Positions 1 through 60,551 of a stretch of DNA of 60,551 nt are shown here, piece after piece. The notes beneath the pieces are model-generated. The model saw only the letters and a list, made by a program, of their open reading frames with translations, made no database searches and had not been told where the DNA came from. Numbering within the stretch: the first letter of the stretch is position 1; the number at the start of each line of letters is the position of its first letter. The position numbers were made by a program, and so were the translations under genes. Location of the stretch: IMG/VR virus record IMGVR_UViG_3300036818_000059, positions 1 to 60,551 of that record; one strand, 5' to 3'. Source of the DNA: a virus.

Positions 1-237
1 CCACTCCACGGGCGAGTCCTCGGTGACCGGCTTGTCGGCGTCGAACCCGAAGATCCGGCACATCTGCTGGCCGGTCGGCACGTCGACGCCTTCGTCCCAG
101 CGGAACACGCGCACCACGAAGGGGTCGGCGTTCTCGTCGTACATGCGGACGAACTGGCCGGGACGGATGTGGATGGCCAGACGGTTGCGCCCGTGCTTCT
201 CCAGCAGGCCCAGGCGGCTCACGGTCGTGGTGCTCAT
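1..237 (-). CDS. Hypothetical phage protein, 3' end cut by window edge
   Basis: Seventy-nine codons are present from an ATG at 237 with a GGAGGA ribosome site about six bases upstream; the gene runs off position 1. It begins MSTTTVSRLGLLEKHGRN and contains GQFVRMYDENADPFVVRVF, suggesting a small soluble beta-rich protein. I do not recognise the family. The reading frame ends exactly at base 1. The partial frame at the other edge (60476-60551) would continue it naturally if one base were dropped at the join. Confidence 0.6.
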   Translation of the reverse strand, partial: MSTTTVSRLGLLEKHGRNRLAIHIRPGQFVRMYDENADPFVVRVFRWDEGVDVPTGQQMCRIFGFDADKPVTEDSPVEW

Positions 238-348
238 GTGTCCTCCAAGGACGCAGGGGCGGGCGGGTGGTGGGTCAGCGGTTCGGGACTCGTCAGGCCG
301 GTCACAATCCCGGCGACCGCTCACGCGGTTTCGTCCAGGCGGGTGGGG

Positions 349-576
349 TCAGAGCGCACAGCCCGAGCAGAGCGGGAACACGTCGAACTTGGGGCCGTCC
401 GGCGTCTGGATCAGGAACGGCAGCGCCTCACCGCAGATCTCGCAGTGCCGCTGCACGAAGGCGAAGCCGGTGGCGTGCCGGGTCACAACGCCGAGTTCGA
501 GACCGGACAGGATCATCGGCGCGGGCAGCTCGTCGACCTCGTGGGCCATCAGTGCGGTGGTGGTTGCGGTGGTCAT
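349..576 (-). CDS. Small zinc-ribbon protein, 75 aa
   Basis: ATG at 576 is preceded by AAGGAG. The C-terminal half carries HCEICG and, about 20 residues later, CSGC, a four-cysteine arrangement typical of a zinc ribbon. The N-terminus (MTTATTTALMAHEVDELP) is low complexity. It lies in the leftward run of tiny early genes ahead of the left edge. A nucleic-acid or protein-binding role is inference; no enzymatic motif is visible. Confidence 0.6.
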   Translation of the reverse strand: MTTATTTALMAHEVDELPAPMILSGLELGVVTRHATGFAFVQRHCEICGEALPFLIQTPDGPKFDVFPLCSGCAL

Positions 577-653
577 CTCGGGCTCCTTGGCTGTCGGTAC
601 TCATCGGCCGGGTCTCGATCCCCGGGACGCCTCGCGGCGTTTCGTCCAGTGGT

Positions 654-812
654 TCAGCGGTCGTAGTCGGTGGGTTCGTCGTCGCGCGGGTCGGGCTCGC
701 GGTCCGCGCGGGCGGTGCGCTCGGCGAAGTCGGCGGCACGGATGCGCCGGCGGATCGCGGCCGCCGAGTCGGCGGGGGCGATGGCCTGGCGCCACTCCGC
801 GTTCGCGGACAT
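654..812 (-). CDS. Hypothetical charged protein, 52 aa
   Basis: The ATG at 812 overlaps the stop codon of the upstream 33-codon gene by one base (TGATG), so the two are probably translationally coupled. The product is rich in Arg, Ala and Asp (AIRRRIRAADFAERTARADR), with a predicted helical middle and an acidic tail. The open frame extends upstream to 974, but that part runs across the upstream gene and promoter region and is not credible. Function unknown. Confidence 0.5.
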   Translation of the reverse strand: MSANAEWRQAIAPADSAAAIRRRIRAADFAERTARADREPDPRDDEPTDYDR

Positions 813-913
813 CAGCGGCAGACGCACTTGTGGGTCAGCAGTCCGCACGACGGACAACGCTCGATCGGCTCGGCGATGTGGGCGGTCATCTTGGCCAGTG
901 TGGTGACGCTCAT
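812..913 (-). CDS. 33-aa zinc-knuckle miniprotein
   Basis: ATG at 913 has a good ribosome site (GAGGAAG). The peptide MSVTTLAKMTAHIAEPIE is followed by CPSCG and a terminal KCVCR, giving two CxxC/CxC cysteine pairs, a minimal zinc-binding fold. It is the first gene of this leftward run and lies directly behind the palindromic regulatory region at 936-956. Very short genes of this type are common in actinophage early regions; the function is unknown. Confidence 0.55.
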   Translation of the reverse strand: MSVTTLAKMTAHIAEPIERCPSCGLLTHKCVCR

Positions 914-1025
914 CGAGACTTCCTCTCGTTCTGTCTATGCCACATAGTGTGGCATAGTGAGTTGGCCACGTCAAGTGGCTTCATTGGTGGGCCATCTTGT
1001 GAGGCAAAGCCGGACGTGACACCAT
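914..1025. promoter_or_regulatory. Divergent regulatory region with 9-bp inverted repeat
   Basis: A perfect palindrome, TATGCCACA-TAG-TGTGGCATA (936-956), lies between the leftward gene at 913 and the rightward gene at 1026. Related half sites follow: GCCAC/GTGGC at 965-979 and ATGTGGCCAT around 1024. A TTGACG on the minus strand (about 968-973) could be the leftward -35 box, which would put the palindrome over the core promoter. The small rightward helix-turn-helix-like protein is the obvious candidate ligand; that pairing is inference. Confidence 0.5.
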
Positions 1026-1220
1026 GTGGCCATGACGCTGGAGGAGGCCGCGCGCGCATACCGTCGCGCCGAGAAGGTGCTTGAGGAGCGTCGAGCCGAC
1101 CTCGCGGCCGCGATCGTCGAGGCAGCCGCCTCCGGTCGCCCCCAGGTGGAGATCGTCAGGATCAGCGGGTATGCCCGCGAGCACGTGCGCCGCATCGTCC
1201 GCGCAGCCGAGTCCGACTGA
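1026..1220 (+). CDS. Small helix-turn-helix-like protein, 64 aa
   Basis: This is the only rightward gene in the first 11.9 kb. Translation can start at GTG 1026 or at ATG 1032 (MTLEEAARAYRRAEKVLEER). The N-terminal half is a charged helix. The C-terminal half (VEIVRISGYAREHVRRIVRA) has the spacing of a helix-turn-helix with a resistant 'GYAREHVRRI' recognition helix. A local regulator binding the adjacent palindromes is plausible. No dimerisation domain beyond the first helix is evident. Confidence 0.55.
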   Translation: MAMTLEEAARAYRRAEKVLEERRADLAAAIVEAAASGRPQVEIVRISGYAREHVRRIVRAAESD

Positions 1221-1222
1221 CC

Positions 1223-1630
1223 TCACGCCGCACGCTCCGTCGCCTCAACGACGAGCCACAGCCGCCGCACGCGGAAGAACGAGCCGTGGCGCAGGTGGAG
1301 CACCGGCATCAGTTCGGTAACCCACGCCGCCGTGTCGTCGGGCACGACGCGCGCATCGACAAGGCCATCGACTGCTGGCTTCTGCGTGGCCGTGAGGTTG
1401 CTCGCGTCGCGGCGGATGGAGTCTCCAGGCGCGTAGTGCAGCTGGACCGTGATGTGATCCTGCGGCGGGATGCGGGCCTCCTTCGCTCGCCATGCCACTC
1501 CGGTGCGGATCGTGGCCACGTGACCCGCCTTGATGCGCCAGTGCAGCCGGTCGTTCGCGGACAGCGGCTGGAGCTTGCCCGTGGTTCCCGGCACGACGAG
1601 CGGGACGTCCAGTTCCCAGCGGGCGGTCAC
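1223..1630 (-). CDS. RusA-like Holliday junction resolvase
   Basis: Endonuclease of the RusA family, expected to cut branched replication or recombination intermediates before packaging. The 135-aa product starts at GTG 1630, which overlaps the upstream stop by four bases (GTGA). Family features seen are the N-terminal PLSANDRLHWRIKA segment, the metal-ligand region RRDASNL, and KPAVDGLVDARVVPDD with the catalytic acidic residues. Length and neighbours (replication genes) fit. The open frame upstream of 1630 belongs to the next gene. Confidence 0.85.
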   Translation of the reverse strand: MTARWELDVPLVVPGTTGKLQPLSANDRLHWRIKAGHVATIRTGVAWRAKEARIPPQDHITVQLHYAPGDSIRRDASNLTATQKPAVDGLVDARVVPDDTAAWVTELMPVLHLRHGSFFRVRRLWLVVEATERAA

Positions 1631-1956
1631 TTGGACCACCTCTCGGCCGCCGCCGCGCGCTGCTCCTCGGTCATCTCTGGACTGCGCCACAGGCCGTCCC
1701 GCAGTTCCATGCCGTCGATGCCGGTCGGGTCGATGCAGGCGAAGCCGCGGCGGTGGCGATCGAACAGGCCAGCCGTCGCGAAGGTCCGGTGACAGTTGGG
1801 CGCCGTGCAGTGCGCCCGGCTGCTACCGGTCCATCGGGCGTCACAGCCCGAGCAGGTCGCGGTCTGAGTTCGCCGCTGCGGCTCGCTGGCCGGCTGGACA
1901 TCCGCTGACACCAGGGAGGCGGCGTTCGTGTCCTGGGCGCTCTCCTGGGCGGTCAT
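1627..1956 (-). CDS. Zinc-finger phage protein, 109 aa
   Basis: ATG at 1956 overlaps the end of the helicase-loader gene by four bases. The core has CSGCDARW, then HC..PNCHRTF and LFDRHRRGFAC: an FxxC/CH...H arrangement found in many actinophage replication clusters, probably zinc-binding. The C-terminus is WRSPEMTEEQRAAAAERWSK. It sits between DnaC-like and RusA-like genes, so a role in replication or recombination is likely but not shown. Confidence 0.65.
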   Translation of the reverse strand: MTAQESAQDTNAASLVSADVQPASEPQRRTQTATCSGCDARWTGSSRAHCTAPNCHRTFATAGLFDRHRRGFACIDPTGIDGMELRDGLWRSPEMTEEQRAAAAERWSK

Positions 1957-2612
1957 GCGGCACCACGAGACCTGCGCCGGTCGTCGCCCTTGAGCGTGAC
2001 GCGCTGGCACATCTCGACCAGCCTTGAGGCGACCCGCTCGCCGATCTCCTCGCGGAGCGACTTCACCGCCACGTTGCTCGTGATGATCGTCGGCAGCCGG
2101 TGCTCGTAGCGGTGGTTGATCAGCCGGTAGTTGACCTCCTCGGTCCACTCCGACGCCTTGGCCGCGCCGAGGTCGTCCAGCAGCAGCAAGCGGGCGCCGG
2201 CGAACCGCTCGAACTCCAGTTCGCTGTCCACCTTGGGCCGCGGCCGTAGGCAGGCGTACACGTCGGCTGCGGTGGTGGCCAGCCACGAGCAGTGCAAGCC
2301 GCTCACCGCGATCGCGCGGATGGCGCCGTAAGCCTGGTGCGTCTTGCCGGTCCCGGTCGGCCCGAGCAGTAGCAGCGACGGACCCTGCGTGACTGCGGGG
2401 ACGAAGCCACGCATCCTCTCCACCGTCTCGTCAGCCAGCGCACGCACCCACCTGGCAACTTCCGGGTTGTCCACGTTGGCATCCGCGTAGCGGGTCGGGA
2501 TGTCCTTCGCGCATCTCGCGGCACCACGCTCGATGGCCTCCGCGAGGTCGTGCCGGTCCAGGCCGCGGTCCGGGTAGGCGGCGGCGAGGTCGATCAGCTT
2601 CGGGTCAGTCAT
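1953..2612 (-). CDS. DnaC-like helicase loader ATPase
   Basis: AAA+ ATPase of the DnaC/IstB type, 219 aa, expected to load the host replicative helicase at the phage origin. Walker A GPTGTGKT is at residues 83-90 and Walker B LLLLDD at 141-146. A sensor region TIITSNV follows. It lies directly downstream of the initiator-like gene that carries iterons, as in lambda O/P-type modules. No replicative helicase gene is visible, so host DnaB would be used. Confidence 0.85.
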   Translation of the reverse strand: MTDPKLIDLAAAYPDRGLDRHDLAEAIERGAARCAKDIPTRYADANVDNPEVARWVRALADETVERMRGFVPAVTQGPSLLLLGPTGTGKTHQAYGAIRAIAVSGLHCSWLATTAADVYACLRPRPKVDSELEFERFAGARLLLLDDLGAAKASEWTEEVNYRLINHRYEHRLPTIITSNVAVKSLREEIGERVASRLVEMCQRVTLKGDDRRRSRGAA

Positions 2613-2614
2613 GG

Positions 2615-3562
2615 CTACAGGTCCTCGTCGTAGGCGTTCGCGTCAGTGGGGTTGCGGTAGGGCTGGTAGTCGCCTGCGGCGCGAGCCTGGACCACGGCGG
2701 ATTCCCAGCAGTCGCCCTTGAGCCAGCGTTCGGCGTCCTTGCGGAACTTCGGGTCTGGCGTCGCGGCGACGTACGGGCCGACAGCTCGGGCGATCAAGGC
2801 TGGATCGGCGCGCTTGATGGCCCTGGCCCACTCGCCTGCCGCTGTCCTCTTGGCGCCCTTGCGGCCGTAGGCGATCCAGAACGCCTCGAAGTCGGGGGTG
2901 TAGGCGGTCCTCGCGCGCTCCGCTGCCGTAGGCAGCGGGTGGCAGTTCAATGGCAGTTCTTCTAATGGCAGTTCAATGGCAGTTCTAGGGCTGCGACCAG
3001 CAGGTGTGACGCAGTCGACTGCGTCACGAACGCCGTCCGACGGCGTCACATGACGCTCTCCCACGGCGTCACTGACGCTCTCCCACGGCGTCACATCTCC
3101 ATTGGTGACGCCGTCCGACGGCGTCACATGACGCTCTCCCACGGCGTCACCGCTGATCTGTGTGACGCCGTGGGAGAGCGTCACCGCGCGGTTCTTGCGG
3201 AGCTTCGCCATCCGCTCCCGCGTCCCCTGACGCTTACGCTCCCGCCGGCCCACAGGGTCCTCGGCAGACTCCCGGCTGCGATCCATGATGAGCGCCCACA
3301 CCTCGCAGCCCGTCCCACCGAAGCGCCCTTCTGACTGGATCAGCCCGGCCGCGGCGAGCCGACCCAGGGCAGCGGAGACGGTCTTGTCGTCCAGCAGCGT
3401 GGCGTCCGCCAGTGTCGGCACCGACGGGCGCGCGCGGCCATCCTTGCCAGCCCACGTGGCCAACGCGAGCAGCACGTGGTGCGCGGTCGAGTCCGGCTTC
3501 CCGTCGGCACGTCGCACGACGGGAGCCGTCCTCGCCCACCGGATGGAGGCGAACGCGGTCAC
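2615..3562 (-). CDS. Replication initiator-like protein with internal iterons
   Basis: 315 aa. The N-terminus (residues 1-100) is a winged-helix DNA-binding region: SVPTLADATLLDDKTVSAAL, then LAAAGLIQ. The C-terminus has FEAFWIAYGRKGAKRTAAGEW and RWLKGDCWE, a pattern seen in phage initiators and DnaD-like proteins. The middle is a low-complexity linker (repeated VTPSDGV and AVGERHVTP) because its DNA is made of palindromic repeats. Lambda O has the same arrangement, with the origin inside the initiator gene. It is followed at once by the helicase loader. Confidence 0.8.
   Translation of the reverse strand: MTAFASIRWARTAPVVRRADGKPDSTAHHVLLALATWAGKDGRARPSVPTLADATLLDDKTVSAALGRLAAAGLIQSEGRFGGTGCEVWALIMDRSRESAEDPVGRRERKRQGTRERMAKLRKNRAVTLSHGVTQISGDAVGERHVTPSDGVTNGDVTPWESVSDAVGERHVTPSDGVRDAVDCVTPAGRSPRTAIELPLEELPLNCHPLPTAAERARTAYTPDFEAFWIAYGRKGAKRTAAGEWARAIKRADPALIARAVGPYVAATPDPKFRKDAERWLKGDCWESAVVQARAAGDYQPYRNPTDANAYDEDL
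3006..3184. repeat. Seven palindromic iterons, candidate origin of replication
   Basis: Seven 22-23-bp units of form GTGACGC..GCGTCAC lie at 3006-3027, 3028-3049, 3050-3072, 3073-3094, 3105-3127, 3128-3150 and 3162-3184. The first is a perfect 22-bp palindrome and the fifth a perfect 23-bp palindrome. Units 3, 4 and 6 share the core GACGCTCTCCCACGGCGTCA, and unit 7 is that core inverted. Two 10-11-bp spacers separate pairs. Position inside the initiator gene, just upstream of the loader, strongly suggests initiator binding sites. Confidence 0.8.
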
Positions 3563-3816
3563 GCAGCCGATCCCTTCTGCTGCTTGTGCTGGTTGGGTCG
3601 GAGTCCCAGCCGGTCGCGTATCCGCGCGACGGTGTAGGTGCTCCAGCGGGTGTGGGTGGCGATCTCGACGTCGGTCCAGCCCATGCCGTGCAGCCGGACC
3701 AACAGCCGATCACCGTCGATCGGCAGCAGTGCCTCCGCGGGGATCTCGCCGGCCAGCGCCTCGCAGTAGCGCGTCCAGTGCACCGAGGGCGCCAGCGGTG
3801 GCGGGACGGCTCTCAC
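3559..3816 (-). CDS. Helix-turn-helix protein, 85 aa
   Basis: Starts at GTG 3816, overlapping the upstream stop by four bases; the in-frame extension to 4158 crosses other genes. The C-terminal half LHGMGWTDVEIATHTRWSTY followed by TVARIRDRLGL is a clear helix-turn-helix of the resolvase/sigma-region-4 kind. Residues 1-40 (HWTRYCEALAGEIPAEALLP) look like a small helical cap. It is likely a DNA-binding accessory protein of the replication operon; the target is unknown. Confidence 0.65.
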   Translation of the reverse strand: MRAVPPPLAPSVHWTRYCEALAGEIPAEALLPIDGDRLLVRLHGMGWTDVEIATHTRWSTYTVARIRDRLGLRPNQHKQQKGSAA

Positions 3817-4121
3817 GCGGCACCGTCCGCGAGCATCTCCCCGCCCAGCACCCGCCGGACCTGGTCCAGCACGTCCGGCCCTGCCTCGGCGACCAGCGCC
3901 AGTGCCAATTGCTGTCGGCGCCACAGCTCGGACTGCGACGGCCGGGCCACCCACCCGGCATCCTGCGACGTCAAATGCCAATGACCGCAGTCGGGACACT
4001 GATACGAGTGGTGCTCCATGCGGCGGCCGCCGGGCCGTGGTCGGCTCCAGATGTCCTTGAGTGCCGCGTCGGCCAGTGCCTTGGTAGGCCACGATTCCTT
4101 GCCGTAGGGGCAGGTCTTCAC
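3813..4121 (-). CDS. Zinc-ribbon phage protein, 102 aa
   Basis: ATG at 4121 overlaps the HNH gene stop by four bases. It starts MKTCPYGKESWPTKALAD and continues with HSYQCPDCGHWHLTS, combining a first Cys with a CPDCGHWH ribbon; the two elements recur together in actinophage proteins. The C-terminal 50 residues are helical (ELWRRQQLALALVAEAG). Function unknown. Confidence 0.65.
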   Translation of the reverse strand: MKTCPYGKESWPTKALADAALKDIWSRPRPGGRRMEHHSYQCPDCGHWHLTSQDAGWVARPSQSELWRRQQLALALVAEAGPDVLDQVRRVLGGEMLADGAA

Positions 4122-4561
4122 GCCGCCTCACCGACGTCCACATAGCCGCCCTCGTCATCGAGCAGAACCCAGCCGGGAAACCGCCACAACTGGACGCGGC
4201 TCGGGTCGGCCCTCTGTCGCACCAGCCATCCGATCAACTGTGCGCCGTCTCGGTTCGACTCGATGTTCGAGTGGCACTCGCGGCAGAGAAGCACCAGGTT
4301 GCTCGGCCTGTTGGTAGCGGGGTCGCTCGTTCCACCCATTGCGCGCGGTCGACGATGGTGGATGTCCATCGGCCCGTCGTCGCGCCTGCACAGTTCGCAA
4401 CGGTTGCCGGCGCGAGCACGCACGATGTCTCGCACCGAGCGGGTCGGCCCGGTGTCGCGGCGCTTGGCCTTGATCGGCCCACTGGATGGCAGGCGCGAGG
4501 TGCGCTCCAGCGGAGTAGTGGTGTGCAGTGGAGTGCGCCGGTTGAGACGCGAACGCTTCAC
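4118..4561 (-). CDS. HNH endonuclease
   Basis: 147 aa from GTG 4561, which has a GGGAGGG ribosome site about six bases upstream; the frame further upstream is not supported. A zinc-bound HNH fold is visible: CELCRRDDG, the catalytic HH in MDIHHRRPRAMGG, and LVLLCRECHSNIE. The basic N-terminus (KRSRLNRRTPL) may contact DNA. It lies among replication genes, so it may be a homing-type or recombination nuclease rather than the packaging-associated HNH at 47.3 kb. Confidence 0.8.
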   Translation of the reverse strand: MKRSRLNRRTPLHTTTPLERTSRLPSSGPIKAKRRDTGPTRSVRDIVRARAGNRCELCRRDDGPMDIHHRRPRAMGGTSDPATNRPSNLVLLCRECHSNIESNRDGAQLIGWLVRQRADPSRVQLWRFPGWVLLDDEGGYVDVGEAA

Positions 4562-4572
4562 GGTGCCCTCCC

Positions 4573-4692
4573 TCAGCAGATGTGGCCGCACTGGGTGCAG
4601 CGCCACACCCAGCTGTCCTTGACGCAATAGCAGCCACCAGGGCACTTCGCGGCGTGGATGCGAGCCGAGACGCGGCGCCACATGCGGCTCAT
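4573..4692 (-). CDS. Cys-rich miniprotein, 39 aa
   Basis: ATG at 4692 overlaps the preceding stop by four bases; a second ATG at 4683 is possible. The peptide has a basic start (MSRMWRRVSARIHA) and then CPGGCYC and WRCTQCGHIC, so six cysteines with CxxxCxC and CxxC spacing, probably zinc-binding. Too short for most gene finders, but the overlap on its 5' side and the ribosome site of the next gene just after it fit a real gene. Confidence 0.5.
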   Translation of the reverse strand: MSRMWRRVSARIHAAKCPGGCYCVKDSWVWRCTQCGHIC

Positions 4693-4841
4693 GGCGTCCC
4701 TCTTCGGTGCCAGATGACGTCGATCTCGTAGGCCTGCTGGTCCCGCTCGGTCCACTCCGGTCCGCGCGTCACGGCGTAGACCAGAGCCCAGAACAGGGCC
4801 CGCCTGAGACTGCGGCGCCGGTTGCCGCCTGGCTTGCTCAT
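4689..4841 (-). CDS. Hypothetical basic protein, 50 aa
   Basis: ATG at 4841 overlaps the DUF5131 gene stop by four bases, giving a coupled chain of three genes. The sequence MSKPGGNRRRSLRRALFW is followed by ALVYAVTRGPEWTERDQQ. The short apolar stretch ALFWALVYAV next to a basic segment could be an amphipathic membrane-associating helix. No known family recognised. Confidence 0.5.
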   Translation of the reverse strand: MSKPGGNRRRSLRRALFWALVYAVTRGPEWTERDQQAYEIDVIWHRRGTP

Positions 4842-5737
4842 GCCGACGCCACCGCCGGATACTCCGTCCACTCGCGCCCGTCCAGCTCGCGACCGCCAGC
4901 CTTGGGCGTGCGACCGCCAACCTGCTTGAACAGGAATGGGACGCCCGACTTCTGGCACTCGTCACGGATCTCCCGGACCCAGCGAAGGTCAACGGGCCGA
5001 GCGCCGTCTCCTGACTCGCCGCCAGCGATGACCCAGTGGACACCTGGATCTACGGCGAGCAGCGCATGCGTCGGACCGCACGCATGGCCAGGCCAAGTTC
5101 CGCCGCATTGACTGCACCGCGCGGGCCTCAGGTACGGCACTAGGTCCAGCGCGCCCAGTAGCGGTTCGCAAGACAGGAACCGCACCCGTGCTGGAGTGTT
5201 CAGCAGCGCTGGGATGCGGATGTCCGCCCACGACTGGTTCTCGACGCTGACACCCAGCCACACGTTGGGAAGCGGCCAACTGGCGATGTCGCGCGAGGAG
5301 ATCCCGTCTCGGACCTGCACACGGTCGGCGACCATCTCGACGAAGGAAGCCCGCGACAGCAGGTTCCGCATCCTCGCGTGGCGTTTGGTGAGCACCTGGA
5401 ACGTGTGCTGGTTGGCCACGGCCATCACCGCGAACACGTCCGCGATGAACTCGTCGGTCACCTTGTCGTGGAACAGGTCGGACATGGAGTTGACGAACAC
5501 CTTGCGCGGCTTGCGCCAGTGCAGCGGCGCGTCCAGCGACCCCGGGTGCACGGCGACACCGAAGCCCGGCCCGCTGGTGCGCGGGTCGCCGTCCGTCTGG
5601 TACTTCGGCGACCCCATCGCCTTGAGCCGCTTGGCGAGCGTCATGGCATAGCAGTGGTCGCAGCCAGTAGAGACTCGGTCGCAGCCGGTGGTGGGATTCC
5701 AGGTGTCCGTGGCCCACTCAATCGTTGTCTTGCCCAT
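4838..5737 (-). CDS. DUF5131 (phage Gp37/Gp68) family protein
   Basis: 299 aa from ATG 5737 (GGAGG upstream). It begins IEWATDTWNPTTGCDRVSTG followed by CDHCYA, the three-cysteine cluster that defines this family and resembles a radical-SAM iron-sulfur motif. Further landmarks are VNSMSDLFHD, TFQVLTKRH, VWLGVSVENQ, FLSCEPLLG, WVIAGGESG and VPFLFKQVG. A CSQCGG...HACG zinc insertion sits near residue 215. The family is widespread in phages and of unproven function; an oxidoreductive modification enzyme is a reasonable guess. Confidence 0.85.
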   Translation of the reverse strand: MGKTTIEWATDTWNPTTGCDRVSTGCDHCYAMTLAKRLKAMGSPKYQTDGDPRTSGPGFGVAVHPGSLDAPLHWRKPRKVFVNSMSDLFHDKVTDEFIADVFAVMAVANQHTFQVLTKRHARMRNLLSRASFVEMVADRVQVRDGISSRDIASWPLPNVWLGVSVENQSWADIRIPALLNTPARVRFLSCEPLLGALDLVPYLRPARCSQCGGTWPGHACGPTHALLAVDPGVHWVIAGGESGDGARPVDLRWVREIRDECQKSGVPFLFKQVGGRTPKAGGRELDGREWTEYPAVASA

Positions 5738-6162
5738 CAGGCGGTCCTCCGTAGCATCGCGCCACACGTGGTCAGCAGAGCGGCGACGTTGCGCGACCAT
5801 TGCTCGTCGTCCTCAATAGACGCGATGACAGCGCGGTACATCTCCTCGTCGTCGGCCAGGCGAGCGCCGACCAGGCGACCGGCCCATACGACAGCGGGCG
5901 GCGTCGAGTCGGCGTCGGTGACCTCCTCGCTTCCCTCGCGCTGCCACGCGATGCCGACCGGCTTACCTTCGGGGTCGATCCCGCACTGGGAGATCGTCGA
6001 GTCGATCCACGCCAGCATCACCTGCGGGATGACCTCGAAGCCATAGACCTCGCCGAGCCGCTGAATCGCCTGCCCGGCGGGCTCGTAATCCATGTCCCGC
6101 GCCTTAGTCAGCGCGAAGGCCGCCAGCTTCCACCAGCGCGGCAACTCCTGCTTTTCGCTCAT
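5737..6162 (-). CDS. Hypothetical helical protein, 141 aa
   Basis: ATG 6162 overlaps the upstream stop by four bases and has a GAGAGGA-like site. The protein begins MSEKQELPRWWKLAAFALTK, then EPAGQAIQRLGEVYGFEVIP and a segment ADDEEMYRAVIASIEDDEQW. It looks all-helical and soluble, without cysteines forming a metal site. The stop overlaps the DUF5131 start by one base, so the two are likely co-translated. Function unknown. Confidence 0.6.
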   Translation of the reverse strand: MSEKQELPRWWKLAAFALTKARDMDYEPAGQAIQRLGEVYGFEVIPQVMLAWIDSTISQCGIDPEGKPVGIAWQREGSEEVTDADSTPPAVVWAGRLVGARLADDEEMYRAVIASIEDDEQWSRNVAALLTTCGAMLRRTA

Positions 6163-6515
6163 CCGCCCTGTCCTCTCTCGCCCGCATACATGGCCCGGAT
6201 GGACGCGCCCACCGACTGCCACGCGCGCAGTTCCGCTTCAAGCGCGCGGGCCTGTCGCTCTGCGAACTTGAAGGCAATCTCGGTCACGTCGCGCGACTGC
6301 CGCAGTTTGTCCGTCTGAATGGCCGCCGCATACCGCTTCTCGTGTGCCGGTCCCTTGTGGTCCATGTAGGCGTGCGCGAACGCCAGGTCGAGCGCGCGGT
6401 CCGCGTCCCGGAACTTCGCCTCCGCGTTGGTTGTCGCGATCACGCCAGCGTGGATGCGGCGGGCACACTCCTGGATGGACTTCTCGATGTCGACCGGGTT
6501 CAGCACGTCGTTCAC
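6159..6515 (-). CDS. Hypothetical coiled protein, 118 aa
   Basis: GTG 6515 overlaps the stop of the upstream 57-aa gene by four bases. The product has long charged helices: PVDIEKSIQECARRIHAG, NAEAKFRDADRALDLAFAHA and EIAFKFAERQARALEAELRA, ending with WQSVGASIRAMYAG. The pattern is like small phage proteins found beside single-strand annealing genes, which could be binding partners; that is inference. Confidence 0.6.
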   Translation of the reverse strand: MNDVLNPVDIEKSIQECARRIHAGVIATTNAEAKFRDADRALDLAFAHAYMDHKGPAHEKRYAAAIQTDKLRQSRDVTEIAFKFAERQARALEAELRAWQSVGASIRAMYAGERGQGG

Positions 6516-6685
6516 CTGCCACCCCGATCCGCGGAGTCCATCAGCCGCCACCCCTTGCAGTGCGGGCAGGGCATCACCACGGTCACGTCGGAACCCAGGA
6601 AGTGCGCGAGGACTTCGCCGTCCGTGCAGACGTCGCACGCCTCAGTGGTCGAGGCGACGACGGCGGGGAGCAGTGCGACGTTCAC
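6512..6685 (-). CDS. Zinc-ribbon miniprotein, 57 aa
   Basis: GTG 6685 and the stop both form 4-nt overlaps with neighbours, which is good evidence for a real gene. Residues ACDVCTDG and MPCPHCKGW provide two CxxC pairs about 20 residues apart, a classic zinc ribbon, ending RLMDSADRGGR. It is coupled between the annealing-protein candidate and the coiled protein. Function unknown. Confidence 0.6.
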   Translation of the reverse strand: MNVALLPAVVASTTEACDVCTDGEVLAHFLGSDVTVVMPCPHCKGWRLMDSADRGGR

Positions 6686-7404
6686 GGGTTCGCCTGCTTC
6701 TGTAGGTACCGCTGGAACTGGTACAGGATGTTCGGGTCGGTCTCCGTCGCGATGTCGCGACCCTTCGGCTCCTCAGGCGTGGAGGACCACTGGGTGTACT
6801 CGTCCGCCAGTTCGGCTGGCGTGCCACCGCGGTTGCGCCAGATCACCATGCACTGGCCACGCAAGCCCTTGATGCGCTCCTCGGGCGTCGGCGGCTTCAC
6901 GGGCTCCTCCTCGTCGTGCTGCGAGTTGTCCGCCACCGGCGACGGCGAGTCCTTGCGCCACAGGTCCAGCGCCACACCGAAGCGCATCGCGGCGTTGCGG
7001 ATCGCGTCGCCGATGATCTCCTTGACCGCGTCGCCGCCCCGCTTGCTACCGGCGTGGCCGTATCCCAGGCGCGGCAGTCCGGACACCGTGAGCCGGATCC
7101 ACATCCCGTTGTTTCCGTCCATCGCGGGCAGCCCGGAATCGGTCAGGCCGAGCGGCTCCCAGTTCCACAGCGGGTCGACTTCCAGGAGCCGGTCCGTCAC
7201 GTCGGCGTGGCCAACGAAGTCGACGTGCATGTGCGACGTCGACACGTAGGCCTTGCACAGCGGGCAAACTGCCTTCTTGTGCTTCTCGCACTTCCGCTCC
7301 TTCGAGGAGCAGTCGCCGCACGTGACCTTCGGTAGCTTCCCGACCTTCTCGGGCGGGAACGGCTCACGCAGCGCCTTGAGTCCGTCGAAGTCGACCTCAG
7401 TCAC
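6682..7404 (-). CDS. Probable Erf/Rad52-like single-strand annealing protein
   Basis: 240 aa from GTG 7404 (GGAGG site). The middle has WIRLTVSGLPRLGYGHAG, then KEIIGDAIRNAAMRFGVALD, which matches the conserved block of Erf/Rad52-superfamily recombinases (beta hairpin, then 'KEAIGDALRNAAMRFGVALDLW'). A cysteine-rich insertion (CGDCSSKERKCEKH, CPLC) at residues 30-55 would bind zinc. The C-terminus is a charged helical tail. Neighbours include RusA and DnaC-like genes, consistent with a phage recombination module. Confidence 0.7.
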   Translation of the reverse strand: MTEVDFDGLKALREPFPPEKVGKLPKVTCGDCSSKERKCEKHKKAVCPLCKAYVSTSHMHVDFVGHADVTDRLLEVDPLWNWEPLGLTDSGLPAMDGNNGMWIRLTVSGLPRLGYGHAGSKRGGDAVKEIIGDAIRNAAMRFGVALDLWRKDSPSPVADNSQHDEEEPVKPPTPEERIKGLRGQCMVIWRNRGGTPAELADEYTQWSSTPEEPKGRDIATETDPNILYQFQRYLQKQANP

Positions 7405-7966
7405 CGGACGCCTCCAGTTGTGGCAGCACGGTTCCGTCCAGCGCGACACGGCCGGAGCGCACCAGTTCGTAGACGCTGAGCAAGGCATCCTCGGTCGGCT
7501 TACACGCCACATAGCCCTCTGTCTGGCGGACTTCCACGCCAGGAACGTCGACCTCGCCGCCCGGACCGACCGGCTGGCCGATCCGCACGGCCTCGGTCAT
7601 CAGTTCCTTGCGGGCCTCGGTGGTGAGCCGGGTCGTGCGCTTCAGCAGTCGCGGCGCGTGCTGGAACAGGATGTCGATCACCTCGGCATCGGAGCCGACG
7701 ATCTGGTACGAGGACTCGACTCGCGTCGGATACGTCGTGGACATCCAGTCCGTCAGCGCCTTCTCGTCCGTGATCGCCGCGACCGGCTTCGGGTCGGTCA
7801 TGTAGACCGCGCCCAGCTTCGTGCCGTCCAGCGGCGAGCGGACGATCCTGCGATCACCCTGGCCCAGCTCGGCCAGCGCCTCATCGCGCGCCTGCTCGTA
7901 GCGCTCCTTCGTGTGCGCGGACAGCACCTTGAGGACAGCGACGGTGAGCATCACGTCGGCGTTCAC
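7397..7966 (-). CDS. Hypothetical recombination-cluster protein, 189 aa
   Basis: GTG 7966 overlaps the upstream stop by four bases and the gene overlaps the annealing-protein candidate by eight. It starts MNADVMLTVAVLKVLSAHTK and contains KERYEQARDEALAELG, GTKLGAVYMTDPKP and RLLKRTTRLTTEARKELM. In many actinophages a protein with 'LGAV..TDPKP.A.V.D..A...W' sits beside the annealing protein, but its role is not established. No catalytic motif is evident. Confidence 0.6.
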   Translation of the reverse strand: MNADVMLTVAVLKVLSAHTKERYEQARDEALAELGQGDRRIVRSPLDGTKLGAVYMTDPKPVAAITDEKALTDWMSTTYPTRVESSYQIVGSDAEVIDILFQHAPRLLKRTTRLTTEARKELMTEAVRIGQPVGPGGEVDVPGVEVRQTEGYVACKPTEDALLSVYELVRSGRVALDGTVLPQLEASGD

Positions 7967-8277
7967 GCGGCATCACCGCCGTGCTTGGCGACCCACGCGG
8001 CCAACAGTTCAGGACGGCGTTCACGCAGCGCGGGCAACTCCCGTTCCCGTACGCGCGCCGGGTGAGTGGCCAGTGCGTGAGCAGCGGCCAGAGGCGCCGG
8101 CTTGGCGTCCGCCAGTAGGTCGCAGATCGCGAGCGCGAGATCGGCCGCCTGGTCGGAGGTCAGTGCGTGGAACCAGACGCGGCCCGGCTGCTCCTCGTCC
8201 TCGAAGAACAGCCTGAACTCACCGCCCAGCTTGTCCACGCGGACATCGCCCACCTCGAAGGTGCGCTGCCCGGTCAC
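7963..8277 (-). CDS. Hypothetical protein, 104 aa
   Basis: GTG 8277 and the stop form 4-nt overlaps with both neighbours. N-terminal half is beta-rich (TFEVGDVRVDKLGGEFRLFF) and the second half helical (TSDQAADLALAICDLLADAK, RERRPELLAAWVAKHGG). Could be a small single-strand or protein-interaction module of the recombination operon. No family recognised. Confidence 0.5.
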   Translation of the reverse strand: MTGQRTFEVGDVRVDKLGGEFRLFFEDEEQPGRVWFHALTSDQAADLALAICDLLADAKPAPLAAAHALATHPARVRERELPALRERRPELLAAWVAKHGGDAA

Positions 8278-8450
8278 GAGAAGTCCCGATCGGAACCCTT
8301 GGCCTCGCGGCGGTACATCACGATGGAGACCGTGGTGGACGCCACGAAGACGACCGCGCAGCCGACGGTCAGCCACAGGAGGACCGGGCCGTGGGTGAAC
8401 GGCTCCGTGGCCAACTGTCCGAGCCGGTCGAACAGGTTGTACTGCTTCAC
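8274..8450 (-). CDS. Single-pass membrane protein, 58 aa
   Basis: GTG 8450 overlaps the LuxR-type gene stop by four bases. Residues 21-46 (GPVLLWLTVGCAVVFVAS followed by TTVSIVM) form one transmembrane helix, followed by a positively charged tail YRREAKGSDRD, so the C-terminus is likely cytoplasmic. It is one of two tiny membrane proteins interleaved with two regulators. Confidence 0.6.
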   Translation of the reverse strand: MKQYNLFDRLGQLATEPFTHGPVLLWLTVGCAVVFVASTTVSIVMYRREAKGSDRDFS

Positions 8451-8662
8451 GACTTTCCCCTCAAGATTCCACGGTGGAACGCGATAGCCACTAGGTGAGC
8501 GTTGTTCTTGGCGCCCATCTGGATGCGCAGCGACGACAGGTGGTTCTTCGCCGTCTTGGCGCTGACGTGCAGCAGATGGGCGATGGCGTCGTAGGTCATC
8601 CCGGCGGCCACGAACTTGACGAGGTGCATGTCCAGCTCGGACAGCTCGGTTGGGGCCGTCAC
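8447..8662 (-). CDS. Stand-alone LuxR-type helix-turn-helix protein, 71 aa
   Basis: GTG 8662 overlaps the previous stop by four bases. The whole protein is a LuxR C-terminal DNA-binding domain: LSELDMHLVKFVAAGMTYDA, IAHLLHVSAKTAKNHLSSL, then RIQMGAKNNAHLVAIAF. There is no sensor or dimerisation domain. It probably regulates phage promoters or interferes with host regulators; neither can be read from sequence. It pairs with the longer LuxR-like gene 120 bases upstream. Confidence 0.8.
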   Translation of the reverse strand: MTAPTELSELDMHLVKFVAAGMTYDAIAHLLHVSAKTAKNHLSSLRIQMGAKNNAHLVAIAFHRGILRGKS

Positions 8663-8781
8663 CGGAACCACCGCCTGTTCCGCCACACGCGCTGCGAGAT
8701 GAGCTGGCCGACGATCGCCAGTAGCGCACCGGCTCCGAGGCCGCCGACGATGGCAAGTGCGTACTGCTGGGAGATCGTCAC
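8659..8781 (-). CDS. Tiny membrane protein, 40 aa
   Basis: GTG 8781 overlaps the upstream LuxR-like stop and its own stop overlaps the next start, each by four bases. Residues 8-28 (ALAIVGGLGAGALLAIVGQL) form one transmembrane helix, followed by a strongly basic end SQRVWRNRRWFR. The position between two regulators is conserved by the coupled overlaps. Function unknown. Confidence 0.55.
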   Translation of the reverse strand: MTISQQYALAIVGGLGAGALLAIVGQLISQRVWRNRRWFR

Positions 8782-9158
8782 GACCCACCGCCCAGCAGTC
8801 CGCTCTGGTAGCCCAGGGCCACGGCGTGCGCACGGTCGCGGGCACCCAGGTTCTTGAACAGCGCGCGTGCGTGTGCCTTGACCGTGTCCTCGGCGAGGCC
8901 ACCCATCAGTGCGCCGATCTCCTTGTTGCTGCGGCCCTGCGCCATCAGCGCCAGCACCTGCATCTCGCGCCTGGTCAGCGCTCCGTTGCGCTTGTTCTTC
9001 GTGACCTCGGGCGAGGTGACGTGGAAGCGGCGCATCTGCTGCGGCGCCACAGCGACAGCCGATAGGCGCAGGCCGTGGTCCTCGATGGCCGAGCGCACGA
9101 TCCGCCACAGCTCGCCGGGCACCGTCAGTGCCGTGGAAGTTTCAACGTTGGCGGTCAT
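8778..9158 (-). CDS. LuxR-type regulator with short N-terminal domain, 126 aa
   Basis: ATG 9158 overlaps the upstream stop by four bases. Residues 58-126 form a LuxR helix-turn-helix: LTRREMQVLALMAQGRSNKE, IGALMGGLAEDTVKAHARAL and FKNLGARDRAHAVALGY. Residues 1-55 (TVPGELWRIVRSAIEDHGLR) are a short helical region, too small for a receiver domain. Together with the 71-aa LuxR-like protein it may form a heterodimeric early regulator; that is inference. Confidence 0.8.
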   Translation of the reverse strand: MTANVETSTALTVPGELWRIVRSAIEDHGLRLSAVAVAPQQMRRFHVTSPEVTKNKRNGALTRREMQVLALMAQGRSNKEIGALMGGLAEDTVKAHARALFKNLGARDRAHAVALGYQSGLLGGGS

Positions 9159-9292
9159 GATCTGCCCCGCTTCCCGGCTTCGATCACGGCCATGGCCTCG
9201 CCGGTGGAGATGCCAGGTTCGATTGGCGTAGCGCGCACGTCGTGCGCCCACACGATCAGCAGGCCAAGCAGGTCCAGGTCGACGGACGTCAT
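9155..9292 (-). CDS. Hypothetical 45-aa protein
   Basis: ATG 9292 overlaps the upstream stop and the gene's stop overlaps the regulator start, both by four bases. The peptide MTSVDLDLLGLLIVWAHDVR continues ATPIEPGISTGEAMAVIEAG and ends KRGRS. It looks like two short helices. No family recognised; the overlaps are the main support. Confidence 0.5.
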   Translation of the reverse strand: MTSVDLDLLGLLIVWAHDVRATPIEPGISTGEAMAVIEAGKRGRS

Positions 9293-9573
9293 AGCGCACC
9301 GCCGTTCCACGGGCCGCACAGCAGACCGAAAGCGGCGTCCGTCGACAGTCCGGCGCGCATCGTCGCCAGTTCGTCGGCGTACAGGTCATCGGCGCCGAAC
9401 TCCTCGCGCTCGTAGCGCGGGATGCCGATCAGGTGGTCCGGGTGCACTGGGGGCAGCAGGCCGAACCAGCGCAGCAGCGAGGCCACCAGCGCGGCCAGTT
9501 CCGTCCAGGACCACAGGGCCAGGTCAACGGGACTGGCCTGCCGGACCGGGTTGGGGACCAACAACGTGCTCAT
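9289..9573 (-). CDS. Hypothetical protein, 94 aa
   Basis: ATG 9573 with 4-nt overlaps on both sides. It has an apolar helix ALWSWTELAALVASLLRWF near residues 20-38, a proline turn, and a polar C-terminus (EEFGADDLYADELATMRAG). It could be peripherally membrane-associated. Unknown function. Confidence 0.5.
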   Translation of the reverse strand: MSTLLVPNPVRQASPVDLALWSWTELAALVASLLRWFGLLPPVHPDHLIGIPRYEREEFGADDLYADELATMRAGLSTDAAFGLLCGPWNGGAL

Positions 9574-9830
9574 GCCGGCACCCCCGTGGGTTCCTCGGCC
9601 CGCGCCAAGCTCTTACGTGCCGACTCCCGGTACTGCGCGGCGATCTGCGCATCCCTCGGCCGAGCTTCCGGGAGGTGGGCGCGGATGCCGTACAGGCGTC
9701 CCAGGCGGACGTCGTGCGTGGCAGCGGTGAGCCAGAAGCCCGGCCACGACGCCGGAGTCTGGGTGAGGTCACCCCAGAAGGCGTCATGCTCCGCCGCGAT
9801 CCGCTGGTCGATCAGAGCGAGGAAGGTCAT
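9570..9830 (-). CDS. Hypothetical protein, 86 aa
   Basis: ATG 9830 overlaps the previous stop by four bases. The sequence MTFLALIDQRIAAEHDAFWG, then WLTAATHDVRLGRLYGIRAH, and an arginine-rich tail. Helical, soluble, no cysteines. Part of the coupled chain of small early genes. Unknown function. Confidence 0.5.
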   Translation of the reverse strand: MTFLALIDQRIAAEHDAFWGDLTQTPASWPGFWLTAATHDVRLGRLYGIRAHLPEARPRDAQIAAQYRESARKSLARAEEPTGVPA

Positions 9831-10036
9831 CGCACGCCGCCCAAGTAGTGCTCGCCCAACCTGATGTCGAGCAGGGCCTGCGTGAAGGCCGACAGAGCCG
9901 GCAGGACCATGTCCTTGCGGTGGCGGTCGATCACACCGTTGACGAGCGACGCGGCTGCCGCGAGGTCGTCATGGTCCTTTCCGGCGAACGTCTGGACCGT
10001 GGGTCTGTCTGGTATGGGATCATTGATGATGGACAC
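9827..10036 (-). CDS. Hypothetical protein, 69 aa
   Basis: GTG 10036 has the ribosome site AGAAGG five bases upstream, embedded in a small inverted repeat (GAGAG..CTCTC) that may mask it. The protein VSIINDPIPDRPTVQTF continues AGKDHDDLAAAASLVNGVID and DMVLPALSAFTQALLDIRLG. Helical; unknown function. A 70-base gap to the antirepressor gene upstream may separate expression levels. Confidence 0.5.
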   Translation of the reverse strand: MSIINDPIPDRPTVQTFAGKDHDDLAAAASLVNGVIDRHRKDMVLPALSAFTQALLDIRLGEHYLGGVR

Positions 10037-10106
10037 GAGAGCCTTCTCTCTTGTGGCCGAGCGGGTCGTCCGTTCGCGCGGGCGGCCCGCGTCCTGTTGG
10101 TGTGGA

Positions 10107-10865
10107 TCAGGTGACGGGCGCTATCGAGCGCCAGACGGTGTCGAACAGTGGCCGATGCCGCTCTGTGTAGACAGCGACGGGACGCATCGCGCCGTCCACG
10201 AATCGGTCCTGCACGGTGGGTACGCGGTCGTAGCGGTCCACGTACTCCGCCTTCACGCGCTTGCCGAACGACCCGGCCAGCGACCGCAGCGCCTTTCCGG
10301 TTATGCCCTTCGTCTCCAGGTACTCGGAGACGGTCAGCGGCCGGGTCATCGGATCGATCTCGGGTTCCTCGCCGAGCGCACGGGCGGCGAGGTGGCGACC
10401 CTTCGCGTCCAGCCAGCCCTTGTCGACCACACCCTTGAGCGCGGACAGCACCTTGGCTTGCTGCTCCAGTTGGCGGCCGAGCGCGACGAGCTGGTCCTCG
10501 GTGGCGCGCGGATTGATCGCTCCGCCCTGCGTCCAGTACGCCTCGATCGCGTCGGCGACCTCAGACTGGTAGGCGATCAGCTTCGGCCGCACGTGCTCCG
10601 CGACCCGGTTCTCGTCGATGGTCGCCAGCAGCATCAGGAAGGTGCGCACGTCGACAGTCGTCACGTTCCGCACTCGACCGTCACTCTGACGTACGGGCGT
10701 CAGACCCGTGCGCGCCCACGACTTGCCGCTGAGCTTGCGGCGCTGCGTCTCGACTTCTACGCCGAGCGCGTCGAGCGCCTCCTTGAGGACGATGTGCGGC
10801 TTGCCATCGACGTCGACCAGAAGCAGCTCGTCGTCGTGGAACTTGAACGGGATGAGCTCGCTCAT
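10107..10865 (-). CDS. Antirepressor (P22_AR_N/BRO-like)
   Basis: 252 aa. The N-terminal domain (residues 1-110) has PFKFHDDELLLVDVDGKPHI, VLKEALDALGVEVETQRRKL and TTVDVRTFLMLLATIDENRV, the pattern of the P22 antirepressor N-terminal fold, with VRPKLIAYQSEVADAIEAYW at its end. The C-terminal domain (SEYLETKGITGKALRSLAGS) resembles a KilA/phage-regulatory DNA-binding region. Such proteins relieve repression during induction. It lies four genes after the Cro-like protein, so it is an early product. Confidence 0.75.
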   Translation of the reverse strand: MSELIPFKFHDDELLLVDVDGKPHIVLKEALDALGVEVETQRRKLSGKSWARTGLTPVRQSDGRVRNVTTVDVRTFLMLLATIDENRVAEHVRPKLIAYQSEVADAIEAYWTQGGAINPRATEDQLVALGRQLEQQAKVLSALKGVVDKGWLDAKGRHLAARALGEEPEIDPMTRPLTVSEYLETKGITGKALRSLAGSFGKRVKAEYVDRYDRVPTVQDRFVDGAMRPVAVYTERHRPLFDTVWRSIAPVT

Positions 10866-11023
10866 GCCGCCTCACTCCCCCGCTGCGCGGTGGGCGCGGT
10901 GGGCGCGGGCCAGATCTGGTCCCGCTCGTCGGCGGTGAGCGGCTGCGCTGTGGTGACGACGCGGGCGATGAACGCGTCGAGCGACTCGCCGGGCTCGGCT
11001 CTGATCACGGTGGGCTCGGTCAT
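10862..11023 (-). CDS. Hypothetical protein, 53 aa
   Basis: ATG 11023 overlaps the upstream stop and its own stop overlaps the antirepressor start, each by four bases. The peptide MTEPTVIRAEPGESLDAFIA continues RVVTTAQPLTADERDQIWPA and ends with a Pro/Thr-rich tail. Acidic and helical in the middle. Unknown. Confidence 0.5.
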   Translation of the reverse strand: MTEPTVIRAEPGESLDAFIARVVTTAQPLTADERDQIWPAPTAPTAQRGSEAA

Positions 11024-11292
11024 GCCGCACCCACGAATCGGGCGTAGACGTCAACGTCACGTTGTTCGATCTCGAAGGCGCCGGGCTCCAGGTAGAAGTG
11101 CCGCGGCTTCCCCCATCCTCGTGACGCTCCCCATCGAAGCTCGCAGGCCATGGTTCCTGCTGATCCCACCGAACCTCGGCGACCGACGAGCGCCCACTCG
11201 TGTGGCTGGGCGCGCAGTTCGCGGTCGACTTCAGCCCAGTTGATGCGCTTGTTCGTCGCTCGCGGCGCAGGCCTCTTCCAGGTGATGGTCAT
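11020..11292 (-). CDS. Hypothetical protein, 90 aa
   Basis: ATG 11292 with 4-nt overlaps on both sides. It starts MTITWKRPAPRATNKRINWA and carries EVDRELRAQPHEWALVGRRG and GAFEIEQRDVDVYARFV. The 'W..l...P.eWa.v' pattern with a C-terminal 'EVYARF' occurs in many small actinophage proteins near the immunity region; role unknown. Confidence 0.6.
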   Translation of the reverse strand: MTITWKRPAPRATNKRINWAEVDRELRAQPHEWALVGRRGSVGSAGTMACELRWGASRGWGKPRHFYLEPGAFEIEQRDVDVYARFVGAA

Positions 11293-11564
11293 GCCGCGCT
11301 CCCGGACTGATCGCGCCGACGAGCAGCGGTCTGCACTCGGCGCAGCCTTAGCTGTGCGAAGTACGCCAGCCGAAGGTTCTCGGCGCGCCGGGCACGCTCC
11401 GGCAGGGGCAGCACGCAGTCCGGGTCTGCCTCGCGCTCGAACTTCGAGGCGAACGCGGCCCGCGCCTTCTCCGTGGCAGCGCTTCGGTCCGGCTCCTTGG
11501 CCCACCGGCGGTTGGCGCCGATCTGACCGCCGAGAGACTTCGCGGCCCGCTCTGCGGGGGTCAT
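11289..11564 (-). CDS. Hypothetical basic protein, 91 aa
   Basis: ATG 11564 overlaps the Cro-like gene stop by four bases. It starts MTPAERAAKSLGGQIGANRR and continues WAKEPDRSAATEKARAAFAS, ending RRRDQSGSAA. The 'R..A...G..gg..rWA...DR.aaTa.AR.A' pattern recurs in actinobacterial mobile elements. Highly charged, probably nucleic-acid binding; not proven. Confidence 0.6.
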   Translation of the reverse strand: MTPAERAAKSLGGQIGANRRWAKEPDRSAATEKARAAFASKFEREADPDCVLPLPERARRAENLRLAYFAQLRLRRVQTAARRRDQSGSAA

Positions 11565-11887
11565 GCCGCGCTCGCCTGGTCACGCGCGCGCTTGGGGCCC
11601 TTGTTCTCGCGCTCCTTCTCCTGGCGGCGAGGCGGCCCCTTCGGTCCTTCCGGCTGCGCTGGCGGCTCGTCCGGCACGCCGTCGTTGCCGTCGGCGGTGA
11701 TCTCCTGGACGGACAGGTGCAGCGCGCGGGCGATGCGGTGGACACGGCCGAGACGGATCTGGTCGTAGCCGCTGACCGCGTTGCGGAGCGTGCCCTTGGT
11801 CATCCCGACGACGCCGGCGAGCTCCTCCAGCGAGACGTCCAGGACGGCCATCCGCGCCCGGACTCGGTCACTTCGCAACTTCGGCAT
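11561..11887 (-). CDS. Cro-like helix-turn-helix regulator
   Basis: First gene of the leftward early operon, 108 aa. Residues 6-62 form an XRE-type helix-turn-helix: VRARMAVLDVSLEELAGVVG, MTKGTLRNAVSGYDQIRLG, RVHRIARALHLSVQEI. A Pro/Glu/Lys-rich tail follows. The divergent repressor gene and shared operators at 11904-12103 make a Cro role likely; an excisionase role cannot be excluded. The start lies only about 15 bases from the proposed -10, so the mRNA may be nearly leaderless. Confidence 0.75.
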   Translation of the reverse strand: MPKLRSDRVRARMAVLDVSLEELAGVVGMTKGTLRNAVSGYDQIRLGRVHRIARALHLSVQEITADGNDGVPDEPPAQPEGPKGPPRRQEKERENKGPKRARDQASAA

Positions 11888-12089
11888 AGATCACAGTCTG
11901 CTCGACTCTGCGTGATTGGTCAAGCAGAGTCGCGCAGCAAAGTTGGCGTATCCCCTTTACGGGCGATAGGACTCTGCGTTAGTCTGCGTGACTATGAGGA
12001 CCGTTTCGGGGCGGTATCGAGGCAGGCGACGTCACCGTGTGGGTGCACGGGAGTTGGCAGTCTGCGTAACTCTGCGGCATGATAGGTGC
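11888..12089. promoter_or_regulatory. Immunity switch: divergent promoters and TCTGCGT operators
   Basis: Repeated (A/G)(A/G)(C)TCTGCGT elements occur at 11904-11913, 11970-11979, 11981-11990, 12059-12068, 12068-12075 and, inverted, at 11924-11931 and 12096-12103. GACTCTGC (11904-11911) and GCAGAGTC (11924-11931) form a perfect inverted repeat. A rightward promoter fits TTGGCA (12054-12059), 18-bp spacer, CATGAT (12078-12083), placing the start at or near the repressor GTG. A leftward TTGACC (minus strand, about 11917-11922) could drive the Cro-like gene. Confidence 0.65.
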
Positions 12090-12509
12090 GTGAGCACGCA
12101 GAGAAAGCAGCTCAGCACGCTCGGCTACTCACAGGAAGCACGCGACCGGCTCGCGGATGCAGTGAACAAGGCGCGCCTGGCCGCTGGCTACCGCTGGCGC
12201 ACGAATCTGGCCAAGGCGGCCGGGGTGAGCGTCCGGAGTGTGACCGCACTGGAGCGTGCCGAGCCAGGAGTAGGGCAGGCGAACCTGTACGCGATCGCGC
12301 GAGTGTTGCCCGGCTGGACCGAGGACACCATGAAGCTTGTCCTCGACGGCGGCGACCCGCCCGCGATCGATTCCGGAGGTCGGGTGGAGATACTGCTGCT
12401 CGACGACAGCGAGAGGCAGCTCTGGGCACTCGACATGCCCGACGACGTCAAATGGGGCTGGATCTACCAGTATCGGGCATTACGGTCGCAATCCCAAACC
12501 GGCCAATAG
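12090..12509 (+). CDS. Immunity repressor (XRE-type)
   Basis: 139 aa from GTG 12090. Residues 15-75 hold a helix-turn-helix: ARDRLADAVNKARLAAGYRW, RTNLAKAAGVSVRSVTALER, then GQANLYAIARVLPGWTEDT. The C-terminal part (VEILLLDDSERQLWALDMPD) is short and has no Ser-Lys LexA protease signature, so RecA-driven self-cleavage is unlikely; the antirepressor may do the switching. No Shine-Dalgarno precedes the GTG, and the proposed promoter would give a leaderless message. Two operator sites lie between its -35 and -10, implying autoregulation. Confidence 0.75.
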   Translation: MSTQRKQLSTLGYSQEARDRLADAVNKARLAAGYRWRTNLAKAAGVSVRSVTALERAEPGVGQANLYAIARVLPGWTEDTMKLVLDGGDPPAIDSGGRVEILLLDDSERQLWALDMPDDVKWGWIYQYRALRSQSQTGQ

Positions 12510-12573
12510 GCCGAACGGGTCAACTGCATCCAGTCTACTTTCGCGTAAACCAGTTGCGGAGTAGTCAGGATCA

Positions 12574-13302
12574 ATGCCCACGACAACCCTGATTGTCCTG
12601 GTAGCAGTGCTGCTAACCGGAGCACTGGTGCCCGGATTAATCGCGATCAGAATGGCGAGGCGGCTCCGGCACCGACTTGATCAGAACGATCAGGCGATGG
12701 CGATACTGAACTCGGTCCAACGTCCACCGCCGGATGGCGGCAGCCGCCGCCGCCTGCGGATCGCGGCGCTCTGGATGCCGTTCGTTGCCGGCCTCGGCTG
12801 GCTGGCCACGAAGGTTCGCCGCCATCCCGGTGTCGGCGCTGCGGTCGCACTTACCGCTGCCACGGCAACCATCGCCACGCTGGTCATCACCACGCCGAGC
12901 AGTCCGACCGACGACCTCGGGCTGCCGCCCACGCCGCCGCACCCGCGCGTCAGACGCACGCCCGGCGCGACGACACCCGATCGGCCACCGACTGGCACGA
13001 CCGGACTGAGTTCCACCAGTGCGGCCACCTCCATGCCCAGCCTGCCGCCGGCGCCGACGCCGGTGACCATGACCGGGCGACCATCGAGCAGACCACCGGT
13101 GCCGTCACCGCCGCTGCCCACGACGAGCACCACGACCACGACCGGCAGCACCCGACCGCCAGTCCCGACAACCACCGCAGGCATGACGACCATGACGACG
13201 CCACCGACGCAGCCGCCAGCGCCGCTGCTGTGCCTGGACCTGGACGTCCCGCTCGTCGCGATCCTTGACCTCGACGTCGGCGACTGTCCCATCCAGGACT
13301 GA
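12574..13302 (+). CDS. Pro/Thr-rich two-helix membrane protein, 242 aa
   Basis: Two hydrophobic segments are visible: residues 3-26 (TTTLIVLVAVLLTGALVPGL) and about 86-107 (GVGAAVALTAATATIATLVI). Between them is a basic cytoplasmic-looking loop. The rest is a long Pro/Thr/Ser-rich extracellular stalk, ending in a short Cys-bounded segment (CLDLDVPLVAILDLDVGDC). Its place directly after the repressor, on the same strand, suggests expression in lysogens, so it could alter the host surface or exclude other phages. That role is inference. Confidence 0.6.
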   Translation: MPTTTLIVLVAVLLTGALVPGLIAIRMARRLRHRLDQNDQAMAILNSVQRPPPDGGSRRRLRIAALWMPFVAGLGWLATKVRRHPGVGAAVALTAATATIATLVITTPSSPTDDLGLPPTPPHPRVRRTPGATTPDRPPTGTTGLSSTSAATSMPSLPPAPTPVTMTGRPSSRPPVPSPPLPTTSTTTTTGSTRPPVPTTTAGMTTMTTPPTQPPAPLLCLDLDVPLVAILDLDVGDCPIQD

Positions 13303-13349
13303 CCAGGTTGCCCCGCCGGTCTCCTCCGACTCCGCCGGCACGGGCAGCG

Positions 13350-14249
13350 TCACAGATCACCCAGGTTCAGCCGCCTGGCCTCCTCTGCCGCACGCCGCGA
13401 GGCAGTGGCCTTCACGTAGCGGTGCAGCATCGCCGGTGTTGTCCACCCGGCCACGGCCATCAGCCCGTCCTGACTGCCGCCCGCCTCCAGCCAGCGCGTC
13501 GCCATGGTGTTGCGCATCCGGTGCGGATGGAAGTTGCGAACCTGAGCGATCCGCGCCCGGCGTTGCAGCGCCCGCCATAGCCCGTGGTAGGAGAACCCCT
13601 GGTTGCCGCCGCCCAGCCACAGCGCGTCCGTCTCGGCCAGCCGGTGCCTGCGGCGCATCCGCAGGTAGCGGTCCAGGGCCATCCCGGTGTGGGGCGAGAA
13701 GGGCACGACGCGGCCCTTGCCACCCTTGCCGCGGCGGATCACCGCGGTGCCGGCACGGGCATCGGTCTCCGACAGCAGCAGCTCGGCCGCCTCGGACCGC
13801 CGTGCACCGGTCTCGAGCATGAAGCGCAGCACGGCCTCGTCCCGGACGTCGATGAACGACTTGCCCTTGCAGGCCCGGATCAGCGCGCTGATCTCCTCGG
13901 TGGACAGCGGCACCACGACCTTCTCATCCAGGCGGGGTGGCTTCGCGCCCAGCAGTTCGTCGCGCTCGATCTCCTCGACCTCGGGGCTGGCCAACCAGGC
14001 GGAGAAGTAGCGGACCGCCATGTGCCTCGCCCGTGCGGTCGCCGCCTCCGCTCCGGCATCGAGCAGGTGGGCGGTGAACGCGTCCAGCGTGGGGATCGTC
14101 AGCAGCGGCGCCCGGCCCTCCCGGGCGCAGTAGGCCAGGAACTGGCGCACGCCGGTGCGGTAGGAGTCCAGGGTCTGCTTGGACTTGCGCTGCGCGCGGA
14201 GACTGAGCTGCCAGGACTCCAGCAGGTCAGGAAGATCAAGATCGGCCAT
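13350..14249 (-). CDS. int: Tyrosine integrase
   Basis: Site-specific recombinase of 299 aa. The SAM-like core-binding domain is at residues 1-90 and the catalytic domain at 110-299. Visible catalytic residues are Arg150 (ETGARRSE), a lysine in RRGKGGKGR, His243 and Arg246 (HPHRMR), Trp269 (AGW) and nucleophile Tyr278 (MLHRYVK). It is complete. No ribosome site precedes the ATG at 14249 (TCAAGATATACGT), so translation may be leaderless or weak. A core-type inverted repeat lies 47 bases upstream. Confidence 0.9.
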   Translation of the reverse strand: MADLDLPDLLESWQLSLRAQRKSKQTLDSYRTGVRQFLAYCAREGRAPLLTIPTLDAFTAHLLDAGAEAATARARHMAVRYFSAWLASPEVEEIERDELLGAKPPRLDEKVVVPLSTEEISALIRACKGKSFIDVRDEAVLRFMLETGARRSEAAELLLSETDARAGTAVIRRGKGGKGRVVPFSPHTGMALDRYLRMRRRHRLAETDALWLGGGNQGFSYHGLWRALQRRARIAQVRNFHPHRMRNTMATRWLEAGGSQDGLMAVAGWTTPAMLHRYVKATASRRAAEEARRLNLGDL

Positions 14250-14498
14250 ACGTATATCTTGACACGCCCTGCTGTAGCTGTCTAATATCCTATACCTGAC
14301 CAGGTTATCCGCTGGTCAGACCGATGATAGGCCCGGCCAGCCGCTCGACGTACTTCGCGACTACTCACGCCCTGTCGCTGTAGCTGCACCTGGTCTTCGC
14401 ACGTCACGACCGACTGTAGATGACGAAATATCGTCGAACTACTCCGATAGCCACATCATGCTGATCGCCGACCGCACGGTAACACTGGGGGACCCGAC
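14250..14498. other. Intergenic region with candidate attP core and arm repeats
   Basis: CTGACCAG (14296-14303), an 8-bp spacer GTTATCCG (14304-14311) and CTGGTCAG (14312-14319) have the geometry of core-binding sites flanking a tyrosine-recombinase overlap region. GCTGTAGCTG occurs at 14271-14280 and again at 14377-14386, each preceded by ACGCCCTG, and could be arm sites. A further inverted repeat GACGA-AATA-TCGTC (14422-14435) lies before the rightward genes. A regulatory palindrome instead of attP is possible. Confidence 0.45.
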
Positions 14499-14867
14499 AT
14501 GGACCGCACGTCCACCGACACCACGCCGCCCACCGACACGCTCGCCGAGTTCGCCGCACGCGACCAGGCCGTCCGCGACCGCATCAGGACCGTCCAGCAC
14601 CGGTCCTACACCCACCCGTCCTACTACTCGACCTACCTCGCCGAGGCCATCGACTGTGTCGAGGCTCAGCGCGCCCTCTACGACCTGATCCTGGACATGC
14701 AGTGCTCGGGCCTGGCTACCGGCGTGCTGGGCCGCGTCCTCGCCGACGCTTCCGTCTCCGCGTGCACCCAGTTGCGCGAGGACGAGAAGCACCTGGCCAG
14801 TCTGCAGCAGCACGCGCAGACCGCGGCGTACGTCTCCTACCGCGACAACCTGGCCGTGGCGTCGTGA
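14499..14867 (+). CDS. Hypothetical protein, 122 aa
   Basis: First rightward gene after attP; ATG 14499 follows GGGGGA. It has TLAEFAARDQAVRDRIRTVQ, HRSYTHPSYYSTYLAEAIDC and RALYDLILDMQCSGLATGVL, a helical protein without recognisable motifs. Its stop overlaps the next start by four bases, coupling it to a membrane protein. Probably part of the accessory set carried beside the integrase. Confidence 0.6.
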   Translation: MDRTSTDTTPPTDTLAEFAARDQAVRDRIRTVQHRSYTHPSYYSTYLAEAIDCVEAQRALYDLILDMQCSGLATGVLGRVLADASVSACTQLREDEKHLASLQQHAQTAAYVSYRDNLAVAS

Positions 14868-15121
14868 GCCCCGCGACCCGCGCGATCCACCGCCGCGCCA
14901 CCCGCATCGAGATCGGCGCCGCGCTCGCCCTCGTCGTGCTGTTCGCAGTGCTGGCCGCGGTGTCCGGCGTCGACTGGCCCCGTCTCGCCTCGGCCACCCC
15001 GGTGCAGATGCCGTCGCCGGGTTGGGTCGCGGTGACGGTAGCGGTCGCTGTGGTGTGTGTGCTCGCCGCGGCGGTCGTCGTGTCCGCTCGGGCGCAGCGC
15101 GGAGGTGGGCAGCGTGGCTGA
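14864..15121 (+). CDS. Two-helix membrane protein, 85 aa
   Basis: GTG 14864 overlaps the previous stop by four bases. After a basic start (VSPATRAIHRRATRIEIG) there is one helix AALALVVLFAVLAAVSG and a second WVAVTVAVAVVCVLAAAVVV, joined by a short outside loop, with a basic C-terminus (SARAQRGGGQRG). It would be a small inner-membrane hairpin protein. Function unknown. Confidence 0.6.
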   Translation: MSPATRAIHRRATRIEIGAALALVVLFAVLAAVSGVDWPRLASATPVQMPSPGWVAVTVAVAVVCVLAAAVVVSARAQRGGGQRG

Positions 15122-15479
15122 CCTCGACAGTGAGATCCGGCATCACCTCGACGGCTACGAGCAAGGCGATCCATTCATCGCGCACGACGACGCGATCCGA
15201 GCCGTATTGGACCTGCACCCGCCGGAGCCGCTGAGCGCGGGCGTGCTGGCCGAGAGGTTCGGCGAGGGCCACTGCGCCTTCTGCCATCTGGGCGAGCCAC
15301 TGCGTGTCTACGAGGGCGAACTGCACTACCGGCCGGGCGAGAAGCTGACCATGCACGACCACGCCAACCCCGTGCCGTGGTGCGAGACATGCAACGGCGA
15401 CGACGCGGACTCCAGCCAGCCGTGGCCCTGCCCGACCGTCCTCGCGATCGCCCGCGCTCTCGGCGTGATCCGAGAGTAA
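15114..15479 (+). CDS. Zinc-binding protein, 121 aa
   Basis: GTG 15114 follows GGAGG and overlaps the membrane-protein stop by eight bases. Residues CAFCHLGEPLRVYEGELHY and VPWCETCNGDDAD give two CxxC pairs about 50 residues apart with a beta-rich segment between, like a rubredoxin-type or HNH-derived zinc fold lacking catalytic His pairs. It ends WPCPTVLAIARALGVIRE. Function unknown. Confidence 0.6.
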   Translation: MADLDSEIRHHLDGYEQGDPFIAHDDAIRAVLDLHPPEPLSAGVLAERFGEGHCAFCHLGEPLRVYEGELHYRPGEKLTMHDHANPVPWCETCNGDDADSSQPWPCPTVLAIARALGVIRE

Positions 15480-15490
15480 GCCACCCCTGA

Positions 15491-15629
15491 CGGTCAGTGT
15501 CGTGGCGTGGCGACGCTGACCCCGATCCGGCGGCCGGGTGGCCGATAGCTCCGCGAGAGTTGCAGCCCGCGTCGAGCACATCCCCCGAGCCGGCCCAGCG
15601 CTGTAACGCTGCGCCCCGGCCGCCGGATC
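15491..15629 (+). other. Highly structured intergenic leader, possible ncRNA
   Basis: An 11-bp stem with one G.U pair, GGTCAGTGTCG (15492-15502) and CGACGCTGACC (15511-15521), has an 8-nt loop. A perfect 15-bp long-range stem follows, GATCCGGCGGCCGGG (15524-15538) with CCCGGCCGCCGGATC (15615-15629), enclosing 76 nt that include CAGCG/CGCTG (15596-15600 with 15607-15611). The set lies just before the AAA+ ATPase gene. The first hairpin may terminate the upstream operon; the closed domain is larger than a terminator needs. Confidence 0.5.
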
Positions 15630-15666
15630 ACCACGCCCACGGACAAGAAGACGACAGGAAGGTGAC

Positions 15667-16893
15667 ATGAACAGCGAAGCCTCGATCGGCGCGGCACAGT
15701 CCCCGGCCCGGGCCGCGCTCGTCCGCGCCAACACCTGGTACGCGATGGCGGCCAGTCTCGTCGAGGTCGGGAAGGTGGCGCGAAACCGCTGGCGCGAATG
15801 GCACAACTACACGGTGTCGATCACCAGCGAGGACTCGCGCTACCAGGACGTGCACGACTGGCTGCTGCAAGCCATGCCCGCCACGAAGCTGCGGGCGCTG
15901 GCCGTGCGCTCAGACGAGGAGATCGGTCACATCGCACTGTTGTCGGACGACGAGCCGACGACGCCAGACCGCCTGTTCACGACCTACGACTCGGCGCAAG
16001 AGCAGACGATCGACATCGGCAGCTATTCGGTGCGCATCACCGTCGAGCACGGAGCCGACGATGGCCAGAGCCGACGCGCTCCCCGTGACAAGATCGTGTT
16101 TCGGTGCACGAGCCAGGAGGGTCAGCAGGCCGTGGTCGCGCAACTGCGGACGCTGATCGGCACGCACGAGAAGCGCATCCGGCCACCCCAGCTGTGGATG
16201 CTGTCGAACTGGGGAACCTGGCAGCGCCGCTCCGATCTGCCCCGCCGGACGCCGGAGTCGGTGGTACTGCGCGACGGGCAAATGGAGTCGCTCACCGCCG
16301 ACCTGTCCGCGTTCCTGGACCGTGAGGCCGGCTATGTACGGCGCGGGATTCCGTGGCATCGCGGCTACCTACTGCAGGGTCCGCCGGGGACCGGCAAGAC
16401 GAGCGTCGCGAAGGCACTGGCCACGCAGTTCAGCTTGGACCTGTGGTACGCGCCGCTGGGTGACCTGTCCAAGGACGCCAACCTGCTGTCGCTGCTCTCG
16501 GAGGTACGGCCGAGGTCGCTGTTGCTGCTGGAGGACATCGACATCTACCACGCGGCCACGACGCGGGAGGCCGAGTCCGGCCGGGTCACGCTGTCCGGGC
16601 TGCTGAACGCGTTGGACGGTGTCGCCACTCCGCACGGTCTGATCACTGTGCTGACCAGTAACGAGCCGAAGGCGCTGGACGATGCGCTGGTGCGGCCCGG
16701 TCGTGTGGATCGGGTCGAGGACATCGACTACGTCACCGAGGAGCAGGCCCGCAGGCTGTTCGGCTATTTCTACGGCCAGCCACCGACGGCCCAGTGGCGC
16801 GTGGACGTGCAGACGTCGACCGCGGACTTGACCGAGGTCTTCAAGCGGCACATGGACGACCCGGACGGCGCCGAACGGGCGCTCAAGTCGTGA
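15667..16893 (+). CDS. BCS1-like AAA+ ATPase
   Basis: 408 aa, with AGGAAGG just upstream of the ATG. Walker A GPPGTGKTS lies near residue 238, Walker B LLLLEDID near 283, the sensor region VLTSNEPKALDDALVRPGR near 330-345. An N-terminal region of about 200 residues contains a beta-rich BCS1-N-like segment (TVSITSEDSRYQDVHDWLLQ; FTTYDSAQEQTIDIGSYSVR). Mitochondrial BCS1 relatives in bacteria are mostly uncharacterised. Located in the lysogenic accessory region beside membrane proteins, it may serve immunity or protein remodelling; this is inference. Confidence 0.85.
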   Translation: MNSEASIGAAQSPARAALVRANTWYAMAASLVEVGKVARNRWREWHNYTVSITSEDSRYQDVHDWLLQAMPATKLRALAVRSDEEIGHIALLSDDEPTTPDRLFTTYDSAQEQTIDIGSYSVRITVEHGADDGQSRRAPRDKIVFRCTSQEGQQAVVAQLRTLIGTHEKRIRPPQLWMLSNWGTWQRRSDLPRRTPESVVLRDGQMESLTADLSAFLDREAGYVRRGIPWHRGYLLQGPPGTGKTSVAKALATQFSLDLWYAPLGDLSKDANLLSLLSEVRPRSLLLLEDIDIYHAATTREAESGRVTLSGLLNALDGVATPHGLITVLTSNEPKALDDALVRPGRVDRVEDIDYVTEEQARRLFGYFYGQPPTAQWRVDVQTSTADLTEVFKRHMDDPDGAERALKS

Positions 16894-16930
16894 CCGACGT
16901 CCCAGGGAACTCCGCAGGCTGACCACTTCG

Positions 16931-16972
16931 GGTCGGGTGGCTTGTCTCACGGGGTGCGGCAGCCACCCGACC
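16931..16972 (+). terminator. Hairpin terminator candidate after AAA+ gene
   Basis: GGTCGGGTGGC (16931-16941) and GCCACCCGACC (16962-16972) form a perfect 11-bp stem with a 20-nt loop, 38 bases after the AAA+ stop. There is no U tract, as is usual for actinobacterial intrinsic terminators. Confidence 0.5.
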
Positions 16973-17031
16973 TGGACCGGTAACCATCCGCAAGATCGGC
17001 ACGATCAGTGAACAGGACTAGGAGGACTGGG

Positions 17032-17568
17032 GTGTCATCCATGACGGAGCAGCAGGTCGAGCCACGGACCAGGCGAGGGCCACGGGGGATAGTCGTCGCA
17101 TCAGCGGCGGTCGCGGTCATCGCGGTCGCAGCCTTGGCCTACGTGCTGATCGGTCGGCACGGGTCGAATAGCCAGCCGCCTGCGCCTGCCGCCCCGCCGC
17201 CGGCCAGCTCGCCGAGCGTCCCGCAGGCGCCGGCGTTCACGATGACGGGCGCGTTCGACATCATCGTCGAATCGTCGCCACTGAAGGACGGTCAGGAGTG
17301 CCAGGGCACCGGTCCGAGCGGGGAGCGCATCGGGCTGGAAACGCCGGTCCGCGTGTTCGATCAGAATGGCAAGCAGATCGCGCTCGGCGGTCTCGGGCAG
17401 GGCGCGACGGTCAAGGTGCTCGACTCGACAGTGTGCAAGTTCTCGATCAGCGTGGACGACGTCCCGGACGGCCTGCCAACCTACGGCGTCGAGATCGCGT
17501 CATACGGTGTCCAGCAGGTCAGTTCGGGCGAGGCGCACAGCAACGTCTTCTTGTCCGAAGGCCCATGA
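17032..17568 (+). CDS. Membrane-anchored extracellular protein, 178 aa
   Basis: GTG 17032 lies six bases after GGAGG, which decides it over the upstream GTG (17008) and downstream ATG (17041). A basic cytoplasmic tail (RTRRGPRGIV) precedes one transmembrane helix (VVASAAVAVIAVAALAYVLI). Then comes a Pro/Ala linker and a C-terminal beta domain of about 110 residues (FTMTGAFDIIVESSPLKDGQ), with CQGTG and VCKFSISV probably disulfide-linked. Similar small sensor-like domains are common in actinobacterial membrane proteins; ligand unknown. Confidence 0.65.
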   Translation: MSSMTEQQVEPRTRRGPRGIVVASAAVAVIAVAALAYVLIGRHGSNSQPPAPAAPPPASSPSVPQAPAFTMTGAFDIIVESSPLKDGQECQGTGPSGERIGLETPVRVFDQNGKQIALGGLGQGATVKVLDSTVCKFSISVDDVPDGLPTYGVEIASYGVQQVSSGEAHSNVFLSEGP

Positions 17569-17582
17569 GGAGAAGATCTGAC

Positions 17583-17867
17583 GTGCGAATCCCGTGGGCC
17601 AGCTTAGGCAGCCACGACCGCTTCGAGGACGACGTGACGGAGCTTTTCTCCGGATTCGACGACGACCTCGAAGTAGCCCGGCTGTCTCGAATGTGGCGGG
17701 ACGAGATCAATGCGAACCTTTCCGAGACGGGCATCACGCTGCAAGGCAGCCAGTTCGTCATCCAGGAGTCAGCTCCGGCCGACTACCGGTCGCTGATCGA
17801 ACAGGCGCTAGCGGACGTGGACGTCGACACCCTGCTGAAGCGGTTCGCAAAATCGTCGGGGTCGTAG
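17583..17867 (+). CDS. Hypothetical acidic protein, 94 aa
   Basis: GTG 17583 has AGGAGA eight bases upstream and lies 14 bases after the membrane protein, so they are probably cotranscribed. It has SHDRFEDDVTELFSGFDDDL, SRMWRDEINANLSETGITL and LIEQALADVDVDTLLKRFA. Acidic, helical, cytoplasmic. No recognised family; possibly a partner of the membrane protein. Confidence 0.6.
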   Translation: MRIPWASLGSHDRFEDDVTELFSGFDDDLEVARLSRMWRDEINANLSETGITLQGSQFVIQESAPADYRSLIEQALADVDVDTLLKRFAKSSGS

Positions 17868-17943
17868 GCTGCGAACCCTGCGGGTCGGTCCAGCACTGGT
17901 GTGCACAATGGTGCGCAACCCGCGCACATGTCACCCTGGCGTG

Positions 17944-18216
17944 ATGCTGGACCGCACCGATCCGCGCACCCTGCCGCCGTACCCGTTCACGGTGCTTCGT
18001 GACGGGGCGGCGACTGCGGCCTACCGCAACCGGCACCTCGCGGAACTGCACGCGGCGCCGCTGGAGGACGCTCGGGTGCGGTGCGACCGTGGCACCGGGC
18101 TGGTGCTGCCGCCGCCGCACCGTCGTTGGCGGCTGGACGCGGCTGTGCGCGAGCAGGACCGGCAGATCGTGGAGGCGCTGGGCGAGGCGTGGTTGCACGG
18201 GTGCAACCGCTACTGA
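17944..18216 (+). CDS. Hypothetical protein, 90 aa
   Basis: ATG 17944 is preferred to the GTG at 17899 because conserved-looking sequence starts there (MLDRTDPRTLPPYPFTVLRD). It continues RNRHLAELHAAPLEDARVRC and VREQDRQIVEALGEAWLHG. No ribosome site is evident, so it may be leaderless. Function unknown. Confidence 0.5.
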   Translation: MLDRTDPRTLPPYPFTVLRDGAATAAYRNRHLAELHAAPLEDARVRCDRGTGLVLPPPHRRWRLDAAVREQDRQIVEALGEAWLHGCNRY

Positions 18217-18231
18217 CCGGTCTCTGTCTCG

Positions 18232-18276
18232 TGTAGATGTAGACAGCTCTACAGCAGACGTGTAGAGTTCTCTACA
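18232..18276 (+). promoter_or_regulatory. Leaderless promoter with TGTAGAG/CTCTACA operator
   Basis: TAGACA (18240-18245), a 17-bp spacer and TAGAGT (18263-18268) form a good promoter whose start would coincide with the ATG at 18276. TGTAGAG-TT-CTCTACA (18261-18276) is a perfect inverted repeat covering the -10 and start codon. TGTAGA is also present at 18232-18237 and 18238-18243 and inverted at 18248-18253. Tight repression by a dimeric regulator is implied; the nearby GntR protein is the leading candidate. Confidence 0.65.
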
Positions 18277-18605
18277 TGATGCAGATGGAGATCACCCGGC
18301 GGGACGGCGACTACTACGGCGACGCCACCCGCAACCACATCTGGGAGATCACCGACGCGCAGGGCGTCGCCGCCGAGCTCTACGTCTCCATCGAGCGCCA
18401 CGAGATCATGAACGTCTGGGTCCGCGAGGACTCGCGCGGCGAGGGCCTGGCCCGGCGCCTGCATGAGGCCGCCAGCCGCGAGATGGACATCTACCACGCG
18501 CCGGTCGCGCACCGCACCGAAGAGGGCAACGCCTTCGCCGAGGCTGTCGGCGGCGACACCGCCGAGTACGAGTGCGACTGCTACGCCTGCACCCTGGAGG
18601 ACTGA
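18276..18605 (+). CDS. GNAT-fold-like protein, 109 aa
   Basis: Begins at ATG 18276, at the predicted transcription start. The middle IMNVWVREDSRGEGLARRLH matches the acetyl-CoA-binding motif A of GNAT acetyltransferases (V..DSRG.G.ARRL). The preceding strands (HIWEITDAQGVAAELYVSIE) fit the fold. The C-terminus has YECDCYACTLED. Short 'GNAT-like' proteins of this type are frequent in actinophages; substrate unknown and catalytic activity unproven. Confidence 0.65.
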   Translation: MMQMEITRRDGDYYGDATRNHIWEITDAQGVAAELYVSIERHEIMNVWVREDSRGEGLARRLHEAASREMDIYHAPVAHRTEEGNAFAEAVGGDTAEYECDCYACTLED

Positions 18606-18608
18606 CCG

Positions 18609-18788
18609 ATGCCGTGGCGCGACTGGATCAGCGAGCCAATCGACGCTGTACGCGAGCTCTGGGGCGCTGCCGGAGGCCCGAAAGGGCCTAGCCGGACGAC
18701 CGCCCGCGTCATCATCTGTTGCTTCACGGCAGGGTTCATCATCGGCCTCGCGACCGTCGCATGGCTGACCACGCACGGAGGTGTCTGA
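18609..18788 (+). CDS. Single-pass membrane protein, 59 aa
   Basis: ATG 18609 lies three bases after the previous stop. A polar N-terminus (MPWRDWISEPIDAVRELWG) and a Gly/Lys turn precede one helix (VIICCFTAGFIIGLATVAWL), ending TTHGGV, so the N-terminus is probably inside. The gene contains the ribosome site (GGAGGTG) of the next gene. Function unknown. Confidence 0.6.
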   Translation: MPWRDWISEPIDAVRELWGAAGGPKGPSRTTARVIICCFTAGFIIGLATVAWLTTHGGV

Positions 18789-18791
18789 CCG

Positions 18792-19172
18792 ATGCAGCGC
18801 TACGAACTGGACGCCTGGCTGGGCGACGACCACGGGCTGACCGAGGACCAGATCACCTGCCTGTTGGCCACGGCCGACGAGATCGCCGCACGCTACCCGG
18901 ACCCCGACGACGGCGACGACCGCGAGCAGGCGTTCGTCATCGCCTACCGCGTGCTCGTGGAACCGGCCGAGGACGTCGTAGCCGAACTGGCCGTTGCCCT
19001 GTCGCGGGCCCGTCGGTTCGAGCACGCCGCCAAGGTCGCGTTGCGGCAGGCAGCCGCGTCCCTGATCGAACCGGACGCAAGGAAGGGCGATGGGGTGCGC
19101 AGCGAGGCCGGGTTCGCAGAGGCGGCAGGCGTGGACCGGCAGGCTGTGCGCTCCTGGCTCGGGAAGCGCTGA
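18792..19172 (+). CDS. Hypothetical protein with C-terminal helix-turn-helix, 126 aa
   Basis: ATG 18792 has GGAGG upstream. The N-terminal 90 residues are helical and acidic (DDHGLTEDQITCLLATADEI). The end (RSEAGFAEAAGVDRQAVRSW followed by LGKR) has helix-turn-helix spacing. It is transcribed with the GNAT-like and membrane genes. It may be a DNA-binding or plasmid-type maintenance protein; no firm assignment. Confidence 0.55.
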   Translation: MQRYELDAWLGDDHGLTEDQITCLLATADEIAARYPDPDDGDDREQAFVIAYRVLVEPAEDVVAELAVALSRARRFEHAAKVALRQAAASLIEPDARKGDGVRSEAGFAEAAGVDRQAVRSWLGKR

Positions 19173-19190
19173 CCCGCGAGGCGGCGGCGA

Positions 19191-19457
19191 TCAGGAGTGA
19201 CCGCCGCCGCCTGCCCGCTGGCCGAGCACGAACGTGCCCTTGACTGGCACCGTCTGCACCAGTCCGCGCTCCCGTAGTTCCTCGACCGCGCGGCGAGCCG
19301 TCTGCAGGCTAACGCGGTACTCGTCGGCCATCTCCCGCTCCGCCGCCAACCGTGCCCCTGGCGGCAGTTCGCCCGATTCGATACGCGCGGCGACATGATC
19401 GGCTACCTGCACGTACAGGTAGACCGGGCTCGCCGGATCGGGCTCGAAGTCGGGCAT
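19191..19457 (-). CDS. GntR-family regulator, short form, 88 aa
   Basis: ATG 19457; the upstream frame to 19586 is not supported. The protein is a single GntR winged helix: YLYVQVADHVAARIESGELP, PGARLAAEREMADEYRVSLQ, TARRAVEELRERGLVQTVP, ending KGTFVLGQ. No effector domain is present, as in KorA/TraR-type regulators of actinobacterial mobile elements. The inverted repeat at 19457-19470 overlaps its start and resembles the operator at 18261-18276, so it may control itself and the GNAT-like operon. Confidence 0.8.
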   Translation of the reverse strand: MPDFEPDPASPVYLYVQVADHVAARIESGELPPGARLAAEREMADEYRVSLQTARRAVEELRERGLVQTVPVKGTFVLGQRAGGGGHS

Positions 19458-19470
19458 AGAGATCACTCTA
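19457..19470. promoter_or_regulatory. Probable GntR operator TAGAG-ATCA-CTCTA
   Basis: TAGAG and CTCTA are inverted around four bases, directly over the start of the GntR gene. The half site TAGAG/CTCTA is also the core of the 18261-18276 operator, although the spacing there is two bases. Confidence 0.45.
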
Positions 19471-19586
19471 AGCACCGCTGACCTGCACAAACCACACGAG
19501 CGCGTATGTGTGCTATGCATCGCACTGCACTGCGTCGTATGCTCGACACTCTCCGGCCGCCACCACACTCCCCAGGGAGGGGCCAA

Positions 19587-19772
19587 ATGTCCCTGGACCG
19601 CACTACGCTGCGCTTCCCGAGCCCACGTGCCGCTGAACGCTGGTTCGACCAGCTACGGGAGCAGTGGGTGGTGACCGGCACCCAGGTTGAGCCCGATCCG
19701 GTGGTTGGCGGCGTCCAGGCGACGGCCGAGTTCGCAACCGCCAACGGCGCGCTGGTCCCCGCCGATGTCTGA
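19587..19772 (+). CDS. Hypothetical protein, 61 aa
   Basis: ATG 19587 follows GGGAGGGG. The sequence MSLDRTTLRFPSPRAAERWF continues DQLREQWVVTGTQVEPDPVV and ends GALVPADV: a small alpha/beta protein resembling many actinophage orphans. Its stop overlaps the next gene, which starts at 19765. Confidence 0.55.
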   Translation: MSLDRTTLRFPSPRAAERWFDQLREQWVVTGTQVEPDPVVGGVQATAEFATANGALVPADV

Positions 19773-19986
19773 CCAGGTGGCCCGGACACGCTGGGCGAAG
19801 GCGAACGCCGACGGCCCGTCGCACGCGTGGCCAGCCGGGCAGGACGGCGTGCTGTCCGCGCTGTGCGGTGTCGAGGCCGAGGCGGGCGAGCTGGTGGACA
19901 CGCGCGATGACGGCTGCCATCGGTGCCTGCTCGCGCACGGCACGACGCTGGCCGACCGGTCGCCGGTCTCCCGGTGGAGTTTCTGA
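19765..19986 (+). CDS. Hypothetical protein, 73 aa
   Basis: ATG 19765 overlaps the previous gene by eight bases. It has VARTRWAKANADGPSHAWPA, LSALCGVEAEAGELVDTRDD and CHRCLLAHGTTLAD, with a CxxC pair. Last rightward gene before the bidirectional terminator. Function unknown. Confidence 0.5.
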   Translation: MSDQVARTRWAKANADGPSHAWPAGQDGVLSALCGVEAEAGELVDTRDDGCHRCLLAHGTTLADRSPVSRWSF

Positions 19987-20107
19987 CTCGCGCGCCGGGC
20001 GGGTGCCCCCACCTGCTGGCGCGCGGTGAGGGGCCCCCGCTGTCCCCGTGGAGTCCCGAGTCGGAGGAGACGGAGACACGCGGGGGTCCCGCTGGTACGA
20101 CGAAAGC

Positions 20108-20147
20108 GGCCCCACGCTCAACCTGCCGAAACAGGGAGCGTGGGGCC
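20108..20147. terminator. Strong convergent terminator hairpin
   Basis: GGCCCCACGCTC (20108-20119) pairs with GAGCGTGGGGCC (20136-20147), a perfect 12-bp stem with a 16-nt loop, between the ends of rightward (19986) and leftward (20190) transcription. On the minus strand it is followed by GCTTTCG. It probably stops both late and accessory transcripts. Confidence 0.75.
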
Positions 20148-20189
20148 GTGGCCACCGCTGGGGGTCGGCGGCCGCTCGTGGGGTGAGCG

Positions 20190-22568
20190 CTAGGGCATCA
20201 TCAGCGCGAAGAAGCCGCCACTGCCGCCGGCCGAGGGCACGGTGAGGCCGTAGGCCGTGGCGACGCCGTTCCGGCCGCCGACGGGCGCACCCACCGACGG
20301 ATCGGTGGGTGCCGTGTCCGCGCCGGGCTGTAGCGCGGTCAGCGTCTGCGGCGCGATGCCCAGGTCATACAGCAGCGCGAGTAAGGCGTTCTGGATGGTC
20401 AGGGATACGTTCGTGACCGGGCTGGAGCCCTGCCACCGCGCGGCCGACCACCAGGCCCGCCAGTTGCCCGAGTTGAACACGAGCGCGCCCGAACTGGCCC
20501 TGTAGAGCGACCAGGTAGCCGAGACTGTCGTGCTGGTGGTGTACACGGCCCCGGCCGCGTCGCTTCCTGTCGTGACCGCGACCGAGGTACTGGCCACGAT
20601 CACCAGGTCGGATGGCTGCCCGGTTGCTCCGTTCGCCGAGTCCACCTCGAAGCCGACCGAGTTGGAGATGTCGGTGACGTGGTTGCCCGTGGTGAGCGCC
20701 TGCACCGCGGACGAGTTGCGCCACAGCGGCTTGGTCTTCACCGCGAAGTCGATCAGCAGCGGAGTCAGTATCGGACCGGACGCCACGAACTGTTGGCCGG
20801 TGAGGGAGTTCTCCAAGCGCTTGTCGTGGTTCGAGGCGTCAGCGTCGCGCCACGTGCCCGTCGGGCCGTTCGTGCCGTCCGGGTCGACGCCGGTGCCGGT
20901 GAAGCCAGCCGAGACGAGGCGCGTTCCGGTGTCCTTGTAGCAGATGGCCGTCCGGAAGCTCGTGTCGGCCGAGTCGAAGCGGACCCGCCAGCCGGCCGTG
21001 TTGCTGCTGTAGACGAACAGGTTCACGCCAGCGGCGATCGCGTTCTGCCATGCGGTGAAGACGTTAGCCGTCAGGTACTCGTGGTGGCCCAGCATGACCG
21101 CTAGCGCCGCGTCGCTGAGCAGGCTCGTGCTGGCGTGCAGGTCCATGTCGGACAGGTACGTCAGGTCGTAGCCCTGCGCCTCTGCCCAGACGATCCACCC
21201 GAATTGCGAGTCGAAGAGGTAGGTGGACGCCGTCGTGGACTGCGTCGAGTAGGGCCGGTCCAGGCACACCGCGTAGCTGCGGTGCGCGAAGTTCGGCGTG
21301 GCGCCATCGGCACCGGACTGGTAGAGCGAGCGGCCAGTCCACGTACCGGTGGCCAGGTCGCCGTGGTCGGTGGTCGCACCCCAGCAGTTGTAGGCGTGAT
21401 GGGTCAGGTCCGGGATCACCACGGCCGTCTTGCCCGTCACTGCCGATGCCCGCACCACGAAGTGGGTGGAGGCGACATGCGTGGTGATGTCGGTGCGCCG
21501 GAACAGCGCGTAGTAGACCCCTGGTACAGCGTCGCTGGGGACCGACCACGATGCGTTGGAAGTCCACGCGGCACAGGAGGTCGAGCCGAGCGTGCTGTCC
21601 ACTGTGGGCGTCGGCTGCGTGACGATCGTGCCCGCCAGGTACCCACCCTGGTTGCCCAGCACGTTGCGGGCACCCATGGTGTCGTAGCCGTACCAGCCAA
21701 GCCGGTAGATCTCCACCCTGAACGGGTTGCCGGACGAGTCCACCTTGAACGAGACTGTGCCGCCCGGCTGGACGCTCGGCGCCGTCGGGAAGCCCGCGAT
21801 GGTCGAGTCAGTGCCGGCCGTGTTCACGTACCAGTTGCCGTTGTCCGTGCCCGGCAAGCTGTTCTCGCGGACGATCGGATTGGGCCACGTCACGGTGGCC
21901 ACGCCGCTCGTGTCGGTGAAAACAGCCTGCGAGGCGAACGCTGTGCCCGGTGACGCACCGAGGTAGACGGACGTCGCGGCGTAGGAGCCCGCGGCGGACT
22001 GCGCTGGGTAGGAGTGCGTGGCGTCCACATCGGCGATACCCACGGCGAAGATGGCAGCAAAGCCGCTCGGGTCCTGTGCTGCGCCCGTGGTGACCAGCTT
22101 GCCGGCCGGACCCATCTGCCTGTAGGAGTTGTTGAGGCTGAACGCGCTCGACTGGTTGATCGACCATAGGCCGATGACGAGGGACTGCGCGGACACGGAG
22201 GCGCCGGCCGGTGCGACCTGGAAGTCGGCGGCGGAGCTGATCGTGGTGCCGTGCCCGTTGTTCGTGCCCGTGTTGTAGGTCAGGGAGCCGCTGAACTCCA
22301 GCACGGTGCCGCCGCAGTTCTCGCTGCCGCCCAGCGACACCGAGACCGCGGTCTCGGATCCGGTGGCTGCCTTGTACCAGATCGAGACGTCCTGGTCGCC
22401 ACCGCCGTAGGCCGGGCCGCGCGTGAATCCGCTCGGGGTGGCGATGACGCCACCGGCGCAGCAGAAGATCAGCGTGTGCCCAGCGGTGGGCGTGGGGATG
22501 GCGATGGTGACCGACGCGCCCGCCGAGTGGGCATGAGTCCAGTCGGTCTGCGCGACGAGCGTGGCCAC
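20190..22568 (-). CDS. Tail fibre/adhesin with dimethylformamidase-like C-terminal domain
   Basis: 792 aa. Residues 1-215 are a Gly/Ser/Thr-rich beta module typical of tail fibre ends (MATLVAQTDWTHAHSAGASV). From about residue 230 the sequence matches the domain found in the large subunit of N,N-dimethylformamidase and many secreted actinobacterial proteins: WYVNTAGTDSTIAGFPTAPS, FRVEIYRLGWYGYDTMGARN, YCALFR-like strands, LTHHAYNCWG, VMLGHHEYLT and GVNLFVYSSNTAGWRVRFD. Last gene of the late operon; probably a virion receptor-binding or surface-degrading protein. Catalytic activity unproven. Confidence 0.7.
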   Translation of the reverse strand: MATLVAQTDWTHAHSAGASVTIAIPTPTAGHTLIFCCAGGVIATPSGFTRGPAYGGGDQDVSIWYKAATGSETAVSVSLGGSENCGGTVLEFSGSLTYNTGTNNGHGTTISSAADFQVAPAGASVSAQSLVIGLWSINQSSAFSLNNSYRQMGPAGKLVTTGAAQDPSGFAAIFAVGIADVDATHSYPAQSAAGSYAATSVYLGASPGTAFASQAVFTDTSGVATVTWPNPIVRENSLPGTDNGNWYVNTAGTDSTIAGFPTAPSVQPGGTVSFKVDSSGNPFRVEIYRLGWYGYDTMGARNVLGNQGGYLAGTIVTQPTPTVDSTLGSTSCAAWTSNASWSVPSDAVPGVYYALFRRTDITTHVASTHFVVRASAVTGKTAVVIPDLTHHAYNCWGATTDHGDLATGTWTGRSLYQSGADGATPNFAHRSYAVCLDRPYSTQSTTASTYLFDSQFGWIVWAEAQGYDLTYLSDMDLHASTSLLSDAALAVMLGHHEYLTANVFTAWQNAIAAGVNLFVYSSNTAGWRVRFDSADTSFRTAICYKDTGTRLVSAGFTGTGVDPDGTNGPTGTWRDADASNHDKRLENSLTGQQFVASGPILTPLLIDFAVKTKPLWRNSSAVQALTTGNHVTDISNSVGFEVDSANGATGQPSDLVIVASTSVAVTTGSDAAGAVYTTSTTVSATWSLYRASSGALVFNSGNWRAWWSAARWQGSSPVTNVSLTIQNALLALLYDLGIAPQTLTALQPGADTAPTDPSVGAPVGGRNGVATAYGLTVPSAGGSGGFFALMMP

Positions 22569-22569
22569 G

Positions 22570-23646
22570 TCAGTAGCCCGGGCCGAAGGCGAGAACGTCC
22601 CACTTGGACGCGGCGGACCGGTACTTCGCCAGCAGGTAGTCGACCTTCCCCGCGCCGGTCGACAGCGTCACCGTGACCGGGCCGACGTTGAACGCGCTGC
22701 CCAGCGTCAGGGTGCGGCTACCGGTGCCGTCCTGGGTGAGCTGGAAGCAGATGACCTGCCCGTCCGTGGGGTTGGTCGGGTTGCCCAGCGTCAGGTTTCC
22801 GGTCAGCGTGATGTGCCACTCGCTGCCCGTCGAGGCGTCCACGGCGATGGTGGACGTGAAGCTGGGCGAGTTGATCTGCGGGATGAGCGGTGCGCGAGAC
22901 GGCGTGATCCGGCTATCGGAGCCCAGTCCGGCGTAGCCGTTGCCGGCGTTCTTGTTGGACGTCTGCTCAGCGCCAGTGATCCGGCTGTCGTCTCCGGCTG
23001 CCACGGTGCCCGTGGTGGTGCCCACGGCCTTGGTAGCCGCGTTGCCCAAGCCGAGGTTGGTACGCGCGGTCGCAGCGGTGCCGAGGTCCGACAGGTTGTT
23101 CGCCGCTTGCAGTGCGCCCGCAATCCGCCCGTCGCTGCCCTGCGCCACCGTCCCCACGGTCGTGCCGAAGTCGACCGCCAGCGTGCGGTCAGCGGAAAGG
23201 TCCCCGCCACCGGTCAGGCCGGTACCGGCGATGACCTGACGTGTGGATAGCACGACGCCCTCGGTCGTCCCACCGGTCGGTGGCACAGGCGCGAGAGTGG
23301 AAAGCCGCACCGGGTCCACCGACGTGGGAACGGTGATAGCGAAGGGAGGCGGCGTCAGATGCAGTGTGCCGACGGTCAGGTTCAGCGTGACGTTGTACGT
23401 GAACCCGGTCGGACTCAGGTCAGTGTCATCGGCCGCCAGCAGTTCAACCGAGAAGGTGCCACTGGCGTCCAGTGTGGCCACGATCGGCGAAGGAGGGAAG
23501 ACGGCATTCCCCGGGTCGCTGACGTAGATGTCATCCGAGACCTCGAAGGTCGCCGTGCCTGAAGCTGGAGTGCCGGTCGACGTCCCGTCCTGCCCGATGT
23601 ACGTCTCTGTGATCGTCGTCAGGCTGGCATTGGCCGGGATCGCCAT
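22570..23646 (-). CDS. Tail fibre protein
   Basis: 358 aa, starting at ATG 23646 downstream of a terminator hairpin, so it may have its own promoter. It contains GTGLTGGGDLSADRTLAVDF and the fibre-shaft repeats AANNLSDLGTAATARTNLGL and ITGAEQTSN, motifs common in trimeric phage fibres. The N-terminus (ETYIGQDGTSTGTPASG) is an immunoglobulin-like attachment region, and the C-terminal 100 residues (GNLTLGNPTNPTDGQVICFQ) form a beta tip. It lies two bases from the following fibre gene. Confidence 0.8.
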   Translation of the reverse strand: MAIPANASLTTITETYIGQDGTSTGTPASGTATFEVSDDIYVSDPGNAVFPPSPIVATLDASGTFSVELLAADDTDLSPTGFTYNVTLNLTVGTLHLTPPPFAITVPTSVDPVRLSTLAPVPPTGGTTEGVVLSTRQVIAGTGLTGGGDLSADRTLAVDFGTTVGTVAQGSDGRIAGALQAANNLSDLGTAATARTNLGLGNAATKAVGTTTGTVAAGDDSRITGAEQTSNKNAGNGYAGLGSDSRITPSRAPLIPQINSPSFTSTIAVDASTGSEWHITLTGNLTLGNPTNPTDGQVICFQLTQDGTGSRTLTLGSAFNVGPVTVTLSTGAGKVDYLLAKYRSAASKWDVLAFGPGY

Positions 23647-23674
23647 CGTCGCTCCTCCGCTTGTGTGACATGGC

Positions 23675-23709
23675 CGAGCCCCGGCCTGTGCACGGCAGAC
23701 CGGGGCTCG
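23675..23709 (-). terminator. Terminator hairpin after holin gene
   Basis: CGAGCCCCGG (23675-23684) and CCGGGGCTCG (23700-23709) form a 10-bp stem with a 15-nt loop, 12 bases beyond the holin stop in the leftward direction and upstream of the fibre genes. Confidence 0.6.
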
Positions 23710-23721
23710 ACGTTGGTGGGA

Positions 23722-24108
23722 TCAGGCTGCGGCGCGGTACACGCCGTCCGGCCCAGGCTTGAGCTTGACCGTGACCTTGGGCGTGACGTTGGGCCGCAGC
23801 AGCAGGCCGAGCAGCGTGCCGACGACGGAGATCGCAGCGGTGACCACGGCCGGGTCGAGATGCAGCCCGAAGTAGCCGACGTATGTGGCGATCGTCGCCA
23901 GCGCACCGGTGATGACGGAGACGGAGACCGGGCGCGCCATGAAGGCGGTGTAGATCGTGGCCAGCGCGCCCGTGACGACCGTGATGGCACCGGTCTGGCC
24001 GGCGGACAGCGGCGTCAGGTAGCCGATGACCAGCGCGATGCCGCCGTTGACGGCCCACGCGAGGACGGCCGGCTCGTACTGGAGCAGACCCTTCAGTCTC
24101 TGGAGCAT
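23722..24108 (-). CDS. Holin-like membrane protein, 128 aa
   Basis: Three to four hydrophobic segments: AVLAWAVNGGIALVIGYLTP, TGAITVVTGALATIYTAFMA, SVSVITGALATIATYVGYFG and VVTAAISVVGTLLGLLLRP, with a lysine-rich tail KVTVKLKPGPDG. Size, topology and position immediately after the endolysin gene support a holin that controls lysis timing. A second multi-pass protein at 28151-28585 could share or modulate the role. Confidence 0.75.
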   Translation of the reverse strand: MLQRLKGLLQYEPAVLAWAVNGGIALVIGYLTPLSAGQTGAITVVTGALATIYTAFMARPVSVSVITGALATIATYVGYFGLHLDPAVVTAAISVVGTLLGLLLRPNVTPKVTVKLKPGPDGVYRAAA

Positions 24109-24126
24109 GACGGTTCCCCAGCTTTC

Positions 24127-25074
24127 TCAGGCCGAAGCCTGGTCGAATACCTGTCGGAGCGCGGCGACGAGCTGCGCTCCCTCGTTCTGGTTGAGCAGCG
24201 GCGCGAGCGCGGAGGCAAGCGCGCCAACATCTACCGGCAGACCCGGCTGCGTGTGGACCGCGGCGAGGATGGCCGCCTGTTCGTTGCTCAGCGCGCCGGA
24301 CAGCGCGGTGATCTGCATCTTGAGCGCCGTCACACCCTGCAGCGCCGCAGTGGCGTTCTGCCAGTGCTGGTGCGCATCGACGTCTGCGGGCTGATTGGCG
24401 TTGGAGTATCCGGCCACCGCGAGAGCGACCGCCTTCAAGTCGTCGGCGTCGAGAGTCGCCATTGTCGAGTTCCAATCCTTGCGGAGCACGATGTCCACGT
24501 CCCCAAGCACCCCAGAGACGGTGACAGTGGTTGGTATGCCAGCAGGTTGCGAGCCTTGGCACTGGTAGAGGTGCAGCCACGGCAACGCCTGCTGCACAGC
24601 GGATATCGAGGCGCCCGGGAAGTGCCCGGTGAGCCAGGACCGTCGCGAGTGGCCGCCCACGTGGGCGGAAGTCAGTTCGTCCGTGAAGGCGTACAGGTCG
24701 GGCTTCCACCCGAACACCTGCGCGGCGGCGTCCAGGCAGGCGTTCGTGGCGGCATCCGTGATGGTGTTCGCGTCGTCGGCGAAGTACAGCGACGACGGTG
24801 TCCATCCGACTGTGCGGAACTGACCGAGCAGATAGGTGGCCGCCTGCTTCCCGGCTGCCGCGCCGCCGGACATCCAGCCCGCAGCCGAGTCTTCATAGAT
24901 GGTGCCCAGCGGGACGGCAGCCGAGCGGTAGCGGTCAATCTCAACTGCGGTCAGACCGACTACCGTGCTAGACCCGTGCTGCTTCGACCAATACCGCAGC
25001 GCACCCGAGAGACCCTTGGGAGCGAGCGCGGTGGGGTCGACCGGCTTACGGAAGTCGCCGATGAGTGTCGCCAC
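24127..25074 (-). CDS. Endolysin, DUF1906 glycoside-hydrolase-like
   Basis: 315 aa. Residues 1-210 show the DUF1906/Rv2525c-like TIM-barrel pattern: RYWSKQHGSSTVVGLTAVEI, LGTIYEDSAAGWMSGGAAAG, LYFADDANTITDAATNACLD, HLYQCQGSQPAG and DIVLRKDWNS. These are frequent peptidoglycan-degrading domains in actinophages. The C-terminal 100 residues are helical and probably bind the cell wall or multimerise. No signal peptide; export would rely on the adjacent holin. Confidence 0.8.
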   Translation of the reverse strand: MATLIGDFRKPVDPTALAPKGLSGALRYWSKQHGSSTVVGLTAVEIDRYRSAAVPLGTIYEDSAAGWMSGGAAAGKQAATYLLGQFRTVGWTPSSLYFADDANTITDAATNACLDAAAQVFGWKPDLYAFTDELTSAHVGGHSRRSWLTGHFPGASISAVQQALPWLHLYQCQGSQPAGIPTTVTVSGVLGDVDIVLRKDWNSTMATLDADDLKAVALAVAGYSNANQPADVDAHQHWQNATAALQGVTALKMQITALSGALSNEQAAILAAVHTQPGLPVDVGALASALAPLLNQNEGAQLVAALRQVFDQASA

Positions 25075-25087
25075 TAGCCGCCCCCCA

Positions 25088-26182
25088 TCACTTGCCGTCC
25101 AGCGGCGGCTGTGGCACGAGCTGACTCGTCAGCGTCCGGTTGGCGTCCATGAACACGTTCCCGGTCCATCGGCCACCGCCCGCCGGGTTGTACGCCCTTC
25201 CCGGTGCGAACTCGCCGACGTTCGGGAAGTACAGCCGCCAGAACACGTTGTCCATGAACGACACGTTGTCCGCCGGCGCGGGCTTACCAGAGTTGTCGGA
25301 CGCGCCATCACCGCAGTAGCACGTGTACCCGCCACCGGCGAGCAGGTTGTCCCGCACGAGGATGCTGTGGTTCGAGCCGAACTCCGTGAACAGCGAGAGC
25401 ACTGACGTCTGGCCGTTCGGGTTGAGCATCGTGTTGTGCTCGATCGTCAGGCCAGTCGTCCCGTCGTCGAGGACGTCCTCGTTGTGGTCACCCCGCAGCG
25501 TCGGAGCGAGTTCGACGTAGCTGTCCTGGATGACGTCCCCGCCGCCCACGGTGATGCCGAGCTGCTGCCCGATCGCCTTGAGCGAGGTGATGTGCTGTGT
25601 GGAGCCGAACGAGTCCCGCACTGCCTCGGTGGCGTACCGACCGGCCGGAGTGGACACGGTGACGTGGTCCAGCGTCGTCGTGCACTTCTCGTCGGCCTTG
25701 TTCCAGATCGCGAACACGTCGGGCGTGCTGTTGACCGGACTGGCCAGCTTCACCCCAGCGTCCACCTCGACGTTGCGGATGGTCACTCCGCAGCCCAGGA
25801 CGGTCAGGGTGCCGTGGATCCGCTTGTCGCTGAACACGGTGCCGGTGCCGTCCACGATCTGCTCACCGCTGGCCGGCGTCACGTCGGTCAGCGGACCCGT
25901 GGCGCCCGTGTCGTCTGCGGTCGGGAAGTCTCCCGGCGTAGGGGTCGCACTCGTGGTCGTGGTCGGCGGCGGTGAAGTCGTGGTGGTCGGCGGGACCGTG
26001 CTCGTGGTCGGGCTGGTCGTCGTCGGCGGAGGCGTGGCCGTGGTCGTCGTCACCGGCGGCTTGGTGGTCGTGGTGGGTGGCGCGGGAGGTGTTGGAACAT
26101 GGCAGGCGCCGAGCAGCAGCGCGATTGCCGCGAAGCCGCAGGCGATCAGCGGCCGCCTGCGGCCACCACGTCTGGCGGCCAT
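25088..26182 (-). CDS. Secreted lipoprotein with right-handed beta-helix domain
   Basis: 364 aa from ATG 26182; longer frames upstream run over the neighbour. A basic start (MAARRGGRRRPL) precedes a hydrophobic segment ending in the lipobox LLLGAC, so Cys27 would be lipidated. A 60-residue Pro/Thr stalk follows, then a beta-helix region (GTLTVLGCGVTIRNVEVDAG, TGLTIEHNTMLNPNGQTSVL, HSILVRDNLLAGGGYTCYCG). Such folds bind or cleave polysaccharide. A lipoprotein signal is unexpected for a virion protein, so it may act on the host surface. Confidence 0.7.
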   Translation of the reverse strand: MAARRGGRRRPLIACGFAAIALLLGACHVPTPPAPPTTTTKPPVTTTTATPPPTTTSPTTSTVPPTTTTSPPPTTTTSATPTPGDFPTADDTGATGPLTDVTPASGEQIVDGTGTVFSDKRIHGTLTVLGCGVTIRNVEVDAGVKLASPVNSTPDVFAIWNKADEKCTTTLDHVTVSTPAGRYATEAVRDSFGSTQHITSLKAIGQQLGITVGGGDVIQDSYVELAPTLRGDHNEDVLDDGTTGLTIEHNTMLNPNGQTSVLSLFTEFGSNHSILVRDNLLAGGGYTCYCGDGASDNSGKPAPADNVSFMDNVFWRLYFPNVGEFAPGRAYNPAGGGRWTGNVFMDANRTLTSQLVPQPPLDGK

Positions 26183-27270
26183 CAGGTACCGGCCTGCTTG
26201 GTCTTCAGCCACGCGTCCACCGCGCGCACGGCCTTCTCGTTGGCGCCGACGTGGCGCTCGTTCAGCCACGGTCGCAGCGCCTGCGCGAGCGTCACGTCCG
26301 CCGAGTCCATGTGGACGTCGGGCGTCGGGGCCGGAGTCGGCGGAACAGGGACCGGCACAGGAGTCGGAGACGGAGCAGGAGGCGCCGGAGTGGGCACGGG
26401 CTCCGGAAACGGGTTCGGCTCACCGGTCATCACGGCGAACTCCTCACCCAGCGCGCCGGCCGCCTCCCCGTTCGGGTCCACGCCGTTCGCCGCGAACCAA
26501 TCCCGCGTGATCACGAAGAACAACTGGTCGGTGTACTTCTGGTCCCAACCGTCGGACACCTTCTGCACCGCGCCCCACGTCACGTCCTGCGACGACATCG
26601 CGGTCGGAGCCGACGGGTCACCGGTCAGCGCGTACTGCGCCTTCAGGATGGCGTGACCCTCGTCCGGTTCCGGGCCGGGCACGACCGCCCACTCCTCGCC
26701 GTTGTTGAACTGGTCCATCGCCGCGTCCGGGAACAGGACGGCCTGCATGCCCGGCCCGAACAACTCGATGCAGTCGGCGACCAGTTCGCGGTCGGTGTGA
26801 TCCACCTCGGCGTAGGCGAGGATCTTGTCCTTCGTGCCGTCCGGCTTGGCGATGCCGGTCTTGCGCCAGTAGCTCATGGCGTCGGCCATGTTGGTGCCCT
26901 GGTCGGTTGGGTTCGACCCGTCGGGTCGTTCCTGGTGCGGGTCGTAGCCGGTGACGTCCGAGTAGCCCTTGATCAGTGCGGGTGCGGTCACCTCGACCTC
27001 GGAGCGGAGACCGAGCAGGGTCTGCACCTGGATGGCGTGGCCCACCATGGCCCACACGCAGCACCCGAGACGGTCATTGTCGTACATGGGGTAGCCGTCA
27101 CCCTGGGCGGCGACCTGCGAAATGTCGTCCACGCTCGCGCGGGGGGTAGGTATCTTCGTGCGGGCTGCCTTCAGCGCCGCGACGTGCGCCCGCGTCAGGC
27201 GTAGCGTCGGCCGGTCACGGTCGCGCCTTACTAGGCCCCGCTTGCCAGCCTGTCGAATCGAAACTGTCAT
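26182..27270 (-). CDS. Papain-like cysteine peptidase-fold protein
   Basis: 362 aa from ATG 27270 (AAGGAG upstream). The segment YDNDRLGCCVWAMVGHAIQ places the nucleophile Cys in the usual papain-type context. The later DEGHAILKAQY supplies the His. WGAVQKVSDGWDQKYTDQLF and FVITRDWF complete the fold. A Pro-rich linker (PVPTPAPPAPSPTPVPVPVP) leads to a short C-terminal helix. Found in the lysis cluster, it might cleave cell-wall peptides or process surface proteins; target unknown. The stop overlaps the lipoprotein start by one base. Confidence 0.7.
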   Translation of the reverse strand: MTVSIRQAGKRGLVRRDRDRPTLRLTRAHVAALKAARTKIPTPRASVDDISQVAAQGDGYPMYDNDRLGCCVWAMVGHAIQVQTLLGLRSEVEVTAPALIKGYSDVTGYDPHQERPDGSNPTDQGTNMADAMSYWRKTGIAKPDGTKDKILAYAEVDHTDRELVADCIELFGPGMQAVLFPDAAMDQFNNGEEWAVVPGPEPDEGHAILKAQYALTGDPSAPTAMSSQDVTWGAVQKVSDGWDQKYTDQLFFVITRDWFAANGVDPNGEAAGALGEEFAVMTGEPNPFPEPVPTPAPPAPSPTPVPVPVPPTPAPTPDVHMDSADVTLAQALRPWLNERHVGANEKAVRAVDAWLKTKQAGT

Positions 27271-27668
27271 GCTGCCGGTCTCCTTGCTGCGCGGTATCTT
27301 CGCGCGTTGTCGCGGGTGCAAGTCCTGCAGTGGCGCTTGCCCGCTGGCGTGATGTACAGGTTTCCGCCCAAGTACGGATGGCCGTGCGCGCAGTGAGTCT
27401 TCTGTTGCTCCGCGCCGCGACCCCGGCAGATCATGTCGGCGACGTTTTCCTTCTGCGTACCCTCGTACAAGTGATCAGGATTGATGCACAACTTGACGTC
27501 GCAGTGGTGATTGGCCTGGAATCCGGAACGGATAGGACGCTCTAGCTTGTCTTCGAGCGCGACGCGATGGGCAGATTTGCCACGATTCGCGCCGTGTCTG
27601 ACCTGTCCGTACCCAGTTTTCTTATCCCAAGAGCCTTGCCACAGAACACATTCACCATTCGGAGACAT
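27267..27668 (-). CDS. HNH endonuclease, homing-type
   Basis: 133 aa, overlapping the peptidase start by four bases. HHCDVKLCINPDHLYEGTQK is the characteristic HNH-3 block with Cys and His ligands. The C-terminus adds a zinc motif (HCAHGHPYLGGN, HCRTC). Its DNA is visibly richer in A and T than flanking genes, which suggests recent acquisition. Free-standing HNH genes inserted among late genes often act as homing endonucleases. Confidence 0.8.
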   Translation of the reverse strand: MSPNGECVLWQGSWDKKTGYGQVRHGANRGKSAHRVALEDKLERPIRSGFQANHHCDVKLCINPDHLYEGTQKENVADMICRGRGAEQQKTHCAHGHPYLGGNLYITPAGKRHCRTCTRDNARRYRAARRPAA

Positions 27669-27674
27669 GCTCCA

Positions 27675-27770
27675 TCATACCGTGCCAATACCATTCGGAC
27701 GGCCCGGCGCGGGTGCGTTCTTCGGCGCCCTGCGGCCCTTCTTGCCGGGCACACGGATCGGAGTGGTCAT
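27675..27770 (-). CDS. Possible 31-aa basic peptide
   Basis: ATG 27770 opens MTTPIRVPGKKGRRAPKNAP and ends RPNGIGTV. The first dozen residues resemble the start of the peptidase gene (MTVSIRQAGKRGLVRR): MT..IR..GK+G. The ribosome site is weak (GGGGAT). It may be a real tiny late gene or the separated 5' end of an ancestral peptidase-like gene before the HNH insertion. Confidence 0.35.
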   Translation of the reverse strand: MTTPIRVPGKKGRRAPKNAPAPGRPNGIGTV

Positions 27771-27788
27771 GTGTTCGTGATCCCCATT

Positions 27789-28145
27789 TCACTTCTCGGC
27801 ACGCTCGTCGAAAGCGTGCTGGTAGTAGTCGGCTCGCCGGTTGGCGGCCTCAAGCTTCACCGTGAGTTCGTTGCTGACCGACCGCTGATGTTCCAGTTCG
27901 GCCGACAATTCCTTCAGTTGCTTGCGTGTCTCCGCCAACTCTTGCTGCGTCTCCGCCAGCGCTTCCTTGACGGGCTTGAGGAGCTGAACGGCGGTCGCCG
28001 AGACGATCTTTATGTCCTCGGTCTCCAGGTGGGATGCCTCGGCCTTGAGACGGCGGACCTTTGCCCTGCCTGCCATCGCGTCCCCCAGGAACGTGAGGAA
28101 GCCGCCGCCCATCACCACTTCCAGCACCGTCTCGGTCGTGCTCAC
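27789..28145 (-). CDS. Coiled-coil protein with N-terminal hydrophobic segment, 118 aa
   Basis: GTG 28145 has GAGAGGA upstream, which rules out the longer frame from 28235. A short apolar start (EVVMGGGFLTFLGDAMAG) precedes a basic helix and a long heptad-like coiled coil (KEALAETQQELAETRKQLKE, LSAELEHQRSVSNELTVKLE). Such layouts occur in spanin-like or Rz-like and lysis-accessory proteins, but no lipobox is present here. Follows the membrane protein at 28151. Confidence 0.6.
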   Translation of the reverse strand: MSTTETVLEVVMGGGFLTFLGDAMAGRAKVRRLKAEASHLETEDIKIVSATAVQLLKPVKEALAETQQELAETRKQLKELSAELEHQRSVSNELTVKLEAANRRADYYQHAFDERAEK

Positions 28146-28150
28146 GAGCG

Positions 28151-28585
28151 TCAGTCCTCTCTGTCGTGGGCCGAGTGGTCGCGCAGTTCCCGCTCGACCT
28201 CGCGTAGGTCGCTGCGGATCTGGATGACTCGCCACAGTCCGGCACCGGCCAGGGCGAGGAAGAACACAGCGGTGATCAGGCCGCGCAGACCTACGAAGTC
28301 GAGCGTGAATCCGCTGTAGACGACCAGGAGGATCGACAGGCCCGTGAGTCCCGCGCGTTCGAGCAGCGGGCCGGTGATAGTGCGCAGTGCCAGGCCGACG
28401 AGCGTGAGCACGCCACCGATCAACAATCCCGTACCGAGGATCACCGTGATCGCGGCGGGCAGCGAGGTCGATAGCGTGGTGCCGAGCCGCTGCCTCAGCA
28501 ACAGCAGCGCCGCGCCTCCAATGACCGCCGCCGTCATGATCATGACCTCATACGGGCTCGGCTTCGCGCGCACGCTGATCGACAT
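28151..28585 (-). CDS. Four-helix membrane protein, 144 aa
   Basis: Hydrophobic stretches at EVMIMTAAVIGGAALLLLRQ, AITVILGTGLLIGGVLTLVG, LTGLSILLVVYSGFTLDF and LITAVFFLALAGAGLWRVI predict four membrane passes, with a charged cytoplasmic tail (DLREVERELRDHSAHDRED). It may be a second holin, an antiholin, or an unrelated late membrane protein. The position between tail genes and lysis genes supports the lysis idea weakly. Confidence 0.6.
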   Translation of the reverse strand: MSISVRAKPSPYEVMIMTAAVIGGAALLLLRQRLGTTLSTSLPAAITVILGTGLLIGGVLTLVGLALRTITGPLLERAGLTGLSILLVVYSGFTLDFVGLRGLITAVFFLALAGAGLWRVIQIRSDLREVERELRDHSAHDRED

Positions 28586-28612
28586 CAGTGCTCCCGTCGT
28601 TGGACTTCCTGC

Positions 28613-29125
28613 TCATCCGAAGACGCCGTTGACCGGCATCTGGCGTAGATACATCCCGAGCGGCTGGCACAGCAGCCGATCCGTCGCCGCCGCCGTGCCG
28701 ATGTCCGAGATGGACAACTGCACCTGAAGGTCGGACTGCTCCAGCACGGGCCGCAGATCGAATAGGTGCTTGGCCGTCTGCTGCCCGGTCGCCTGCCACG
28801 TGTAGCTCAGGACGCCGATGACGACCCGGTAGGTGATCGTCGGGGCCATCAGGTCCAGGTCGCCCCATACGCCGTCGATGGACAGGCAAGGGTGCGAGCC
28901 GTAGTCGACGCGACCCTCCCACAGCGTGGCCATGCCGATCGCGCTGGACGCGGGGACAGTGGAGTAGGCGCTCGCCGTGTTGGTCTGCAGTGCCGGCGAC
29001 CACAGCCGGTACAGCGGGACCGCGAGGTGCGGCAGGGACGGGACGCGGCCGGTCAGCGTCGCGAGTTGCGACTCTACCCGCGTCAGCCGGGATCCGAGGT
29101 CGCGCGGCTGAGGACTGATGCCCAT
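28613..29125 (-). CDS. Minor tail/structural protein, 170 aa
   Basis: ATG 29125 overlaps the end of the previous gene. The N-terminus is a short helix (LGSRLTRVESQLATLTGRVP), then a beta domain (PLYRLWSPALQTNTASAYST, ITYRVVIGVLSYTWQATGQQ). The layout, a trimerising helix plus beta region directly downstream of a hub-like protein, is typical of actinophage minor tail proteins. No enzymatic motif. Confidence 0.6.
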   Translation of the reverse strand: MGISPQPRDLGSRLTRVESQLATLTGRVPSLPHLAVPLYRLWSPALQTNTASAYSTVPASSAIGMATLWEGRVDYGSHPCLSIDGVWGDLDLMAPTITYRVVIGVLSYTWQATGQQTAKHLFDLRPVLEQSDLQVQLSISDIGTAAATDRLLCQPLGMYLRQMPVNGVFG

Positions 29126-30267
29126 CAGGCCGCCCCCTGCATCGCCTGGATGATGTGCTTGATCTCGCCGTCGTTCGAGCCGCTGGACATTCCCAGCAGG
29201 CGCTGCGTGTACCGGCCGGGCGGTATCCAGGGGTGACACGTGAAGTTGTAGTCGGCACGCACGCCGGGCCCGTAGGTCCCAAGCGCGTGCGGTCCGTCGA
29301 TGCGCGCGGTCGCGTCCCAGGTCTCGACCGGCTTACCGTTCAGCCCTTGATCGGCAGTGGCGATCGCGTTCAGCGTGGTCTGGTCGGTGACATCGGAGTG
29401 GTTCGTGTCCACCATCTCCAGCAAGAGCTTGCCGCCCGTGATGGCCGCGACGTCCTGCGCGAAGGCCCACGCGATCGCGGCCTCGGTCCCGTTGCCCTTC
29501 ACGAAGGTGCGCAGGGCACGCTTCGTGCCATCCGCGGTGGGTAGGCACTGCACCAGGTTCGAGCCGTGGTCGAACAGGAGTGGGTTACCTGTGTTGGTGA
29601 TCGTCGGGTTGCCGATGACCGCTTCCCAGCGGATCACGTTGGCCGCGGCGAAGTACGGCCGGAAGTAGATGTCCGGCCCGCCGTCGAGCTGGGTCAGCTC
29701 CTGCAGGCGTTGGCCAGCCGATATCAGGTCGAACCCGTTGTAGGTCATCGACTGCGTACCACCGGCCAGTGGCGGAACGTCGATCGGCAGCGCGCCACGA
29801 GCGACGGCGTTGGAGATAATCTGGCACGCGATGTCGTGGTAGCTGCCCGTATAGGTGGCGATCGAGCGCGAGTCGGCCAGCCCCATGCTGGTGGTCCACG
29901 TCGAGGGGATCTGGACACGAGCGTTGAGCACCGACCACATGCCCGCACCGCTGATCTTCAGCATCGCCGGGTTCTCGGACAGCAGCTGAGTCGTCCAGTT
30001 TGGACCACCCTGTGCGATGTGGTCCGACGCCGTGCCAGTGCCGTAGCACATCGCCGCGCCGAAGTCCCCCGGCGTGACAACCGTTCTCAGCGTCTGCGCG
30101 CTGAGCCCTCCCTTGTGTCCGACTGGCGTGGTGAAGCCGATCGAGCACTGCTGATTGATCTGCTGATCCCACGTCGGAGAGGGCTGGTCAGTGTGTGGCA
30201 GGTCGGCGCCGATCACCTTTCCGGTGGTCAGGTTGACCAGCTTCACGTACCACTTCGAGGTGGCCAC
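29125..30267 (-). CDS. Minor tail protein, baseplate-hub-like (Gp37-like)
   Basis: 380 aa. Starts MATSKWYVKLVNLTTGKVIG, then FDLISAGQRLQELTQLDGGP, DIYFRPYFAAANVIRWEAVI and LTTGK-type strands, a pattern shared with the Siphovirus ReqiPepy6 Gp37-like family that forms the tail hub. It ends DGEIKHIIQAMQGAA. The order tape measure, distal tail, minor tail, hub fits. It would contribute to the tail tip. Confidence 0.7.
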   Translation of the reverse strand: MATSKWYVKLVNLTTGKVIGADLPHTDQPSPTWDQQINQQCSIGFTTPVGHKGGLSAQTLRTVVTPGDFGAAMCYGTGTASDHIAQGGPNWTTQLLSENPAMLKISGAGMWSVLNARVQIPSTWTTSMGLADSRSIATYTGSYHDIACQIISNAVARGALPIDVPPLAGGTQSMTYNGFDLISAGQRLQELTQLDGGPDIYFRPYFAAANVIRWEAVIGNPTITNTGNPLLFDHGSNLVQCLPTADGTKRALRTFVKGNGTEAAIAWAFAQDVAAITGGKLLLEMVDTNHSDVTDQTTLNAIATADQGLNGKPVETWDATARIDGPHALGTYGPGVRADYNFTCHPWIPPGRYTQRLLGMSSGSNDGEIKHIIQAMQGAA

Positions 30268-30270
30268 GGC

Positions 30271-31407
30271 TCACCCGCGCAGCAGTGCGGCCCGGAAACG
30301 GCTCGTGACCGTCTGGGTGGATCCGGTCTGCTGCACCACAATCACCGACCACTGCGTGCCCGCGGTGATACGCACCGGGCCGCCGTCGGAGGTCTGGGTG
30401 TTGCTGCCCGACCCGAAGATGATCGTGCCGGTGTCGGTGGGCGCGCGGACTCGGAAGGCTGTTGTGTTGACCGGGCTGGACGGTGGCGGGCAGTCGATCG
30501 AGACGTTGACCTGCCACAGGCCGCTGCGGTTGAAGGTGATCACGCCGCTGGCAACCGTGTCCGGGCCGCCAGCGGACAGCGTTACGTCCTGGCTGGACTG
30601 GGTGACGGTGCCCCAGCCCATCGCGTGCGGATGGTTCGTGGGGATGCTGGCCGTGCTGGCGAAGTCGACCTCATGTAGACCTGCCAGCGGGGTTTCCAGT
30701 TCCCATGCGCCAGACGCGGCGTTCCAGCGGTCCAGGGTGCCGCCGCCCTGCGCGGGCGAGAACAGGCCAGTGTCGCGCCACTCTCCCGAGTCGAAACCAG
30801 GATCGGAGAGCGCGTCACCTTCGAGCAGCAGGCGGATCGCGCCGCGAAGCGCAGTGGACTTGCGGGCTGGCGTCCACGTGGCCGCGAAGAGGGTCGCCGC
30901 GTTCGCCGGGATAGTCCACCAGCCCAGCGGGGTCGTACCGGCTGGCGCAGTCGGCACGCCGGCGCCTGGCGTGCCCTGTGTGACTTTGACGCTCGTCTTG
31001 GATGTGCCGCCGTTGTCGCCCAGCGCGCCATCCAGGACCTGGACATCCAAGCGGTCCACGCGGATCTGACTCGGATCTGACGTCGCGAGCGCCCCGTTGC
31101 CCACAGCGGTGGACTGGACGAAGTACGGGCCGACGAGTGACGAGCGCTCGACGACCGCGCAGAAGGGCTGCACTGCCCAGCCCAGGCCGCTGGTAGCGGT
31201 GACCATTCCCGCGCCGGGAAGCTGGGAGCCACTGGTGCCCGGCGCGCCGACGAGGATGCCGGTGCGCGCCTTCGAGAAGACGTTGCCTGATCCCGCCGCA
31301 CCCTCCTGCACGAACATGAGGTCGTGGTAGCGGCCCGTCTTCGCGGTGTTGGAGCTCTGGATGCTCCACGTGCCCCCGTTGGGTGACGCGATGGTGTAGT
31401 CAGTCAC
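30271..31407 (-). CDS. Minor tail protein, 378 aa
   Basis: Beta-rich and low in charge, with SPNGGTWSIQSSNTAKTGRY near the start and a C-terminal jelly-roll-like region (DVTLSAGGPDTVASGVITFN, LWQVNVSIDCPPPSSP, TAGTQWSVIVVQQTGSTQTV). The last part looks like a TNF/C1q-type trimeric head that could bind a receptor. Position between the distal tail and hub proteins supports a virion role. Confidence 0.65.
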   Translation of the reverse strand: MTDYTIASPNGGTWSIQSSNTAKTGRYHDLMFVQEGAAGSGNVFSKARTGILVGAPGTSGSQLPGAGMVTATSGLGWAVQPFCAVVERSSLVGPYFVQSTAVGNGALATSDPSQIRVDRLDVQVLDGALGDNGGTSKTSVKVTQGTPGAGVPTAPAGTTPLGWWTIPANAATLFAATWTPARKSTALRGAIRLLLEGDALSDPGFDSGEWRDTGLFSPAQGGGTLDRWNAASGAWELETPLAGLHEVDFASTASIPTNHPHAMGWGTVTQSSQDVTLSAGGPDTVASGVITFNRSGLWQVNVSIDCPPPSSPVNTTAFRVRAPTDTGTIIFGSGSNTQTSDGGPVRITAGTQWSVIVVQQTGSTQTVTSRFRAALLRG

Positions 31408-31419
31408 GACACCCTCTCC

Positions 31420-32322
31420 CTAGAAGTACGCGTCCATGGCGGACGCCACGAGCAGCGGTGTGGTCGAGCCGGTTGAGCCCTGGAACTGCAACCTGACCTG
31501 ACCTCCGGCCGGTACCTGGAACCACTGCGACGTCGTCAGTCCGCTCCACACGTCCGAGAAGCCGTTGAGCGTCACCGAGCGCGTGGCGGGATTGGTGTCG
31601 ATGACGAGCACGTCCCCGATGCCCAGCAGGCCGCTATAGGCAATCACTGAGCCGGTGTCCATGTCGGTGATCGAGAAGCCGGCCAGCGAGCCGATGTCGG
31701 ACGGACCGCTCACCGTGAAGACCGGCCAGGACGGCGCGGTCCCGCGGTTCACCAGGCCCGTGGTGCCGTCGGAGATGAACGTTCCCCAGTCCAGCGTTGC
31801 CGTGGGCGACCACGGAAGACCACCGCCGGTCGACCAGTCCAGACCGCCCACCGCCTCCGCCAAAAGCGTGTTCGCGGAGACGACGTTCGGGTTGTACTTC
31901 AGCGGGTCCGGTGCGGTCAGGGAGAGCGAGAACGCGGTGGAGTTCGGCGCGTTCGGCTTGACCAGTACGGCGTCGGAGCGCTGAACGTTGGCGATCAGCG
32001 TCCCGAAGTCGTCCACCACCCGGAGCTCGTACAGCTGGCTCGGGTCAGGACAGATCGCCGCCAGCTGCTGCTGGACAGCGAGCAAACCCAGAGAGTCCGC
32101 CTGCGCCAGGGTGCCGGACACAGCGATCACCCGCACGTCTTCCTCGGCGAGCGGTGACCACCACGACCCGGCGTAGGCCGTGCGCGGGGTGAAGGTGTTC
32201 TTCGGCTTCGGCGAGCCGTACCAGCCCTGCAGGCCGTCCTCGTCCAGTTCGTAGCCAGTGCCGTCCAGTGCGGGCGGGTGGAGCTGGACACCGTTGAGAG
32301 TGACGACGGGTTCCATGCTCAC
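31420..32322 (-). CDS. Distal tail (Dit-like) protein
   Basis: 300 aa; GTG 32322 overlaps the tape-measure stop by four bases (ATG 32316 is an alternative). N-terminal belt-like domain with DEDGLQGWYGSPKPKNTFTP, YELRVVDDFGTLIANVQRSD and TAFSLSLTAPDPLKYNPN, as in siphovirus distal tail proteins. The C-terminal half (PVFTVSGPSDIGSLAGFSIT, QWFQVPAGGQVRLQFQGST) is a galectin/carbohydrate-binding-like fold. It directly follows the tape measure, the usual place for Dit. Confidence 0.75.
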   Translation of the reverse strand: MSMEPVVTLNGVQLHPPALDGTGYELDEDGLQGWYGSPKPKNTFTPRTAYAGSWWSPLAEEDVRVIAVSGTLAQADSLGLLAVQQQLAAICPDPSQLYELRVVDDFGTLIANVQRSDAVLVKPNAPNSTAFSLSLTAPDPLKYNPNVVSANTLLAEAVGGLDWSTGGGLPWSPTATLDWGTFISDGTTGLVNRGTAPSWPVFTVSGPSDIGSLAGFSITDMDTGSVIAYSGLLGIGDVLVIDTNPATRSVTLNGFSDVWSGLTTSQWFQVPAGGQVRLQFQGSTGSTTPLLVASAMDAYF

Positions 32323-35300
32323 CGCCCGTGGAATTCGAGCCGACGCATGACTTCGGACGTGAGCTGGTCGACCGAGTGCTGCGGCGCACCGTTCACCGTG
32401 AAGTGCGGGAGCTTCTCAATGTTGGCGTTGAGCTTCTGCAGTTCGGCCAGCAGAGCGTCTTCCTGCGGACCGGTCCGGGTCCGCTCACGCTCGCCGGTTC
32501 CGTTGTGGATCAGCGTGTAACCGGGGTCGATGTAGCCGCCGCCGTCCAACGTCTTGGGCGGATTGACTGCGATCGGACGCACGGGGCCACCGTCGCGATA
32601 CCAGTTGAACGCACGCTCGTGGGCCGCCGCGCCGAGCGGGTCGTGGTACCGGGCCCCGATGTAGCGCCCACCGGCGACGTCCTGCAGGCGTGCGTCCGAG
32701 GTCTTCGGGATGCCATACCCGGCCCACGTGCTGTCCAGGAACTGGAACTGGCCGAACGCGGTCGACGTCGGGTTCTGCGCGAGGTTGTTGAACCCGGACT
32801 CGCGCATCATCAGGTACTCGGTGGCGTTCCACTCGCTGCCGGTCCAGCCGAACATCGACGCCCAGATCTGCTTCATCAGTGCCGCGTTGGCCGCGTGGCT
32901 GGTGCGCACGCCGCCGACGAACCCGAAGTCCAGTGCGGGCGGTACGTAGGCGGGCAGAAGCGGCCAGCCCTTCTTGCCCTGCAGCGTCTCGGCTTCGGCT
33001 GCTGCCTGGTACTTCGACCCGAGACCGGAGAAGAAGACGTTCTGGCCGACCAGTCCACCGCTGGCGAGCTTCCTGGGAAGCCGCTTCTGGCGGATCGCCT
33101 CCATGAACGACACGCCGTAGTAGTCCACCGAGGAGACCGGCTGGACGTACTCCCGGTTGGACAGCATCGCCGGGATCTTGTCGTCACGGGGGCCGCCAGG
33201 ACCGAAGATCTGGCCACCAGTAGCCGCGGTGATGTGCCCCCCGGTGCCGGGCAGCGAGATCGCCCGCAGCTTCGTGAGGTCGACATCGGCGACCGAGGTG
33301 ATGTTGAACTTGAACGGCTTCTTCGTGAGCAAGCCGAGGCTCGTCAACAGCGTGCGCGCCTTGCCGTTCGAGATGCCGAACAGCGTCGCTGTGTCCTTGA
33401 TGAGGTCGTTCTGTGCCTGCTGTGGCGCCTCGTTCGCGAACAGCTGGTCAGCGATCTGCTTGAGCATCCCGAAGTTCCGGGCGCCCGCCGCGGTGTTGAT
33501 ATCCATCGAGTGCGACGCGTTGTCCCGCGCCGTCGTCAATGCGGTTTGCGCGGAGGACACGCCAGCGAGCGCCTTGGCCTCGTTATCCTCGGCAGTCTTG
33601 ATCGCGTCGCGGGCCTTGCCCTCGTTGTACTCGGCGTCCGTGACTGCCTGGTGCGCCTTCTGCTCGTTGTAGAGCGCGTCTGAAACACCCTGCTCGGCCT
33701 TGACCACGCCGGCGCGTGCATCCGCCACTGCCTGGTGCGCCTTGAGCAGCGCCTGCTCGGCGGAGACGACCTGCTGCTGGGCGCTGGCGATCTGCTGCTC
33801 AGCCTGGATCACCTGAGAAGACCCGGCGACCCCGGCCTTGTCTGCCGCTGTCACCTGGTTGCGCAGGTTGGTCCCGGTGTTCAAGGTGTCGTTCAGGCTG
33901 TTCTCGGCCTGCAGGAGCGCGATGGCGGCCTTGACCCGGTCCTCATTGGACGAGGTGACCTTCTGGTTTGCGATCTGCTGAGCGTTGCCCGCGTTGACTC
34001 CTAGCGCTGCGCCAGCGGTCTGCGCGTCGAAGAGGCTCACTCGGGCTGATTGCTCCGAAGTGACCTGGTCGGCCAGCTGGAGGTGCAGTTGCTTCAGCTG
34101 CTCCGTCGCCGCCGCCTCGGCGGCGGTTAGGCTGAGCTGCGCCTGCCTCTTCGCGTCGATCGCCTTGGTGACATTGGCCTGTGCCGACGTCTCACTCTGG
34201 ACAGCATCGGTCACCGCTCGCTGCGCGGTCACGACACCCTGCTGGGCCGTGACAACTGCCTGCTGCGCCTGGGCTTCCGAGTGTTGGGCGTCTGCTACGG
34301 CCTGGACCGACTGGGTATACGAGTGCTGCGCGTCAGCTACCGCCGTGATCGACTGCCTGTACGACTGGCTGGCGTCCGCGACTGCGGTCTTCGCCTGGGC
34401 AAGCTGCTGGTCGGCCTGCTTGAAGTAGTCGGACACCGTGCTATTTGCCGTGTGCACCGCGAGCACCTGACCGAGGATCGCGTCACTCGACTGCTGCGTC
34501 GCGGACATCGCGAATGTCTGACCAGTGGCGAGTCCGTTGTAGGCGGCCGTCGCCTCACCGATGCTGATGCCGAGGACGCTGGCAATACCCGCAGCCTGTT
34601 GCTGCGTGGTATTCGACTGGGTCGTGACAGCGTTGACTGCCGACTGCTGCGTGCTCAGATCGCCCTGCGTGGTATTCAGTTGGCCGACCACGCTATTCAG
34701 GTTGTTGTAGTTGGTTACCTGCTTCCTCAGTGCGGGGTCGAGCAGGTTGATGTCCCTTGTACCATTGCTGGTCTCGTCGGCCAACTGCTTGAGGGTTTCT
34801 ACTACTTGTCCGGCAGCCAGGCTGCTCTGGTGAAAGATATTGTCTGATCCACTCCTAAATCCGATCTTCGTATTTCCGAGGCTGTCAGCCGCCTTCTTCG
34901 TGTCGTCGGCGAACTCCTTCAGTGGGCCCGCGCCGCCTTGGATTGCCTTCAGCATCGCCGTGACGTTGACGCCGCTGCCCTTAGCATTGTTGATCAAGTC
35001 CTGAAGCTGCTTGTTGTTGTCCAGCACGCCTGCGGCAGCGCCGGGAGCGGCCTGCGCCAGCTGGACCAAGTCGCTGGTCAGGTCCTGGGTCGCTGCGCTC
35101 GCTTTGTTGGAGTTCGTGATGAACGGCAACGTCAGGAGTGCTGCGGCGCCCAGCGCAATGCCCAGCGGGCCGAAGGCGAACGACGCCTCCTCGCTGGTGG
35201 CTGCGAGCGTGGCCTCGGCCTTAGCCGCATTGGCGGCAGCGGCAGCTTGCGCTTCCTGCGCGGCGACAAGGGCTATGGCGTTCTTCTCAGATTTCTCGGC

Positions 35301-36440
35301 CGCGAACGCCTGCTCGGCCTCTGCGACTGCCACATCGGACTCGGCCTTCGCCAGTTCCGCAGCCACGGACGCCTCGGCGGCTTGCTCGGCGGTGGCCTTG
35401 TTGGTGGCGGCCGATGTGATGCCGATCTTCTGGCCGAGCGAGTCCATCGTGCCCGAGAAGTCGGTGAACAGCGGCTTGATCCTGCTCGCCGCGCCACCGA
35501 AGTCCGTCCAGCTTCCCGTGAGCAGTCTCGTGGCTACCGCAGCTGCGGCAATCGGCGGAGCGAACGCGGTGATGTCGGGGCCCAGGAAGGACACGACAGA
35601 CGCCACGGCATTCAGGGCTGGCGTCAATTCCTCAGCTGCGTCCGCTGTGGACTTCATCGCTGGTCCCGCAACGCCGAGTAGGGCGTTGCCGAGCGGGACG
35701 ACCTCCGACACCAGTTGGCCGACCTCCGGCAGAAGCGCCGCAAGGTCATCGCCCAGGATCGAGAGTCCCTGTGCGGCCTCGCCCGTGTCCAGATTCTTGA
35801 GCAGGCCGACCGTTCCCTGCTCGATCTTCACGAGGTCGTCGCCAGCAGCCTGAACCACAGGGCGCAGGCTGCCAATGATCGAGATGCTGCCGCCGACACC
35901 CTGCTGCGTGGCCTTGAGCAGGTCCGTGCCCAGGATGGACACGAGCGGGGCGGCAGCGGCCGATCCGGCTTCCAGTTCCGGCTTGATCTCCCCGAGCGAC
36001 GTCTTCGCCTGGCTCGCGAACCCGACCAGGGCGGGGACCAGCGGGAGGAAGCCCTCCTCGGCGGTCTCCTTGGCCGACTGCTTCAGGTCGGTGAAGGACG
36101 CGACTACCTGTGGGTTGCTCTTCTCCGCAGCGATCCCGATAGCAGCGATGGCCACGGGGATCGCGAGGAGCGCGCCACCCGACACGGCGCCAGCGGCGAG
36201 AGCGCCGCCGAGCGCGATCAGCTTCGCCTGGCCCGTCTGGGAGAAGGCGTCGATACCCTTCTGGGACGTGGCGATCTTGCGGTCGAAGTTCGAGGTGTCG
36301 AGGTCGACCTTGGGGTTGGCCCGCTTGTGGTCCAGCGAGTCCAGGCGCTGCCCGATCAGGTCTACCTTGCCGGCCAGGTTGACGAATGTGGCGCTGGCCC
36401 TGTCCAACGCTGCGATGTTGAAGGTCAGGTCAGTCGCCAC
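32319..36440 (-). CDS. Tape measure protein with lytic transglycosylase-like domain
   Basis: 1,373 aa from GTG 36440, three bases after the second chaperone frame ends. Long Ala/Gln-rich helical repeats (YTQSVQAVADAQHSEAQAQQ) fill the middle, hydrophobic segments occur near residues 40-75 and 430-450, and Pro/Gly-rich parts follow. Near residue 1,210 MMRESGFNNLAQNPTSTAFG with QFQFLDSTW is a lysozyme-like (transglycosylase) active-site block with catalytic Glu. At about 1.5 angstroms per residue, the tail would be roughly 200 nm long. Confidence 0.9.
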   Translation of the reverse strand: MATDLTFNIAALDRASATFVNLAGKVDLIGQRLDSLDHKRANPKVDLDTSNFDRKIATSQKGIDAFSQTGQAKLIALGGALAAGAVSGGALLAIPVAIAAIGIAAEKSNPQVVASFTDLKQSAKETAEEGFLPLVPALVGFASQAKTSLGEIKPELEAGSAAAAPLVSILGTDLLKATQQGVGGSISIIGSLRPVVQAAGDDLVKIEQGTVGLLKNLDTGEAAQGLSILGDDLAALLPEVGQLVSEVVPLGNALLGVAGPAMKSTADAAEELTPALNAVASVVSFLGPDITAFAPPIAAAAVATRLLTGSWTDFGGAASRIKPLFTDFSGTMDSLGQKIGITSAATNKATAEQAAEASVAAELAKAESDVAVAEAEQAFAAEKSEKNAIALVAAQEAQAAAAANAAKAEATLAATSEEASFAFGPLGIALGAAALLTLPFITNSNKASAATQDLTSDLVQLAQAAPGAAAGVLDNNKQLQDLINNAKGSGVNVTAMLKAIQGGAGPLKEFADDTKKAADSLGNTKIGFRSGSDNIFHQSSLAAGQVVETLKQLADETSNGTRDINLLDPALRKQVTNYNNLNSVVGQLNTTQGDLSTQQSAVNAVTTQSNTTQQQAAGIASVLGISIGEATAAYNGLATGQTFAMSATQQSSDAILGQVLAVHTANSTVSDYFKQADQQLAQAKTAVADASQSYRQSITAVADAQHSYTQSVQAVADAQHSEAQAQQAVVTAQQGVVTAQRAVTDAVQSETSAQANVTKAIDAKRQAQLSLTAAEAAATEQLKQLHLQLADQVTSEQSARVSLFDAQTAGAALGVNAGNAQQIANQKVTSSNEDRVKAAIALLQAENSLNDTLNTGTNLRNQVTAADKAGVAGSSQVIQAEQQIASAQQQVVSAEQALLKAHQAVADARAGVVKAEQGVSDALYNEQKAHQAVTDAEYNEGKARDAIKTAEDNEAKALAGVSSAQTALTTARDNASHSMDINTAAGARNFGMLKQIADQLFANEAPQQAQNDLIKDTATLFGISNGKARTLLTSLGLLTKKPFKFNITSVADVDLTKLRAISLPGTGGHITAATGGQIFGPGGPRDDKIPAMLSNREYVQPVSSVDYYGVSFMEAIRQKRLPRKLASGGLVGQNVFFSGLGSKYQAAAEAETLQGKKGWPLLPAYVPPALDFGFVGGVRTSHAANAALMKQIWASMFGWTGSEWNATEYLMMRESGFNNLAQNPTSTAFGQFQFLDSTWAGYGIPKTSDARLQDVAGGRYIGARYHDPLGAAAHERAFNWYRDGGPVRPIAVNPPKTLDGGGYIDPGYTLIHNGTGERERTRTGPQEDALLAELQKLNANIEKLPHFTVNGAPQHSVDQLTSEVMRRLEFHGR

Positions 36441-36443
36441 GAC

Positions 36444-36641
36444 TCACCCCCTGGCCTTGTCGATCGCGTCGGCGTAGTGGATGAACTCGAAGATCGTGAG
36501 GCGCTTGATGTCCGCAGGTCTCAGCGAGAAGTTGACGCCGAACGGGATGAGGTAGCGGTAGTACGCGCCTTTCGGGTCCGCCCACCGCTCGAAGTAGGGT
36601 CCGCTGCCTTCCGCGATGGCGCGGTGCTGTCCTTGGCTGGC
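36444..36641 (-). CDS. Tail assembly chaperone, second frame (T)
   Basis: This frame is open from 36641 to the stop at 36444 but has no ATG or GTG start, so it is reached only by a frame change from the 36521-36919 gene. It encodes AIAEGSGPYFERWADPKGAY, YRYLIPFGVNFSLRPADIKR and LTIFEFIHYADAIDKARG, which resembles the second chaperone of other actinophages. The shift is -1 relative to the first frame. No canonical slippery heptamer is visible in the window of overlap. Confidence 0.75.
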   Translation of the reverse strand, partial: ASQGQHRAIAEGSGPYFERWADPKGAYYRYLIPFGVNFSLRPADIKRLTIFEFIHYADAIDKARG

Positions 36642-36919
36642 TCAGCGGGCTGCTGCTTGCTCTGCTGGGCCACCTTGAACGGGCTCATCGACTTGAGGTC
36701 CGCGAATCGGCATGCTTCACCTGCACCCTGCTTGCCCAGCCACAGCATGGTATGGATGAAGCGCGCATCGCCGCGCCGGCCGCCGCCGTTGGCCATCTCG
36801 AAGAACTCGCCCAGCGTCAGGTCGACTTCCTTCTGGATGGTCATGGCCTGCTCGAAGGTGATGTCCTCGAGGTCGAAGGCGTACTGCTTGCCCTCGTACT
36901 CGAACTCGAAGTCGCTCAT
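36521..36919 (-). CDS. Tail assembly chaperone, first frame (G)
   Basis: 132 aa from ATG 36919. It starts MSDFEFEYEGKQYAFDLEDI, then TFEQAMTIQKEVDLTLGEFF, typical of the G-type chaperone that binds the tape measure. The final 40 codons (from about SKQQPAEPAKDS) are out of step in composition because the DNA there also encodes the T frame. Product ratio G to GT would be set by frameshifting. Confidence 0.8.
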   Translation of the reverse strand: MSDFEFEYEGKQYAFDLEDITFEQAMTIQKEVDLTLGEFFEMANGGGRRGDARFIHTMLWLGKQGAGEACRFADLKSMSPFKVAQQSKQQPAEPAKDSTAPSRKAADPTSSGGRTRKARTTATSSRSASTSR

Positions 36920-36935
36920 CTGTCCCCAGTTCCTA

Positions 36936-37541
36936 CTACTTCTCGATCGCGTCCCGAGTGAGTTCCATCGCGTCCACAACGGCCGCGCGGAAGTCAGGCG
37001 CGTACTTCTGGATGGTGGCGCCGAACCACGGCTTGCCCTTCTCGGTCACCCACACCTCGCGGTTGCCGAACACCGGGTGGCGCCATCCCTTCGGCGAGTC
37101 CAACCGCTTCGGCAGCGTCTGCTGCTTCTGCGGCATGGCCTTCGAGTCGGAGATGATCTGGATGCCGCGCGTGGTGACCTTCAGCTTCACCGTGCGGGCC
37201 GCCGCCTCGCGGAGACTGCCGCCGCGCTTCAGCGCCCGCTGCCGGGCATTCTCGGTGCGAGCCTTGGACGCCTTGTGCTCGCGCCGCTGCTTTTGGCCGC
37301 CACCGCGGCTGTTCGTCGGCACACGGAAGTCGCCAGCGAAGGCTCCCGTGCCCTCCGAGGTGATCGGGATGGTGCGCACCGCATCCTGCGTTGCCTGCAC
37401 GACTGGCTTTCCGGCCTCCCGGATGGCCTTGACGAGGTTCCTGCGGAGATCCGTCTGCCCGGTCTGTCGAAGCTTCTTCGACAGCGCGCGGAACTGCGCG
37501 CCCGCCTGGCCAGAGGACAGCCGGATCTCCGCGTCGACCAT
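36936..37541 (-). CDS. Tail/connector protein, 201 aa
   Basis: ATG 37541 overlaps the major tail protein stop by one base. It starts MVDAEIRLSSGQAGAQFRAL, then KLRQTGQTDLRRNLVKAIRE, a basic helical protein resembling HK97 gp10-like head-tail components, with WRHPVFGNREVWVTEKGKPW near the end. Unusually it lies after, not before, the major tail gene. Assignment is moderate. Confidence 0.6.
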   Translation of the reverse strand: MVDAEIRLSSGQAGAQFRALSKKLRQTGQTDLRRNLVKAIREAGKPVVQATQDAVRTIPITSEGTGAFAGDFRVPTNSRGGGQKQRREHKASKARTENARQRALKRGGSLREAAARTVKLKVTTRGIQIISDSKAMPQKQQTLPKRLDSPKGWRHPVFGNREVWVTEKGKPWFGATIQKYAPDFRAAVVDAMELTRDAIEK

Positions 37542-38575
37542 CAGAGAGTGGCTTCGTCCGAGACCAGCTTCACCTGCAGCACCGGGTCGATCTCGTTGCT
37601 GTAGCACTCGAAGGTGGTCGACATCTGCACGATGTCCGGGCCACTCACGTTCGGCGGCGCGGTCTTCAGCTTCAGTGCCGGGATGATGAAGGACAGCAGG
37701 TAGTGGTCCGAGCCTGTACCCACGCCAGCGCCCGTGAAGTCCAATTGCAGGGCAGTCGTGGTGTTGTTCGTCAAGAGGTCGTACAGCTCGGCCTTGTTGA
37801 ACTCGGCGGTGAGCTTGCCGGTGATCGTGGGGCTGTCGTTCTCCAGTTGCTGTGCCTTGAGGCCCGCGTTGCCGAGGCCGAAGCGGTCGGTGGCCAGCGG
37901 GCTCGCACCGGTCAGCGTGAACTCTGTGATGATCGTCGATACGGTGACACCACCGCTGATGGTGGTCTCGCCGCTGGCCGTGGTCGGGGTGCCGCCGAGC
38001 TTCAGCGTGGTCTGGGAGAAGTCGAACACCGACGATCCGGTCAGGAATGCGGGCGTGGCCAGGGCGACAGTGGTGTCCTCCTGCTTGCCGTCGACCGTGA
38101 CCTTGAAGGTCGGGACCGCGTTGTCCTTGCAGTCGAACTCCCAGCCGGTCACCTTGCAGCCCGAATAGGTGAACGGCTTGACCACGCCATCACTGGGCTG
38201 CGGGCGTCCCACCTGGACGGTCATACCCAGGCCGAACAGGCCGCCCGGCGTGTGGATCTGCTTGAACGCGCCGCTGGTGGCGATCTGCGTCGGCGTCGTG
38301 ATGGTCGCGCCCAGGGCGTGCTTCCACCACAGGCCCATGCCCTTGGTCGCGTGCTCGAACGTCAGGTCGCCGGACACGGACTTGCGGGACACCCGGACTC
38401 GGCTGGCCCGCTTGAACTTGGTGCCGACACGCAGACCGGTCGGCTCCAAGAACGTCGGGTCGAACGACAGCGACTCGGAGTCAAACTCCAGCGAATGCGT
38501 CGCGGTGACCGCCGTGCTCCACGTGGTCTCGGGAGCGAACATCAGTTGGGCATCGAGGCCCGTACCGGTGGGCAT
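37541..38575 (-). CDS. Major tail protein
   Basis: 344 aa. Tube-protein features include SLEFDSESLSFDPTFLEPTG, FKRASRVRVSRKSVSGDLTF, KGMGLWWKHALGATIT, then VTGWEFDCKDNAVPTFKVTV. The last 100 residues are a beta-rich region (LTGKLTAEFNKAELYDLLTN). Location between connector genes and chaperones is the standard place. Actinophage major tail proteins of this size often carry an Ig-like C-terminal domain; none is obvious here. Confidence 0.85.
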   Translation of the reverse strand: MPTGTGLDAQLMFAPETTWSTAVTATHSLEFDSESLSFDPTFLEPTGLRVGTKFKRASRVRVSRKSVSGDLTFEHATKGMGLWWKHALGATITTPTQIATSGAFKQIHTPGGLFGLGMTVQVGRPQPSDGVVKPFTYSGCKVTGWEFDCKDNAVPTFKVTVDGKQEDTTVALATPAFLTGSSVFDFSQTTLKLGGTPTTASGETTISGGVTVSTIITEFTLTGASPLATDRFGLGNAGLKAQQLENDSPTITGKLTAEFNKAELYDLLTNNTTTALQLDFTGAGVGTGSDHYLLSFIIPALKLKTAPPNVSGPDIVQMSTTFECYSNEIDPVLQVKLVSDEATL

Positions 38576-38859
38576 CAGTTCGTCCCCTCACTCGAACCCG
38601 CGGCCGCGGAGCTCGTGTCGGCCGACGTGCTGTCGGACTTCCTGCTGGATGACTTGGCGGGCGCGGCCTTCAACTGCCACCGGACCTTCGCCCACGAACG
38701 CGCGTCGTCGCCCTCGCCGACGATGTAGGCGTCGTCGAGTTCGGCGGTGATCTCGCCGGGGACGGTGATGGTCTGGCCGGCCTTGACGTGCAGCGAATCC
38801 GCCTCGCCAGCGGGCCGGTACACGTCGACCGCGGGGCCGAGGTTGACGAAGTCGGGCAT
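38575..38859 (-). CDS. Small head-tail region protein, 94 aa
   Basis: ATG 38859 has AAGGA just upstream. Its first 60 residues (FVNLGPAVDVYRPAGEADSL, HVKAGQTITVPGEITAEL, AYIVGEGDDARSWAKVRW) form a compact beta domain like the small proteins that precede major tail proteins. The tail is Ser/Ala/Lys-rich and disordered. Probably a virion accessory protein. Confidence 0.55.
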   Translation of the reverse strand: MPDFVNLGPAVDVYRPAGEADSLHVKAGQTITVPGEITAELDDAYIVGEGDDARSWAKVRWQLKAAPAKSSSRKSDSTSADTSSAAAGSSEGTN

Positions 38860-38869
38860 TCCTTGCTCC

Positions 38870-39322
38870 CTACACGCGGGCGATTTCGATATCGATGGTG
38901 AACACGATCCGGCTCTGCAGGCCGGCATCGCCTTGCTCCAGGAACAGGTCGTTGCTGTTCATCGCAGCGACAAACGGGGGCGGCTGGCCGAGCGACGGGT
39001 CCGCGCGCAGCGCGTCCTCAACGCCGGCCAGCAGGCTGTAGGCGTTCTCGCGACTTCCCTGGACGTCGCCGCTGTCGCCCACCAGGGCCACGACGGCGCA
39101 GAAGATGGTGAACCGCTCGTTGCGCCGCTTGGCGCCCAGCCCTGCCCAGGACTGCGTGCCGCTGGCCGACTGGAACTCGCCTTCCGGGTTGCCGTCGTAG
39201 CCGATGTAGACGGCATCCCCGTAGTCGCCCGTGATGACCGGGCCGTCCCACACCTTCAAGCCCGCGTTGCGCAGTGTCGTCACGACGGCATTGATGGTCG
39301 CCGGGATCCGCGAGGTGGCCAT
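38870..39322 (-). CDS. Tail terminator-like protein
   Basis: 150 aa. Starts MATSRIPATINAVVTTLRNA, contains VYIGYDGNPEGEFQSASGTQ and RNERFTIFCAVVALVGDSGD, a pattern matching siphovirus tail terminators (gpU-like) found between connector and major tail genes. It ends with beta strands VFTIDIEIARV. It would cap the tail tube and join it to the head. Confidence 0.7.
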   Translation of the reverse strand: MATSRIPATINAVVTTLRNAGLKVWDGPVITGDYGDAVYIGYDGNPEGEFQSASGTQSWAGLGAKRRNERFTIFCAVVALVGDSGDVQGSRENAYSLLAGVEDALRADPSLGQPPPFVAAMNSNDLFLEQGDAGLQSRIVFTIDIEIARV

Positions 39323-40128
39323 CAGAAGACGCCCGGCATGCCGAGCCCGAGCAGCTCGATCGCGCGGTTCGGCACAGCGAACCCGAGGCCGCGCGGCATC
39401 ATCGTGTCCTCAAGGCCACCGGGCAGCGCCGCACCCCGAGAGCCGCGCTTGGTCTGCCACAGGTGCTCGATGATGATGCTGGCGGCGAGTTGCACATTGG
39501 CCGCGATGACAGCCGGGCCCGCCACGTAGGTCGCCGTCACGTGCCGCTCCCACCGACCGAGCCACGGGCGGATGTGCACAACACCCGCCTGGGATGGGTG
39601 CAGTTGCGACACATCCCAGGTGCGTAGCCCGTCGATGCTCGCCAGAGAGGTGAGCGACACGACGGGCGACCGCTTGAGCACCAGCGTGCCGGCGGCGATC
39701 TCGTTGGTTTCGGTGATGGTCCGGCGCACGGCGACCTCGCCCGTCAGATCCTCGACCACGTAGGTCGCGGACTCGACGTACAGCCGCAGTTCGTCATCCG
39801 CCGACGCGTCGGTGATGTTGAGCTGCTTCTTGGCTGCGGCCAGCGAGATCAGGTACGGCGGGTCCGTCGAGGCGACATCGAAGACACTCGCGTCGGCACC
39901 AGGGTTTGTGCCGGTTCCGACCCAGCGCGCGACATGCAGTCCGGACTGGACCGTGAGGTAGTCGTACTGGTAGACGCCGGGCGAGATCGGATCGACCGGC
40001 GTCACCGTGGTCACGGTCTGGTCGGGCAGCGTGATGGTCAGCGTCATCACATCGGCGCTGACCGGCGTCCCGTCAGGATCGTTCAGTGTGAAGGACAGCC
40101 GGTAGAGGTCGCCAAGGTCGACAGCCAC
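39322..40128 (-). CDS. Head-tail connector (gp6-like) fused to beta domain
   Basis: 268 aa from GTG 40128. Residues 1-90 are a beta sandwich (LSFTLNDPDGTPVSADVMTL, YQYDYLTVQSGLHVARW). Residues 90-268 hold the gp6-like helical adaptor: PPYLISLAAAKKQLNITDAS, ADDELRLYVESATYVVEDLT, then AASIIIEHLWQTKRGSRG. The fusion of an Ig-like N-terminal domain to the adaptor is found in several actinophages. It would ring the portal. Confidence 0.75.
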   Translation of the reverse strand: MAVDLGDLYRLSFTLNDPDGTPVSADVMTLTITLPDQTVTTVTPVDPISPGVYQYDYLTVQSGLHVARWVGTGTNPGADASVFDVASTDPPYLISLAAAKKQLNITDASADDELRLYVESATYVVEDLTGEVAVRRTITETNEIAAGTLVLKRSPVVSLTSLASIDGLRTWDVSQLHPSQAGVVHIRPWLGRWERHVTATYVAGPAVIAANVQLAASIIIEHLWQTKRGSRGAALPGGLEDTMMPRGLGFAVPNRAIELLGLGMPGVF

Positions 40129-40184
40129 TGTTCGCCCCCTCTGGTCCAGATGAAGTGGAGTGGGGCGTGCCGGGTTGGCCTCGG

Positions 40185-40517
40185 TCAGGGCTTGCTGGTG
40201 TCCTTCGAGTCCGCAGCTGGAGGGTCGCCGCTATCCGCGTCAGGCACGGCATCGCCGGCCTTGCCTCGGCTGCCGCCGCGTACCGAGCGCTTCTCGCCCG
40301 GCACAGAGGTGGCCTCCTCGACGCCGGCAGCCTGGCGGCGCTTGCTCTCCTGGCCGGCGACGTACACGTCGACATCCTCGAAGTGCTCCGCCGTGCCCTT
40401 GGTGTAGGCCGGGTCCGAGGTGGAGACGATCTGGCCAGCACTGACGACCCGGATCATGCCGTCGATGGTCGTGGCGAACGGCGTCTTGCAGCGCTTCACG
40501 TCAGCCACAGTGATCAC
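40185..40517 (-). CDS. Hypothetical structural-region protein, 110 aa
   Basis: ATG 40517 overlaps the previous stop by four bases. The N-terminal 50 residues (VKRCKTPFATTIDGMIRVVS, AGQIVSTSDPAYTKGTAEHF) form a small beta domain found next to capsid genes. The rest is disordered (RQAAGVEEATSVPGEKRSVR). Could be a decoration or connector-associated protein. No firm family. Confidence 0.55.
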   Translation of the reverse strand: MITVADVKRCKTPFATTIDGMIRVVSAGQIVSTSDPAYTKGTAEHFEDVDVYVAGQESKRRQAAGVEEATSVPGEKRSVRGGSRGKAGDAVPDADSGDPPAADSKDTSKP

Positions 40518-40921
40518 CGGTCCCTTCGGGTTCCGTACAGCACTGCCGCTGCGGAGTAGACGCCACCCGTGGTGGCACCCGAGACGGCCACCTGCAGGCG
40601 GGCGTACCGCTTCGCGCCGTTGTAGCCGACGTCGAACACAGCGTTGCTGTTGGTGGAGGTGATGGTCGGTGCGGTGCCCTGCACGTCGCCCGCGTTCGGC
40701 GTACCCCAGGAGGTGCCGTCGTCCGAGTCCTGGACAGTGAAGACGTGTGAGCCATCGGTCACGGTCGCCGTGCTGATGACGAACATCAGCGTGCGGTACT
40801 CGACCACGCCCGCCTGGTAACGGTCGACCGTGGCGCCCGCGAACGGGGTTCCGGTGTTGTTGCGGGCGGCCGACGTGAGCGCGACCACCGACCTGGACTT
40901 GTGGTAGATGCTGGTGCGCAT
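40514..40921 (-). CDS. Probable capsid decoration/structural protein, 135 aa
   Basis: ATG 40921 has GGGAGGA upstream. A beta-rich protein without many charges: RYQAGVVEYRTLMFVISTAT, SHVFTVQDSDDGTSWGTPNA and KRYARLQVAVSGATTGGVYS. The pattern (surface beta sandwich, one gene after the capsid) is seen for head decoration proteins. It is separated from the capsid gene by a strong hairpin, which would lower its expression relative to capsid. Confidence 0.55.
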   Translation of the reverse strand: MRTSIYHKSRSVVALTSAARNNTGTPFAGATVDRYQAGVVEYRTLMFVISTATVTDGSHVFTVQDSDDGTSWGTPNAGDVQGTAPTITSTNSNAVFDVGYNGAKRYARLQVAVSGATTGGVYSAAAVLYGTRRDR

Positions 40922-40945
40922 GGTCGCGCCGTCCTCCCTGTCGGG

Positions 40946-40990
40946 CACGTCAAGCCAGGCGACGCACGCGATGTCGCCTGGCTTGACGTG
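40946..40990 (-). terminator. 18-bp hairpin after capsid gene
   Basis: CACGTCAAGCCAGGCGAC (40946-40963) and GTCGCCTGGCTTGACGTG (40973-40990) are perfect inverted repeats with a 9-nt loop. It lies 15 bases past the capsid stop in the direction of transcription. No U tract follows, so it may attenuate read-through or protect the capsid message end. Confidence 0.65.
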
Positions 40991-41005
40991 TGTTCCGTGG
41001 TTGTG

Positions 41006-42463
41006 TCAGCCGACCTTGTTCATGCGGAAGGCGCCGTCGTTCACCGAGTCGGCACCGATGCGGCAGTAGGCGTACCAGCCGCGCTGACCGGTCGGGCGCC
41101 GGTTCGTGCCCACCAGGTGAGGGATGAACTCCACCGTCATGCCGATGCGGTCGGTGATGACGTAGTTGGAGAAGTCCCCGTAGATGAGGTTCCGCGAACC
41201 GGTGGTGATGGTGCCCACCATGGCCTCGGCCTCATACGCGGCCCGGCCGATCAGCTGCGGCGGGGTGTCCTGCTGCAGCTGGACCCACAGGCCGGCACCG
41301 CCCGCGGTGTCGAACTGGCGGACCACGTTGTAGATGGACCGCTGTGCCAGCCAGGACGCACGTCGCCGGTAGCGGGCCGGCAGCCCGTTGTCCAGCCCGT
41401 AGACCGAGGTGAGCGGCATGGCCGCGGTGCCCTGGGTCAGTTCCGAGGCGGTACCGGTCAGCGCGGTGACGATGCCGGTCGGCTCGCCCGTACCCGTGCC
41501 GTTGACCAGCTTCACGGCTTCCAGGTCATCCCGACCGAAGGCCAGCAGTTCCGCGACCGCCGTGGTGACGTTCGCCTCGTCCTGCAGTGCCTCGATGGAG
41601 ATCGGCACGAAGCCGTCCATCTTGTAGTTCGGAATGGCCGGGCCAGCGAACGTCGGCGAACCGTCGGTCGCTTCCGTGGCCTCAGCCTGGAAGGCCCACG
41701 TGACCTCGCCTGCCGAAACACCGTTCCACACATCGCCGGTCGCGACGACAGAGCGTGCGGCCTGCCGAATCTCGTTGAGCGAGCCGTTGGCGGTGATGAT
41801 GACCGTCGGGTCCAACTGGAACGGGACCAGGTAGCCACCAGCCGAGTCGGTCAGCGACATCGCACGTTCGACGGCGCGCTGCTCCTCCGGAGACATCAGG
41901 TTGCCGCGACCCATGGCCAGCTTGCTCCACGCGCGCAGGTACTCCGGCGAGGACGTGGCCAGGACCATCTTCGACAGCGGGGATTCCTTCCCGTCGAAGC
42001 GCTCGATGATGTCGTTCGCCGCGGCGCGGACCTTGTCGTTCGCGCCGGACATCTTCTCGATCGCCGAAAGGGCGCGGGCGCGCAGTTCCTCGCCGACCTG
42101 CTCCTTGGAGCGGTCGAAGGTCCGCACCTCGGAGAGGTCCCACGGGTTGCGGAACCGCTTGTCGGCGACCGAATCCGGGTGCAGGATCGGGTCGGTGTCG
42201 TAGTCGTCCCGGTTGTAGGCGCCGGACTCGATCTTCGTGGAGGCGGGCTTGCGCTCGGTCGCCGTGGTCGCGGCACGGACCCGCTCCAGCGCGGACTTGC
42301 GCTCCAACTGGCGGCGGTGGCTGTCGACGTCGGCGAACTCGCGGGTGAGTTCGTCGAAGTTGCGCTCGTCGTCGGCGGTCAGGTCGGTCTTCTCGCCGAG
42401 CCGTTCCAGCTCGGCCGAGATGTCCTGCAGGCGCAGTACCGCCTGCGGGTGCGAGAGTTCCAT
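41006..42463 (-). CDS. Major capsid protein, HK97 fold, with delta domain
   Basis: 485 aa. Residues 1-105 are the scaffold-like delta region (LRLQDISAELERLGEKTDLT, ERNFDELTREFADVDSHRRQ), expected to be cut off by the protease. The mature fold follows: YLVPFQLDPTVIITANGSLN, IRQAARSVVATGDVWNGVSA, FVPISIEALQDEANVTTAVA, LAQRSIYNVVRQFDTAGGAG, IYGDFSNYVITDRIGMTVEF and GWYAYCRIGADSVNDGAFRM. It forms the icosahedral shell. Followed by a strong hairpin at 40946-40990. Confidence 0.95.
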   Translation of the reverse strand: MELSHPQAVLRLQDISAELERLGEKTDLTADDERNFDELTREFADVDSHRRQLERKSALERVRAATTATERKPASTKIESGAYNRDDYDTDPILHPDSVADKRFRNPWDLSEVRTFDRSKEQVGEELRARALSAIEKMSGANDKVRAAANDIIERFDGKESPLSKMVLATSSPEYLRAWSKLAMGRGNLMSPEEQRAVERAMSLTDSAGGYLVPFQLDPTVIITANGSLNEIRQAARSVVATGDVWNGVSAGEVTWAFQAEATEATDGSPTFAGPAIPNYKMDGFVPISIEALQDEANVTTAVAELLAFGRDDLEAVKLVNGTGTGEPTGIVTALTGTASELTQGTAAMPLTSVYGLDNGLPARYRRRASWLAQRSIYNVVRQFDTAGGAGLWVQLQQDTPPQLIGRAAYEAEAMVGTITTGSRNLIYGDFSNYVITDRIGMTVEFIPHLVGTNRRPTGQRGWYAYCRIGADSVNDGAFRMNKVG

Positions 42464-42464
42464 T

Positions 42465-43406
42465 TCAGGCTCCGGTAATGGTTTCGAGCCGTTCCTTCAT
42501 GAGCGCGCTGATCTCGCGGATCTGCTCACGAAGGGGTGCGGCTGACGGGGTGGCTGATCCCGACGGGTGCCCATCACCGGGCGGCGCGTCGATCGTGGTG
42601 TCCTCGGCCGGGTGCCCCTCGCGGGACGGCGCGTCCTCGGACGTGTCTTCAGTGGTGCCGGACGGGTGCTCGTCGAGCGGCGCGTCCGTGGTCTGGGTGC
42701 CGAACAGCAGCGCGCGTGCTACCTCGCGGCGCAGGTTCGGGTTGTCGAGGTCGGCGACCTCGGGGCTTGTGTGGCGCACGAGGGTTGCGCGCACCTGGCG
42801 GCGCATGTCGTCATCGCGCTCGATCAGGGCGGCCACCGAGCGGGCCCTGACACCGACCGAGGTCTCGGCGTAGGCGGGGAACACCACGGGGCCCGCCTCG
42901 GGGCACTTCACCTCGACCAGTTCGCGGTTGAGCGGACCTCGGTCGCCGGGGTTCCACAGGAGCATGTCCAGGTCGGCCGGGCTGATCTGCTTGCCCGCGT
43001 TGTCGGTCCACAGATCGCGGACCACCATGAACCGGAACGACATGCCGTCCACGGAGCCGTCAGCGATGGCACTGCGGACCGGCTCAATCAGCCAGTTGTC
43101 CGACAGTCGGCCAACGACGTGCAGGCCCTGATCGTCCTCGGACAGATCGGAGTACACGCCGATCGGGATGGACCCGATCAGTGGGTGGTGTCCGTGGTCG
43201 AACTGCATGACGGGCGTGGTCTCGCGCAGAGTCTTCTTGAACGCGCCCTGCCGGATCGACTCGTAGAAACATCCCTCCCAGGAGTCGATCAGCGTGGGCG
43301 TGTTCCACACCGCGGCATAGCCGTCGAGGGTGAGCCCGTCGCCGGACTCCTGGGTGTCGTCGCGGAGCTTGAATGGGACCGACCGCTGCAGCAGAGTGCC
43401 GTTCAC
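42465..43406 (-). CDS. Prohead protease (S78 family)
   Basis: 313 aa. LTLDGYAAVWNTPTLIDSWE at the start is the typical beta region. QFDHGHHPLIG carries the catalytic His and DGSVDGMSFRF the catalytic Ser. After residue 230 the sequence becomes an acidic, repetitive tail (DAPLDEHPSGTTEDTSEDAP, GHPAEDTTIDAPPGDGHPSG), possibly scaffold-like. It cleaves the capsid delta domain during assembly and lies immediately upstream of the capsid gene. Confidence 0.9.
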   Translation of the reverse strand: MNGTLLQRSVPFKLRDDTQESGDGLTLDGYAAVWNTPTLIDSWEGCFYESIRQGAFKKTLRETTPVMQFDHGHHPLIGSIPIGVYSDLSEDDQGLHVVGRLSDNWLIEPVRSAIADGSVDGMSFRFMVVRDLWTDNAGKQISPADLDMLLWNPGDRGPLNRELVEVKCPEAGPVVFPAYAETSVGVRARSVAALIERDDDMRRQVRATLVRHTSPEVADLDNPNLRREVARALLFGTQTTDAPLDEHPSGTTEDTSEDAPSREGHPAEDTTIDAPPGDGHPSGSATPSAAPLREQIREISALMKERLETITGA

Positions 43407-44767
43407 TGGCCGTCCTCCTTTTCGGACGCTTTCAGCCCTGTTGTATCGGTCGCCGCCGGGTCATCTGCTCCCGCTGGCCGCAACTGGACACTGAACAGTC
43501 CGGTGTGCTCCAGCAGGCTCCAGTCGTTCGCATCCACCGCTGCGCTCACCGTCGCCGGTTTGTATCCGGCGTCGATCAGCATCTTGATGGTGCTGGCCTG
43601 CTTGTTCTGGATGTTGGCCTCGTCGGCCTTGTCCTCGCGAAGGAACGGGACATCGCGCGCGTCGTACCACAGCCGCACACCGGTCGGTGCGCTCGGCATC
43701 ACCGTCGCGATCGAACCGGCCGCGTCCTGCCACAGCGGGTGCATGGTGCCGTCGGCGAACCGCCGGCGGGCCTGTGCGTAGTTCGAGTAGGTAGCCGCTT
43801 CCAGGCCCTCGGACAGGCCGACGATGACAGGCGGCACACCGCCCGCCGCAGCGATCCGCGTCTCGCCATGACCCTGCACGACCTTGAAGTCCATCTGCTG
43901 GAAGTCCGAGCCGATGACCTTCACGTCAGCGCCGCCACCGAGGTACAGGGTCTTGTAGGCGTTCTCGACGCCCTTCGTCTTCGCGTTCATCTTCTCGGCG
44001 AAGGTCATGAACTTGTCCATCGGAATCGACTTGTCCAGCGATGCCACCAAGTTCGGGGTCGCGCCGTTCTCGAAGAACTTGCTCTTATGCCGGTTCATCG
44101 CCTTGTCGTTGGTGATCTCGCGCAGCACCGGAGTCAGCCACGACATCCCCCGGTAGGTCGCGAGCGGATCCGGCGTCGGGGCGAAGTGGATGATCTCCTG
44201 CGGCAGGAACACTGCCGGCTCCGAGGTGCCACCCATTCCGCCCTCGAAGTAGGCGTAGCCCAGCCGCTTCCAGCCGACCTGGCCGGTCGCCATCATGCGC
44301 TTCTCCAGCACGATCTGAACCCAGTCCGGGCGCATCCGCACCAGCTCGTCGCCGTCGTTCACCCAGTAGCTGTTCCCGGCCAGGTCGGCGTCCTGGATCA
44401 TCCGGGTGAGCAGGCCCTGCGTGGTACCACCAACCCAGGGCTTCTCCAGCCGCGCCAAATCGGGTCGGCCGAACATTGTGGATGGCCGGCCACCTGACAT
44501 CTGCTGCCACTGGAAGCGGATCGCCGAGAACACCGCCATGCGCACAGCCATGACGGCGAACACGATGCCGTTCGCGGCGTACGCCGACGTGGCGAAGCCC
44601 TGCAGGTCGTTGCCGATCCGCTCGACAGCCTGACCCTGTGTCCCGGTCTGCTGGATGCCGCCGAAGCCGTAGACGTTGCCGTTGTAGATGAGCTCGTTCA
44701 GCGCGGCGGCGTAGTCGTCCAGCGTGGTGATCGACCGTTCACGCATGGAGCGCAGCAGGCTAGCCAC
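43403..44767 (-). CDS. Portal protein
   Basis: 454 aa from GTG 44767 (GGAGG six bases upstream), overlapping the small membrane gene by eight bases. Diagnostic stretches are NDLQGFATSAYAANGIVFAV, QGLLTRMIQDADLAGNSYWV, VRMRPDWVQIVLEKRM, EIIHFAPTPDPLATYRGMSW and GGVPPVIVGLSEGLEAATYS. It forms the dodecameric DNA entry ring. Standard HK97-type order: terminase, portal, protease, capsid. Confidence 0.95.
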   Translation of the reverse strand: MASLLRSMRERSITTLDDYAAALNELIYNGNVYGFGGIQQTGTQGQAVERIGNDLQGFATSAYAANGIVFAVMAVRMAVFSAIRFQWQQMSGGRPSTMFGRPDLARLEKPWVGGTTQGLLTRMIQDADLAGNSYWVNDGDELVRMRPDWVQIVLEKRMMATGQVGWKRLGYAYFEGGMGGTSEPAVFLPQEIIHFAPTPDPLATYRGMSWLTPVLREITNDKAMNRHKSKFFENGATPNLVASLDKSIPMDKFMTFAEKMNAKTKGVENAYKTLYLGGGADVKVIGSDFQQMDFKVVQGHGETRIAAAGGVPPVIVGLSEGLEAATYSNYAQARRRFADGTMHPLWQDAAGSIATVMPSAPTGVRLWYDARDVPFLREDKADEANIQNKQASTIKMLIDAGYKPATVSAAVDANDWSLLEHTGLFSVQLRPAGADDPAATDTTGLKASEKEDGQ

Positions 44768-44951
44768 GTGCCGGCCTCCGCTTCGCATCCACGTCGATCA
44801 GCAGCAGTCCGACCGCCACCGCCGAGACCCCGCCGACCATCAAGGCGATGGCCAGACTCCACAGCAGGTAGACGCCCGCGATCACCGCGCAGCCGCCGCC
44901 GAGCACCACCAGGCGTGCCGCCAGGTGAGCGTTCAGACGAACACGGCCCAC
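44760..44951 (-). CDS. Two-helix membrane miniprotein, 63 aa
   Basis: GTG 44951 overlaps the terminase 3' end by 19 bases. LAARLVVLGGGCAVIAGVYL and ALMVGGVSAVAVGLLLIDV predict two membrane helices joined by a tight turn. A membrane protein between terL and portal is unusual but occurs in some actinophages. The ribosome site and overlap support a real gene. Function unknown. Confidence 0.55.
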   Translation of the reverse strand: MGRVRLNAHLAARLVVLGGGCAVIAGVYLLWSLAIALMVGGVSAVAVGLLLIDVDAKRRPARG

Positions 44952-46477
44952 GGTTCGACCTCCTCGACGTTGTCGACCAGATGGGCCCAGGATTGGTAGG
45001 TGAGGCGCGCGATGCTGATCGCCACCAGCGGGCTGATGTCGGCATCTGCGTCCTTGCGGGACCAGGCGACCGTGTCGCCCGTCTCGCGTGTCTTCGCCCC
45101 GGCGACCGCGGCATCTAGCTCGGGCTGTCCGATGTGACGGACGGCGCCCTGCCGGATCGCATCCAGCGCCTGGCCAGTTGCGGCGGTCATCTGCGAGGCC
45201 GAGGTGACGAGCAGGTCACCGCGAGCCGGTTGCTCGGACTCCTCCGGCGGCGTGATGCCCACCTTCGCCAGCTCGACCGCTAGGGACGCACCCGTCGCCC
45301 GGCCCATGCCGATGCCGACCGGATCGAGTCCTTCGCGCAGGTCCACGATCCGGTCGACTAGCCAGTTCGTGCCCGGCCGGTAGTCGATGATCTGCCAGTG
45401 GCCCAGGCCATCCTCGCGGGGACCGAACATGCCGATCGCCGCGTAGTCGCGCTGAGGCGAGATGTCCACGCCCAGCGCCAGGAAGCCGTCCCGCTTCGAC
45501 AGGCCGTCCAGGAGCTTCGCCCACTGCGCCATGTCGATCGCGCCTCCGCCTTCACGGCGCTTAGGCCACAGCCCGAGCACCTCGCGGGCGAAACCTGCAC
45601 CGCCGTTCGCGGTCATCGACCGGCGCATCCGCTCGATCGTCTCCACGGTGACCCGTCCGAGACCCAAGGCCGGATTGGACTGTGCCCACAGTCGCCGGTC
45701 GTCCAGGTCGACCTTCGCCAGGTCATCCAGGTGCCCGTCCAGGCCCCAGTCGCGGTAGCCCAGCGAGTCATCCCCGCCGGACTCGGCCCTCTCCTTGAGC
45801 GCGTACATCACGGCGCCCGTGTCGCCGGTGAGCGGCGGCGAGGACAGGTACACGATCTGTGCGTTCGGACGGGCGATCAGCGTCGGCATCAGGGCGTCCT
45901 GCTGGTCGGTCGTGTAGGCGAACGCCTCGTCGATGACGTTCACGTCACCGGAGAAGCCTCGGCCGGACCCCTTGGACCGGGCGATGAACTTCAGCCGCTG
46001 GCCGGTGTCGAGGCGTTCGAAGCCTTCTTCACCGTTGGTGTTCGAGATCTTCACCAGGACGCCGTCGCCCAGATCCACCATGGTCTCGCTGATCGGCTTG
46101 CCGAGCGCCCGGATCAACGTCCGGACCCGCCGGAACGCCTCCATAGCCGTCTTGTACTCGTGCGCCGACCACAGCAGCAGTTCCTCGTCCAACACGAACA
46201 GCCCGGTCAGGACTCTGGCCTCGCCGAGGCCGCCCTTGCCGTTCTGGCGGGCCACCCACTCCGCGTACTCGTAGCAGGCCCACTTCGTATCGGCACGCGT
46301 GGACAGCATCAGTTCCATGCCGTCGCCCTGCCACGGCTCCAGCGGCTTACCGGCCGCGGCCATCAGGTCGACGGAGAGATAGCCGTACGAGCCTGTGATG
46401 ATCGACGGTCGGACATCAACTCGCGGGTAGCGGGCCCCGAGCAGCACGCCGGGCGGCGAGGTCAGCAAGGACGCCAC
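44933..46477 (-). CDS. terL: Terminase large subunit
   Basis: 514 aa if GTG 46477 is the start, overlapping terS by 62 bases; a slightly later start is possible. The ATPase domain has the variant Walker A WVARQNGKGG (residues 75-83) and Walker B VNVIDEA (179-185), with LRSKGSGRGFSGD-type motif between. The nuclease domain begins at FLALGVDISPQRDYAAIGMF, with acidic residues and RKDADADISPLVAISIARL near the end. It packages DNA through the portal and makes the ends. Confidence 0.95.
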   Translation of the reverse strand: MASLLTSPPGVLLGARYPRVDVRPSIITGSYGYLSVDLMAAAGKPLEPWQGDGMELMLSTRADTKWACYEYAEWVARQNGKGGLGEARVLTGLFVLDEELLLWSAHEYKTAMEAFRRVRTLIRALGKPISETMVDLGDGVLVKISNTNGEEGFERLDTGQRLKFIARSKGSGRGFSGDVNVIDEAFAYTTDQQDALMPTLIARPNAQIVYLSSPPLTGDTGAVMYALKERAESGGDDSLGYRDWGLDGHLDDLAKVDLDDRRLWAQSNPALGLGRVTVETIERMRRSMTANGGAGFAREVLGLWPKRREGGGAIDMAQWAKLLDGLSKRDGFLALGVDISPQRDYAAIGMFGPREDGLGHWQIIDYRPGTNWLVDRIVDLREGLDPVGIGMGRATGASLAVELAKVGITPPEESEQPARGDLLVTSASQMTAATGQALDAIRQGAVRHIGQPELDAAVAGAKTRETGDTVAWSRKDADADISPLVAISIARLTYQSWAHLVDNVEEVEPWAVFV

Positions 46478-46922
46478 CGCCCTTCTTCTCCGGCGCCGGC
46501 GCCTTCCCCATGACGCGATCGAGGTCGGCCACGATCCCCTTCAGCGCGACCGCCTGCTCCCGCTCCTCTGACAGCACCCGGTCCACGTAGACCGTGACCT
46601 CGGCGCCCGACTCGTCGTGGCGGAAACGCAACCAGTCCTGGCCGTGCAACTGCCGGTCCAGCATTTCCAGCCGGTCGATAATCCGACACGCCTGCACCAG
46701 CAGAGGCGCTTGCGTCACCCGCACCGGCCCGAGCGCGGTGACCGCATCCCAGTACCGCTGGCCTGCCTCACCCAGTTCCACCTGCGACGGCCGTGACGCC
46801 GTCACGGGCAACGTCACGGCGCCGTCCGTGACGGCGTGGCACCGACCAGGCGTGCAAAGCGAGTGATCACCAGCTTTGTGACGCCGATGCCGGCGAGCAC
46901 GCTCGGCGTCCGTCGAGGCCAT
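46416..46922 (-). CDS. terS: Terminase small subunit
   Basis: 168 aa from ATG 46922 with CGGAGG upstream. MASTDAERARRHRRHKAGDH then SLCTPGRCHAVTDGAVTLP at the start and ASRPSQVELGEAGQRYWDAV, ALGPVRVTQAPLLVQACRII, DRLEMLDRQLHGQDWLRFR are typical of actinophage small terminases. It recognises the packaging site. Its own 5' coding region contains the palindromes at 46791-46833 and may include part of the recognition sequence. Confidence 0.85.
   Translation of the reverse strand: MASTDAERARRHRRHKAGDHSLCTPGRCHAVTDGAVTLPVTASRPSQVELGEAGQRYWDAVTALGPVRVTQAPLLVQACRIIDRLEMLDRQLHGQDWLRFRHDESGAEVTVYVDRVLSEEREQAVALKGIVADLDRVMGKAPAPEKKGGGVLADLAARRAARGPLPAS
46791..46833. repeat. GTGACG palindromes inside terS
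   Basis: CCGTGAC-GCC-GTCACGG (46791-46807) and CGTCACGG-CGCCGT-CCGTGACG (46812-46833) are two adjacent inverted repeats. They share the GTGACG/CGTCAC half site with the 3006-3184 iterons. Small terminases often bind inside or beside their own gene, so these may be packaging signals. Confidence 0.45.
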
Positions 46923-47273
46923 CACGAACCTCCGAGGACGCATCGGGGGGAGAAAAAGGGCGCCGTGGGAGCGAGGTCAACGACGTTGATCGTTCTCGAT
47001 CAGGACATACCCCCCCATGTCGGACATGTCCGATTAGGTCGGTTCCTGATATGTCCGAATCTGTATGTCCGGTTCGACCCATGTCGTCTGTGTACGCTAT
47101 GTCCGATTGCACGCATCTCGACCTAACCAGCATGTCTCAGGCTCGGTCACGTATGTGGATCACGCATCGTGCTTCCTGCTGGCGCTGAGTCGGGCGTAGC
47201 GGCACGGTGGCAGCCTGACGGCTAGCAAGCTACGTGCTGGTCTCGGCACGCTCAGCGGCCATCTCAGCCATGA
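46923..47273. other. Non-coding packaging-region candidate with ATGTC repeats
   Basis: 351 bases without a convincing gene between terS and the HNH nuclease. ATGTC-type repeats occur at 47017, 47026, 47051, 47065, 47081, 47099 and 47132, most as ATGTCCGA; CGGACATGTCCG at 47021-47032 is a palindrome, preceded by a run of seven C (47010-47016). An HNH gene beside terminase commonly flanks cos sites, so cos and the late promoter probably lie here. The 88-codon minus frame across it is repeat-derived. Confidence 0.5.
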
Positions 47274-47633
47274 TCACAGCAAGTCGAGGCTCAGCGCCAC
47301 GTAGCCGCGCTTGGCCTCAGGGTTGAGCACCGAGCACGGCAGGCCGAGGGAGCAGGCGCAGCGTTCGACTGGCAGGCCGCGCAGGCGGTTGGAGCGGGCG
47401 GTGTTGCAGGCGCAGTGGGCGAGGCGCAGTCCCTCACGCCTGGTCGGATGTCCGCCGTGCTGGAGCTGGATCAGGTGGTCAGCAGTCCGTGCCATCCGGT
47501 CCTTGGGGTGCAGGCTCGGGTCCACCCAGTGACCACACAGCCAGCAGTGTGTCTCCTCGCGGTAGACGCGGGCACTGACCTCACGCCAGGCTCGGCCTGT
47601 CCGACCGGCTGCCGTAGCCGCCGTGCGGGACAT
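47274..47633 (-). CDS. HNH endonuclease, packaging-associated
   Basis: 119 aa. ETHCWLCGHWVDPSLHPKDR provides the first zinc pair, ADHLIQLQHGG the catalytic His, and LRLAHCACNTARSN the second part of the HNH fold; the C-terminus CACSLGLPCSVLNPEA is cysteine-rich. HNH proteins next to the terminase are needed for cos cleavage in HK97-like phages, so it probably works with TerL/TerS. The gene is complete. Confidence 0.85.
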   Translation of the reverse strand: MSRTAATAAGRTGRAWREVSARVYREETHCWLCGHWVDPSLHPKDRMARTADHLIQLQHGGHPTRREGLRLAHCACNTARSNRLRGLPVERCACSLGLPCSVLNPEAKRGYVALSLDLL

Positions 47634-47635
47634 GG

Positions 47636-48166
47636 TCAGGCGCGGACCAACTGCGGGTTGCTCACCGAGGCCATGACCGGCATGAGCTGCGCCTGCTGCT
47701 CGTGCGTCCAGTGGTCCGACTCCTGGACGATCAGCGTGTCGCAGGTCATCCCTCGGTGGTTGGCCCTGTGGCCAGTGAACCTGACCTCAGCCGCCGTGCT
47801 GGTCCGATAGACCCGTTCGCGGCCGTTGCCTCTGCACGCCGTCAGGTCGGCTGGAGCATGGCCTGCATCGCCGATGCGGTGCAGCAGGTGAGTGAAGTGG
47901 TCGAAGGCGCAGCGGTAGGTGATGGGCCTGTACGCCGTCCACAGGATGCGCTCATCGAACAGCAGTAGCCCAGCGAGCGCCCGGACGGTCAGGACCTGCT
48001 CGGCGTCCCGGCCTAGCGCGACGGCCACGTCGGACGTAGCCCACCTGTTGTCCTCGCGCACCGCGAGCATGGCGGCGAGGCACTCCCCCTGGTCGTCGCT
48101 CAGGTCCAGTCCGGCCACGTCCGCCAGATCGAAGGCTGCGTGGACCGGAGCGTCGGTGTTGATCAC
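47636..48166 (-). CDS. Terminase-like ATPase-domain fragment lacking Walker A
   Basis: 176 aa from GTG 48166 (AGGAGG upstream). By eye the whole protein aligns with residues 36-208 of the TerL encoded nearby. LAGLLLFDERILWTAYRPIT matches TGLFVLDEELLLWSAHEYKT, and EQQAQLMPVMASVSNPQLV matches DQQDALMPTLIARPNAQIV. The Walker A stretch ARQNGKGG is replaced by GRDAEQV, Walker B VIDEA by VQESD, and the nuclease domain is absent. It is likely a catalytically dead paralogue, perhaps a regulator of packaging. Confidence 0.7.
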   Translation of the reverse strand: MINTDAPVHAAFDLADVAGLDLSDDQGECLAAMLAVREDNRWATSDVAVALGRDAEQVLTVRALAGLLLFDERILWTAYRPITYRCAFDHFTHLLHRIGDAGHAPADLTACRGNGRERVYRTSTAAEVRFTGHRANHRGMTCDTLIVQESDHWTHEQQAQLMPVMASVSNPQLVRA

Positions 48167-48179
48167 GTGCTCTCGCCTC

Positions 48180-48677
48180 CTACTCTGCCGGCTGAGGTGG
48201 CTGGGTTGCGGGACACGGTAGGCGCGGGTCGCAGGAGTAGGCCAGTAGTTCGCCGCTGTCCGGATCGTGGAGCGGCTCGACCTGCCATGGCTCTAGCAGG
48301 AAGGGCGACAGCGAAGCCTCAGGCCATCCATCTCGGCCGCCACGCACCAACAGCGGCATCCGGTTGGCTCGCTCGATCTCGATGCCCGGGTAGTCGTCGG
48401 GCCACACCTGCTCGGGCGTGGCGCCCTGCCGCTCCCGCTTGCGCCGTGCCCTGCGGCTCTCACGCTTCCACTCCAGTGAGTGGACAGAGTGGCCGTTCGG
48501 AAGGCTGCGCCGGACCGCGCCGCGTGACACCCACGTGCGGTCGCAGTCGCACCGCCAGACGGTGCCTGCCGGGTAGTCGCGGTCAGCGCCGACCGGCAAG
48601 GTGTCCGAGCCGCCATCGGGTGGCGTGCAGATATGGTCGCTGGGCCGCTCGGGGCGGTACACGACGTGGCCGCTCAT
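48180..48677 (-). CDS. Hypothetical protein, 165 aa
   Basis: ATG 48677 overlaps the upstream stop by four bases. It contains TVWRCDCDRTWVSRGAVRRS, WKRESRRARRKRERQGA and a Pro-rich C-terminus with YSCDPRLPCPATQPPQP. The CDC and two later cysteines may bind zinc. The basic helix resembles nucleic-acid-binding tails. No family recognised. Confidence 0.55.
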   Translation of the reverse strand: MSGHVVYRPERPSDHICTPPDGGSDTLPVGADRDYPAGTVWRCDCDRTWVSRGAVRRSLPNGHSVHSLEWKRESRRARRKRERQGATPEQVWPDDYPGIEIERANRMPLLVRGGRDGWPEASLSPFLLEPWQVEPLHDPDSGELLAYSCDPRLPCPATQPPQPAE

Positions 48678-48892
48678 CGGATGCGCTCGAAGACGTCGGC
48701 GTGCTGGTCGTGCGCACGGAGCCTGCGGTAGCGGTACTCGCCTGCGGTGTCCAGCTTGAGCACGCCGTCCACGTAGTGGCCGGTCTCGGCGAGCAGGTCG
48801 GTGGACACGAGGATCACGTCGTCGGCGCGTTCGACGGTGATCGTGCCGTCGTCGTGGCGCCGGAGGGCGGCCGTGCCGTAATGGTCGGTCAC
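48674..48892 (-). CDS. Hypothetical protein, 72 aa
   Basis: GTG 48892 and the stop each overlap neighbours by four bases. Sequence: TDHYGTAALRRHDDGTITVE, VILVSTDLLAETGHYVDGVL, RYRRLRAHDQHADVFERIR. A small beta-barrel-like fold with a helical end. Unknown. Confidence 0.5.
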   Translation of the reverse strand: MTDHYGTAALRRHDDGTITVERADDVILVSTDLLAETGHYVDGVLKLDTAGEYRYRRLRAHDQHADVFERIR

Positions 48893-49116
48893 CGGATCAC
48901 CATCGGCACGTTCATGTCCGAGTACCGCGACCGGATCACCGAAGCGCGCTCGGCGAGCTGCGAGGCCGAGCCGCACGCGCCCTGCTTGGCCAGCCACTCA
49001 CCCGCGCGCTCGCGGCTCGGGAAGCCAGGCTTGACGATGGGCTTGGCCGCGAAGCCGAACGCGGGCAGCTCGACCGACCAGCCGTCGTCGGCCTTGAAGA
49101 TGCGGGGCTTGGCCAT
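48889..49116 (-). CDS. Hypothetical protein, 75 aa
   Basis: ATG 49116 overlaps the upstream stop by one base. MAKPRIFKADDGWSVELPAF and GFPSRERAGEWLAKQGA suggest a small DNA-mimic or Arm-type domain: the 'W.V.LPAFG' followed by 'F.S...A..WL..Q' pattern recurs in actinophage proteins. Function unknown. Confidence 0.55.
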   Translation of the reverse strand: MAKPRIFKADDGWSVELPAFGFAAKPIVKPGFPSRERAGEWLAKQGACGSASQLAERASVIRSRYSDMNVPMVIR

Positions 49117-49619
49117 CAGCGGTCGCCCTGCTCGCGCAGCCGCCGAGCCTCGACTGTCAGGCCGAGCGCTTCGGCGTGGTCCGGGTCGGTGATCGGGCCA
49201 CCATGAGACAGGAAGGCAGGGATCGAGTCGTCGCCCGTCTCCGTGCCAGGTCCGTGCACGAGGCCGCCGCGTGCGTAGTCGCCCGGCTGCATCGGTCCGC
49301 CAGGGCTCCATTCGCCGGGGTGTGGTGGCTGCTGCAGGCGGTCGTAGTAGCGCTGCATGTGGCGTTTGCCGGCCGCCACCTGCTCCGCGAGGCTCCAATC
49401 CGCATACCAGCCACTGCCAGTCCGCAGGGCTCGGTAAGCACTGGATGGCGAAGCGTGACCGGTCTGGACGTGGCCCAACGCAGTCTCGACGCTCTCGTGG
49501 TTGCAGCCGTGGAAGTCGAACGACACGGGCCGGATCGCGTCGTCGGCAACGACCTGCCACTGGCCGACGTCGGCAGGCGTGCGGCGGAACAGTCGGCGGA
49601 TGAAGTTGATGATGCGCAT
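49116..49619 (-). CDS. Hypothetical protein, 167 aa
   Basis: ATG 49619 has GGGGAG upstream and opens the gene block behind the 276-base gap. It begins with an amphipathic basic helix MRIINFIRRLFRRTP. It continues DFHGCNHESVETALGHVQTG, GSGWYADWSLAEQVAAGKRH, then a Pro/Gly-rich part (HPGEWSPGGPMQPGDYARGG) and IPAFLSHGGPITD. The C-terminal 'GD.V.A.LS.GE' style resembles short motifs in tape-measure ends. No clear assignment. Confidence 0.5.
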   Translation of the reverse strand: MRIINFIRRLFRRTPADVGQWQVVADDAIRPVSFDFHGCNHESVETALGHVQTGHASPSSAYRALRTGSGWYADWSLAEQVAAGKRHMQRYYDRLQQPPHPGEWSPGGPMQPGDYARGGLVHGPGTETGDDSIPAFLSHGGPITDPDHAEALGLTVEARRLREQGDR

Positions 49620-49783
49620 GCCGACTCCCCAGTCAGTCAGGTCACTCTGTGTTGTTCAGGATTTGCAAGTGCGAGTGTTACCCCGGTGATCCCGGGCAAG
49701 TTCGATCTACGTTCGATCACGCAGCGTGCAGTGCGTTCGCGGTATGCTGGTGTCGGCAGCATGTCCGGTCCAGCCGTCAGCGG

Positions 49784-49853
49784 GTCGCCGCAGGCGGTAG
49801 GTACGCGCCTCGCAAGTGCCGGACGATCCGGGTTCGAATCCCGGCAGCAACCG
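49784..49853 (+). other. Degenerate tRNA-like element (T-arm intact)
   Basis: A perfect tRNA T-arm, CCGGG-TTCGAAT-CCCGG, lies at 49828-49844, followed by CAGCAAC, which partly pairs (5 of 7) with GTCGCCG at 49784-49790. An anticodon-like loop CTCGCAA (49809-49815) has a four-pair stem and would read GCG codons. The D-arm is too short to fold normally. It may be a decayed tRNA or a captured tRNA 3' end from an attachment site. It sits in a gene-free stretch (49620-49895) that shows nothing else clear except TTCGATC direct repeats near 49701. Confidence 0.35.
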
Positions 49854-49895
49854 CAAGTGGACGGCGGCCGAGTGTGGTGCAAGCCCGACGGGGCG

Positions 49896-50417
49896 TCAGC
49901 GCCGCACGAGCGCCGTGGCCGGAACCCACATGCCACGCTCGCCGACACCCACCACATAGCCCGCCACCGGCTCGCCGTCCTCGCCGGGCATCCGGGCCGA
50001 CTCCCACACGGTGGCGTCCACATCGGCCGCTGCCTCGCCCTCCACGCTGCCGTGGAAGGCCACCTCGTCACCCGCCAGGTAGACGCTGCTGCGTGCGGCG
50101 TCCGGGTCCGGGTGCTCGATGCGCACCGCCCAGCGCTGGGCGTCGTGGTCCGGGTCGTGGGCGTCGTGGCGCAGGTCCCGCTCGTGCACGTTGGTCAGCA
50201 GACCGTGCGGATCGCAGGTGACGCACGCGGTGGCGAAGTGGAACTCGGGCTGCGGAGGCGCGGGCGCGAGGCCGACCTCGGGCCAGTCGGTAATCTGCTC
50301 GGGGATCAGGACGTGCACCTCGTAGCCGATGCCGTCGATCCAAACGATGGTCACCCAGTCGCCGCTGAACATCCGCTGGGCGAGTTGGCCCGTCTGCGGG
50401 TTGACGCGCAGTCTCAT
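49896..50417 (-). CDS. Hypothetical protein, 173 aa
   Basis: ATG 50417 overlaps the previous stop by four bases. MRLRVNPQTGQLAQRMFSGD, GYEVHVLIPEQITDWPEV, FHFATACVTCDPHGLLTNVH, RWAVRIEHPDPDAARSSVYL and AGYVVGVGERGMWVPATALV. A beta-rich protein with one CxxC pair. No recognised family. Confidence 0.55.
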   Translation of the reverse strand: MRLRVNPQTGQLAQRMFSGDWVTIVWIDGIGYEVHVLIPEQITDWPEVGLAPAPPQPEFHFATACVTCDPHGLLTNVHERDLRHDAHDPDHDAQRWAVRIEHPDPDAARSSVYLAGDEVAFHGSVEGEAAADVDATVWESARMPGEDGEPVAGYVVGVGERGMWVPATALVRR

Positions 50418-50746
50418 GCGTCCACCCATCGTCCGTCGCGGATGAAGCCGTGGCTCGGGCAGTGACGGCACGCCAGGCTCGGCGAGAGTGTCAGGTGCTC
50501 CTCGTCGCCGGGTCCACCGGCCACGAGATGATGGTTCGCCTTCCACGCCGTGGGCACAGCCTGCTCGGCCTCCGGCACCCAGGCGACGTAGCCGCCGCAA
50601 TACAGCGCGCCGGGCAGCGCGTCGGGTCCCTTCGGGTGGTGCTCGATCAGCCCGACGGTCTGGCCCGCCGAGTTCTGGAGCCACACGAAGGAGTGGCCGG
50701 TGCCGAGGTCGTGCTGGTCCTCGCGGCCCTCGTAGGTCGTTGGCAT
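50414..50746 (-). CDS. Hypothetical protein, 110 aa
   Basis: ATG 50746. SFVWLQNSAGQTVGLIEHHP, LYCGGYVAWVPEAEQAVPTA and LACRHCPSHGFIRDGRWVDA: beta-rich with a C-terminal CxxC..H zinc-type motif, similar in style to other cysteine-containing actinophage orphans. Unknown function. Confidence 0.55.
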   Translation of the reverse strand: MPTTYEGREDQHDLGTGHSFVWLQNSAGQTVGLIEHHPKGPDALPGALYCGGYVAWVPEAEQAVPTAWKANHHLVAGGPGDEEHLTLSPSLACRHCPSHGFIRDGRWVDA

Positions 50747-50749
50747 CGC

Positions 50750-50923
50750 TCACTCTCCCCCAGCGTCGAGTCGGTCGGCCACGATGCCCAGCACCAGGCC
50801 GCCAGCGAGCAGTCCGAGCGAGACGGACCACGAGTGTCGGGCGAGAAGCAGAGAGGCCAGGACGAGGATGCAGGCGGTCAGGAGGACGACCACGGCGGCA
50901 GGTCTCGGACGGCGTCGGGTCAT
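50750..50923 (-). CDS. Two-helix membrane miniprotein, 57 aa
   Basis: ATG 50923 overlaps the next upstream gene by four bases. After MTRRRPRPAA come AVVVLLTACILVLASLLLAR and SVSLGLLAGGLVLGIVADRL, two membrane helices, with an acidic end DAGGE. Pairs with the similarly sized protein at 50920-51069, so a two-component membrane complex is possible. Confidence 0.55.
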   Translation of the reverse strand: MTRRRPRPAAVVVLLTACILVLASLLLARHSWSVSLGLLAGGLVLGIVADRLDAGGE

Positions 50924-51069
50924 CGGCCGAGCAGCACGAGCACGAGGTCCACGCCAGCCAGGATGGCCGCCGCGATGAGGAGGACCCGACCGGCGTTGCC
51001 GCCCACCAGTGCGCCGAGCATGCCCAGCAGGACCGCGAGGGGCAGCAGGATCGCCGGGAACAGGGTCAC
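50920..51069 (-). CDS. Two-helix membrane miniprotein, 49 aa
   Basis: GTG 51069 has AGGGAGG upstream. FPAILLPLAVLLGMLGALVG and RVLLIAAAILAGVDLVLVLL predict two helices separated by GNAG. Almost nothing is outside the membrane. Coupled by four bases to the next membrane gene. Possibly a pore or toxin-like peptide; no direct evidence. Confidence 0.5.
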   Translation of the reverse strand: MTLFPAILLPLAVLLGMLGALVGGNAGRVLLIAAAILAGVDLVLVLLGR

Positions 51070-51091
51070 GGCCACCTCCCTGCACGACGAA

Positions 51092-51119
51092 GGCCGCCAG
51101 TCCCGGAAGAATGGCGGCC
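51092..51119 (-). terminator. Hairpin upstream of small membrane genes
   Basis: GGCCGCCA (51092-51099) and TGGCGGCC (51112-51119) form an 8-bp stem with a 12-nt loop, downstream of the helix-turn-helix gene. Next to it, GTCACC-ATTTT-GGTGAC (51137-51153) is a further inverted repeat that may be an operator. Confidence 0.4.
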
Positions 51120-51199
51120 CGATCGCGGGCGTCCGAGTCACCATTTTGGTGACACTGAGTCCACTATGATCGGGAGCGTTGCACGTTGATCCCCACGAG

Positions 51200-51388
51200 T
51201 CAAGCTGCGCGTACCGGCGTGGCGCGTGCGTCCCTCATCCTCAGTAGGTCGGCGCGGTCGTAGAGCGGTCGGTAGCGCTCGTCCAGGCCGAAGGACCAGA
51301 CCTGACGACGTCGAGCCCACGAGCGCACTGTGGCCGCTGGGATGCCGAGGATGCGCTCCGCTTCCGCTGCGCTGAACAGGTGCCTCAC
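51200..51388 (-). CDS. MerR/excisionase-type helix-turn-helix protein, 62 aa
   Basis: GTG 51388 overlaps the upstream stop by four bases. FSAAEAERILGIPAATVRSW then ARRRQVWSFGLDERYRPLYD and RADLLRMRDARA is a winged helix of the AlpA/Xis/MerR kind. It could be the excisionase, although it is far from int on this map, or a local regulator. CCAAAATGGT-type sites lie on both sides (51141-51150 and 51491-51500). Confidence 0.65.
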   Translation of the reverse strand: MRHLFSAAEAERILGIPAATVRSWARRRQVWSFGLDERYRPLYDRADLLRMRDARATPVRAA

Positions 51389-51483
51389 CGGTCGTGCGCC
51401 TTGTCGAGGTGGGCCAGCGCCATCAGGTCGACAAACCGCTGCGCTTCGTCGTCGGTCAGCCCTGATCGGACGTGGCCAGTCAT
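51385..51483 (-). CDS. 32-aa miniprotein
   Basis: ATG 51483 has GGAGG at correct spacing and both ends overlap neighbours by four bases. MTGHVRSGLTDDEAQRFVDL then MALAHLDKAHDR: a single acidic-basic helix pair. Unknown; the translation signals are good evidence that it is made. Confidence 0.5.
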   Translation of the reverse strand: MTGHVRSGLTDDEAQRFVDLMALAHLDKAHDR

Positions 51484-52133
51484 GACGCCTCCAAAATGGT
51501 CCCCAGTCGCAACCATTCTGCCCGAGGCCACTGCCTTGAGCAGGCGCGACACTGAATCGTATCGCCGTTGATCGGAGCGAATAGCGCCGTGTTGCACAGC
51601 CCGCTCGGCTGGCCCTGCTCGTCCACCAGCACGGTCGGGCACCGGCCGATAGGACGCGGTCGTGGCTCCCCCGTCACGGGCCGCAGCGCTGCCACGAGCT
51701 CGTGTAGCTCCCGGGAGTACTCGTCCACCCACGGCTGCGAGGTGATGTGCGCGTGCAGCCTCAGCAGGTAGGCCACCAGTCCGGCCACGCTCGGGTCCGT
51801 GTACTCGATGCCCGTGTCCTCGGCCAGCATCCGCACCCACGTACCCAGTGTCGCGGGCGGGGCGTAGGCGCGTCCGTCCGTCGTGGATCGCGGGTCCATC
51901 ATCGACAGCACGTGGTCGTTGGCCGGGCTCTTGGATCGCGGCACCGAGCGGACACTGGAGCCCTCCCCCGCTTGGCTCGCTGGGCGGATGTCGAGTCGGG
52001 CGTAGCGGTCCCGGATCTCGGCGAGGTCGTCCCGGATGTCCATCGAGCAGGTGTCGCACGTGGTGTAGCCGGGCGTGGCTGGCCTGCTGCGGCCACGTGA
52101 TCCGCAGGGCAGGCAACGGTCTGCGGTGGTCAC
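51480..52133 (-). CDS. Zinc-binding phage protein, 217 aa
   Basis: GTG 52133 overlaps the upstream stop by four bases and has GAGGAGG upstream, better than GTG 52139. RCLPCGSRG and TTCDTC near the start and GLCNTA...IQCRACSRQW near the end give two zinc sites. In between is a helical core (LGTWVRMLAEDTGIEYTDPS, VAGLVAYLLRLHAHITSQPW). This layout is common in actinophage proteins of unknown role. Confidence 0.65.
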   Translation of the reverse strand: MTTADRCLPCGSRGRSRPATPGYTTCDTCSMDIRDDLAEIRDRYARLDIRPASQAGEGSSVRSVPRSKSPANDHVLSMMDPRSTTDGRAYAPPATLGTWVRMLAEDTGIEYTDPSVAGLVAYLLRLHAHITSQPWVDEYSRELHELVAALRPVTGEPRPRPIGRCPTVLVDEQGQPSGLCNTALFAPINGDTIQCRACSRQWPRAEWLRLGTILEAS

Positions 52134-52249
52134 ATCCACCTCCTCGACGCCCTCAGTACGAGCACGCCGTCTACTTCACGGACGGGGTGAAACAGCGGCA
52201 GTCGTAGCCCTAGCCTTCGGGCGGTGCCGCGCCTGATGCGAGTGGTCAT
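52130..52249 (-). CDS. 39-aa basic miniprotein
   Basis: ATG 52249 has GGAGG at ideal distance. MTTRIRRGTARRLGLRLPLF continues HPVREVDGVLVLRASRRWM. The gene carries the ribosome site of the next gene (GAGGAGG) at its end and overlaps it by four bases. Strongly basic; possibly RNA- or DNA-binding. Confidence 0.5.
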   Translation of the reverse strand: MTTRIRRGTARRLGLRLPLFHPVREVDGVLVLRASRRWM

Positions 52250-52413
52250 GCCAATCCTCCGAACCGGAACCTGACGCCCTCGATGTGTGCGCCGCGGCCA
52301 TCCTCGGTGTAGATCGTCAAGGTCCTCACGGACTCGTGAGCAGCGTTCGTTGCGAGCTTGAATGGGAGGTCTTTGACGCCCACCCGCTTACGATGCCAGG
52401 CCGATTGGCACAC
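52246..52413 (-). CDS. Zinc-knuckle protein, 55 aa or longer; start uncertain
   Basis: The frame is open from the DnaJ-like gene's own stop (52435-52437) to 52246. The first possible start is GTG 52413 with no ribosome site, but the coding sequence clearly begins earlier (YFCSEVCQSAWHRKR, a CSxxCQxxWH zinc knuckle). It continues VGVKDLPFKLATNAAHESVR. Because it is in the same frame as the upstream gene, it may be reached by TGA read-through or be a truncated gene. Confidence 0.4.
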   Translation of the reverse strand: MCQSAWHRKRVGVKDLPFKLATNAAHESVRTLTIYTEDGRGAHIEGVRFRFGGLA

Positions 52414-52434
52414 CTCGGAGCAGAAGTATGGTGG

Positions 52435-53055
52435 TCACGGCTGGCTCGCCTGGATCAACTGCCGGGCCTGGTCGTAGCGCTCCCACAGCGACGAGTCGCC
52501 GCCGTTGCGGTCCGGGTGGAGCGCTGAGGCCGCAGTGCGTAGCAGGAGCTTCGTGCTCAGCCCCTCGCTGCCCGGCACGTCCACGACGGTGCGCAGCCAC
52601 CGGATGGCCTCGTCCGCGCTCGCGAACGTCGCCGGAGCACCCGAACCGATGGCACGCCAGCCCACGTACTGCTCGCCGGACTTCGACACGCCGTACCGGT
52701 CGACAGCGCGCAGGGCTTGCAGGCTCAGCGCGATCGCGCGGACGTTGGCCTGCCAGTAGTCGTAGGCGTCCGTGGCGTACGACAGGGGCCCGTAGCGGGA
52801 CTGAAACGACACCACGACGCCTGGGAAGCCAGCGGTCGCCCTGGCGTAGAGCTTGCCGTCCTGGCGGATGTCGCCACGCTGCACGTCCACCCGGACCGCG
52901 ATCACGCCGCGCAGGCCCAGCTTGCTGATCTCAGAGGTGAGCATGCTCATCGTGTCGGTCCACGAAGCGGTGAACCGGCTGCGCGGTGCCCGGTGTTTGG
53001 TGACCTTCCGTCCCCAGTCGCCCAGCGGTTCGATCTGCCATGCCACGTCGCTCAC
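52435..53055 (-). CDS. DnaJ-like (J-domain) protein, 206 aa
   Basis: GTG 53055 overlaps the previous stop by four bases. The C-terminal 70 residues (STKLLLRTAASALHPDRNGG followed by SLWERYDQARQLIQA) contain the HPD signature of a J domain in the permuted position typical of small phage co-chaperones. The N-terminal 130 residues (GVIAVRVDVQRGDIRQDGKL, VVSFQSRYGPLSYATDAYDY) are a separate domain. It may recruit host DnaK to phage or host targets. Confidence 0.75.
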   Translation of the reverse strand: MSDVAWQIEPLGDWGRKVTKHRAPRSRFTASWTDTMSMLTSEISKLGLRGVIAVRVDVQRGDIRQDGKLYARATAGFPGVVVSFQSRYGPLSYATDAYDYWQANVRAIALSLQALRAVDRYGVSKSGEQYVGWRAIGSGAPATFASADEAIRWLRTVVDVPGSEGLSTKLLLRTAASALHPDRNGGDSSLWERYDQARQLIQASQP

Positions 53056-53369
53056 GTCTCGCCCTCCTTTCGCTCGCCGGCCACACGGGCTGCCTTCAGT
53101 ACACGTCGAGCGTCCTGGGTGTAGTTGCCGCCTATGAACGCCGACCGCCACATCGCCCGCCATGCGGCCCGGAACTCGGTGTCCGTCAGTTCGATCCCTG
53201 CTTCGTCCATGCAGATCCGGGTGAAGGCGCGCCAGGAGTCGGCTATGGAGATTTCGGCGACGTCCTCGTCGTGGGCGTGCAGCCGGATCGCCGTCGCCAG
53301 TCGACGCACTTCGTCGTCGTCCAGCCGTTCCCGGATCGCCCGGTCGAGGTCACTCGGCACGTCCACCAC
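53052..53369 (-). CDS. Hypothetical protein, 105 aa
   Basis: Start at GTG 53369 or 53366 (weak GGTGGAG upstream), overlapping the upstream gene by about 20 bases. PSDLDRAIRERLDDDEVRRL, ATAIRLHAHDEDVAEISIAD and FTRICMDEAGIELTDTEFRA. Helical, acidic. Unknown. Confidence 0.5.
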   Translation of the reverse strand: MVDVPSDLDRAIRERLDDDEVRRLATAIRLHAHDEDVAEISIADSWRAFTRICMDEAGIELTDTEFRAAWRAMWRSAFIGGNYTQDARRVLKAARVAGERKEGET

Positions 53370-53595
53370 GCTCCACCTCGTCGGCCAGGGCCGTGAGTTC
53401 CACGGTGCCCCACACCGCAAGCGGCTGCTCGGGTGCGTGCTGGATGAGCCACGCTAGGACGACGTCCACGGCATCGCGGGCGTCCGGCAGGTACTCGCCT
53501 GTCCGCTGCGTGTCCTCGGGTGACCCGGGTCGCGGCCCGTCGCCGTGCGCCATCCTGTCGGCCAGGGTCCACGCGAGGTCATCCGCGAGCGACAT
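53350..53595 (-). CDS. Hypothetical protein, 81 aa
   Basis: ATG 53595 has AAGGGGA upstream. MSLADDLAWTLADRMAHGDG, RTGEYLPDARDAVDVVLAWL, IQHAPEQPLAVWGTVELTAL. Helical and acidic. Overlaps the C-terminal end of the upstream gene by 17 bases. Unknown. Confidence 0.5.
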   Translation of the reverse strand: MSLADDLAWTLADRMAHGDGPRPGSPEDTQRTGEYLPDARDAVDVVLAWLIQHAPEQPLAVWGTVELTALADEVERGGRAE

Positions 53596-54310
53596 GGCCG
53601 TCCCCTTCCTCGTTCTGCTCGGCGGTGAGTGTCGGCAGGTCAGCGCGCTTGAGTCGGTCGATCTCGGCGGCGATCAGTGCACCTGCCTTGCTCAACTCGC
53701 GGACGCGATCATCGTCGCTGGGCTTGAAGTCGTCCGGGTGCCACGGCCAACCCACGGGCGTACGGACATAGCGATCGCCGCGGTCGTCGCCCGCTCCGGC
53801 GGCCAGCCGGGGTTCCATTGGCCTGAGTCCTCGCGGGAACGCGTAGCACATCGCTGCACGCACCAACTGGTGCTCGCGATAGGCGTCGTCATGCTGAGCC
53901 GTCATCCTTTCGGCCTCGACCTGCCGGCGTCGTTCGGCTGCGATGAGCGTCGCCCCGTCCAGTTCGGTCGGCAGGCGCAGACCACGGGCGAGCAGGGCGT
54001 CCACATCCTCCGCTGCGTCGTCGGCGAAGTTGCGCCATGTGAGGTGGTCGGCCTGGTACTGGCTCTCGTAGCGGCGCAGGTGGTTCGCCGCGACCGCCTC
54101 GATCAGCGCCTCCCGGTCCACTGGAGGGACAGGCGCGGGCAGCTGGGCCTTGGTGCGGCGCGTGTCCATTAGCTTGGCCAGCGCCTCGCTCTGCCGCTCG
54201 TAGGCCGGGCAGTCGAAGGCGTGCATGCCGTTGGGGTCGCCGTTCATCGCCATCTCGCCTACGCAACAGTCCTCGGGCTCGGCTGCTGCGGTGAGGTCGT
54301 CACTGGCCAT
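53579..54310 (-). CDS. Phage protein with RRQ-E-HDD / WPW-FKP motifs, 243 aa
   Basis: ATG 54310. The C-terminal half has TLIAAERRRQVEAERMTAQH with HDDAYREHQLVRAAMCYA, then GWPWHPDDFKPSDDDRVREL, SKAGALIAAEIDRLKRA. This combination defines a large family of phage proteins of unknown function, sometimes fused to other domains. The N-terminal 100 residues carry CCVGEM and FDCPAYERQSEALAKLMDTR. It has a relative in the damaged frame at 55824-56718. Confidence 0.65.
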   Translation of the reverse strand: MASDDLTAAAEPEDCCVGEMAMNGDPNGMHAFDCPAYERQSEALAKLMDTRRTKAQLPAPVPPVDREALIEAVAANHLRRYESQYQADHLTWRNFADDAAEDVDALLARGLRLPTELDGATLIAAERRRQVEAERMTAQHDDAYREHQLVRAAMCYAFPRGLRPMEPRLAAGAGDDRGDRYVRTPVGWPWHPDDFKPSDDDRVRELSKAGALIAAEIDRLKRADLPTLTAEQNEEGDGHVARG

Positions 54311-54578
54311 CGGTGTCCGCCTTTCCATGTCGGGCATTCCACGAGATCAGGACGCGCTGCCCCTCGTCCGTCAGGGCCAGCGGAGCCCGGTAGTCGCCTA
54401 CGATGCGCGCGAGGCCGGCGTGCACGAGGCTCGTCACGGCCCGCTCGGCGTGTCCGTAGGACCCCGGGACCGTGGCGTTGATCCACCATCCGCTCACGCC
54501 CAGTCCGCGCGCGACCAGTTCGACCTCGACGCAGCGGAGCATGGCGTGGCGCAGGGCCGTCCACTTCAGCTCAGCCAT
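54300..54578 (-). CDS. Small winged-helix-like protein, 92 aa
   Basis: ATG 54578; overlaps both neighbours. LRHAMLRCVEVELVARGLGV, GWWINATVPGSYGHAERAVT, SLVHAGLARIVGDYRAPLAL and TDEGQRVLISW fit a winged helix (RAVTSLVHAGL recognition helix and a wing). It could be a regulator of the small-gene block. Modest evidence. Confidence 0.5.
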   Translation of the reverse strand: MAELKWTALRHAMLRCVEVELVARGLGVSGWWINATVPGSYGHAERAVTSLVHAGLARIVGDYRAPLALTDEGQRVLISWNARHGKADTDGQ

Positions 54579-55827
54579 CGGTGGGCTCCTTGGGGTCGTG
54601 TGCCTCCGTACCGGTCCCGGACGAGGAAGCGGGATAGGCGGCGTTGCTGTCCGAGACACGGCCGAAGCAGGCGGCGTGACCCATCTGTCCGCTCGGCTTC
54701 CCGCACCGGCCGCAGTGCCAGTGGCTGCCCGTGGTGACCGTCCGGCAGCGCTCGCACCAGCCGCCATTCGCTGCCCGCAGAAGGGCGTACGGCTGCTCCT
54801 GTGGTTCGGGTTGGGCGGCAGGCGCGGGGGCATGTTGAAGCGGGCTTGCATTCTCGGCGGCTGGCGCGATCTTGTGGCTGGGGATCGGCATGTGGTAGCC
54901 GATGCACACGCCACCGACCGTTGGACACTCGACGTGGACGTTCTCGTACCGGCCTTCCGGGCAGTCGCAGGAGCGGGCGTCGGCGTCATGCCGGGTGCAC
55001 CACGGAATGATCTCCGGGTCCTCGCGCTCAGCCTCGGCGTGCACGTCCTGCGTGAGGTGTTCCCACGAGCGGAGCACGGACGGCAGCGCGCGCGGCGGCT
55101 CGGCGGGTTGGGTGGCCGGAGCGGGCCAGTGGCCGGGCACGTCGCAGCGGCCATCGAACAGCTCGCCGTAGATGTGATGTGATCCCTGCTCGGTGCACGG
55201 GCCGAACGCCCGCATCGCGAAGTCGGGGCTCGGCGGTTCGGCGGGTTGGGTGGCCACACCCCGCCACGTGCGAATAGCGTCCGCCCACTCCTCGTAGGTC
55301 GAGTTGTCCGGTGCCAGACCTTCGAGCGCGTCGAGGACCGTGAGCACGCCATCGTGGTAGGTGCTGGCCAGATTGGCTGTGTCGTCCACCTCGGCCTCCA
55401 GGGCATCCACACGGGCACGGGCAGCGGCCAGGTCGGAGGTCAACTTGACGCAGTAGTCGTTGTACTCCTCGGTGTGTTCCCGCGCCTCGTCCCGCTCGGC
55501 CAGCAGCTCGTCCAGCTCGCGTCGGTCCTCGGCACTGTCGATCAGCAGGGCGTCCCACTCGGACCGCAGCTCCGCTACCCACTCGATCAGCTCGTCCATC
55601 GTCTTGTCGTGGCCAGCGAGCAGAACGGTCGCCAGCTTGATCCGCTGCGCCTCCTGCTCGCGGTCCCGCTCGGCCAGCAGCGGCGACACCACGGCCTCGT
55701 CCACAATGCGCGCGATCTCCGCGTAGTCGATGTCCAACGTGTCGTTGACCGGATCGATGGTCGTGAACTCGCTCGGGCACTCCTGCAACGCCAGCACGAT
55801 CGCGTCGCGTGTTTCGTCGGTTGTCAC
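54571..55827 (-). CDS. Coiled-coil protein with C-terminal zinc fingers, 418 aa
   Basis: GTG 55827 overlaps a stop in the shifted frame of the upstream gene by four bases. Residues 10-55 (VLALQECPSEFTTIDPVNDT) are followed by a coiled coil (DSAEDRRELDELLAERDEAR, DLAAARARVDALEAEVDDTA) and a Pro-rich part with internal repeats (ATQPAEPP twice). The end has WCTRHDADARSCDCPEGRY and WCERCRTVTTGSHWHCGRCG, a double zinc ribbon. Its frame is continuous with the upstream gene. Confidence 0.6.
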   Translation of the reverse strand: MTTDETRDAIVLALQECPSEFTTIDPVNDTLDIDYAEIARIVDEAVVSPLLAERDREQEAQRIKLATVLLAGHDKTMDELIEWVAELRSEWDALLIDSAEDRRELDELLAERDEAREHTEEYNDYCVKLTSDLAAARARVDALEAEVDDTANLASTYHDGVLTVLDALEGLAPDNSTYEEWADAIRTWRGVATQPAEPPSPDFAMRAFGPCTEQGSHHIYGELFDGRCDVPGHWPAPATQPAEPPRALPSVLRSWEHLTQDVHAEAEREDPEIIPWCTRHDADARSCDCPEGRYENVHVECPTVGGVCIGYHMPIPSHKIAPAAENASPLQHAPAPAAQPEPQEQPYALLRAANGGWCERCRTVTTGSHWHCGRCGKPSGQMGHAACFGRVSDSNAAYPASSSGTGTEAHDPKEPTDG

Positions 55828-56718
55828 CGGCCAGCCTCCCCAGGATCGTTCGCCAGCATCTTCTCTACATCGCGAGGCCAGACACCCGCGTCTTCCTCCG
55901 CCTTGCGCCGACCCGACAGCCTCGTCAGCCAGTCGATGTAGCCGTCCAGCTTCCGTCTCGCGGCCAAGGCGTCCTTCAGTTCGCACTCGATCGCCTCCGG
56001 GGCCGCGTAGACATCGAAGCGGCATTCCTTCGTAGCTGATCGCAGCCTCTACGAACGCCACGGGAAGGTGGCCCGCGTCGTGCGTGGCGTCGTATCCCTC
56101 GGCCTCGATCTGCCTCTGCCGCTCGGCCGCGATCAGTTCGGCTCCCGTCAGTGCGGCCTCGTCGTCCGGCTGTGCCGCGATCTCCACCATCAGCGGCGGC
56201 GCGAAGTTGCCGAGGTACTTCACGGTGCCGTCGATGCGGCGTCGACCCTCATGGACAGTGACGGCATCGCCAGCATGAAGTGCGCCCGCGATCCACCGGC
56301 GCCGGATGCGTTCCGCCACGGCCCGCATGAGGGTCTTGTTCTGCTCGGGCACGTCCGCCCAGGGCTTCGCCGACGCCTCCCGCGTCTTGTATCCGAAGTC
56401 GGGAGCCAGGCGTTCGTAGGTCTCGTGGAACGCGCGGGCCACGTCCTCAGCGGTCGGCGTCTCGTCCGAGGCCGGCACTGTGGAACGCAGCTCGGCCACG
56501 CGCGAGTCCGGCTGTGCCGCTGGGGCAGCGGCAGGCTCGTCGTCGTAGCCACCCACCGCGTCCAACAGCTCGTGGTAGCCGGGCAGGGCCTGGTCGTGGT
56601 CGCCGTCGTACAGGTACGTCTCGGCGATGTCCCGGATCTTGTCGCGGTCCACGGGCTGTGCCTCCGCTCGTTCGGTTGGGTTGGGGTTGGCGGTGGGGCC
56701 AGCCGGGTCGGGGATCAT
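55824..56718 (-). pseudogene. Frameshifted paralogue of the RRQ-E-HDD phage family
   Basis: From ATG 56718 (4-nt overlap with the methyltransferase) the frame encodes AETYLYDGDHDQALPGYHEL, ARAFHETYERLAPDFGYKTR and the family block ELIAAERQRQIEAEGYDATH, then AISYEG. After about 56028 good coding continues only in the +1 frame (ECRFDVYAAPEAIECELKDA, KLDGYIDWLTRLSGRRKAEE), ending at 55824. Skipping one G in GAAGGAATG restores S-Y-E-E-C-R-F. Mutation, sequencing error or recoding are all possible. Confidence 0.55.
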
Positions 56719-57890
56719 GCCGCGGTCCTCTCGATCAGTTCGGGCAACATCGCCCGGTACGCCAACAGGGCTTGGGCCGGCACGACGCCGTTGCCCAGCA
56801 GATGCAGTTGCTCGTTGCGGGACAGGCCGGCGACTTCGGTGACCCATCCGGCGGGCAGGCCCATCAGCCACTCCACGAACACGGGGTTCAACTGGCGTCC
56901 GCCTCGTCGTCCCACAACGACAGGGTCAGGTGCGGGTCGACCGAGGACGAGCTCCCAGCGGCGGACGGCGGGCCCGTACGGTCCCCATGCCAGCTCGGGG
57001 GCAGCTCGTCCCAGCTCGTGAACTCCCTCGGCAGGATGCCGTTCGCGATCTCCACCGCTTGGTCCAGCGACGGCGACGAGCGACTGGTCGGACTGAGCGC
57101 CGCACCGCGACTGGTCCGGGTCGCCGACACTCGATGGGTTGGCAACAGAGGGTCGGCCGGCACTGCGGTCCCATCCCAGACCTCCCGGGCGATCCCCGTC
57201 AGCAGCAGCTCGTCCGAGCGGGCCCCGCCCCGTGCCGCTCTCGTCCCATCCGCATCGGCCACCGTCGTGGTCGGCAGGAGTTTCGCGATCGCGTCGTCGA
57301 GGTTCCGCTTGCCCTGCGCAAAACGCTTCGCCGCCGTCTTGCTCGACATGCTCCTCGATGAGTGATCCCCATCCCTCGCCTGCGCGGTCGGCAGCAACGG
57401 CGAGGATGAAGCACCGCTCGCGACGGTGGGGAGCACCAGCGTCGGACGCTCGTACACAGCGCCATTCCGCATCGAACCCCAGCGCGGCCAGGTCACCGGC
57501 GGCTCGGGCAAGCTCTCCGGCCACAACGATGCGACTGACGTTTTCCAGGAGCACGATGCGGGGTCGTAGGTCGCGAATGGCTCGCGCGACCGCGGGCCAG
57601 ATAGCTCGCTCATCCTCGGTTCCCTTCTGCTTGCCGGCTGAGCTGAATGGCTGGCAGGGCCATCCCGCGGTGAGCCAGTCGATCCGCCCGGCCCACGGCG
57701 CCCAGTCGGCTGTGGTGATGTCTCCGACGTTCGGCACGCCGGGCCAGTGGGCGTCGAGGACGCGGCAGGCGGGCTGGTACTGCTCGCCGTGCACGACGAC
57801 GTCTCCGCCGAGCAGCTCGCGTGCCGCCCGATCGAGGCCGCCGTAGCCACTGCAGAGCGACGCGCCGGCGAGGGTGTCGCTGTCGCTCAT
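56715..57890 (-). CDS. DNA cytosine-5 methyltransferase
   Basis: 391 aa, Dcm-type. Motif I LCSGYGGLD (residues 12-20), motif IV with the catalytic Cys GWPCQPFS (76-83), motif VI ENV (116-118), motif VIII RRERCF. After a long variable target-recognition region come WGPYGPAVRRWELVLGRPAP, LNPVFVEWLMGLPAGWVTE and NEQLHLLGNGVVPAQA (motifs IX-X). It would methylate phage DNA, protecting against restriction. No cognate nuclease is visible. Residues 93-334 overlap another gene in a different frame. Confidence 0.9.
   Translation of the reverse strand: MSDSDTLAGASLCSGYGGLDRAARELLGGDVVVHGEQYQPACRVLDAHWPGVPNVGDITTADWAPWAGRIDWLTAGWPCQPFSSAGKQKGTEDERAIWPAVARAIRDLRPRIVLLENVSRIVVAGELARAAGDLAALGFDAEWRCVRASDAGAPHRRERCFILAVAADRAGEGWGSLIEEHVEQDGGEAFCAGQAEPRRRDRETPADHDGGRCGWDESGTGRGPLGRAAADGDRPGGLGWDRSAGRPSVANPSSVGDPDQSRCGAQSDQSLVAVAGPSGGDRERHPAEGVHELGRAAPELAWGPYGPAVRRWELVLGRPAPDPVVVGRRGGRQLNPVFVEWLMGLPAGWVTEVAGLSRNEQLHLLGNGVVPAQALLAYRAMLPELIERTAA
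56888..57613 (-). CDS. Gene nested in the methyltransferase (REPFATYDP family)
   Basis: 241 aa from ATG 57613, with AAGGGA seven bases upstream, read in the +1 frame of the methyltransferase. The sequence MSELSGPRSREPFATYDPAS, TWPRWGSMRNGAVYERPTLV, ASGASSSPLLPTAQARDGD, LLPTTTVADADGTRAARGGA and RSDELLLTGIAREVW resembles a family found next to phage cytosine methyltransferases, with repeated LLPT blocks. Both frames look conserved, so this is likely true dual coding. Function unknown. Confidence 0.6.
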   Translation of the reverse strand: MSELSGPRSREPFATYDPASCSWKTSVASLWPESLPEPPVTWPRWGSMRNGAVYERPTLVLPTVASGASSSPLLPTAQARDGDHSSRSMSSKTAAKRFAQGKRNLDDAIAKLLPTTTVADADGTRAARGGARSDELLLTGIAREVWDGTAVPADPLLPTHRVSATRTSRGAALSPTSRSSPSLDQAVEIANGILPREFTSWDELPPSWHGDRTGPPSAAGSSSSVDPHLTLSLWDDEADAS

Positions 57891-57911
57891 CGGTCCTCCA
57901 GGTCCCGGGGT

Positions 57912-57940
57912 GTCCCGGCTCGGGGGTGGCGAGCCGGGAC
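57912..57940 (-). terminator. Hairpin cassette, copy A
   Basis: GTCCCGGCTCG (57912-57922) and CGAGCCGGGAC (57930-57940) form an 11-bp stem with a 7-nt loop. An identical hairpin with similar flanks is at 59258-59286. It lies between two leftward genes and probably terminates or processes transcripts. Confidence 0.6.
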
Positions 57941-57950
57941 GGGCGGGGGG

Positions 57951-58271
57951 TCAGGAGGTGGGCTCGGCGCGCAGTTGGCCAGCGGTGCGTTCGAGGTCGC
58001 CGATGATCTCCTCGACGTCCTGCGGCAGGTGGATGCCCAGATCCGCGAGCCGGTTGTCCAGGGCTCGCAGGCTGTCCGCCAAGCGCAGACGGTCGGCCGC
58101 GACGATCAGCGGGGCCGCTACGCGCACGGCCTCCATGATCAGACCCGAGACGTTGTCGTCCTCCAGCACGGATGCGTGGTAGTCGGCCTTGACCGCGGCG
58201 GCAATCCGGGCCAGCGGGATCGCCTCGGCGATCGCGCGCCCTGCCTCGTCCGGGATGGTGATCTCGCTCAT
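57951..58271 (-). CDS. Hypothetical protein, 106 aa
   Basis: ATG 58271 follows GAGGACCG. MSEITIPDEAGRAIAEAIPL, ARIAAAVKADYHASVLEDDN, RVAAPLIVAADRLRLADSLR, DLGIHLPQDVEEIIGDLER. Helical, acidic; the opening resembles other small actinophage proteins. Its start context (TCATCGGTCCTC) is reused by the methyltransferase gene. Unknown function. Confidence 0.55.
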   Translation of the reverse strand: MSEITIPDEAGRAIAEAIPLARIAAAVKADYHASVLEDDNVSGLIMEAVRVAAPLIVAADRLRLADSLRALDNRLADLGIHLPQDVEEIIGDLERTAGQLRAEPTS

Positions 58272-58300
58272 CGGTCCTCGTTTCGGTCGGGGTGCCGCGC

Positions 58301-58684
58301 TCAGGCAGCGAGGAGAGCATTGGCCAGTTCGCGGCAGCCGGTCGGCACCATGTCCGCTCCGTCGTGCCACTTGCGCCGCATCCGGGCGATCAGACGCCCG
58401 TACGGCACCGAGCAGTAGCCCTCCCGCCAGTGCTCGACCAGTTCGTCCAGCAGGTCACCGAGCGGCCATCCGTGACACATCACGGACATCACCTCGGAGG
58501 CGGCGTCGCAGTGCTGGCAGATCTTGTGTTCCTCCCACCTGCCGCCGCAGTGGCCCTTGATCCGCAGGTAGGGCTCGCCGGTCTGGATCGTGCGGCCACA
58601 CTCGGTGCAGCAGTGGCTCTTGTGAGCGAGGGGCCTCGTCTCGGTGACCACGTCCCACGGATCGCAGTCCTCTACTCGACACAT
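58301..58684 (-). CDS. Zinc-ribbon protein, 127 aa
   Basis: ATG 58684 with AAGGAA upstream. SHCCTECGRTIQTGEPYLRI with ICQHCDAASEVMSVMCHG gives two CxxC pairs 35 residues apart. The C-terminal half is helical (LDELVEHWREGYCSVPYGRL). Such 'CxxC-beta-CxxC' proteins are common phage orphans, probably binding nucleic acid. Confidence 0.65.
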   Translation of the reverse strand: MCRVEDCDPWDVVTETRPLAHKSHCCTECGRTIQTGEPYLRIKGHCGGRWEEHKICQHCDAASEVMSVMCHGWPLGDLLDELVEHWREGYCSVPYGRLIARMRRKWHDGADMVPTGCRELANALLAA

Positions 58685-58701
58685 GATCGGGTTCCTTTCG
58701 C

Positions 58702-58885
58702 GGGGTGCCGCGCTCAGCGGTCGGCGGGGTGCCTCGTGCCCGGGGGAAGTCGGGCACGAGGCGGGTCGGTCACTTGCGCTTCGGGTCCTGCTTCTCCTGC
58801 TGCTTGCGGTTCCATTCCTGGGCGCCGCGCACGATGCCGTCGAACATCGGGTCGGGCTTGTCTTGCTTGGCCATGTCGGTCTCCT
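58702..58885. repeat. 184-bp duplicated unit, copy 1
   Basis: Matches 59641-59824 with only three differences that I can see. The unit includes a 12-bp hairpin (GCCTCGTGCCCG at 58731-58742 with CGGGCACGAGGC at 58751-58762) and the complete 34-codon gene with its ribosome site. The same opening GGGGTGCCGCGCTCAG also occurs at about 58290-58305. Confidence 0.9.
58770..58874 (-). CDS. Duplicated 34-aa miniprotein, copy 1
   Basis: ATG 58874 with GAGGAG a few bases upstream. MAKQDKPDPMFDGIVRGAQE then WNRKQQEKQDPKRK: a charged helix with a short hydrophobic face. A second copy (59709-59813) differs by Gln4 to Glu. Near-identical duplicates with a conserved ribosome site suggest the peptide is expressed. 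About 120 bases of the gap before the next gene (58886-59008) show only a doubtful 20-codon frame. Confidence 0.65.
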   Translation of the reverse strand: MAKQDKPDPMFDGIVRGAQEWNRKQQEKQDPKRK

Positions 58886-59008
58886 CGGTGTGTCGTGCTC
58901 TGCGTTCGTTGAGCGGTCGGTCTCGGTGGGTGGCCACGGGTCATCAGGGCCAGGAGATGTCGAGCCACAGCAGACGGCCGTGCGCGGACGACTGGTGGGC
59001 GGACATGC

Positions 59009-59197
59009 TCACGGCAGGACGGTCACGTCGGCGCGGTCGAGGTCGGCCACGGTCTCGGTGGTCCAGTCCTCCGGGTCGCGCGGCGAGGCGAACCGGACGC
59101 GCCGCTGGGATTCGTCGCCCACGTCGCAGTTCGGGTGGTGCCCGGCCTGAGGCGCACCCTCGTACGGGTACTCGCAGGTGCACTCGGGCTCGGTCAC
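59009..59197 (-). CDS. Hypothetical Cys-containing protein, 62 aa
   Basis: GTG 59197. The sequence TEPECTCEYPYEGAPQAGHH then PNCDVGDESQRRVRFASPRD; the CTCEYPYEG...HHPNC arrangement recurs in actinophage proteins and is probably a zinc site. The family-like pattern seems to extend upstream (WHVYRITAV), but a TGA lies just before it, so the true start is uncertain or the gene was trimmed. Confidence 0.5.
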   Translation of the reverse strand: MTEPECTCEYPYEGAPQAGHHPNCDVGDESQRRVRFASPRDPEDWTTETVADLDRADVTVLP

Positions 59198-59257
59198 GGC
59201 GGTGATGCGGTAGACGTGCCACTGTGGTCATTCGGTCGATCCTCCAGGTCTCGGGGT

Positions 59258-59286
59258 GTCCCGGCTCGGGGGTGGCGAGCCGGGAC
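59258..59286 (-). terminator. Hairpin cassette, copy B
   Basis: GTCCCGGCTCG (59258-59268) and CGAGCCGGGAC (59276-59286), identical to the hairpin at 57912-57940, with flanks (CCTCCAGGTC upstream, GGGGGTCAGG downstream) also shared. Confidence 0.6.
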
Positions 59287-59296
59287 GGGCAGGGGG

Positions 59297-59611
59297 TCAG
59301 GGGGTGGCGGGCGTGATGGTCGACTTCCAATGAGGCATCGCGGCGTGGCGTCCGTCCCACAGGACGTAGGCCATGTCGTCCTTGAATCTGGTGATCGTTC
59401 CGATCGCGGTGGTCTGCCCGACGTGCGTGACTCGGTCTCCGACCGCCAGCTCGCGCGGGGTGTCGTTGTCGATGTGCGGTTTGTCGGCGCCCTCGCCGCC
59501 GCCCAGCAGGCCCTCGTCGCGCAGTGCTTGAGCGATGTCCTGCGCCAGTCCGTCGTGGCTCGGCATATAGGTCTCGATGATGCGTGCGGCCTTGTCGGTG
59601 TTGTCGGTCAT
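59297..59611 (-). CDS. Hypothetical protein, 104 aa
   Basis: ATG 59611 has GAGAGGA upstream. The N-terminal 35 residues are helical (ARIIETYMPSHDGLAQDIAQ). The C-terminal half is a small beta barrel (RELAVGDRVTHVGQTTAIGT, ITRFKDDMAYVLWDGRHAAM) of the KOW/SH3 type, often nucleic-acid or protein binding. Function unknown. Confidence 0.55.
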   Translation of the reverse strand: MTDNTDKAARIIETYMPSHDGLAQDIAQALRDEGLLGGGEGADKPHIDNDTPRELAVGDRVTHVGQTTAIGTITRFKDDMAYVLWDGRHAAMPHWKSTITPATP

Positions 59612-59640
59612 CGGGGTGTCCTCTCGGGTCGGCAGGGTTC

Positions 59641-59824
59641 GGGGTGCCGCGCTCAGCGGGCGGCGGGGTGCCTCGTGCCCGGGGGAAGTCAGGCACGAGG
59701 CGGGTCGGTCACTTGCGCTTCGGGTCCTGCTTCTCCTGCTGCTTGCGGTTCCATTCCTGGGCGCCGCGCACGATGCCGTCGAACATCGGGTCGGGCTTGT
59801 CTTCCTTGGCCATGTCGGTCTCCT
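59641..59824. repeat. 184-bp duplicated unit, copy 2
   Basis: Near-identical to 58702-58885, offset 939 bases. The hairpin GCCTCGTGCCCG (59670-59681) with CAGGCACGAGGC (59690-59701) carries one change that weakens the stem. Recent duplication is implied. Confidence 0.9.
59709..59813 (-). CDS. Duplicated 34-aa miniprotein, copy 2
   Basis: ATG 59813 with GGAGAC upstream (AAGGAGA). MAKEDKPDPMFDGIVRGAQE then WNRKQQEKQDPKRK. Only residue 4 differs from copy 1. Followed leftward by its own copy of the hairpin. Confidence 0.65.
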   Translation of the reverse strand: MAKEDKPDPMFDGIVRGAQEWNRKQQEKQDPKRK

Positions 59825-59853
59825 TCGGCTACTTCGTGGTGCGTGTCGGGGGT

Positions 59854-59898
59854 GGCTGGGCACCCGGTCCGATGGGGGGTGAGCCCGGGTGCCCAGCC
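59854..59898 (-). terminator. 14-bp hairpin between small genes
   Basis: GGCTGGGCACCCGG (59854-59867) and CCGGGTGCCCAGCC (59885-59898) form a perfect 14-bp stem with a 17-nt loop, between the genes at 59936 and 59813. Confidence 0.6.
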
Positions 59899-59935
59899 GT
59901 GCCGGGAGTCGGCGGACTCCAGCGGCGGAGGGAGG

Positions 59936-60148
59936 TCAGGAAGGCTCCAGTTCGCTCGGCTCTGGCATGCCCGGCTCGGTCTCCCACTCGCGGCGCTGGA
60001 TCGACGTGTCGACCTGGTACAGAGCTGAGTCGATGTCGTTCCACGCACCGGACGAGCCGAAGCCGACGTCCTGCCAGTCCTCGTTGCCCGTGTTGCGCTG
60101 GATCGTGAACTCGATCCGGTACTCGGCAGTCTCGGTGGTGGCGCTCAT
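59936..60148 (-). CDS. Hypothetical protein, 70 aa
   Basis: ATG 60148 follows GAGGAGAGAC. MSATTETAEYRIEFTIQRNT then GNEDWQDVGFGSSGAWNDID and SALYQVDTSIQRREWETEPG: a beta-alpha-beta fold seen in many small actinophage proteins. Shares its TGAGGAGAGAC ribosome-site context with the next upstream gene, another reused cassette. Confidence 0.55.
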   Translation of the reverse strand: MSATTETAEYRIEFTIQRNTGNEDWQDVGFGSSGAWNDIDSALYQVDTSIQRREWETEPGMPEPSELEPS

Positions 60149-60156
60149 GTCTCTCC

Positions 60157-60393
60157 TCAGTGGTCGGTCGGGTCGTAGGGGACGCCGAGCTGTTCGAACT
60201 CGCGCTTCAGGGCGTCTTCCTGGTGCCGTGCGCCCGCGCTGCCAGCGTCGAACCGGTCGGAGTAGGCGTCGTCGCTGATCCAGCCGCAGTCGCACACGGC
60301 CTCGTGGCGGCGACCGACCGGTCGCGTGGACACCTTGTGCTGGTCGTAGACGCTCAGCGCCGCGACCTCTCGCAGGGTTGAGTCGGATACCAC
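60157..60393 (-). CDS. Hypothetical protein, 78 aa
   Basis: GTG 60393 has GAGGAGAGACCC upstream. It has VVSDSTLREVAALSVYDQHK, HEAVCDCGWISDDAYSDRFD and RHQEDALKREFEQLGVPYDP. The CDCGW element followed by a helix with a conserved His is typical of small actinophage proteins that may bind zinc. Function unknown. Confidence 0.55.
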   Translation of the reverse strand: MVSDSTLREVAALSVYDQHKVSTRPVGRRHEAVCDCGWISDDAYSDRFDAGSAGARHQEDALKREFEQLGVPYDPTDH

Positions 60394-60442
60394 GGGTCTC
60401 TCCTCAGCGGTCGGTGTGCGGGTCGGTCGGACTGCCAGGGCC

Positions 60443-60463
60443 GTGCCCGTCACACTCGGGCAC
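60443..60463 (-). terminator. Short hairpin near right edge
   Basis: GTGCCCG (60443-60449) and CGGGCAC (60457-60463) form a 7-bp stem with a 7-nt loop, 13 bases beyond the stop of the edge gene. Confidence 0.45.
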
Positions 60464-60475
60464 GACGCCAAGCGG

Positions 60476-60551
60476 TCAGGGGGTTTCGGTCAGGCCGCAG
60501 CGCTTCGCGTCACGGGCCGAGATCGACAGGACCGTCTCGCCGGCCGGGACC
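60476..60551 (-). CDS. Partial gene, 5' end cut by right window edge
   Basis: The last 24 codons of a leftward gene (VPAGETVLSISARDAKRCGL then TETP) and its TGA. The start lies beyond 60551. The sequence would follow the left-edge partial gene (ending SPVEW) smoothly if the two ends are joined with one base fewer. Confidence 0.5.
   Translation of the reverse strand, partial: VPAGETVLSISARDAKRCGLTETP

Follow-up and report, generated by a model that had tools for sequence, protein, structure and literature searches.

A conserved gene overprinted on a phage C5-cytosine methyltransferase gene probably encodes a second subunit of the enzyme

M.EcoHK31I is a two-polypeptide C5-cytosine methyltransferase in which motifs I to VIII and X lie on the large subunit and motif IX lies on the small subunit, and its predicted target-recognition domain is also on the large subunit (PMC3404938). 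M.AquI (recognition sequence CYCGRG), a split C5-cytosine methyltransferase made up of an alpha and a beta chain, carries motifs IX and X on the smaller chain (PMC3404938). The ShiLan domain is a hidden, out-of-frame HNH endonuclease within a phage methylase (PMC11855218). Here we describe a viral locus in which one gene (B) is nested in another frame of a C5-cytosine methyltransferase gene (A). The locus lies in a stretch of 60,551 nucleotides, IMG/VR record IMGVR_UViG_3300036818_000059, that was analysed whole and that we refer to as the window. Judged from sequence, and with a probability that we put at about 0.8, B is a selected overlapping gene, translated from its own ATG, whose product is the second subunit of a C5-cytosine methyltransferase composed of two chains.

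Table 1. Positions of genes A and B and of their motifs in the window.
Feature	Position	Strand	Remarks
Gene A, C5-cytosine DNA methyltransferase	56715..57890	minus	391 aa; motifs I-VIII, IX and X in one frame
Gene B, nested wholly inside A	56888..57613	minus	241 aa; frame +1 of A; ATG at 57613, TGA at 56888
B ribosome-binding region (AGAAGGGAACCGAGG ahead of ATG)	57614..57630	minus	Also encodes QKGTE of A's KQKGTEDER
A motif IV PCQ, catalytic Cys79	57651..57659	minus	P78 and C79 invariant; upstream of B
A motif VI ENV	57537..57545	minus	E116 and N117 invariant; frame +1 reading is part of B's SWKTS
A motif VIII RxR (R157, R159)	57414..57422	minus	Invariant; B overlaps
A residues 184-299, in-frame variable region	56994..57341	minus	Predicted (AlphaFold) to be disordered, with no target-recognition fold in the model
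A motif IX region LNPVFVEWLMGLPAGW	56844..56891	minus	Starts where B ends
A motif X, G366 N367	56790..56795	minus	Invariant in alignment
B signature 1, FATYDPASCSW, B residues 13-23	57545..57577	minus	Conserved columns G6, A14, D17, W23, T25
B signature 2, TWPRWGSMRNG, B residues 41-51	57461..57493	minus	G46 and G51 invariant; P43 nearly so

Gene A has the motif IV PC, motif VI ENV, motif VIII RxR and motif X GN of a C5-cytosine methyltransferase, together with an HhaI-like large domain, and its catalytic residues are invariant in a 23-sequence alignment. The match to Pfam DNA_methylase (E=1.7e-33) bears out the original prediction that this is a methyltransferase with the expected motifs, and A also matches PHROG 363 (E=1.2e-58). 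AlphaFold modelled the large domain and the tail with high confidence, and Foldseek matched A to M.HhaI over ~166 columns (E=7.6e-13). Residues 184-299, located between motifs VIII and IX at the place expected for a folded target-recognition domain, and across most of which B encodes its LLPT modules, reached a pLDDT of only ~35 with the 23-sequence alignment, although a missing confident model is not proof that a domain is absent. The start of A follows a good ribosome-binding site (CTGGAGGACCG-ATG). The TGA of A shares bases with the start codon of the following gene (ATGA), which places A in an ordinary phage operon. Scans for promoters and terminators gave no result.

Two direct repeats lie near the locus. 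One, of 72 nt (57890-57961 and 59236-59307; 94% identical), covers the region upstream of A, including its ribosome-binding site, and is perhaps a repeated intergenic control element. The other, of 185 nt (58701-58885 and 59640-59824; 98% identical), has its copies 939 bases apart in predicted minus-strand frames and is a recent duplication of a small-gene segment.

Gene B was first proposed from the letters of this DNA, and its coordinates, its frame, its motifs and the AAGGGA ahead of it are all as originally described. Its extent corresponds to A codons 93-334. The original prediction placed the overlap in the target-recognition region, which is indeed covered, but B also extends over the catalytic region of motifs VI to VIII. 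The B protein contains SREPFATYDPASCSW, SMRNGAVYERP and three copies of LLPT. A mechanical reading of B's frame would begin at an upstream GTG and give 320 codons. We favor the ATG, which is formed by A's conserved D-E-R, as GAT-GAG, and has AAGGG 8 nt to its 5' side. This AAGGG encodes part of a K-G pair in A, and thus both of B's start signals are embedded in A coding sequence. At the other end, the TGA of B sits within the L-N codons that open A's motif IX (LNPVFVEWLMG). AlphaFold gave a low-confidence model of B (mean pLDDT of 55.7), in which two hairpins, at residues 14-25 (signature 1) and 46-55 (signature 2), are better supported. Searches by Foldseek and against PDB profiles, for which this low-confidence model was the structural query, returned no solved structure resembling B, and Pfam, NCBIfam and PADLOC gave nothing useful for B.

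Comparison with phage proteins, the check suggested when B was proposed, gave a match of B residues 1-129 to PHROG 1008 (E=1.3e-13). The C-terminal part of the same family matches A's frame (A residues 273-388), and a search of the whole record with PHROG 1008 recovered both places, one in each frame; none of 14 control genomes matched it. B belongs to a family recognized by FATYDPxSSSWRT, TWPRxGxMRNG and LLPTP/WPTP modules in frame +1 of a C5-cytosine methyltransferase. With tblastn, we found B in 105 phage records. Of 219 loci confirmed in a scan of viruses, 80 were retained, and in all 80, found via B, A could be anchored by pattern matching in the same relative frame (A in frame -1 to B). 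Likewise, all 32 matches to B in bacterial genomes overlap A in this frame; they come from Actinomycetota, Pseudomonadota, Planctomycetota, Gemmatimonadota, Verrucomicrobiota and Spirochaetota, among others. The association with A is exclusive, in that B was not found away from A in any of the 80 kept viral and 32 bacterial-genome loci, and in loci retrieved through A alone, the B frame was present wherever A's overlap region exists. Altogether, the two-frame locus was seen in >150 related loci, viral and bacterial, although the database matches are related to one another and the counts are not counts of independent events.

Existing annotations have captured B in pieces. Catdawg gp5/gp6 and ArV1 067a/067b are listed as paired methylases, and Diva_50 is labeled "g49 internal gene." In Rhodococcus phage ReT1v-2 (L118, 2257-2931), B is a hypothetical protein, only a short tail of A is called a DNA methyltransferase, and the complete A frame is unannotated. 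In what we call type-2 loci (L014, L008, L072 and similar ones), the B frame is open from near the start of A, and in many of them an ATG lies at position -336, counted from the conserved Trp of B. The true start of type-2 B is uncertain, and the overlap there may span nearly the whole of A.

The window contains many long spurious frames, and at 69-70% GC, the +1 frame stayed open in ~14 to 20% of resamplings of A with its own codon usage, so that an open frame alone is weak evidence for B. In a shuffle test, we exchanged synonymous codons of A without altering its protein and then compared the +1 frame with a profile built from 83 diverse B sequences, from which close relatives of the window's B had been excluded. 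The window's B scored 128.3 bits, compared with a mean of 36.6 and a maximum of 69.9 bits for 400 A-preserving permutations and a mean of 36.1 and a maximum of 71.4 bits for 400 codon-usage samples that preserved A; 15 other loci gave z values of 6.0 to 10.2. Neither the window nor the two further actinophage-type loci tested showed a B-frame excess upstream of the B start (z of 0.5 to 1.7), which implies that the constraint begins with B. In type-2 loci L014 and L110, the excess reaches upstream in most frames, and the start of B is less clear there. Within the overlap, frames other than that of B also exceeded the shuffles because the synonymous sites of A are frozen, and the shuffle test by itself therefore shows synonymous-site constraint only. 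That B is the cause of this constraint is indicated by the openness of its frame, by the periodicity of GC content and by its start codon.

With regard to openness, the overlap was open in B's frame in 83 of 86 nonredundant loci (GC contents of 35 to 73%; most of them retrieved through B), compared with 12.7 expected from A codon usage, and the +2 frame was open in 18 of the 86. The B frame was open also in AT-rich relatives, where two to five stops would be expected. As for periodicity, the third codon position is the richest in GC in GC-rich genomes. The GC contents at codon positions 1, 2 and 3 of A are 0.70, 0.58 and 0.89 upstream of B and 0.71, 0.45 and 0.86 downstream of it, but 0.84, 0.61 and 0.64 in the overlap, where the maximum moves to the first position of A, which is the third position of B. 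This shift holds both in the motif VI-VIII part and in the remainder of the overlap, and a similar one was found in most of 12 type-1 relatives. The start codon points the same way: at A's Asp, the start-making GAT, rather than GAC, was used in 12 of 12 GC-rich type-1 loci, compared with ~25% of the Asp codons in the same genes. In the large set, the ratio of third-position to first-position substitutions was 3.8 upstream and 1.4 in the overlap, a change that weaker constraint on A could also explain; near the window, pairwise position-specific substitutions were too few to decide.

Taken together, these sequence comparisons argue that B is a genuine selected gene and not a chance frame. The proposal that ~240 codons encode two proteins at once is thus upheld by the shuffles with their upstream control, the openness in 86 loci, the GC periodicity and the conserved start. 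The original prediction had similar proteins encoded near phage methyltransferases; the link to methyltransferases stands, yet every relative examined overlaps the methyltransferase, in the same frame, instead of lying beside it. The original prediction counted two things as arguing against B, namely, a lack of homologues outside overlapping contexts and a lack of purifying selection on the nested frame. The former is what we found, as every B examined overlaps a methyltransferase, and the latter is clearly not the case.

The tail motifs of the methyltransferase move between the two frames. Among 138 distinct loci, the commonest arrangement has motif IX on B and motif X on A (62 loci); both motifs are on A in 25, including the window, and both are on B in 16, and our search patterns left the placement unassigned in 35. 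Motif IX is read in B's frame in most other phages and in A's frame in the window. The simplest explanation for motifs that trade places between two chains is that A and B make up one enzyme, and this is what they most likely do. Such an enzyme would arise if B were translated from the internal ATG at 57613 on the A message and bound to A. A would supply the SAM-binding, catalytic large domain and, here, tail motifs IX and X; B would supply beta-rich elements and LLPT modules, from which the small (target-recognition) domain, apparently lacking in A, would probably be built or completed. B probably provides the target-recognition part in trans, A's own segment being modelled as disordered; the placement of the M.EcoHK31I recognition domain on the large subunit disfavors this assignment. 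In mycobacteriophages L113, L107 and L122, LLPTP modules are read in A's frame, beyond the downstream end of B; those of the window are read in B's frame. The LLPTP repeat units appear to shift between frames and to vary in number.

B might instead be a real, translated protein that is not a methyltransferase subunit, such as a regulator, an anti-restriction protein or a host-directed protein for which the locus serves as a vehicle. A in the window has all of the catalytic motifs together with motifs IX and X and might work alone, no structural match gives B a function, and the out-of-frame HNH endonuclease in a phage methylase (PMC11855218) is a precedent. We nevertheless consider this unlikely, since B is never seen apart from A, since motifs IX and X on B in other phages tie it to the enzyme, and since B is neither an HNH gene nor an insertion and overlaps motifs VI to VIII. 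Slightly less probable again is that ribosomes enter B's frame from A by programmed frameshifting, to give an A-B fusion and no separate B. At loci such as Vash (L111) and Upyo (L120), where motifs IX and X are on B, a complete enzyme would be restored by a +1 shift past motif VIII. However, B is conserved over ~65 codons before the end of motif VIII, which would be useless to a fusion; its N terminus, its ATG and the purine stretch upstream are conserved; and A in the window already has motifs IX and X in frame. Finally, that B is a chance open frame whose resemblance across phages is a by-product of A's conserved protein, a reading encouraged by the resamplings that are stop-free in the overlap and by the window's wealth of spurious frames, is already refuted statistically and highly improbable, because B's score far exceeds every A-preserving shuffle, because B is open in AT-rich relatives despite the stops expected there, because GC periodicity in the overlap tracks B and not A, and because Escherichia coli dcm, a C5-cytosine methyltransferase outside this group, has many stops in its +1 frame and no B.

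It is rare for both frames of a long same-strand overlap to encode conserved proteins, and such overlaps are usually lineage specific. In the A/B pair, catalytic motifs common across C5-cytosine methyltransferases are encoded in one frame and another conserved family in the other. The pair is met repeatedly in viruses and in genomes from several bacterial phyla, with GC contents ranging from 35 to 73%. A search of one literature collection found no report of this overlap in phages, of the breadth of the family or of the swapping of tail motifs; new here are that breadth, the swapping of tail motifs between frames and the variant in which all motifs are kept on A. In automated annotation, usually one of the two frames is called and the other is lost, and some records retain only B, as a hypothetical protein. 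The locus is also a natural data set for the coevolution of two proteins on one DNA.

Preferring, as we do, B as a second subunit, we tentatively extend this reading, at somewhat less than even odds, to a large class of phage and prophage C5-cytosine methyltransferases. These would consist of two overprinted subunits with the recognition part provided in trans, by a gene that runs in another frame across the catalytic motifs of its partner, and recognition modules (LLPTP/WPTP) and tail motifs would swap chains by small changes of frame. If so, phages would gain a means to re-sort methylation specificity, and many phage "orphan" methyltransferases expressed from A alone could be inactive or misspecific because a subunit is missing.

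Among known systems, the phage family PHROG 1008 ("DNA methyltransferase") is matched at positions 61-178 by the window's B and at positions 214-324 by the window's A, whereas type-3 B matches positions 64-320 in a single chain; the N- and C-terminal parts of this family are thus in different reading frames in the window. The ShiLan domain resembles B in being a second coding frame within a phage DNA methylase gene, but it is a mobile endonuclease inserted into another methylase (gp65 of ShiLan), and B is neither an insertion nor an endonuclease and covers catalytic motifs. An HNH insertion of the ShiLan type was ruled out for B, which has no Pfam match and covers A's conserved motifs. The placement of motifs IX and X in M.AquI resembles that in type-3 loci (Vash, Upyo and Catdawg); however, the M.AquI split is sequential and runs through the variable region, whereas B overlaps motifs VI to VIII of A in another frame.

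M.EcoHK31I (YGGCCR; Lee et al. 1995, cited in PMC3404938) has the motif layout that is commonest here (L014 type, 62 loci). Motif IX is on the small chain in L014 and many other loci, but in the window it is on A (56891-56844, after the B stop), so that the window's B is without the motif by which the small chain of M.EcoHK31I is defined. Reportedly, the coding sequence of that small subunit likewise lies in an alternative frame within that of the large subunit, and its product is said to be 176 amino acids long, close to the length of the L014 B. By analogy, the window locus would work like M.EcoHK31I, and we do not class it as a member of that type.
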